Positions 1-34,903 of a DNA stretch of 34,903 nt are shown piece after piece. Origin of the DNA: an uncultured Bacilli bacterium (GTDB lineage: Bacteria; Bacillota_I; Bacilli_A; RF39; UBA660); NCBI GenBank assembly GCA_947626425.1, contig CANQRX010000004.1, positions 1-34,903 of the forward strand, given 5' to 3'. The translations under genes were made by a program, and so were the position numbers. Positions within the stretch are counted from its first letter, which is position 1. Every line of letters starts with the position of its first letter. The notes beneath the pieces were generated by a model that saw nothing but the letters and a program-made list of their open reading frames with translations, ran no database searches and was not told the origin of the DNA.

Positions 1-861
1 TATGATGGTTATTTATTTAATAAAAATGCTAAAGAAAGAGTTTTTAACGCAACTTTAGTTATGTATTTTTTAAATTATTATGAAGATCACGGTTGTATTC
101 CTGAAGAACTTTATGATGCAAATATTATTGTTAATTATGATAAAATTGATAATTTATTAAAACTACAAAATAACACAATATATTTAGATGTTATAAATGA
201 AATTTTAAAAAAGGAAAAAATTAGTTCGAAAATTATTGATAAATTTAATTTAAATGAAAATGTAAAACGAATCACTTTAGTTAATTTATTATATTACTTT
301 GGTTGTTTAACAGTTTTAGAATATGACGAAATAGCTGAAGAAATAGTTTTTACAATTCCTAATAAAGTAATGAAAAATACTTATCATGAATACTTTTTAA
401 GTGAAATAACAAAATATGTTGATATAGATACTGATGTAATTAAAGAAGCAAGACCAGAAATATTTAATGAAGGAAAAATAAATAAACTAAGTGAATATAT
501 AAGTGATTATTTAACAAAATTAGGAAGTCGAATGTTTTTAAAATTTGATGAAAAGTATATTCAATTACTTTATGGAATCCTTTTGAAACATTCATATTTA
601 GAAATAAAAAGTGAATATCCAATCGGAATGGGTTATGTTGATTTAATGATACTTAGTAAAGATGAGAAAAAAGCTCATTACAATATAATGATTGAATTTA
701 AATACATTAAGAAAAGTGAGTTTAATGAGAATATTTTAAAAGAAAAAATTGAAGAAGGAACAAAACAATTAAAAAGTTACAATTTAAAAATAAATAATTT
801 AAAAAAATATTTAATTGTTTTTGTTGGTAATGAATGTAGAGTTATTCAAAATATTATTTAA
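1..861 (+). CDS. AAA-ATPase-like / PD-(D/E)XK nuclease-domain protein, C-terminal part (5' truncated by window edge)
   Basis: Frame stays open from base 1 (YDGYLFNKNAKERVFNATLVMYFL...). C-terminal IKSEYPIGMGYVDLMIL...IMIEFKYIK matches the PD-(D/E)XK pattern. Same architecture as the ORF at 28251. Confidence 0.75.
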   Translation, partial: YDGYLFNKNAKERVFNATLVMYFLNYYEDHGCIPEELYDANIIVNYDKIDNLLKLQNNTIYLDVINEILKKEKISSKIIDKFNLNENVKRITLVNLLYYFGCLTVLEYDEIAEEIVFTIPNKVMKNTYHEYFLSEITKYVDIDTDVIKEARPEIFNEGKINKLSEYISDYLTKLGSRMFLKFDEKYIQLLYGILLKHSYLEIKSEYPIGMGYVDLMILSKDEKKAHYNIMIEFKYIKKSEFNENILKEKIEEGTKQLKSYNLKINNLKKYLIVFVGNECRVIQNII

Positions 862-921
862 AAATGCCAGTTAAAATTACTGGTTATTTTTAAAATAATC
901 ATTGCTTTTGTTTGATTTTTA

Positions 922-2373
922 TTATTTTTTGTTTTCAAAACTAATCTTTTTTTTGCTAGGACCTTTAAGACAATTTCCATCAATATCAAACTTGGAAGCA
1001 TGACAAGGACATTCCCATATTTTTTCGACTTCATTAAAAATTAAACTACAACCCATATGAGGGCATTTATTAATTATTTGATGTTTAACATTATTTTCAT
1101 CGGTGTAAATTGCGATTTTTTGACCATTAATGGTTGTAAAAGAGATGTTAGATGGATACCATTTTTTATTGTAATTTAGTTTATTTACAATGAAACTTTC
1201 ACTATTTTCCCAAGCATTAATAAAATAGTTACCAATTAATTTTAAGGGTTTGTGACGTAGGGGATTAAATAAAAAGGCATATTCGTTATAATTATTTAAA
1301 ATTAAATCTTTAATAATTATAGAGGCAATTGTTGAGTTAGTCATTCCCCAAGTATTGTAGCCAGTTGCTAAAAGTAAATTTGGTTCCTTTTTTTTAATTT
1401 GACCAATAAAAGGCATTTTATCATTGGTAATTAAATCATCATTTGACCATATATATTCAGGTTTTAAATTAACAAAATTTTCAATTAAATCCGTATATTC
1501 TTGCCTTCGGTTTAGATGATTACCAATTAAATGCGAATTAGCTAAAAAGATTTTTTTGTTTTGCCAAAATCGAAAAGATTTTGAATCTTTATCAATACTT
1601 AAAAAAGCTAATTTTTCTTTTTGTTTAGTTTCAAAAGCCATTAAATAAGATTGTTCAATTTTGGTTTTAATAGGTAAGAAGTAGGGGAGAAGAAAAAATG
1701 GATAATGACAAGCTAGAACAACATATTTAGCCATTATTTTATTTTTTTCAGTTAAACAGCAATATTTATTTTTTAAATGATTAATTTGAATTATTTTGGT
1801 ATTTTCAAAAATTTTAATTTGGTTATCTAAACAAACTTTTTCTAAAGAGTAAACATATTTTAAAGGATGAAAAACGGCTGTATCAAAAACTTCAATGCTA
1901 TAAAAATTTTTACTTTCGGTTTCTAAAACATTAATTCCCAAAGTTTTTAAAATATTTTTTTCTTGTTTTAATTCTTTAATTTTTTGTTCTTCAGAAGCAT
2001 ATAAACAGGATTTAACTTTTTGAAAATCACAATTTATTTTTTCATTTTTTATAATTTTTTCTACTTCTTTAATAGCGTCTTGTTGACTTTTTAAATACAT
2101 ATTGGCCGTATTTAAAGAGTAATCATTTGTTAATTTTGAATAAACAATTCCTTGTAAATAGGTAAGTTTGCCAGTAGTTCTTGAAGTTAGACCTTGACCT
2201 ATTAATGAAGCATCCACAACACATATTTTTAAATTAGAATTTCGTAGTTGATAGGCACTTTGAATACCAGTTATACCACCACCAATAATTAAAACATCAA
2301 CATTTAAATCTTCTTTTAAAGAATCACATTTAATTGGATTTTTTTCATTTAACCAAATACTTTCTTTTTTCAA
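922..2373 (-). CDS. FAD-dependent oxidoreductase (DAO type) with C-terminal Rieske [2Fe-2S] domain
   Basis: N-terminal VDVLIIGGGITGIQSAYQL Rossmann motif; C-terminal CPHMGCSLIF...CPCHASKFD Rieske ligand motifs. Confidence 0.9.
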   Translation of the reverse strand: MKKESIWLNEKNPIKCDSLKEDLNVDVLIIGGGITGIQSAYQLRNSNLKICVVDASLIGQGLTSRTTGKLTYLQGIVYSKLTNDYSLNTANMYLKSQQDAIKEVEKIIKNEKINCDFQKVKSCLYASEEQKIKELKQEKNILKTLGINVLETESKNFYSIEVFDTAVFHPLKYVYSLEKVCLDNQIKIFENTKIIQINHLKNKYCCLTEKNKIMAKYVVLACHYPFFLLPYFLPIKTKIEQSYLMAFETKQKEKLAFLSIDKDSKSFRFWQNKKIFLANSHLIGNHLNRRQEYTDLIENFVNLKPEYIWSNDDLITNDKMPFIGQIKKKEPNLLLATGYNTWGMTNSTIASIIIKDLILNNYNEYAFLFNPLRHKPLKLIGNYFINAWENSESFIVNKLNYNKKWYPSNISFTTINGQKIAIYTDENNVKHQIINKCPHMGCSLIFNEVEKIWECPCHASKFDIDGNCLKGPSKKKISFENKK

Positions 2374-2416
2374 GTTTAATCACCAATATTAATATAACCA
2401 AATTAAGTTATTTTAA

Positions 2417-2443
2417 ACAAAAAACACCCTTTTAGGCTGTTTT
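2417..2443 (-). terminator. Rho-independent terminator of the 2490-3845 gene
   Basis: Minus strand AAACAGCCT-AAA-AGGGTGTTT stem (one mismatch) followed by a T-run, just past the stop codon. Confidence 0.6.
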
Positions 2444-2489
2444 AAGTTTCTTCTAATTTTAACTCAATTATCTGTTTGAACAGATAATA

Positions 2490-3845
2490 CTATTGAACAG
2501 ATAACTTATAAGGGGAAGTTGAGCTACCATCGCCTCCGGTAATTTTGACTGATGACTTTAAATAGACAACAGGACGAATGGCGTAGGATACGTAGGCTTT
2601 GTCATAATCTAAACTACCATTATTTGAGGTTGAGTTGACATAAAACACATAACGAGCGTCTGAAGAGTGTGGTGCGGACGTCATTGTCCATTGATTATTA
2701 GAATCACGTAACCAATCATTATTGTAACACACCACAGGCCACCAAAGCGACTTCCCATTATATAATTTAGTTCCTATACATTCATTTCTTTGAGATTTTG
2801 TGCCTCCACCATCTGTCGCATACCCATAATCAGATGGATACATTAAGCCTACTTTGCCTTCCCATGTTGCTTGTCTAACTACAAGATCGTTGCAAAATGT
2901 TTCCCCTTGGGTGCATTGTTTTCCTGTATAAGCACTGCGTTCCCACATATATTGCACTATTGCCGAATTTACTTCTTGCCACATGTTTTCTGTTCCAGGA
3001 GAAGTTCCGGTATTCCATATCACATCTTCTATCATACTTTGAGCACTTGTACTTAATTGCCCCCAACTATTACAAGAAGTATCTTTGCATTCACTATCAG
3101 ATTCACCACCATAATTTTTTAAAGCATGCATCAAATCGGAATGACTCCATTCATTAACGCCACCTATATTGTTTTCTACGTTATCTGATTTATCCCAACT
3201 ATGGTTACCTAAACTATCTTTTCTTATGATTTTTAATAATCTTTCATTTTTTCCAGAAGATGTCTTTATTCCATCCATTAAACCGATGATCCGCCATGTT
3301 TCACAATTTTCACCTGAATTACTGCCATTTTTACAATTAAAATATACATAATTATTTGGGTCAGACCCAATGTATCTGATATTATTATTATCATCACTTG
3401 TTATTGGTGTTTTCTCTTGACTTTGATTTTGTTCTAATAAATCTTCCATTTTACTAGAACCACTTTGTTCACCTGTTGTACTTTTTGATGTTGTAAAATT
3501 TAGAGTACATTTGGTTTTCTTTGTTGAACTTAATATAAATTGCCAATTGGTTCTGTCCCATGATCCCGTAGCCCCATTTGAGCATTCTGCATTATCAAAA
3601 TATATTCCTGTTCCATTTTCTGGAATTTTATCTTGTGGTTGTCCATCAACATTAATTGTAGCAATTGAAACATCGCTACTGTTAGCTTGAATTTGTCCAT
3701 TTATAATTGAAAAACTTTTTTCAACTTGATATTTACCAAATGAATTTCCTAGTATGAAAACACCACCAACACCTAAAATGGTTAAGCCTGACATAAGAAA
3801 ATATTTAGTTTTATTCTTTTTTTCTTTAAATTTATTTAATTTCAT
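2490..3845 (-). CDS. Membrane-anchored surface protein, paralog A of the DGR target (C-terminal ...AIRPVVYLKSSVKITGG, C-type-lectin-like fold predicted)
   Basis: 451 aa; N-terminal K-rich + TM segment; strong colinear similarity to the ORFs at 4073-5044/6641-7000 and 11298-12524 (NCETWRIIGLMDGIKT, GKVGLMYPSDYGYATDGGG, RPVVYLKS). Confidence 0.85.
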   Translation of the reverse strand: MKLNKFKEKKNKTKYFLMSGLTILGVGGVFILGNSFGKYQVEKSFSIINGQIQANSSDVSIATINVDGQPQDKIPENGTGIYFDNAECSNGATGSWDRTNWQFILSSTKKTKCTLNFTTSKSTTGEQSGSSKMEDLLEQNQSQEKTPITSDDNNNIRYIGSDPNNYVYFNCKNGSNSGENCETWRIIGLMDGIKTSSGKNERLLKIIRKDSLGNHSWDKSDNVENNIGGVNEWSHSDLMHALKNYGGESDSECKDTSCNSWGQLSTSAQSMIEDVIWNTGTSPGTENMWQEVNSAIVQYMWERSAYTGKQCTQGETFCNDLVVRQATWEGKVGLMYPSDYGYATDGGGTKSQRNECIGTKLYNGKSLWWPVVCYNNDWLRDSNNQWTMTSAPHSSDARYVFYVNSTSNNGSLDYDKAYVSYAIRPVVYLKSSVKITGGDGSSTSPYKLSVQ

Positions 3846-3957
3846 AATGCGTCCTTTCTATTATTACAATAATACAAAATGCAAGATGAAATATGATATA
3901 TAATATCGTATTTTATCGAAACATCTTTAAATTTTTAACTTTATTTTTTTTTATAAG
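3846..3957 (-). promoter_or_regulatory. Conserved leader/promoter region of paralog A
   Basis: Nearly identical to the sequence upstream of paralog B (7001-7110), e.g. caaaatgcaagatgaaatatgatata(t)nat.tcgtatttt.tcgaaa, apart from a 16-18 nt length difference. Confidence 0.55.
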
Positions 3958-4051
3958 AATTTTTGTAATTAATAAGTAATTTGAATATCAATTACACTAA
4001 AAACTATAATTAAAATATCAATATTTAAATATTTTTTTTTCAAATATGTGC

Positions 4052-4078
4052 AAAACAGCTTTTTTTGCAGTTTTATTG
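4052..4078 (-). terminator. Probable terminator of paralog B
   Basis: Minus strand AAAACTGC-AAAAAAA-GCTGTTTT hairpin (one mismatch) adjacent to the stop codon. Confidence 0.45.
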
Positions 4079-5137
4079 AGTTTCTTCTAATTTTAATTGG
4101 AAAGGGGACTTTGAGCTACCATCGCCCCCAATAATTTTAACTGAGGATTTTAAGTAGACAACAGGGCGTATGTCATTGGTAGAATTGGCTTTAGACTTTC
4201 CAACATAACCACCTATGTCGATCCTAGATACTGAACTAGCATCAGATACAATAGGTGCAGGGGTTATTGTCCAGGCTCCATTACTTAATAGCCAATCATT
4301 TTCAGAACAATATCTATTATCTGAAGTATGCCAACTATGTAATCTGGTGTATAAACATATGTCTCTTTGGCTTTGAGTTCCACCTCCATCTGTGGCATAT
4401 CCATAGTCCGATGGATACATTAAACCTACTTTGCCTTGCCATGTTGTTTTTCGATTAATATCATCACTACAATATTGTGTATGAGTACTGCAACCTAACT
4501 TACCATTATAATTACTTCGTTCCCACATATATTGAAATGGTGTGACATCACTTGTACTTAAAAATGTTAATGCGTAGGCAGTTCCTGTATTCCAAATCAC
4601 TTCTTCGACCATGTTTTGGGCTTCAGTGCCTAATCCTATTTTTTCCCATTCGGGACATGTATCGTATCCATAGTTTTTATAACAATGATGATCTTCAAAT
4701 GTTTTAGATTGAAAGTAATCGTTATTTAAAACAATCATTAAGTCGGCTTGACTCCATTCATTTATTCCAGATGCCAAATTTACATTTGCAGTTGAGTAAT
4801 CCCAACAATAACTTCCTATATTTTCTCTTATGATTTTTAATAATCTTTCAGTATTTCCAGAAGCTGTTTTTATTCCATCCATTAAACCAATAATGCGCCA
4901 AGTTTCACAATTATTGTCATCTTTGCAATTAAAGTATACGTAATTATTCGGATTTTTGCCTATGTATCTAATATTATTATAATCATCTTCAACTAATGAA
5001 CCCAGTGTTTCTTCATTAGTTTCTTGAATTAATAAATCTTCCATTTTGCTTGCACCACTTTGTTCTCCTGTGATGCTTTTTGAAGTTGTAAAGTTTAGGG
5101 TACACTCAATGTTATTAACTTAAGAAATAATTTAAAG

Positions 5138-6511
5138 ATGGATTTAAAAAATCTGTCTTTTTTGATACAATTAAAGAGAATAAAAAAGGTGGTAGTAATA
5201 TTGATATATAGTAAGTATTCTGTAACAAATTCGAAAGACATAGTTTATAAAAAAGAAAGCAAGATAAAATACAGAACACAAGAAAGTTACTTTACAAGGG
5301 ATAGAAAAATGCCTTTTGATAAAGTGGTACTTTATGGATTAAATAAGAGAGGATTAACAAGTAAAATGGAAATAGAAGACTTTACTGATTTAATAAATTC
5401 TGTTGATGTATCATCACCAGCAGTATTAAAACAAAGATTAAAATTGAATGGAAGAATATATTTAGATATAATGCAAACGAATCTAGTTGATTTTTATGAA
5501 AAATTTACAGAAGATGTAAAACTGTTTCATGGATATATATTAACAGCAATAGATGGAAGTGATTTTGAAATACCAAATACTAAAAAAACAAGAGATGAAT
5601 TTAATGAGTATCACGAAGAAGAATTAGTTGCAAGAGCAACTGTTTCAAATATGTTTGATGTACTAAATCATTATGTTATGGATACAATTATAGAAAAGTT
5701 CGATTATTCTGAAAGAAAGATGGCCAATGAACATTTTAAAACAATCAAAAAATTAGAATTAAAGTATCGAATTATAAGAACAGGAGACAGAGGATATTCA
5801 GGAATAGTTGATATGTATTATTCATTGAAAACCGATGATAAATTTGTATATAGGCTTAAAAAAAGCGATTTTAAAAAATATATTCAGAATATGAAAACAA
5901 ATGATGAAATAGTAACGATACCATATGAATATAACCGAATAAGATATTATAAAGATGAATATCCAGAATTCTATAAAACTATGGAAGAAACAAAAGAAGA
6001 TATTAAGGTTAGAATAGTAAAAATTAATAATAAAGATGGAGAAGAAATCATATTGGTTACTAACTTAGAAGAAGATAAATTTGACTATAATACGATGGTT
6101 GAGCTTTATAAATTAAGATGGGAAATTGAAACTAGTTATCATTTATTAAAAGAAAGTTTAAAAATTGAAACAATAACAAGCAGTTTTAAGACAATAATTG
6201 AACAAGATATATATTCTCAAATGTTAGCATTTAATATTATAAGAGCCTTTGCTAATGATGCACAAAAAGAAATTGATCAAACTAAGTATAAGTATGAAAT
6301 GAAAATAAACATGAATATGGCAGTAGGATTCGTTAAAAAAATGTTTATTTTAATAATCATTGAGGAAGATAGAAGTAAACAAGATGAAATGTTTGAATTA
6401 TTAATGAAAAAAATATCGAAATACATAGTCCCAGTAAAAAAAGATAGACATTACCCTAGAAATAAAAATAAGAAAAATAAATATTCTATAAATAAACGAA
6501 AAGCATTTTAA
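5138..6511 (+). CDS. IS4-family transposase
   Basis: 457 aa; DGSDFEIPN and YREK motif YKLRWEIETSYHLLK (Y-x2-R-x3-E-x6-K). Confidence 0.92.
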   Translation: MDLKNLSFLIQLKRIKKVVVILIYSKYSVTNSKDIVYKKESKIKYRTQESYFTRDRKMPFDKVVLYGLNKRGLTSKMEIEDFTDLINSVDVSSPAVLKQRLKLNGRIYLDIMQTNLVDFYEKFTEDVKLFHGYILTAIDGSDFEIPNTKKTRDEFNEYHEEELVARATVSNMFDVLNHYVMDTIIEKFDYSERKMANEHFKTIKKLELKYRIIRTGDRGYSGIVDMYYSLKTDDKFVYRLKKSDFKKYIQNMKTNDEIVTIPYEYNRIRYYKDEYPEFYKTMEETKEDIKVRIVKINNKDGEEIILVTNLEEDKFDYNTMVELYKLRWEIETSYHLLKESLKIETITSSFKTIIEQDIYSQMLAFNIIRAFANDAQKEIDQTKYKYEMKINMNMAVGFVKKMFILIIIEEDRSKQDEMFELLMKKISKYIVPVKKDRHYPRNKNKKNKYSINKRKAF

Positions 6512-6536
6512 ATGTTATAAATAACTATATTGTTAA

Positions 6537-6554
6537 CCGTAATTTAAATTACGG
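6537..6554. repeat. 18-bp perfect palindrome inside the IS downstream of the transposase
   Basis: CCGTAATTTAAATTACGG. Confidence 0.6.
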
Positions 6555-7000
6555 GGCGTTGCTGTGCTGTAATTTAGGTAAATTCAAAAAAACAATGTAT
6601 ATCATTGTAATATGATTGCATTGTTTTAAATAAAATCTGCTTAAGTTAATAACATTGGGGTACACTTTGTTTTTTGGGTTGTATTTAATATAAATTGCCA
6701 ATTGGTTCTGTCCCATGAACCAGTGGCTCCATTCTCGCATTCTGCACTTTCAAAATATATTCCTGTATCTTTGGCAGGAATTTCTTTTTGAGATACTCCG
6801 TCTACATTAACCGCGATGATGGGATTATCTTTGTTGCTACTGTGAAGTTGTCCATTAATAACAGAATAGCTCTGTGTAGCCTGATATTTACCAAATGCAT
6901 TTCCTAGTATGAAAACACTACCAATTCCTAAAATGCTTAAACTTGATATAAGAACATATTTAGTTTTGTTCTTTTTTATTTTAAATTTATATAATTTCAT

Positions 7001-7110
7001 AATGTGTCCTTTCTATTATTACAATAATTATATTTAATAATAATGCAAAATGCAAGATGAAATATGATATATTATGTCGTATTTTGTCGAAATGTTTTTA
7101 AATTTTAAAC
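7001..7110 (-). promoter_or_regulatory. Conserved leader/promoter region of paralog B
   Basis: Same block as 3846-3957. Confidence 0.55.
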
Positions 7111-7177
7111 TTTACTTTTTTATTCTTTTTTATTAAATTATGTAGTATAATATTTAAAGTTAAAAAGGAGGTCTGTT

Positions 7178-9295
7178 ATGAAGTTTCGGGTGTCGCCTAA
7201 AGATTTTACTATTTTTGTGATATTTTGCATTTTTTTACTTTATTTATGTGCGATTGCAGTTATAAATTTTTCATCTTTTGCTAATGATGGAACTTTTTAT
7301 GGCTTGAATCCTTTTCCAGCTTTTGGTCCGGATTATCTAGTTTTAACTTTATTTATGTTTTTTATGTCTTTAGTAATGATTTTTTCTAGTGTTTCATCTT
7401 ATATTTTTGAAAAGGACAAAGGAAGTAAACATTTTATTAATGTTAAAAATAAAGAAGAAAAAGGGTATTCAAGATGGGCTAAAGATAAAGAAATTAAAGA
7501 AGATGTTGGGGTAGTTCATGTTAAACCAGGAGATCGAATTATTGAAGGGGCTGGTATTCCTTTGATTAATAATGGTACGGATCTTTGGGTTGACAATAGT
7601 GAGTATCATACGTTAGTTATTGGAACAACTGGTTCTGGTAAGTCGGAATCGGTTATTAAGCCTCAAGTTAATGTTTTAGCTAAAAAAGGGGAGAGTATGA
7701 TTATTACTGACCCCAAAGGTGAATTATATAAATACTGTGGAAGTTATTTAAAAGAGCAAGGTTATAATATAATTGTGTTAAATTTTCGTGATCCTCAAGA
7801 TGGTAATGCTTGGAACCCTTTAACAGCTCCTTATAAAAACTATATTGAAGGTAATCGGGATAAAGCAACCGAATTATTAGATGATATTGCAACAAATATT
7901 TTAGTTGACCCAAAAAATAAAGAATCAGGATTCTGGGAACATTCTGCCGCCGATTATTTTTCTGCTTTAGCGCTTGGTTTATTTAAAGACGCTAAAGAAA
8001 GTGAAGTTAATTTAAATTCGATAAACTATATGAGTACTGTTGGTGAAGAACGTTTTGGTTCAAGTCATTATATTAATGAATATTTTAATTTTAAAGGGGC
8101 AGAATCACCAGAGTATATTTTTGCTTCCAATACGATTAATGCTCCGAGTGATACCAAAGGTGGTATTTTATCAACCTTTAGACAAAAAATAAGATTGTTT
8201 TCTTCTCGGGAAAAATTAAGTGAAATGCTATCTTATAGTGATTTTGATATGCGTTCAATTGGGGAAAAAAGAACAGCTGTCTTTTTGATAATTCATGATG
8301 AGAAAACAACTTATCATAGTTTATTAACGGTTTTTTTAAAACAATGTTATGAAACTTTGATAGATGTTGCTAAAGACCATGGGGGAAAGTTACCAATTCG
8401 AACTAATTTTATTTTAGATGAGTTTGCAAATATGCCACCATTAAATGATGTTGATTCAATGGTATCCGCAGCTCGTAGTAGACAGATTCGTTTTACTTTT
8501 GTTATTCAAAATTTTGCTCAGTTAAACGATGTTTATGGTAAAGAAGTTGCTGAGATTGTTCGAGGCAATTGCCGCAACTGGATATACTTAATTAGTACGG
8601 AATTAAATGCGTTAGAAGAAATTAGTAAAATGTGTGGGGAAGTCAAAAGTAAAGAAAAGGATAAAACGGCTTCAACTCCTTTAGTAACTATTACTGATTT
8701 ACAAAAAATGAAATTATTTCAAGCAATTATTATGCGATCACGACTTGCTCCATATAAAACTAATTTAGAACCTGATTTTAAAATGAATTGGGGAATTAAA
8801 AGAGAAGAAATGGATTTTCCGCATCGCGAATTTCATAATGTGCAAATATTTGATATTAAAAAATTTGTTTCCGAAGAAAAAAGAAAACAAATGGCTGAAA
8901 ATGGTCAAAATGGAATGAACAGTCCTTTTAATCCTTTTGGTAATCCAATGGGTGGAGGAATGGGTTTTAATCCTTTTGCTAGTCCGATGCCAAACCCAAT
9001 GATGCCATCTTCTTCCATGCCTAATCCTTTGGGAAGTGGAAGGCCTAATGGTGGTTTATCAGGTAGCAATTTAACAAGTGAAGAAATTGATAAAATGATT
9101 GCCGATATTGATAAAAAATTAAAAGAACTTGATGAAGAAGAAGCTTGGGAAAAAGCACAGATGGAAAAGAAGAATGAAATTTTACCGGAAGAGAATGAAA
9201 AACCAAAAATTAATATCGATACTGACTCAATTGTGATGAATGATAATGTTATAACTGATGATGAATTTTTTGATGATTTTTTTAATGATGAGTAG
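7178..9295 (+). CDS. VirD4/TraG-type type IV coupling ATPase
   Basis: Two N-terminal TMs, Walker A GTTGSGKS, ITDPKGELY, FILDEFANMPP, ARSRQIRFTFVIQNFAQL motifs; SD aaaggagg and TATAAT upstream. Confidence 0.9.
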   Translation: MKFRVSPKDFTIFVIFCIFLLYLCAIAVINFSSFANDGTFYGLNPFPAFGPDYLVLTLFMFFMSLVMIFSSVSSYIFEKDKGSKHFINVKNKEEKGYSRWAKDKEIKEDVGVVHVKPGDRIIEGAGIPLINNGTDLWVDNSEYHTLVIGTTGSGKSESVIKPQVNVLAKKGESMIITDPKGELYKYCGSYLKEQGYNIIVLNFRDPQDGNAWNPLTAPYKNYIEGNRDKATELLDDIATNILVDPKNKESGFWEHSAADYFSALALGLFKDAKESEVNLNSINYMSTVGEERFGSSHYINEYFNFKGAESPEYIFASNTINAPSDTKGGILSTFRQKIRLFSSREKLSEMLSYSDFDMRSIGEKRTAVFLIIHDEKTTYHSLLTVFLKQCYETLIDVAKDHGGKLPIRTNFILDEFANMPPLNDVDSMVSAARSRQIRFTFVIQNFAQLNDVYGKEVAEIVRGNCRNWIYLISTELNALEEISKMCGEVKSKEKDKTASTPLVTITDLQKMKLFQAIIMRSRLAPYKTNLEPDFKMNWGIKREEMDFPHREFHNVQIFDIKKFVSEEKRKQMAENGQNGMNSPFNPFGNPMGGGMGFNPFASPMPNPMMPSSSMPNPLGSGRPNGGLSGSNLTSEEIDKMIADIDKKLKELDEEEAWEKAQMEKKNEILPEENEKPKINIDTDSIVMNDNVITDDEFFDDFFNDE

Positions 9296-9343
9296 ATTTT
9301 TAACCAAAAAAATTTAAATACATAAACTATTAAGGGTGAGATA

Positions 9344-9580
9344 ATGAATCCTTATTTAAATTTTTACAGTCCAAGAATTCCTAATCGGAATAATGACGAC
9401 CGATTTATTTTTCCCTTTTTAGTTGGAGCGGTAACAGGCGGAGCAGCAGTTGGTCTTACTAGGCCAAGACCAATTTACAATGTAGCACCTCAATCTAATT
9501 ATCAACCATATCCTGGACCTTATGGAAATTATTCTTATAATTATTACTATCCATATTATCCATATCAATATTATCGGTAA
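9344..9580 (+). CDS. Small protein with Tyr/Pro-rich tail, unknown function
   Basis: ATG preceded by ggtgag; follows the T4CP gene on the same strand; YNYYYPYYPYQYYR tail. Confidence 0.55.
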   Translation: MNPYLNFYSPRIPNRNNDDRFIFPFLVGAVTGGAAVGLTRPRPIYNVAPQSNYQPYPGPYGNYSYNYYYPYYPYQYYR

Positions 9581-10695
9581 GTCAATTTGTAAGCTTTACG
9601 TTTTTTAGTAAAGCTTTTCTTTTGTTGGGCGATAATTCCCAAAAAGGCAAAAGAAGCAATCATAATCGACCCTCCATAGCTTAAGAACGGTAAAGGTATC
9701 CCAATGATTGGTAAAATTCCTAAGTTCATTCCAATATTAATAAATTGACTAAAAAAGAAAATTGTTAAAAAAGCTAAAATAAAGAAGGAACGAGTTGTAT
9801 TTTTTTCTTGGTGTAAATAATTTATTAAACAAAGATCTAAACAAAAATAACTAAAAATAATAAGAAGAGGTCCAGTTAAACCAAAAACATTGCTAGACAA
9901 TGCAAAAATAAAATCAGTTGGAGCTTCGGGAATATAAATACCTGGTGTTGTTAGGGAAAATTTCCAAAAGGGGGCACTTCCTAAGGCAATTAAGGCATTT
10001 TCAATTTGCATTCCACTGCCAAAATTTAAAACTCTTTCCACTCGATAGAAAAAACTTGTTCCTAAAATTTTAATTAAAAAATCTCGTTGCCAAAAATAAC
10101 AATAAAAGAATCCTCCTAAAATACTAGCAATGATAAACAAAAAAATCCAAAACCATTTTTTAGAAATTTTGGTATTCCAAAGCAAAACTATGGTTATTAA
10201 TAGTAAAAAAATTATTGCGCCTGTGTCGGGTTCTAAAAAAATTAAAATGGAAGGAATGAGAAAAAGAAGTAAAACTTGAAATAAAAATTTAAATTCATCT
10301 TTTAAAGTATAAAAAATTCGATTAGAACAAAAGATGGCTAAAAATAGTGAATAAGAAAACTTCATAAATTCACTTGGTTGAAATTGAAAATTGCCGAATT
10401 TTAACCAAGCTTTCGCACCGTTCGCGTTGTTACCATAAATTAATACTAAAAGTAATAGTAAAACATTTACTAAATACATTATAAAACTAAAACGAAACCA
10501 AACTTTGGAAGGAATAAAATAGCAAACAACAAAAATTCCTAAGCCAATTATAATCCAAGTTAATTGTTTTTCAAAATTATTAACAAATAAAGGAGAAATA
10601 AACTTTGAATGATACATTAGAATTAAACTAATGCTTAATAAAATAAGTAAAAATAAAGGAATTATATAAGTTGTCATTTTTTTAATATTTTTCAT
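9571..10695 (-). CDS. FtsW/RodA/SpoVE-family (SEDS) protein
   Basis: Multi-TM; NGAKAWLKFGNFQFQPSEFMK and PLPFLSYGGSIMIASFAFLGII motifs. Confidence 0.9.
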   Translation of the reverse strand: MKNIKKMTTYIIPLFLLILLSISLILMYHSKFISPLFVNNFEKQLTWIIIGLGIFVVCYFIPSKVWFRFSFIMYLVNVLLLLLVLIYGNNANGAKAWLKFGNFQFQPSEFMKFSYSLFLAIFCSNRIFYTLKDEFKFLFQVLLLFLIPSILIFLEPDTGAIIFLLLITIVLLWNTKISKKWFWIFLFIIASILGGFFYCYFWQRDFLIKILGTSFFYRVERVLNFGSGMQIENALIALGSAPFWKFSLTTPGIYIPEAPTDFIFALSSNVFGLTGPLLIIFSYFCLDLCLINYLHQEKNTTRSFFILAFLTIFFFSQFINIGMNLGILPIIGIPLPFLSYGGSIMIASFAFLGIIAQQKKSFTKKRKAYKLTYR

Positions 10696-10757
10696 ATTAT
10701 TAATATGAGTAAAAAAATAAAAAAATAATCATAAAATATTAAAAAAGAGGTGGATAT

Positions 10758-11057
10758 ATGAAAAATGAATTGCCAAAGGTTTATTCTAATCCAATTGATA
10801 AAGAAATTAAAAATAATAAAGAGTATTATTATAGTCGCGAACAATCAAGAGATTACAAAAGCCCTAAAGAAATAAATAAAATGATAAATCAAATATTTGC
10901 TAGTAAAGATTTTGTTTACAAAAAAAAGATTAGAATAACAACTTTTGATAATCAATTAGAAGTTAATTTGGTAGGAAGAACTAATAATAATTTATTAACT
11001 TTAGATAACCAAAAAATTGCTTTAAACGAAATAATTAATATTGAAGAAATTGTCTAG
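10758..11057 (+). CDS. Hypothetical small protein
   Basis: 99 aa, SD aaagaggtgg, followed by a clear terminator. Confidence 0.6.
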   Translation: MKNELPKVYSNPIDKEIKNNKEYYYSREQSRDYKSPKEINKMINQIFASKDFVYKKKIRITTFDNQLEVNLVGRTNNNLLTLDNQKIALNEIINIEEIV

Positions 11058-11079
11058 GATAAAAAATCCTAGATTTTTT
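11054..11079 (+). terminator. Rho-independent terminator
   Basis: CTAGGAT-AAAAA-ATCCTAG-A-TTTTTT. Confidence 0.85.
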
Positions 11080-11093
11080 AAGTGCAAAACATC

Positions 11094-11122
11094 TTGAAAA
11101 AAGGTAGTTATTAACTTATAAT
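11094..11122 (+). promoter_or_regulatory. Sigma-70-type promoter of the DGR target gene
   Basis: TTGAAA (11094-11099), 17-nt spacer, TATAAT (11117-11122). Confidence 0.75.
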
Positions 11123-11152
11123 TTTAGTAGAAAATAGGAAGGAAAAAGAAAA

Positions 11153-12524
11153 ATGAAAATAGAAAATTATAAGTTAAAAGTAAGTAAAAAAACAAAGATT
11201 TTGATTGGAAGTATGGTAGGAATAATGGCCCTAGGGGGGGGGGTATTTATTAGATAAGAGTTTAGGAAAATACCAAGTCGAACAAAGTTTTCCCATAATG
11301 AATGGGAAAATTCAAGCAAGTGGAGATGTTTCTATCATTGCTATTAAAGTTGATGGAGCTGTAGTAGATGAAATTCCAGCTAAAGGTTCAGGAAAATATT
11401 TTGAAAGTGCGGAATGTTCAAATGGAGCTACGGGATCATGGGATCGAACGAATTGGCAATTTTTATTAAATACAACCAAAAAAACCAAATGTACATTAAA
11501 TTTTACAACAACAAAAAGTACAACTGGTGAACAAAGTGGTGCAAGTAAAATGGAAGATTTATTATCTCAAGAAGAAGATAAAGGATCAGGAATAACTATT
11601 GTCAGTGATGATAATAACATTAGATACATAGGAAAAAGCCCAAATAATTATATTTATTTTAATTGTAAAGATGGTAGTAATTCAGGGACTAATTGTGAAA
11701 CATGGCGAATAATAGGATTAATGGATGGAATAAAAACCAAAGCCGGAAAAACAGAAAGATTGTTAAAAATCATAAGAGAACCATTACCAAAGAATTTAAG
11801 TTGGGACTCATCAGATTCGAATGTAAATGGGGGCAATGGAGTGAATGAATGGAGTCAAGCAGATTTAATGACTGTCTTAAATGGTGATTATTTTAAAGGC
11901 CAAACAGGAACTGATAAATGTTATAGTGGTTCTAGCGAAAAAACAACAGAATGTCCAGATTGGACCCAGTATGGTTTAAAAAAATCAGCCCAAGATATGA
12001 TCGAAGAAGTGGTTTGGAATACGGGAACGGCCTCAGGAACTGAAAACACTTGGCAAAAAGAAAATGTGCCAGTATTTCAATATATGTGGGAACGAAGTGA
12101 TTTTACAGGAAAGCAATGTAATGGTGGAAGTTATTGTAACGACGATGTTCAAAGACAAACCACATGGGAAGGTAAAGTAGGTTTGATGTACCCATCGGAC
12201 TATGGATATGCCACCGATGGAGGAGGCGACCAAGTGAAAAGAATGCAATGTTTATATACACCATTATATAATTGGGGTAATAACAGTAATTGTAAAAGTA
12301 ATGATTGGCTTTACGATTCAAGTAATACTCAATGGACAATGACACCTGCGCCGAACTCTTCGAATGCTTACCGTGTGTTCCTTGTCTACACGGGCGGGAC
12401 TGTCGACTACTACTATGCCCACTTTGCTTACGCGGTTCGCCCCGTCGTGTATCTGAAATCGAATGTGAAGATTTCTGGAGGAGAAGGAACCTCAAGCAGT
12501 CCATACACTTTGACGATCAGTTAA
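11153..12524 (+). CDS. DGR target (variable) protein; N-terminal frame broken at the G10 tract in this sequence (intact downstream ORF 11298-12524)
   Basis: ATG at 11153 with SD aggaagga. G10 leads to GGGVFIR-stop; G9 gives ...ALGGGYLLDKSLGKYQVEQSFPIMNGKIQ..., homologous to the paralog N-termini, 456 aa in total. VR lies at the C-terminus. Confidence 0.88.
11234..11243 (+). repeat. Poly-G (G10) homopolymer tract in the TM-anchor coding region
   Basis: ctaGGGGGGGGGGtattta in an otherwise AT-rich context; one G off-frame. Confidence 0.9.
12347..12445 (+). repeat. DGR variable repeat (VR)
   Basis: Ungapped 99-nt alignment to 12629-12727 (offset 282): 16 mismatches at TR adenines (16 of 30 A), 2 other mismatches (T->C). 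Confidence 0.96.
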
Positions 12525-12526
12525 TT

Positions 12527-12558
12527 GGCTCGTTGGAGGGCGAAAGTCCTCCCGAGCC
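12527..12558 (+). other. GC-rich hairpin with GAAA tetraloop downstream of VR (DGR target-recognition hairpin and/or terminator stem)
   Basis: GGCTCG-TT-GGAGGGC-GAAA-GTCCTCC-CGAGCC; an 11-T run begins at 12568. Confidence 0.75.
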
Positions 12559-12628
12559 CGCACTTAATTTTTTTTTTTGGCATTTTTTTTGTTTTTAGAC
12601 ATAAATAATTATTAGGTAAGTATTAATA

Positions 12629-12727
12629 TGCGCCGAACTCTTCGAATGCTAACAATGTGTTCAATGTCAACACGAGCGGGAATGTCAACAACAACAATGC
12701 TAACAATGCTAACGCGGTTCGTCCCGT
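12629..12727 (+). repeat. DGR template repeat (TR)
   Basis: Non-coding copy of VR rich in AAC/AAT codon-equivalents (aac aat ... aac aac aac aat gct aac aat gct aac), located between the target gene and RT. Confidence 0.96.
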
Positions 12728-12828
12728 ATAGAGCCCTTTAAACAATGGGGATATCATGATTAAGGTTATAATATGAATCTTAAAGGACAATACTTATCTA
12801 GAGTTATACTCGAATATATTACATAAAT

Positions 12829-12850
12829 GAGAATTTATACGTAAATTCTC
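12829..12850 (+). other. Perfect 9-bp hairpin with TACG loop between TR and the accessory genes
   Basis: GAGAATTTA-TACG-TAAATTCTC. Confidence 0.6.
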
Positions 12851-12857
12851 TAGCCCT

Positions 12858-13250
12858 ATGTATTTTTTAGAAATGGAAAAAAATGAAAATTATCTTATAA
12901 TTCGGAAAGTTGGTTTATTTTATAATGCTTTTGATGATGATGCTATAATTCTTAATTATTTGCTTGACTATAAAATTATTAATGGTCGATGTGGTTTTCC
13001 AGAAAATGCTGTTAATAAAGTTATTAATATTTTAGAAGATAAAAAAATAAATTATTTAATTATGGAAGAAGAAGAAAAAAAGCAAAATTTTAAGAATCTT
13101 AATCAATATAGTAAATATTTAGCTAAAGCTAAAGATAAATTAACTTTAGTAAATTTAATTGAAGAAATTAAAAAAAAGTTAGTTAAAATGAATGAAGGAC
13201 AGTTATATGAACTTCTTAATAAATTTAAGGAATTAATCGATGAATATTAA
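12858..13250 (+). CDS. MutS domain-I-like DGR accessory protein (start may be ATG 12873)
   Basis: YLIIRKVGLFYNAFDDDAIILNYLLDYKI...GFPENAVNKVINILEDKKINYLI resembles the MutS mismatch-recognition domain (GDFYE.F.dDA...GiP.HAv..yl.kL...g..vai). Confidence 0.65.
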   Translation: MYFLEMEKNENYLIIRKVGLFYNAFDDDAIILNYLLDYKIINGRCGFPENAVNKVINILEDKKINYLIMEEEEKKQNFKNLNQYSKYLAKAKDKLTLVNLIEEIKKKLVKMNEGQLYELLNKFKELIDEY

Positions 13251-13568
13251 TGAGTTTCGAATTGTTAAAAATATTAAAAAGTACATTCTTTCTTTAGATA
13301 AAATTCTTGTTAATTTTCCTAGAAAAGAAAAAATATTAAAAGATAAAATTAAAGAAACTTCTTTTGATGTTTTAGAATTAACTTATTATGCTAATACTCT
13401 TGAAGAAAAAAAGGAAATTCAAAAACAAATTATTAGTTAAATATGCTCGATTTTTATTTTGAATATGCCCATAAGTGTAGTTTTATAAGTGAAAAACAAT
13501 GTTTAAATAAAACAAATGAATTACTTGCGATTACGAAAATGATTTACGGGTGGATTAAAAATGGATAA
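13240..13568 (+). pseudogene. avd: Avd-like DGR accessory gene with one frameshift (N-half 13240-13440; C-half frame 13437-13568)
   Basis: N-half ...LDKILVNFPRKEKILKDKIKETSFDVLELTYYA... and C-half LDFYFEYAHKCSFISEKQCLNKTNELLAITKMIYGWIKNG together look like a four-helix Avd. The halves are in different frames; the 3' end overlaps the RT ATG. Confidence 0.7.
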
Positions 13569-14616
13569 ATACATTAACTTACAAAATATTCTTAGTCTTT
13601 ATGAAGATAAAATTAGTAAAACAGTAAAAAATAAAAAAAGATTATATCGTTTTGAAAGAAATAAATATGCCAATATAACTAACATCATTAAACAGTTAAA
13701 AAGTGATAATTATCATATGCAACCATATAACATCTTTATTATTCATGAACCAAAATGTCGGTAGTAATGTCACTGGATTTAAATGACAAAATAATTAATC
13801 ATTTTATAACTAAATTTGTTTTAGAACCGAAACTTGAAAAATATTTGGATATTAGAAATATTGCAACTCGATGGAACGGATTATGGTATTAAATTGACGA
13901 AAAAATATATTGAACAAAATAAAAAATATGAAAATTTTTATGTTTTAAAAATGGATATAAAAAAATATTTTTATAATATTGACCATGAAATAATTAAAGG
14001 AATGCTTAAGCGTGATTTAGATGAAAAAGAGTACAATTTTATGTGTAACATTATTGATAGTACCAATGAAGAATACATAAATGAATATTTAAGCAAAGTA
14101 AAAAAAGAAAATCCGGATATATCTTTATATTATAAAGGTAAAGGGTTACCAATTGGCAATTTAACAAGTCAATTTTTATCAATTTTTTACTTACATGCGT
14201 TAGATCACTTTATTGTTCATGATTTGAAAATTAAACATTATGTACGTTATATGGATGATTTTATTTTGATGCATCCTAGGAAAGAATATTTGTATCATTG
14301 CAAAGATATTATTATTGATAAGTTAAAAAAGGAATATAAATTAGAAGTTAATTTAAAGAAAACCAAAATTGTTAGTATTAAACAAGGTTTTGAATTTATT
14401 GGTTATCGTTATTTTTTGAAAGGGAAAAAAACAATTGTGCTTTTAAGGAAAAAAACTATTACAAAAATTAAAAAACGAGTTCGAGAGCTTCATTATTTGT
14501 TTAAGCATCACAAAATATCTTTAGAAACTTACTTTACTTCAATTAATAATTATTATCATTCTTTTAAATATGGAAGTAGACAAAAAATAAAAAGAATTAT
14601 TACGAGGTATGAATGA
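13561..14616 (+). pseudogene. DGR-type reverse transcriptase, two frameshifts (intact C-terminal ORF 13834-14616)
   Basis: Fragments: 13561-13764 (...YNIFIIHEPKCR), 13763-13891 frame (VVMSLDLNDKIINHFITKFVLEPKLEKYLDIRNIATR), then GTDYGIKLTKKY...VLKMDIKKYFYNIDHEI...GLPIGNLTSQFLSIFYL...YVRYMDDFILMH...FEFIGYRYF. YMDD catalytic motif present. Confidence 0.9.
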
Positions 14617-14903
14617 GTATATATAAACGTTATCAAGTTATTAAAAAGTTGTATAATGAATCATTAGCTATTTTTAGTGAAAAAAATAATTTAACAAGTT
14701 GTTATTATGATTGGTGGTTTCTGCAAGGTTTTAAATATCAAAAAAATGTTTTGAAATTATTAGCCAAAAAACAAATAAATTATATTATGGTAGAAAATTT
14801 GAATGTTTTAGAAGAAAAAAAATTTTCTAATAATCAGTACAATCGAATTTATTACTTTGAAATTTTTAATAATATTTTTCAGTTTATTAAAAAACATACA
14901 TAA
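14613..14903 (+). CDS. Small ORF coupled to RT; possibly a second diverged MutS-N-like DGR-associated protein
   Basis: ATGA overlap with the RT stop; MSIYKRYQVIKKLYNESLAIF...GFKYQKNVLKLLAKKQINYIMVE shares a motif with the ORF at 12858 (ILEDKKINYLIMEE). Confidence 0.5.
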   Translation: MSIYKRYQVIKKLYNESLAIFSEKNNLTSCYYDWWFLQGFKYQKNVLKLLAKKQINYIMVENLNVLEEKKFSNNQYNRIYYFEIFNNIFQFIKKHT

Positions 14904-14941
14904 AAATAAAGAAAAGCACATAAAATTTTTTAGGTGATACG

Positions 14942-15454
14942 ATGAACTATCAAATAAAAGAGCCTTATCCAAAAATTAATATTCAAAAAAAATCGCGTTA
15001 TGTTGCTAATTTATTAAGCCATGTTTATGCATCTAATGAAGGAGAATTAACTGCTGTTCATCTTTATATTTACCAAAGTTTGGTTTTAAAGGATTGTTAT
15101 CCGCAAGTGGGAGAAGCATTAAAAAAAATAGGTGAAGTTGAAATGCATCATCTCTTTTTATTAGGAGAGGCGATTGAACAACTTGGGAATCCACCTATTT
15201 ACGCTGATTGTAATTTTAATTTGGAAAGTTACTGGAATGCTAATTATGTTTATTATGATCAAGATTTAAAAACGATTTTAGAAATAGATATTGAAAGTGA
15301 AAGTCAAGCTATTCATAATTATCAGTTAATTTTGATGACTGTTGAAGATGAGGAAGTTCAAAAATTAATTAAAAGAATAATATTAGATGAACAACTTCAT
15401 TTAAAAATATTTCAAGATTTTTATCGTCAATTAATTACGATTGACGATTGCTAA
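14942..15454 (+). CDS. Ferritin-like / rubrerythrin-type di-iron protein
   Basis: E...H spacing in GELTAVHLYIYQ, IGEVEMHHLFLLGEAI, ESESQAIHNYQ, ILDEQLHLKIF. Confidence 0.8.
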   Translation: MNYQIKEPYPKINIQKKSRYVANLLSHVYASNEGELTAVHLYIYQSLVLKDCYPQVGEALKKIGEVEMHHLFLLGEAIEQLGNPPIYADCNFNLESYWNANYVYYDQDLKTILEIDIESESQAIHNYQLILMTVEDEEVQKLIKRIILDEQLHLKIFQDFYRQLITIDDC

Positions 15455-15694
15455 AATTATTAGCAAAATAATTATAACAACTAAGGCATAAACTAAAATT
15501 AAAAAAGTTGTAGGTGACATAAATCTAAGGAAAAATCCTTCAATGTTAGACCATATTTTAGTTACAGTTCTTACTATTCCATCCCATATATAATAAAGTT
15601 CTAATTTTAAAGACATAATCATTATAACCACTTTCCAATCTAAAATAATTATAATATATACTTGAAAAAGTAGCAATGTTTTGTTAAAATACAT
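15431..15694 (-). CDS. Small membrane protein, unknown
   Basis: 87 aa with hydrophobic C-terminus FLILVYALVVIIILLIILAIV. Confidence 0.4.
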   Translation of the reverse strand: MYFNKTLLLFQVYIIIILDWKVVIMIMSLKLELYYIWDGIVRTVTKIWSNIEGFFLRFMSPTTFLILVYALVVIIILLIILAIVNRN

Positions 15695-15700
15695 TTACAT

Positions 15701-15777
15701 GGCGAAGTTGGTGAAGTGGTTAACACACTAGATTGTGGCTCTAGCATGCGTGGGTTCGATTCCCACACTTCGCCCCA
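15701..15777 (+). tRNA. tRNA-His (GTG)
   Basis: G-1 plus GCGAAGT/ACTTCGC acceptor, anticodon arm CTAGA-TTGTGGC-TCTAG, T arm with GGTTCGATTCC, encoded CCA. Confidence 0.95.
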
Positions 15778-15819
15778 TTTAGAAATTTTGCACATACTTT
15801 TGTGCTAAAGATAAATTAA

Positions 15820-15856
15820 AAGTTCGTAATAATTTATATTATGAACTTTTTTAAAA
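15820..15856 (+). terminator. Terminator downstream of tRNA-His
   Basis: AAAAGTTCGTAATA-...-TATTATGAACTTTTTT inverted repeat ending in a T-run. Confidence 0.65.
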
Positions 15857-16036
15857 AATAAAAGCAATTTTGACTGGTTTTATCATTTTATTAATAGTCT
15901 CTTTAAGATTCTATGTATAAAGAAATAGCACTCAATCTAAATTAAGTGCTTACCATTTAAGGACAAGTACTCAACTTGGCAAAGTTAAGTCTTTCCTTTT
16001 CTATTTTTACTCGAATTTTTGAGTTTGATATCATTC

Positions 16037-16396
16037 TGGTGGAGTAGAGGGGAATTGAACCCCTGTCCAAACAATCCTATTATAAAACCCCTACAAGTTT
16101 AGTTAGAATTTCTTTAATTTTAATTTTGGATCTAACGCACCATAAATTAAAACGATTCTTATAATTATTCGAATTATTTTCTAAGAATAAAAATAATTTA
16201 TATCTTATATTTATGAACCCTTAAAAACCCTATAAGAGAAAGTTAGTAAGAGCCTTCTTATACCTAAATGGTTAGGCTGCTACTGGAGCAAAAGAAGCGG
16301 AAAAGTTATTTTCTCCGTTTATTTTTTTTTACATTTAAAGTATGTCTACTACTTGCGGTCTTATCTAGTAACTGCTGTCGAAACCGTTACTACCCC
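16037..16396 (-). ncRNA. ssrA: tmRNA
   Basis: Minus strand 5' GGGGTAGTAACGGTTTCGAC... and 3' GACAGGGGTTCAATTCCCCTCTACTCCACCA; acceptor GGGGTAG/CTACTCC; tag ORF NGENNFSASFAPVAA-stop (16272-16319). Confidence 0.95.
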
Positions 16397-16492
16397 AAAT
16401 ACAGTAGATATATTATCATAAAAAAACACTTTATGCAATTGACATTTAATTTTCTTTATTGTAATATGAGTTTAATAGAGTGGGGGATAAAT

Positions 16493-18340
16493 ATGAATAA
16501 TGAAGAAAATAAAGAATACATGGATGTAGAAAATGAATTGGAAGAAATAGAAAAAAATGAGGAAATAGATGAAAAAACAGAAAAAAGATTAGTTTTTCAA
16601 GCTGATTGGCCTTCAATTATTTTACGATTAGCTATTATCTTATTTATTTGCTTTGTTATTATATTTATTGTTACTAAAATTCGTAAATATCGCGAAGAGT
16701 CTGACTTAAAAACAAATATGGAAACTGTTCGGGTCAGTGCTTATAATTATTTTAAAAAAGAAGAAAATCGTCCTTCCGAAATAACTGAAGAAGTTGTAGT
16801 ACCTTTGACAGAAATGATTGATGAAAAAATAATTGTGAATACAAAGGCTTTAAAAGAAGATGAATGTGATAATGATGATAGTTATGTCAGTATGTTAAAA
16901 ATGAGTGAAGAAAAATATGATTTAGATGTTCATTTAAATTGTAAAAAAGGCGAAGAAGCAAATACTTATGTTGTTAATTATGGAAAAAGTGGTTTTAATT
17001 CGGAAAATAAAAATGAGGATTCATCATCAACTTCTGATAATATGGCTAAGGTTCTTTACGAACAAAAAAGAAAGGTTAAAGAAGAAGACACTTATGTTTG
17101 TCCTGATGGTTACACTCTTGTTAATCACAAATGCTATAGTAATACGACGGTTTTAAGTGTTGAGGCAATCCCTAAAGAAACAAGTAGTAAAAGAGAAATT
17201 GCTGCTGATTATGTTCATGAACAAATTTTTTATGAAAATCAAGAACCAAAAATTGTTTCAAAATCGCAAGTTAGTTGTCAAAATGGTAAATTAGAAAATG
17301 GAAAATGTAAAGTGACAAAAGCTCCAAGTAATACTTATCAAGAAATTTATTCTTGTCCAAATGGGGGAACTTTAAACGGTGATAAATGTGTAACAAGTGC
17401 AACTCCTACCACTGTTGAGGCTCAATATAAATGTAGTTCAGGGACATTAGTCAATGATAAATGCCTCATTACTAAAAGTAGTAAAGAAACTTGTAAAACT
17501 GGAAAGTACGATTCTATTAAAAAAATGTGCTATACAACTTATGAAGCAACTACAACTTATAGTGAATGGGAGTTTGCTTACTATGTAACTTTTAGTAAAA
17601 AAACACCGCCGACTAATTCTAATACTGCTTTATATGTTAGATATGAAGAATTAGAAAATGGCACGGTAAAATATAAAAAATTTAAAAGAAATAAAATTTC
17701 TAATAATTGTAATTCTAATGATGTTTATCAAAATGGCAAATGTCGTCATTATAATAGTAATGATAAAAAATATACTTGTCCTGATGGTTATACTTTAACA
17801 AGTTCAAATGAGTGTACGAAGCAGGTAGCAGCCAAATTAGTTTCGCGAGCTAAATTAAGTTGTCCAAGTGGTTATAAATTATATGGAAACAGGTGTTTGT
17901 TAATTAAGGATGCTAAAAGTCAAAAAGTAACTAAAAAGACTTGTCCAACTGGTTATACTTTAACTTCTAATATTTGTGTAAAATATGAAAATTCAATAAT
18001 TAAAGAAAATGAAAAATCTTATACTTGTCCTTCTGGTTATGAATTAATGAATAAAAATAATAAAATGTATTGTACCAAAAAAAATGTAATTAAAGGTTAT
18101 TATTATTGTTCAGATGATTCTTATACATTAAATGGTAATAAATGTGTTAAAAATGATGATACCCAAAGTTATAGTTGTCCAAAAGGGTATAGTTTATCCG
18201 GCTCAATGTGTTATAAACATACAAAAGAAGAAGTGACTAAAGCTACCTTAATCAGAGGTGCGACAAATGAAGAATATACTTGGAGTGAAGAAAAAAAATT
18301 AGATGGCTGGATTTGGACGGGGCAAACGAAAGAAGCTTAA
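16493..18340 (+). CDS. Membrane-anchored Cys-rich repeat protein
   Basis: ATG 16493 after gtgggggat; TM WPSIILRLAIILFICFVIIFIV; about 12 repeats of the C-P-x-G-Y-x-L-x(3-4)-C type. Confidence 0.85.
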   Translation: MNNEENKEYMDVENELEEIEKNEEIDEKTEKRLVFQADWPSIILRLAIILFICFVIIFIVTKIRKYREESDLKTNMETVRVSAYNYFKKEENRPSEITEEVVVPLTEMIDEKIIVNTKALKEDECDNDDSYVSMLKMSEEKYDLDVHLNCKKGEEANTYVVNYGKSGFNSENKNEDSSSTSDNMAKVLYEQKRKVKEEDTYVCPDGYTLVNHKCYSNTTVLSVEAIPKETSSKREIAADYVHEQIFYENQEPKIVSKSQVSCQNGKLENGKCKVTKAPSNTYQEIYSCPNGGTLNGDKCVTSATPTTVEAQYKCSSGTLVNDKCLITKSSKETCKTGKYDSIKKMCYTTYEATTTYSEWEFAYYVTFSKKTPPTNSNTALYVRYEELENGTVKYKKFKRNKISNNCNSNDVYQNGKCRHYNSNDKKYTCPDGYTLTSSNECTKQVAAKLVSRAKLSCPSGYKLYGNRCLLIKDAKSQKVTKKTCPTGYTLTSNICVKYENSIIKENEKSYTCPSGYELMNKNNKMYCTKKNVIKGYYYCSDDSYTLNGNKCVKNDDTQSYSCPKGYSLSGSMCYKHTKEEVTKATLIRGATNEEYTWSEEKKLDGWIWTGQTKEA

Positions 18341-18396
18341 ATAAATAATTGAATAATTCAAAAAATTAATTATAATAATGACAAGGAAGTGTTATT

Positions 18397-18840
18397 ATGT
18401 CATGTTATGAAAAAATTAAAGATTTTAAAAAAAAATATCACGGAACAGTCGCGTGGCGTTTAAAAGAAAATGCCGAAGTTATTGAAAAGCATTTAAATCC
18501 TGGCGAAAAAATTTTATTTGCCTTTGCTGCTCAAAAAAATGATTCTTTTTTAGATTTTTTTACCACGGCGGCGGTAGCTTTAACAAACAAACGGATTTTG
18601 ATTGGGCAAAAAAGAGTATTGTTTGGCTATTCACTTAATTCAATTACTCCCGATTTATTTAATGATATGCAAATTTTTCAAGGCCTTTTTTGGGGAAAAT
18701 TAACAATTGATACAGTTAAAGAAACCGTTGTTTTAACTAATCTTTCCAAAAAATCTTTAATTGAAATTGAAACTGTTATTTCAGAATTTATGATGGAAGA
18801 AAAGAAAAAATATGGAACTAATAATCGCGTTACAAATTAA
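18397..18840 (+). CDS. Bacterial PH-domain-like protein
   Basis: LNPGEKILFAFAAQ...AVALTNKRILIGQKRVLFG...SLNSITPDL pattern. Confidence 0.6.
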   Translation: MSCYEKIKDFKKKYHGTVAWRLKENAEVIEKHLNPGEKILFAFAAQKNDSFLDFFTTAAVALTNKRILIGQKRVLFGYSLNSITPDLFNDMQIFQGLFWGKLTIDTVKETVVLTNLSKKSLIEIETVISEFMMEEKKKYGTNNRVTN

Positions 18841-18892
18841 ATAAATGGAACCTGTTTTTTAAAAATGAATAATTTATACTAGGAGTGATAGT

Positions 18893-19342
18893 ATGTATGA
18901 TTATTATATTTTAGAAAAAGGGGAAACTTTAACTGACATTTGTAAGCAATTAAATTTAGATAAAAATTATATAATGGAAATTAATTCAATAAGCGATGAA
19001 AATGATTTAAGAGAGGGAAGTGAACTTAGAGTTCCAGCTTTGGATACAACATATTTTAACACTTATACAATTGAAAAAGGGGACAATTTATATGCGATTG
19101 CAAGAAAATATAACATTAATCCAGAATTGCTTGCGAGTATGAATGGTTTGTCAATGAACGATTATATTTATCCTAATCAAGAACTACTAATTCCTAAAAG
19201 TGGTTATAGTTATTATATAACTAAAAATGGTGATACTCTAAATACGGCAGCAACTATGTTTAAAACTTCCATTCCCGAAATGTTAAGAGATAATAACGTG
19301 GTTTATTTGTCAGAAGGACAAATTTTAGTTCATAAAAATTAA
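18893..19342 (+). CDS. LysM-repeat protein (three LysM units)
   Basis: YYILEKGETLTDICKQLNL; YTIEKGDNLYAIARKYNINPELLASMNGL; YYITKNGDTLNTAATMF. Confidence 0.88.
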   Translation: MYDYYILEKGETLTDICKQLNLDKNYIMEINSISDENDLREGSELRVPALDTTYFNTYTIEKGDNLYAIARKYNINPELLASMNGLSMNDYIYPNQELLIPKSGYSYYITKNGDTLNTAATMFKTSIPEMLRDNNVVYLSEGQILVHKN

Positions 19343-19490
19343 AAATTGTTTCCAAAAGAAGCTTTAATTAAATTGTTACATTTATTTTCGAGGCATTGAT
19401 TTAAATGTCTTTTTGTTTGAAAAAAAACAGTGATTTAGGAATGTCAAAATATTGATAAATTTGAAATAATCGAACAATAGTTTTTCAAAA

Positions 19491-19564
19491 AATGTGATTT
19501 TAACATTATTATTTCTTTCTAAAAATGTGATTTTTCATATTGCTTTTCTTTCTAAAAATGTGAT
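19491..19564 (+). repeat. Three AATGTGAT iterons at 33-bp periodicity upstream of the DUF4143 ATPase
   Basis: AATGTGAT at 19491, 19524 and 19557; flanking TTTCTTTCTAAA precedes the last two copies. Confidence 0.65.
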
Positions 19565-19588
19565 AAGATTATTTTGAAGAGTGATAAC

Positions 19589-20938
19589 ATGGCTGAATTA
19601 AAGCGAAAAATTGATAATTTTTTAATTGAATGGAAAAATTCAAAAGATAGAAAACCATTAATTATTAAAGGGGCAAGACAAATTGGGAAAACTACTTCAG
19701 TAGAAAAGTTTGGTAATGAAAATTATACATCTTTTATTGAAATAAACTATGTTTCTATGCCCCAATTTATTCAAATATTTCAAGATGGTTATACAACAGA
19801 TAAAGTTATTAAAAATATGAGCTTGCTAAATAGTGATTTCAAGTTTATACCTGGTGAAACTTTAATATTTTTTGATGAAATGCAAGAAAATCCTGATACT
19901 GCCACCTCTTTAAAGTTTTTTCATAAAGATGGCAGATTTGATGTTATCTGTTCTGGTTCTTTAATGGGAATTAACTATAATCAAATACATTCTAATAGTG
20001 TTGGTAATAAAGAAGATTATACAATGAGGTCACTAGATTTTGAAGAATTTTTATGGGCTAAAGGATACAGTAATGAACAAATTGAAGATTTATATACACA
20101 TATGAAAGAAGTTAAACCTTTAACAAATACTCAATATGATGTTATGATGAGTAATTTTAAAGATTATTTAATAACTGGGGGAATGCCTGAAATCGTAAGT
20201 ACATTTATAGATAATAAAAATTTTAGTGGTATTTTAGCTTCTCAACAAAAATTATTAAATGATTATGAAGAAGATATTACTAAATATGCTGGTGGTCTTG
20301 ATAAATCCAAAATATTGGTTGCTTACAAAAAAATTAAAATATTTCTTGGAAATGATAATAAAAAATTTCAAATTACTAAACTTAAAGATGGAGCTCGAAG
20401 CAGGGAATACATTGGTGTTATAGAGTGGTTAGATAGGTCTGGCATAATCAATATAAGTTATTCTTTGGACCACTTAGAATTGCCATTAAAGGCAAATTAT
20501 AATCCTCGCAATTACCGACTATATTTTGGAGATACAGGACTATTAATAGGTTCACTTGATGAAGAATCTCAAAAGGATTTAAGAAATAATCAAAATTTTG
20601 GAACATATAAAGGGGCTTTATACGAAAATATAGTTGCTGAAATGCTTACTAAAGCTGGGTTTGATTTATTTTTTTATCGCGATGAACAAAATAAAATTGA
20701 AATGGATTTTATAATTAGAGATGAACAAAATATAATTCCTGTAGAAGTTAAAGCTTCAGATAATGCTACTTATTCACTAAATAAATTAATAGATGAAAAA
20801 CAATATCAAAATGTTAAGTATGGTATAAAATTATGTAATAAAAATATAGGCTTCAATGGTAAATTTTATACATTCCCATATTTTATGACATTTTTTTTAA
20901 AAAGATTTTTAAATGAAAAAGATACTACTCAAAAATAA
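19589..20938 (+). CDS. AAA ATPase with DUF4143-type C-terminal domain
   Basis: Walker A KGARQIGKTTS; LIFFDEMQ; VICSGSLMGI; FYRDEQNKIEMDFIIRDEQNIIPVEVKA. Likely ATG at 19589. Confidence 0.85.
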   Translation: MAELKRKIDNFLIEWKNSKDRKPLIIKGARQIGKTTSVEKFGNENYTSFIEINYVSMPQFIQIFQDGYTTDKVIKNMSLLNSDFKFIPGETLIFFDEMQENPDTATSLKFFHKDGRFDVICSGSLMGINYNQIHSNSVGNKEDYTMRSLDFEEFLWAKGYSNEQIEDLYTHMKEVKPLTNTQYDVMMSNFKDYLITGGMPEIVSTFIDNKNFSGILASQQKLLNDYEEDITKYAGGLDKSKILVAYKKIKIFLGNDNKKFQITKLKDGARSREYIGVIEWLDRSGIINISYSLDHLELPLKANYNPRNYRLYFGDTGLLIGSLDEESQKDLRNNQNFGTYKGALYENIVAEMLTKAGFDLFFYRDEQNKIEMDFIIRDEQNIIPVEVKASDNATYSLNKLIDEKQYQNVKYGIKLCNKNIGFNGKFYTFPYFMTFFLKRFLNEKDTTQK

Positions 20939-20943
20939 ATTAT

Positions 20944-20967
20944 TCTAGGGTTATCCTAGATTTTTTG
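20944..20967 (+). terminator. Rho-independent terminator
   Basis: CTAGG-GTTAT-CCTAG-A-TTTTTT. Confidence 0.8.
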
Positions 20968-21029
20968 GTGGTGAAATTTGATATTATTCTTAATAAATGG
21001 TATACTAATAATGCTTATCGAGGTGATTT

Positions 21030-21773
21030 ATGAAAACCGACAAAAAACAATATGCAATTATTGTTAAAAATGTTACAAAAACTTTTAAAATTTATTATGA
21101 TAAAGCTAAAACTTTAAAAGAACGATTAGTTTTTTGGAATCGTAGTAAGCCAGAAATATTTACTGCCTTAAAAAATATTAATATCAAAATTGAAAAGGGC
21201 GAGACTGTTGGGTTAGTTGGGGTTAATGGTTCTGGAAAATCAACTCTTTTAAAACTAATGACAAAAATTATTTATCCTAATAAAGGTAGTATTATAACAA
21301 ATGGTAAACTTACTAGCCTTTTGGAATTAGGAGCTGGTTTTCACAATGATTTTACTGGCCGCGAAAACATTTATTTTAATGCTGCTATTTTTGGTTTAAC
21401 GAAAAAAGAAATCGACAAACGAATTGAGGAAATTATTAATTTTTCTGAGTTAGGGGAATTTATTGATAATCCTGTTCGAACTTATTCATCAGGAATGTAT
21501 ATGCGTTTAGCTTTTTCAATTGCCATTAATGTTGATGCTCAGATTCTTTTAATCGATGAAATTTTGGCAGTAGGAGATCAACATTTTCAAGAAAAGTGTT
21601 TTCATAAACTAGAAGAGTTAAAACATAGTGATAAAACAATTGTTATAGTTAGTCATGACTTAGGCAATATTGAAAGGCTTTGTACACGGGCTATTTGGAT
21701 AAATAATGGCATAGTTGAAAGTGATGGTAAACCAAGTGAAGTAATAGCCCAATATTTAAAGAAATGTGGGTGA
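21030..21773 (+). CDS. Polysaccharide/teichoic-acid type ABC exporter ATPase
   Basis: GVNGSGKSTLLK, YSSGMYMRLAFSIAINVDAQILLIDEILAVGDQHFQEKC. Confidence 0.93.
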   Translation: MKTDKKQYAIIVKNVTKTFKIYYDKAKTLKERLVFWNRSKPEIFTALKNINIKIEKGETVGLVGVNGSGKSTLLKLMTKIIYPNKGSIITNGKLTSLLELGAGFHNDFTGRENIYFNAAIFGLTKKEIDKRIEEIINFSELGEFIDNPVRTYSSGMYMRLAFSIAINVDAQILLIDEILAVGDQHFQEKCFHKLEELKHSDKTIVIVSHDLGNIERLCTRAIWINNGIVESDGKPSEVIAQYLKKCG

Positions 21774-22552
21774 TGAAAATGAATATTTTTAAAAACCTTT
21801 ATCAGTATCGTGAATTATTAAAAACCAATGTTCAAAAAGAAATAAGAGGTAAATATAAAGGCTCTTTTTTAGGAATTCTTTGGTCATTTTTAAATCCTTT
21901 ATTAATGGTATTAGTTTATGCCTTAGTTTTTCCTTATATTATGCGAGTAGAAATCGACAATTATTTAATTTTTTTAATTGTTGGTATAATCCCTTGGAAC
22001 TTTTTTACAACGGTTATAACTACGGGTTGTAATTGTGTTTGGCTAAATGGGGGAATTATCAAGAAAGTTTATTTTCCACGCGAAATTTTACCAATCAGTG
22101 TTATTCTGGCCGGTCTTGTTAATTTCTTTATTTCTTGTCTTATTATTTTAATTTTTTTACTTTTCAGTGGCCTAGGTTTTAGTATTCAACTTATATGGTT
22201 ACCGTTAATTGCCTTTATTCAATCCCTATTAAGTCTAGGTTTATTATTTATTTTAAGTGCAATAAATGTTTATGTTCGGGATGTTGAATACATCGTAAGT
22301 TTTGTTTTGAATTTGCTTTTTTATGGCACCCCAATTTTATATACAGCAACGCTTTTTCCCGAAAAAATCAGATGGATTTTATATTTGAATCCCGTTGCCC
22401 ATTTAATCGATGCCTATCGAAGCATCTTTTACAGCCAAACTATGCCTAATATCCAGTCTTTATGTTATGTCGGACTTATAGCGATTGGCATTTTAATAAT
22501 TGGTTATTTTATTTTTGAAAAATTAGAAAAAGGATTTGCAGAGGAGTTATAA
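21764..22552 (+). CDS. Polysaccharide ABC exporter permease
   Basis: ABC-2 family: REIRGKYKGSFLGILWSFLNPLLMVLVYALVF; overlaps the ATPase gene. Initiation probably at 21776 or 21782. Confidence 0.9.
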   Translation: MWVMKMNIFKNLYQYRELLKTNVQKEIRGKYKGSFLGILWSFLNPLLMVLVYALVFPYIMRVEIDNYLIFLIVGIIPWNFFTTVITTGCNCVWLNGGIIKKVYFPREILPISVILAGLVNFFISCLIILIFLLFSGLGFSIQLIWLPLIAFIQSLLSLGLLFILSAINVYVRDVEYIVSFVLNLLFYGTPILYTATLFPEKIRWILYLNPVAHLIDAYRSIFYSQTMPNIQSLCYVGLIAIGILIIGYFIFEKLEKGFAEEL

Positions 22553-22554
22553 AT

Positions 22555-24717
22555 ATGATGGAAGTAATGACAATTGAAAAAAAAGAAATATCAGGAGTAA
22601 AAAATCCTAAACTTTTTATTGAAGGCCAAGTCAAAAACAAAGACTTTACGATTGAAGTTTTGGCAGACGGCGAACCTATTGAATACCAACTTGAATATTT
22701 TAATAACAATCATTTTGCTTTAACTGTTTTTTTAACTAGAAACATGAAAGACATTCAAGGAATTGTTAAAGTAGGTGAGGAAGAAAAACTTGTATTTGAT
22801 ATAAAAAATACAAGTTTTAAACGGATACAAAACAAAATAAAATCTCTTTTATTTAAACCATATCAAACGGTTAATGTAATCTTTGTTACTTTAAAAAGAG
22901 GAATTGGCTATTTATGGAAGGAATATCATTTTTTGGTGCCTCCATCTTTATGGAAAAAATTTATCAAAGAATTTTTTGAGCGAATTAAAGTTAAAGACTT
23001 AAACCTTTATTACAATCCTTTTAATGTTATTGATTATAATAAATGGTTAAAAGAAAATGAGGAGTTTAATGAAGATGTCGAACTTAAATATCAACCTTTA
23101 ATCTCTCTTTTAATTCCGGTTTATAATATTGGTAAAACTTATTTAGAAGAATGTTTAGAATCAATTTTAAATCAAACTTATCAAAATTTTGAAATTATTT
23201 TAGTTGATGATTGTTCGACTAACGAAGAAACATTAGAAACTTTAAAAAAATATGAACAAAATGCAAAAATAACCGTTAAATATCGGAAAGAAAATGGCCA
23301 TATTTCGCGGGCTACAAATGATGCTTTAAAATTAGCTAAGGGTGAGTTTGTAGGTTTAATTGATAATGATGATGTAATAAGTTCTCATGCTCTTTATGAA
23401 GTTGTTAAAGTTTTAAATGAAGATAAAACTTGGGATTTAATTTATAGTGATGAAGATAAATTGAATTTAGATGGTTTAAGATGTGATCCGAATTTTAAAT
23501 CTGATTTTGCCCCTGATACTTTATTAAGTAGTAATTACATTTGTCATTTTACAGTTTTAAGAAAATCCATAATGGATGAAATTAAAGGATTTCGCGTTGG
23601 CTATGAAGGAGCCCAAGATTATGATTTATTTTTAAGATTTACGGAAAAAACAAACCGAATAAAACATATTCCGAAAATTTTATATCACTGGCGAATGGTT
23701 CCGGGTTCAACATCAATGGTTATTGATAATAAAAACTATGCTTTAGAACGAGGCCAAAAGGCTTTAGAAGATGCCTTAAAACGGCGGAAAATTAAAGGTC
23801 AAGTTCATATTCATCCGAATTGTCCTTACTATTATATCGAGTATGATATTGAACCAAAGCCTCTTGTTTCAATTATTATTCCTACTAAAGATTATGCTGA
23901 TATAACCGAAGAATGTTTAAATACCATTTATGAAAAAACAACTTATCCAAACTTTGAAATAATTTTAGTTAATAACAATAGTCAAGAAAAAAAGACCTTT
24001 GCTTTATTTGCAAAGTTTGCCAAAGAACATTCTAATTTTCAAGTCGTTGATGCGAATTTTGAATTTAATTATTCCAAAATAAATAATATGGCTGTTAAAA
24101 AAAGTAAAGGTGATTACTTGCTTTTATTAAACAATGATATAAAAGTTATTACTCCTAATTGGTTGGAAATTATGCTTGGTTATGCCATGCAAAGTCACAT
24201 CGGAGCTGTTGGAGCCAAATTGATTTATCCAGATGAAACAATTCAGCATGGAGGTGTGATTGTTGGCTTAGGTGGGGTCGCAGGCCATGCTTATGTTGAT
24301 GTCCCAAGAAATGCCAATGTTTGGGGAGGAAAGTTATCTGTTCCTACGAACTATTCAGCTGTCACGGCGGCTTGTTTAATGATTAAAAAAACAAAATATA
24401 AAGAAGTAAAAGGGTTGGAAGAAGACTTAAAAGTAGCTTTTAATGATGTTGACTTTAATTTAAAACTTTGTAAAAAAGGATATTACAACGTATTTTTACC
24501 TCAAGTGGAGTTGTATCATTATGAATCAAAATCCCGGGGCTTAGATAACACCACAGAAAAATACAAACGCTTTGTTACTGAGGTAGAGTATATGACTAAA
24601 AAATGGGGCAAAACCTTAGAAAATGATCCATTCTACAATAAAAATTACAGTTTACGAAAGAGCTACATGCTTGATAAGAAAAAAAGGAAAGAGGAAAATG
24701 ATGAAAATAAAAAATAA
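22555..24717 (+). CDS. Two-domain GT2 glycosyltransferase
   Basis: Two GT-A domains: LISLLIPVYNIGKTYLEECLESILNQTY and VSIIIPTKDYADITEECLNTIYEKT. Confidence 0.9.
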   Translation: MMEVMTIEKKEISGVKNPKLFIEGQVKNKDFTIEVLADGEPIEYQLEYFNNNHFALTVFLTRNMKDIQGIVKVGEEEKLVFDIKNTSFKRIQNKIKSLLFKPYQTVNVIFVTLKRGIGYLWKEYHFLVPPSLWKKFIKEFFERIKVKDLNLYYNPFNVIDYNKWLKENEEFNEDVELKYQPLISLLIPVYNIGKTYLEECLESILNQTYQNFEIILVDDCSTNEETLETLKKYEQNAKITVKYRKENGHISRATNDALKLAKGEFVGLIDNDDVISSHALYEVVKVLNEDKTWDLIYSDEDKLNLDGLRCDPNFKSDFAPDTLLSSNYICHFTVLRKSIMDEIKGFRVGYEGAQDYDLFLRFTEKTNRIKHIPKILYHWRMVPGSTSMVIDNKNYALERGQKALEDALKRRKIKGQVHIHPNCPYYYIEYDIEPKPLVSIIIPTKDYADITEECLNTIYEKTTYPNFEIILVNNNSQEKKTFALFAKFAKEHSNFQVVDANFEFNYSKINNMAVKKSKGDYLLLLNNDIKVITPNWLEIMLGYAMQSHIGAVGAKLIYPDETIQHGGVIVGLGGVAGHAYVDVPRNANVWGGKLSVPTNYSAVTAACLMIKKTKYKEVKGLEEDLKVAFNDVDFNLKLCKKGYYNVFLPQVELYHYESKSRGLDNTTEKYKRFVTEVEYMTKKWGKTLENDPFYNKNYSLRKSYMLDKKKRKEENDENKK

Positions 24718-26800
24718 GTACCTTAACGTTTTTTTACTTTTACTTTCTTTAGTTTTTAGTTTTGGCCTAACAATTCAAATTGTTAATAATCAATTAACCT
24801 TAACTAATTTTCGTTTTGATTTTTGGTTGTTTATTTTATTAACAATTTTGAGTTTTTTTCTCGTTGCTCATTTGCTTTTTCCTCTTAAAAAATTATATGA
24901 ATTTTTGGATGCCAAACGATTTTTAATAGCTTTAATAATTTTTATAATTTTGGTATTAGGAAAATTTCATGGCAGTTCTTATGGAATGTGGGATGCTTAT
25001 ATCGAACCTAATAATCCAGTTAGTAGTTTAACACCTTTAATTGGCGAGCCTCGGTCAATCCGAAGTGACGAATGGCTTGTTAATTCTTCTTATGTCCAGT
25101 CTCAAATCGAAACCGGATTTCACTATTTTAATCCGGTGATGCGACATATAGATACCGATGTTTTCGCGACCGTTCCTGCTCCTTTAAATAGTATTTTAGT
25201 AATTACAAAACCCTTTTTAATCGGTTACTTACTATTCGGACGCGATTATGGGATGGCCTTTTATTGGTGGGGAAGATTAATCGTTTTATTTTTAGTTACT
25301 TATGAATTATTCAAAATTTTAAAAAAAGATAAATTGCCTTCTTTATTAGGAGCCATTTTAGTAACTTTTTCACCCGCCATTTTTTGGTGGTATTCCCAGT
25401 ATTTAGTGGAACAGTTAATTGGGGGTAGTCTTGCTATCATTATGTTTTATCATTTTTTAAGAGCTAATAAATGGCAAAAGGGCCTTTATGCTTTATTAAT
25501 CGGTTTAGGATTTTCGATTTTTCTTTTTACCCTTTATCCGGCATGGTTAGTTCCTTTAGGCTTTTTTTACTTAATTTTAGCAATCTATCTTTTGTACGAT
25601 TATTACCGAAGTCAAAAATTTCATCTTCGGGATTTATTACCTTTAACAATTACGATAGTTTTTGTTTTAATTTTGTTAATTGTCTTTTTTCACAATAGTT
25701 ATGATACTTATAAAATTTTAATGAATACCGTTTATCCAGGACAAAGATTATCAGTCTTAGGAACAGGAATAAAATTATTATTTTATTATCCCGCGACCAT
25801 TTTATTTCCATACCTTAAGATGGCTAACCCTTGTGAATGTTCGACCTTTTATTCACTGTTTCCCCTAAGTTTAATTTTAGCTATCTATGTTTTATTTAAG
25901 GAACGAAAAAATTTAAAAAATAATCTCTTACTTTTTAGTTTAACTATTTTAAGTTGCATCTATACTTTGTTGACTATTTTTAAAATTCCGGTTTTTTTAG
26001 CCAAAATGACAATGCTATCAAATGTAACAGGGGAACGGTTAAGTTTAATTTTATCGATGATTTGTATTTATTTATTAATTCTTAGTTTTGATAAAATAAA
26101 TCTAAAAACTAAAACGGAAAAATGGTTAATGATAGGAATTGGCCTTCTTTTGGGAATTTTCGTCCTTTACCAAGCCTATAAAACAATACCTGATAATTAT
26201 TTAACAATTAAAACAACTATTTTATGCGGGCTACCTTTATTAATCATCATTGTTGGTCTTGTTTATCAATCAGCCTTTTCAAAAGTAATCTTATACGGAA
26301 TGCTTATAGGTGTAAGCTTTTTAGCAACAGTTTATGTTAATCCTTTAATGAAAGGATTTTCAGGAATTTATGAAAAACCACTTTCGAAAGAATTAAGAAA
26401 ATATCAAAACGAAGATGCAACATGGATTTCCTTAGATTCGTTTGTTATTCCTAACTATTTAGGCATGCATGGTTTAAAAGTTATCAATGCGACCAATGTT
26501 TATCCTAATTTAGAATTATGGAGCAAGCTAGATCCTCAAGAAGAAAATAAAGAAATTTATAATCGTTATGCTCATATAACTGTTGTTTTAAATAAAGATG
26601 AAACTTCGTTTACATATCTTGGTCCCGACCAATTTAGAGTTAATTTAAATCCCGTGGATGTTTGTACTCTTAAGGTTGATTATTTAAGTAGTTTAAACGA
26701 TATTACCAGTTTTAATCAAAAAAATGTTAACTTCCAATTAATCTATAAAAATGATAATATAAACTTATATAAAGTTAACTGTTTAGGAGGTCAAGGATGA
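24698..26800 (+). CDS. Large polytopic membrane protein of the glycan locus
   Basis: Multiple TM helices; likely start ATG 24698 (MMKIKNKYLNVFLL) after an AGGAAAGAGG SD. Confidence 0.75.
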   Translation: MMKIKNKYLNVFLLLLSLVFSFGLTIQIVNNQLTLTNFRFDFWLFILLTILSFFLVAHLLFPLKKLYEFLDAKRFLIALIIFIILVLGKFHGSSYGMWDAYIEPNNPVSSLTPLIGEPRSIRSDEWLVNSSYVQSQIETGFHYFNPVMRHIDTDVFATVPAPLNSILVITKPFLIGYLLFGRDYGMAFYWWGRLIVLFLVTYELFKILKKDKLPSLLGAILVTFSPAIFWWYSQYLVEQLIGGSLAIIMFYHFLRANKWQKGLYALLIGLGFSIFLFTLYPAWLVPLGFFYLILAIYLLYDYYRSQKFHLRDLLPLTITIVFVLILLIVFFHNSYDTYKILMNTVYPGQRLSVLGTGIKLLFYYPATILFPYLKMANPCECSTFYSLFPLSLILAIYVLFKERKNLKNNLLLFSLTILSCIYTLLTIFKIPVFLAKMTMLSNVTGERLSLILSMICIYLLILSFDKINLKTKTEKWLMIGIGLLLGIFVLYQAYKTIPDNYLTIKTTILCGLPLLIIIVGLVYQSAFSKVILYGMLIGVSFLATVYVNPLMKGFSGIYEKPLSKELRKYQNEDATWISLDSFVIPNYLGMHGLKVINATNVYPNLELWSKLDPQEENKEIYNRYAHITVVLNKDETSFTYLGPDQFRVNLNPVDVCTLKVDYLSSLNDITSFNQKNVNFQLIYKNDNINLYKVNCLGGQG

Positions 26801-27507
26801 AAGTTTTATTAATCATTCCCGCTTATAACGAAGAAGAAAGTATTAAAGATACTTGCGAAAAAATAATTAATTATAATAAAAAACATCATCAAAAATTAGA
26901 TTTTATTGTTATTAATGATGGTAGTAAGGATAAAACCGAGCAAGTTTTAAAAGAAAATAATTATCCGCATATTAATTTAATTAATAATTTAGGTATTGGG
27001 GGGGCAGTTCAAACTGGATACAAGTATGCTTTAAAAAATAATTATGATATTGCCGTTCAATTTGATGGTGATGGCCAGCATGATATAAACTACATTAAAA
27101 AATTAATTCAACCAATTATTGATAATGAACAAGACTTTGTAATTGGTAGTCGTTTTGTAGAAAACATCAGCGAATTTAAAACTTCGTTTTTAAGAAGAAT
27201 GGGAATTAAAATTTTAACTTTTTTTATAAAATTTACGTGTGGCTTTAATTTAAAAGATACAACAAGTGGCTACCGTGCTGCAAACCAAAAAGTAATTAAA
27301 GAATTTGCTAATAGTTATCCTGCCGAATACCCAGAACCCATTACAACCGTGGAAATAGTAAAAAAAGGCTACCGTGTTAAGGAAGTCGGGGTCAATATGA
27401 AAGAACGCGAAAAAGGGAGTAGTTCCATTCATACTTGGAAAGATGCGTACTATATGATAAATGTTTGTTTATCAATCTTGATCGTTGGCACAAGGAGGTA
27501 CAAATGA
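26797..27507 (+). CDS. Dolichyl-phosphate-mannose-synthase-like GT2
   Basis: VLLIIPAYNEEESI, VINDGSKDKTE, NLGIGGAVQTGYKYA, QFDGDGQHD. Confidence 0.9.
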   Translation: MKVLLIIPAYNEEESIKDTCEKIINYNKKHHQKLDFIVINDGSKDKTEQVLKENNYPHINLINNLGIGGAVQTGYKYALKNNYDIAVQFDGDGQHDINYIKKLIQPIIDNEQDFVIGSRFVENISEFKTSFLRRMGIKILTFFIKFTCGFNLKDTTSGYRAANQKVIKEFANSYPAEYPEPITTVEIVKKGYRVKEVGVNMKEREKGSSSIHTWKDAYYMINVCLSILIVGTRRYK

Positions 27508-27851
27508 TATCAAAAAATTTATTTTTAATGATCGTTTTAATTATTTTTTTCTTATGTTTTGTCGTCTTATCATTAGTTAGAAAAGATAAAATTCCAATAA
27601 AATATGCGATTGTTTGGTTATTTGCAATAGTCATTTTACTATTTATCATCTTAGTTCCTAACTTAATGACGAAAATTTCGAATTTTTTAGGTTTTGAACT
27701 TTTATCAAACATGATTTTATCATTGTTTATTGGCATTCTTTTGTTTATCACTCTAGCTTTAACGGTAATGATTTCAAGTCAAAAGAAAAAAATAACCCAA
27801 TTAATTCAAGAAGTATCAATTTTAAAGAAAGAAGTAGAGGAGAAGAAATGA
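27504..27851 (+). CDS. Small membrane protein, DUF2304-like
   Basis: ATG 27504 overlapping the upstream stop; TM helices plus coiled tail; positioned next to a GT2 gene as is common for this family. Confidence 0.65.
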   Translation: MISKNLFLMIVLIIFFLCFVVLSLVRKDKIPIKYAIVWLFAIVILLFIILVPNLMTKISNFLGFELLSNMILSLFIGILLFITLALTVMISSQKKKITQLIQEVSILKKEVEEKK

Positions 27852-28195
27852 AATTTGTATTAACTTTAGTCTATATTATATTGACTACGGGGGGCTTATT
27901 TTGTATGAAACTAGGTGGTGATTCTTTAGCCATCAGTTTAAAAAATGAAATTAGTTTTAAAATTGGTTTTGTAACAGCTTTAGGTTTTTTATTATATATT
28001 TGTAGTTTTTTACTTTGGCAAAAACTAGTTGCAACTTATGATTTAAGTTACATCGTGCCTTTAGCTAATGGCATTGTGCAAGTTGTAGTTTTAGTAGGAA
28101 GCTACTTTTTCTTAAAAGAATCAATGAGCATTTATAACGTTATAGGAATTATTTTAGTTATTTTAGGAATTGTGTTAATTTCGATTAAAAGATAA
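27848..28195 (+). CDS. EamA/SMR-like small transporter
   Basis: Four TM helices; ATYDLSYIVPLANGIVQVVVLVGSYFFLKESMSIYNVIGIILVILGIVLI. Confidence 0.75.
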   Translation: MKFVLTLVYIILTTGGLFCMKLGGDSLAISLKNEISFKIGFVTALGFLLYICSFLLWQKLVATYDLSYIVPLANGIVQVVVLVGSYFFLKESMSIYNVIGIILVILGIVLISIKR

Positions 28196-28250
28196 AAATT
28201 TTACTTTTGAAAATAACTTTGTTAATATTAAGTAAGAAAAGAGGTACATT

Positions 28251-29891
28251 ATGAAACCAATACCAATCGGAAACGATGACTTTAAAGATTTAATTGAAAA
28301 TGATAACTATTATGTTGATAAAACCGCCTCAATTGAAGAATTATTATCTAATGGTTCCAAAGTAGTCTTATATACAAGACCAAGGAGATTTGGTAAAACA
28401 TTATTTATGTCAATGCTAGAACATTTTTTTGATATTGATAAGTCTTGTGATAACAAAGATTTATTTGATGGCTTATACATTTCGAAAAGTTCATATTTTA
28501 AAGATTTTGGTAGTTATCCAGTTATTAGTTTAACTTTTAAAAATTTAAAACAGAATACTTATAATGAAGTATATGAACAGTTTGTGATGCTTATAGAAAA
28601 ACTATATACGGAAAAAAGTTATGTTGTAGAAGTATTAGATGAAGATGAAAAAAATAAATTCAAAAGAATAAAAAGTGGTCAAGCAAAATATAGTGAATAT
28701 CAAGATTCGTTATATCAATTATCAATCTGGTTAGAAAGATATCATAACCAAAAAGTTGTAATTTTAATCGATGAATATGATGTGCCAATTCAATGTGGTT
28801 ATTTGAATGGTTTTTATAAGGAAGTAGTAAATTTAATCAGCAGTGTCTTTTCAGCTTGCCTAAAAACTAATAATTCTTTAAAAATGGGAATACTAACTGG
28901 TGTTTTACGAGTAAGTAAAGAATCGATTTTCAGTGACTTAAACAATTTAAAGGTATGTGATATGATGAGTCCTAATTACCTTGAAGCATTTGGCTTTACA
29001 GAATCAGAAACTAAAGAATTATTAGAATACTACGGTTTAGATTTAACAAGTAAAGTCAAAAATTTTTATGATGGTTATAATATGAATGGTGTAAGTATTT
29101 ATAATCCTTGGAATATTCTAAATTATGCTGATGAAAAAAGTTTAAAATCCTATTGGGTTAATACTTCTGGGAATGATTTAATAATAAAATTATTAAGTGG
29201 AACAAATGAAGAAAACAAAATAGATATTGAAAAATTAGCAACTGGAGAAAGTATTAAATTTACCTATAACGAAAAATTAACTTATTTAGATTTGGATGAG
29301 CAACAAGGTATTGATAATATTTTAAACTTAATGTATGCTTCAGGTTATTTAACAGTAGATAAAATTCTTGATGAAGATGATGAAGAGTATACGGTTAAAA
29401 TACCCAATAATGAAGTAAAAAAATTAATAATCAAAATTATTAGTTATGCCTATGCAGATTATAGTAGTACAGTAAAAAGGAGCCTTAATGATTTTGAAGA
29501 AGCTTTGCTAAAAAATAATAAAGAAGAAATGGAAAAAAGTTTAAATAAAATGTTAGAAAGCGTGTCTTACATGGATAGTTATGAAAACTTTTATCATGGT
29601 TATATGTTGGGAATTTTTCAAGGCTTTTTAAAAAAAGAATATATTGTTAAATCAAACAGGGAGGCAGGATTAGGAAGATTTGATGTTTTAATCGAAAGTG
29701 TTGATCGAACTATTGGCTACATTTTTGAATTTAAAATAAGTGATAATGATAGTGAAATGGAAAATTTAGCAAGTCTTGCCAAAAACCAAATGAAGGAAAA
29801 AGAATACTTTAAAGAATTACAATTAGATAAAGTCCAAAATATCCATGAATACGCTTTAGTATTCTATGAAAAGAAATGTGTTGTTAGATAG
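28251..29891 (+). CDS. AAA-ATPase-like protein with C-terminal PD-(D/E)XK domain
   Basis: IPIGNDDFKDLIENDNYYVDKTASIEELLSNGSKVVLYTRPRRFGKTLFMSML; GRFDVLIES...GYIFEFKI. Confidence 0.92.
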   Translation: MKPIPIGNDDFKDLIENDNYYVDKTASIEELLSNGSKVVLYTRPRRFGKTLFMSMLEHFFDIDKSCDNKDLFDGLYISKSSYFKDFGSYPVISLTFKNLKQNTYNEVYEQFVMLIEKLYTEKSYVVEVLDEDEKNKFKRIKSGQAKYSEYQDSLYQLSIWLERYHNQKVVILIDEYDVPIQCGYLNGFYKEVVNLISSVFSACLKTNNSLKMGILTGVLRVSKESIFSDLNNLKVCDMMSPNYLEAFGFTESETKELLEYYGLDLTSKVKNFYDGYNMNGVSIYNPWNILNYADEKSLKSYWVNTSGNDLIIKLLSGTNEENKIDIEKLATGESIKFTYNEKLTYLDLDEQQGIDNILNLMYASGYLTVDKILDEDDEEYTVKIPNNEVKKLIIKIISYAYADYSSTVKRSLNDFEEALLKNNKEEMEKSLNKMLESVSYMDSYENFYHGYMLGIFQGFLKKEYIVKSNREAGLGRFDVLIESVDRTIGYIFEFKISDNDSEMENLASLAKNQMKEKEYFKELQLDKVQNIHEYALVFYEKKCVVR

Positions 29892-30075
29892 TTGGTAATA
29901 AAATTATTAAAGAGTATAGTTTATTTTCGCTTGAATATTTTATAAGGTTTTAGACCTTTCTTTTTTTAATATTTTTTCTTCAAAAATCTCAATTCATTCC
30001 TTTTAATCGTCTTTACTTTGATTGATATTTTTGTTATTATATAGTTGTTAAAGAATAAAAGCGAGGTTATGAAAG

Positions 30076-31989
30076 ATGCAAAATGAATTATTAAAAAAAA
30101 TTGATTTTTTATTAGATATGGCTGGAACAAATACTAATCATGAGATAATAGAAGAGGATATTTTGAATTTAGAGCATGAAATTGATGAGAAAAAAAGTGA
30201 ATTGATGCGATTAAAAACAACAATGAATGATACAAAATATTTAAAAGAAAATGATCGAATTATTGATGAAAATATTAAAGTTGGTTTGGAAAGTAAACGG
30301 CAAGTTTATGAGTATGAATTGGATACAACAAACAAAAAATTATCAAAGGCTAGTCATGAAGAAGAAGATAATCATCAATCACTTGCTAATACAATTAAAA
30401 GATTAAGTTCCTTAAAAAATTTGTTAGATACGTTAGAATTAAAAGTTGGAACAGTATATAATAATAAAAATTTGACTAATTTTTATGATACAATGATTGA
30501 AAAAACTCGTCAATCTTTAGATGAAACGGAAAAGAAAAAAGCTTATTTAGATGAAAGAAGTTCGGAAATTCATGAACAATTAGAGCAATTAAGTAATAAA
30601 AAATTAAATTTACAAAATAAAATTAATCATATTAATAAAAGATTAGAAGATACTTTAGAAGCTCTTTCAACACCTAACTTTTATGTTGATAAAATCTTAA
30701 AGCAAAAAGATGAAGAAAAAATTGATAAATTAAATTATGAATTAGAAACTTTAGAAAATGAACGTTTAAAATTATTTAAAGATCCAAGTTATATTGCACA
30801 TCAAGCTAAATCTTTATTAGAAATTGATGATCGGACCAGTGCTTTTGCGGAAATAAAAAAATTAATTGAAGTAATTAAAGAACAACCTTATATTAATGAT
30901 TCAAAAGAACATTTAGAAGAATTGTTAGAACGTGCAACAATAAAAAGGGACGAGTTTGCTAATTTAGTTAATAACAAAAATTATTTTGGGGAAGATATTA
31001 AGATAATTGATAAAAGAATTGATTATTTAAATTCTTCCATTGCAGATTTAAAAGATGAAGAAAAATCTTTATTAGCAAAGATTACAAAAATTGATCAAGA
31101 AAGAGTTGTAAGTATTTTTGATGCTTTAGCCGAAGCTGAAAAGGTATATGATAGTTTAAAAAGTGAGTATGATGAATATAATGAAATTATTTATAATTTA
31201 GATGATTCTAATTCACCTCGGAAAAAAGCTAGTTTACAGGCAGCTTTTCATCATAAAAAGGAAGAAATGGATGCGGTGTATGAATTAACTGTTAAGTATC
31301 AGAAAGAATTAGAAGATTGGATTGCTTTATCTAAAAATATTGAAAGTACTGATTTATTAAATGTTCGGGAACAAATAAATAATCTTGAAAAAGAAATCAA
31401 TAGTTTAAAGAAGAGTAATATTGGTAAGTCGAAAGCTAAAGATATTTTGGCTATGGAAAAAGATAAAAATATTTTAAAGGAATTATCCGATGAAGTTGAT
31501 ATTATAAAATTCCGTTTAAGTCATTATGCTTCAATTGATAAAATATTTGAAGAAGTAAGTGTGTTATTACGGAGTGAAGATTCTTCAATGATAAATGAAG
31601 AAGGAGAAAATGACAATGCCGATGAGGAATTGTTACAGGCGCTAGATTATATTGATTTAGATGATTTTCGTTTAGAAAATTTAGAAGATAGTAGTGTTGA
31701 TTCTTTACCTCAAGAAGCTACAGAAGAGCCAGAAGTACTAATTGCTAATTTAGAAAATTCGGAAGTTTTAGATGAAAAAAATGATGAACCTAAAATTTTT
31801 CCACCTCGCAGTCAAGTAACTGAAGATGAAGTTAAAACGATTGAAAGTCCTCGATATAAAGTAGTTAATGTTCAACCTTTAGAGCTTGATGAAAAAAATC
31901 AAAACTTTTCGCAAAGTGAACCTACCCAAGATGATTCTCTTAATGATGAATATATAGATTTTAGCGAACTTTTAAATGGAGGTAATTAA
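30076..31989 (+). CDS. Long coiled-coil protein, unknown function
   Basis: 637 aa, heptad-rich Lys/Glu/Leu; acidic C-terminus. Confidence 0.7.
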   Translation: MQNELLKKIDFLLDMAGTNTNHEIIEEDILNLEHEIDEKKSELMRLKTTMNDTKYLKENDRIIDENIKVGLESKRQVYEYELDTTNKKLSKASHEEEDNHQSLANTIKRLSSLKNLLDTLELKVGTVYNNKNLTNFYDTMIEKTRQSLDETEKKKAYLDERSSEIHEQLEQLSNKKLNLQNKINHINKRLEDTLEALSTPNFYVDKILKQKDEEKIDKLNYELETLENERLKLFKDPSYIAHQAKSLLEIDDRTSAFAEIKKLIEVIKEQPYINDSKEHLEELLERATIKRDEFANLVNNKNYFGEDIKIIDKRIDYLNSSIADLKDEEKSLLAKITKIDQERVVSIFDALAEAEKVYDSLKSEYDEYNEIIYNLDDSNSPRKKASLQAAFHHKKEEMDAVYELTVKYQKELEDWIALSKNIESTDLLNVREQINNLEKEINSLKKSNIGKSKAKDILAMEKDKNILKELSDEVDIIKFRLSHYASIDKIFEEVSVLLRSEDSSMINEEGENDNADEELLQALDYIDLDDFRLENLEDSSVDSLPQEATEEPEVLIANLENSEVLDEKNDEPKIFPPRSQVTEDEVKTIESPRYKVVNVQPLELDEKNQNFSQSEPTQDDSLNDEYIDFSELLNGGN

Positions 31990-32228
31990 TGAAAATTCAA
32001 GTTAATGCGGTAGTAACTTTAGAAAATAATGAACAATATGTTGTATTAAGTGAAACATTATATCAAGGCTCAAAATATTTTTTGATGATGGGAATTGATG
32101 GTAGAGAAGTAATTTCTTCTAAAGTTGCAATTTTTAAAGAAGAAATTGAGGGGTTAGATATTTATGTTGAAGAAGTTCTTGATCCCATTTTAAAGTCGAC
32201 TTTAACTAACTTGCTAAAAGAAGAGTAG
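31989..32228 (+). CDS. Small protein, DUF1292-like
   Basis: 79 aa, ATG immediately at the upstream stop. Confidence 0.45.
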   Translation: MKIQVNAVVTLENNEQYVVLSETLYQGSKYFLMMGIDGREVISSKVAIFKEEIEGLDIYVEEVLDPILKSTLTNLLKEE

Positions 32229-32272
32229 AAATTATTTTTTCCTTATAGTATAATTAAGCAGGAGGTAATTTT

Positions 32273-32812
32273 ATGCAATTAAAAGGAAGTAAAACAGAAA
32301 GTAATTTAATGGCTGCTTTTGCTGGAGAAAGCCAAGCAAGAAATAAGTATACTTATTATGCGTCTCAAGCTAAAAAAGATGGTTATGAGCAAATTGCTGG
32401 CATTTTTGAAGAAACAGCTAATAATGAAAAGGAACATGCTAAGTTATGGTTTAAAATTTTACATGATGGTCAAGTTCCAGATACATTAACAAACTTAAAA
32501 GATGCAGCAAGTGGTGAAAACTATGAGTGGACAGATATGTATAAAGAGTTTGCCGAAGTGGCAAAAGAAGAAGGATTTTTAGACATCGCGAAATTATTTG
32601 AAGGTGTTGCCCAAATCGAAAAACATCACGAAGAACGTTTTTTGAAACTTGTTGATAATATTAATGATAATTTAGTATTTAAACGGGGTGAAGAAAAGGT
32701 TTGGATTTGCCGCAACTGTGGTCACATAACAGTGGGAGAAGCTGCTCCTGAAGTTTGTCCTGTTTGTAATCATCCTCAAAGTTTTATGGAAATTAAAGCA
32801 GAGAATTATTAA
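32273..32812 (+). CDS. rbr: Rubrerythrin
   Basis: Di-iron four-helix domain [16 protein letters not shown]...EKEHAKLWF...EKHHEERF plus C-terminal rubredoxin-like CRNCGHI...CPVCNHP. Confidence 0.95.
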
Positions 32813-32896
32813 GAAAAAATGTAACTTTAAACAGTTATGTTTTTTTTGGACATAAATTTTTAAAAAGACTATATTTTGGGATTTTAAAAATATTAA

Positions 32897-32921
32897 AAAA
32901 AACCTCGTTAATGAGGGTTTT
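32897..32921. terminator. Hairpin terminator between convergent genes
   Basis: AAAACCTC-GTTAAT-GAGGGTTTT with flanking A and T runs. Confidence 0.7.
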
Positions 32922-32923
32922 AA

Positions 32924-34744
32924 CTATTTAAAGATTTTTTCAATTCCTTTTATAATTTCCGTAATAACATTACTTGTTTTACTAGCATAAATAATATTTT
33001 TGGCTTTTGTAATATCATCCGTAATTATATTATCGACTTTTAATTCAATCATTTTTTTAATGCCATCATCAGTATTAACAGTCCACGCATAAATTTGTTT
33101 TCCTTCATTGTGAATTTTAGATACCATGCTTTTCGTAATGCTAGTTGCTTCGACACTAAAGAAATCGGCGGCATTTAATTCAGTTATATCGCCGTAAGCT
33201 AAGGCGGTGACATAAACAGTGATTATATCTTCATCGATATTTTTAAAATTTTCTAGGACTTCATAAACTTGAGATGTAACGACACAATTATTTTCAAAAT
33301 GATATTTTTTAATTATATCAGCAACATTTTTTTCAAAGTTTTCTTCATGTCCAGTGGGCTTTAATTCAATATTTAATTTCATATTGTTTTCTTTGGCCCA
33401 TTTAACAACGTCATCAAACAATGGGACTTTTTCACCAGCGAATTTCTCATCTTTAAATGATCCAACATCTAACTTTTCAACATCTTCTAAAGATGCTTCC
33501 CAAGTATTTAAGTTAACCGAAGCTGTTCGTTTAAAATTGGTGTCGTGTAAAACAATTATCTGGTTGTCTTTAGTTTGTTGAACATCTAATTCAATATAAT
33601 CGGCTCCTAATTCTTTAGCCCCTTTAAAAGCACTCATGGTATTTTCGGGATAACTAGATGATGCACCTCGGTGAGCAGTTACTTCCATAGTCCTCATGTA
33701 TTCAATATTTAAATTAAATTTACCATTGATAATGAGATTAGTAATAAAGGTTAAAACGATTAGAATTGTTATGATAAGAGACGTTGTTAAAAAGTTTTTA
33801 GTCGGTTTCTTTTTAGTAATTTTTGATACATTTAAATGGTTAATTGGTTCTTTCTTTTCTTTTTTATGTTGGTAAAATAAAAGACTTAAAATTGTGTAAC
33901 TAATTGAAGATGATAAAATCGCATAGATGATAAATGATACAGCAATGAATAACCAAATAATAGTAATTAAAAAGGAATTTAAGAAGGAAATATTTTGGAA
34001 AATCTTATTGATTAAAAAGATAATAATAATTTCTACAATAATTGTAATTACATAAATGATGCTTAATAGAAATTGATTTAAAACAATTTTTAATAAATCT
34101 TTAAGATGACTTTTTTTAATTAAGTTTTTGCTTTTTACAATAGCTTCTTTAAAAGAACAATCTTCTAAAAAATAATAATGAAGGCTATAAATCCAATTTA
34201 AAAAAACAGTAATTAGGAAAGTAACTAATAATAAGTACATTATTGATAAAACTTGGTTATCCTTGATAAAATCCATTATGAATTCGGGGATTTTTATTGA
34301 TGATATTAAACTAATTCCCATTCCCATGTTTAAAAAAGGAATTAGAAAAATAACTAAAAAGATAATTAAAATATTTTTTAAATGAAATACTTGGAAAGAT
34401 TTTTTGAGAGAAGAGGTAACAATTTCTTTTAACCCAACTTCTTTTTTTTGATAGGAACAATCGACTAACTTAATAATAACGCCAATATCAAATAAACTAT
34501 AAATTGTAATAAAAATAAATAAAATGATTAACATTATTAAAGTTAAAGGATTTAATAAAAAGTTTAAAAAATTTTCTTTAGTTAAATAATTATATCCCGT
34601 AATTTTCATTATAAAATTAAATATTCCTAAAAATAATGGTGAAAAGACAATAACGGTTAATAATTTAAAAATAAACTCAAACTTTAATAAGTTTTTAAAA
34701 TTATAATGAGATATTTTTTTAATTTCTTTAATCATAAACTTCAC
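32924..34744 (-). CDS. Membrane-anchored glycerophosphodiester phosphodiesterase
   Basis: N-terminal multi-TM region; VTAHRGASSSYPENTMSAFKGAKELGADYIELDVQQTKDNQIIVLHD GDPD motif. Confidence 0.92.
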   Translation of the reverse strand: MKFMIKEIKKISHYNFKNLLKFEFIFKLLTVIVFSPLFLGIFNFIMKITGYNYLTKENFLNFLLNPLTLIMLIILFIFITIYSLFDIGVIIKLVDCSYQKKEVGLKEIVTSSLKKSFQVFHLKNILIIFLVIFLIPFLNMGMGISLISSIKIPEFIMDFIKDNQVLSIMYLLLVTFLITVFLNWIYSLHYYFLEDCSFKEAIVKSKNLIKKSHLKDLLKIVLNQFLLSIIYVITIIVEIIIIFLINKIFQNISFLNSFLITIIWLFIAVSFIIYAILSSSISYTILSLLFYQHKKEKKEPINHLNVSKITKKKPTKNFLTTSLIITILIVLTFITNLIINGKFNLNIEYMRTMEVTAHRGASSSYPENTMSAFKGAKELGADYIELDVQQTKDNQIIVLHDTNFKRTASVNLNTWEASLEDVEKLDVGSFKDEKFAGEKVPLFDDVVKWAKENNMKLNIELKPTGHEENFEKNVADIIKKYHFENNCVVTSQVYEVLENFKNIDEDIITVYVTALAYGDITELNAADFFSVEATSITKSMVSKIHNEGKQIYAWTVNTDDGIKKMIELKVDNIITDDITKAKNIIYASKTSNVITEIIKGIEKIFK

Positions 34745-34903
34745 CTCATTAAAATTGTAGCATGACTTATTTAAGTTGTAAATTAGGTAAGTTTAAAGGA
34801 TAAAAAATTTTAACGATGGATTGTTACCAAAAATTTTCCTTGATAAAAATAAAACTTCTAATCCTCAAAATAAATAAGGGAAACTAGAAGTTTTTTTATG
34901 CCG

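Follow-up and report, generated by a model that had tools for sequence, protein, structure and literature searches.

A Probably Inactivated Multi-Target Diversity-Generating Retroelement and the Poly-G Tracts of Its Target Genes in an Uncultured Bacilli Bacterium

Introduction

In surface gene families with poly-G or poly-C tracts, such as those of Campylobacter and Neisseria, the length of the tract sets the reading frame or the promoter spacing. Diversity-generating retroelements (DGRs) offer another route to variable proteins, and in the TvpA DGR of Treponema denticola one TR and one reverse transcriptase (RT) serve up to seven remote targets, while some isolates of this species retain leftover targets after the loss of the DGR core (PMC4891356). 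Thiohalocapsa PB-PSB1 has nine loci of this kind, with 15 targets of the conflict-system type, and diversification in trans has been discussed for it (PMC10907252), and the reconstituted system of BPP-1 requires both RT and Avd for retrohoming (PMC12875486). Here we describe a locus of an uncultured Bacilli bacterium which, judged from its sequence, is a chromosomal DGR in a cellular setting, and for which a search of viral and GTDB contigs found no close strain (best match 51% identity). The explanation that we consider probable is that of an inactivated multi-target DGR, in which avd and RT were broken recently, one TR served many VRs in trans, and the target family is switched by poly-G tracts.

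Source Genome and Scope

The window, 34,903 nucleotides long, is the whole of contig C4 of genome G000, a metagenome bin represented by one consensus genome (1.29 Mb, 109 contigs, 87% complete, 13% of the genome missing). Genome-wide counts for G000 come from sequence searches together with selected stretches, and the genus comparison set consists of 37 genomes, among them relatives such as G003, G004 and G032.

The Cassette

From left to right on the forward strand, the cassette holds a target gene with a G10 tract and a VR, the TR, a spacer RNA, a MutS_I-like gene, avd, the RT and a small ORF. In the target gene (11153-12524), a signal or transmembrane leader (11153-11233) is followed by the G10 tract, which lies within a membrane segment (11234-11243) and puts the body out of frame in the assembly; this body, 408 aa counted from 11298, carries the VR (12347-12445) in its 3' end. 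The TR (12629-12727) is AAC-rich and non-coding, and no other was found in the genome. It is followed by a structured spacer RNA (12730-12866) that is kept beside the intact DGRs of the genus and covaries across eight of the genus DGR loci: their alignment contains 35 pairs, 19 of them with two-sided changes, none of 500 shuffles reached the observed value, and slid controls were 39-45% paired vs 97.9%. The spacer has no Rfam match, and the Rfam search of the locus returned nothing credible except a downstream tRNA. The MutS_I-like accessory gene (12858-13250) is intact, scores above the cut-off (PF01624, E = 1.5e-6) and holds the equivalent position beside the intact DGRs of relatives.

Then come avd (13240-13568), in two frames split at about 13437-13443, and the DGR-type RT (13561-14616; PF00078, RVT_1, E = 7.7e-16), whose frame is broken at about 13762 and at about 13864-13872. 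The 3' piece of the RT retains the motifs LKMDIKKYF, LPIGNLTSQ and YMDD, the last two corresponding to the (I/L/V)GxxxSQ and YxDD motifs of DGR enzymes. NF033474 and PF22296 are hit by both halves of avd, though the split keeps each half under the curated cut-off. In the PDB, the RT of an intact relative is matched best by entry 8ub7, listed as 'Reverse transcriptase' (328 aa), which we take to be the BPP-1 enzyme. The majority of the nearest DGR loci have homologues of the small ORF (14613-14903, 96 aa, no family assigned), which recurs near DGRs of the genus and in some cases lies at the opposite side of the cassette. Elsewhere in the window, a target paralog on the reverse strand (4091-7000) is split by a transposase-like gene (5138-6511).

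Template and Targets

Over 101 aligned columns, the VR in cis departs from the TR at 17 of the 31 adenines of the template and at 3 of the 70 remaining positions (p = 2e-8), so that the differences are concentrated at adenines. The sequence-only reading, made before any search, had noted just two non-A positions at which the VR does not fit the TR, and this was correct (TR 12701 and 12722). The latter position lies in the 3' IMH-like end, where 7 of 11 VRs have in common a base other than that of the TR, and so probably reflects an IMH/IMH* difference and not decay. Non-A differences common to several VRs suggest that the TR itself has changed over time and that the VRs were written at different dates.

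A search of G000 with the TR found VR-like DNA on eight further contigs. The same adenine-specific rule is seen in genes on C28 (8706), C26 (14142), C52, C109, C2, C49 and C54 (p from 4e-9 to 2e-3), and the VRs of C1, C7 (13067) and C46 have the same bias with more non-A changes. At least 75% of the internal mismatches are at A in seven VRs, that in cis included, a threshold that has been used for secondary targets (PMC8144416). In total, 7-11 genes on different contigs, that in cis among them, carry VRs matched by the single TR, hence about six to ten besides the cis target. A comparable arrangement remains intact in relative G004, in which RT and Avd are whole and a single TR of its own is accompanied by about nine VRs with the adenine bias, spread over separate contigs (two of the VR entries, L221 and L223, being the same VR). 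Since one TR matches many VRs with adenine-specific differences in unlinked genes, both in G000 and in G004, the locus can be read as a DGR that acted in trans on multiple targets within a phase-variable family of surface proteins. This family has about 50 matches in G000 and up to 50 in other genomes of the genus. The fold of its VR domain gave only weak sequence matches to DUF6273 (7 of 14 members, best 4e-4), a search of the PDB gave no match to the domain, and an AlphaFold model of the target protein was discarded at a mean pLDDT of 34.

The Poly-G Tracts

The sequence-only reading had counted the G10 tract among four frame defects, along with the breaks in avd and RT. The assembly does contain the three breaks of avd and RT, but the tract is a different feature, since leader and tract occur at the equivalent place in 27 family members of G000 (one of them cut by a contig end). 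Among these paralogs a G9 tract with an open frame is present in four (C1, C47, C52 and C109), most have G10 and one has G11, G9 being in frame and G10 and G11 out of frame; homopolymer length thus varies among copies and sets the frame, the variation being that between paralogs. Two VR-bearing genes, on C52 and C109, are in the ON state (G9). In 168 of 171 member pairs, similarity is higher over the 126 nt upstream of the tract than over the body, and the genome as a whole contains 50 tracts of at least eight G, vs about 2.7 expected. Because the same tract recurs in so many members, its length separates in-frame from out-of-frame copies and such tracts are in large excess, G10 in the window is a predicted phase-variation switch, set to OFF, rather than a lesion of decay. 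Related genomes of the genus contain from 0 to 58 such tracts each, and in G003, G032 and G011 they also lie within DGR-linked target genes or upstream of them.

Several further sets of tracts were seen. On C68 (L199, 1-3300) and C33 (L214), a tandem family of genes for proteins of about 180 aa (MEAKKNN..., a G tract, VILFVLAIGMFGVSFA) has tracts of G10, G11 and G12, with G11 in frame. In six other stretches (L126, L132, L137, L213, L129 and L212), G9 or G10 tracts lie between TTGACA-like and TAAAAT-like hexamers, some of them upstream of proteins of about 630 aa with the C-terminal domain of the target family, and these are candidates for transcriptional phase variation. Outside the genus, the single-contig genome G045 (same class, other family) has 22 tracts of at least eight G and is possibly another phase-variable lineage. 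Loss of mismatch repair as the cause of tract instability and indels was considered and rejected, a MutS_V domain being present in G000 and in 34 of the 37 genomes of the genus.

Lesions in avd and the Reverse Transcriptase

The avd-like halves (13240-13440 and 13443-13568) do sit in different frames, each half separately matching bAvd/DivGenRetAVD, and the RT is spread over three frames (13561-13764, about 13764-13865 and about 13873-14616). The comparison with orthologous cassettes that the sequence-only reading had proposed was informative: avd (111-115 aa) and RT (353-362 aa) are each readable in a single frame at six relative loci (G004, two in G032, G008, G025 and G005), and G033 provides a seventh, more distant intact locus. 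Frameshift-aware alignment against four intact loci of the same genus gave one break in avd (13438) and two in the RT (13762 and 13872) in every case. Compared with the six relative loci, the net shortfall of DNA is about 4 bases in avd (13437-13443), 1 base (13762-13765) and about 8 bases (13864-13872) in the RT, so that the proposed single missing base holds for the first RT lesion and not for the other two. None of the three lesions lies in a homopolymer, and the pieces between them contain no stop codon; the 8-base lesion takes out part of a conserved stretch, conserved residues included. Because of these three indels relative to intact homologues of the genus, neither the Avd nor the RT protein can be read in one frame, and the locus, in which an intact RT and Avd for retrohoming are not found in the assembly, is therefore classed as an inactivated DGR and not as a working one. 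Isolated frame damage was also observed in other paralogs, on C31 and C16, and given this damage some of the indels may be general to the assembly or to the lineage.

Is the Loss Real, and How Recent?

An artefact of assembly or sequencing, with avd and RT intact in the organism and the DGR active, is unlikely in our judgment, although it has several points in its favor. The source is a MAG, a low-coverage or mixed-strain consensus of such a bin could create indels, and three indels accompanied by no nonsense substitution are a lopsided tally for random decay; in addition, the non-A fit of the VRs equals that of a relative with an intact RT. However, net shortfalls of 4, 1 and 8 bases outside homopolymers are unlike the usual short-read or nanopore errors, the remaining ORFs of the window are long and open, and G tracts were resolved to G9-G12. 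Interrupted RTs are moreover present at at least four other loci of the genus (G003, G011, G030, where the interruption is an insertion, and C62 of G008). Programmed frameshifting, or split proteins that restore function, is highly improbable. The 5' half of avd does stop 2 nt before the ATG that opens the 3' half, which makes termination-reinitiation thinkable, but the aligned relatives have no such breaks, no slippery heptamer was seen at the RT site, and a lesion of 8 bases that deletes conserved residues, with none of the lesions in a homopolymer, makes frameshifting a poor account; it was rejected on the lesion sizes and on the unbroken relatives.

An RT acting in trans from elsewhere had been raised as a way for the DGR to remain active. 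Such an RT and Avd would lie in the unassembled part of the genome and the window locus would survive as a TR donor, and this we hold to be quite unlikely, a little more so than an artefact. The missing 13% of the genome could indeed hold an intact RT, some relatives have two or more DGR loci (C6 and C11 of G032), and the TR and the spacer RNA of the window are intact; yet searches of the 87%-complete assembly with the RVT_1 profile and with the RT protein found the window locus only. A match to the RT on C19 (E = 0.019) proved to be a housekeeping region.

The inactivated, multi-target DGR is thus the explanation we prefer, and the claim that it was silenced recently is supported as far as avd and RT are concerned. 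None of the intact relatives has the lesions, and the 1,365 nt contain no nonsense codon, against an expectation of about 72 per substitution per site, which places neutral divergence since the loss below about 4% (95%). Internal non-A mismatches of the VRs do not differ between G000 (1, 1, 2, 4, 4, 5, 6, 7...) and G004 (0, 1, 1, 2, 3, 6, 7..., a list with one duplicate; p = 0.65), and the TR and the covarying spacer RNA are both intact. With no nonsense codon, an intact TR and spacer RNA, and non-A mismatches equal to those of a relative with an intact RT, the loss of avd and RT looks recent. In the sister species G003, where the RT is also broken, the TR is degenerate (L096, 1704-1799) and its adenine pattern partly lost, which looks like an older decay of a DGR.

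Before the lesions, a complex of RT and Avd would have made copies of the TR RNA that were erroneous at adenines, and these would have homed in trans into many VRs, while slippage of the G tracts in populations would independently determine the members of the family that are produced. Now that RT and Avd are broken, the repertoire of VRs would be frozen and phase switching would go on. We can tentatively extend this to a two-layer surface variation, a possibility for which we see somewhat less than even chances: one DGR would rewrite the tips of a genome-wide surface-protein family, most members of which are silenced by the poly-G switch, slippage would pick the prediversified variants to be displayed, and here the writer would just have been lost with the switch remaining. 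If this is true, silent genes could diversify hidden from selection and be switched on later, targeted hypermutation and poly-G switching being two surface-changing routes on the same genes. A DGR caught shortly after its inactivation, together with the intact DGRs of sister species, also makes the decay of TR/VR fidelity after loss of the mutator measurable.

Comparison With Known Systems

DGRs and poly-G switching are each known, and a search of the open-licence literature for DGRs combined with phase variation, homopolymeric tracts or slipped-strand mispairing found no paper, which is weak evidence, within that part of the literature, that the combination is an apparently unreported setting. 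The system of Thiohalocapsa PB-PSB1 resembles ours in its cellular setting, its remote or incomplete loci and its evidence of trans diversification. It differs in its number of DGR loci and in its conflict-type targets, and the string 'phase vari-' is absent from the main text on it (PMC10907252). The switched genes here include DGR targets, which separates them from the poly-G and poly-C families of Campylobacter and Neisseria. With the DGR of the Bordetella phage BPP-1 the window locus shares RT, Avd, TR, VR and a structured spacer RNA after the TR, but that element belongs to a phage and has a single target in cis, whereas the present one is cellular and multi-target. The TvpA DGR of T. denticola is similar in that one TR and RT serve remote targets differing from the TR mainly at adenines; here, however, the targets number 7-11 out of about 50 family homologues, their leaders bear G-tract switches, the cassette includes a MutS_I-like accessory gene, and, in contrast to the T. 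denticola isolates with leftover targets, the DGR core is broken rather than absent.
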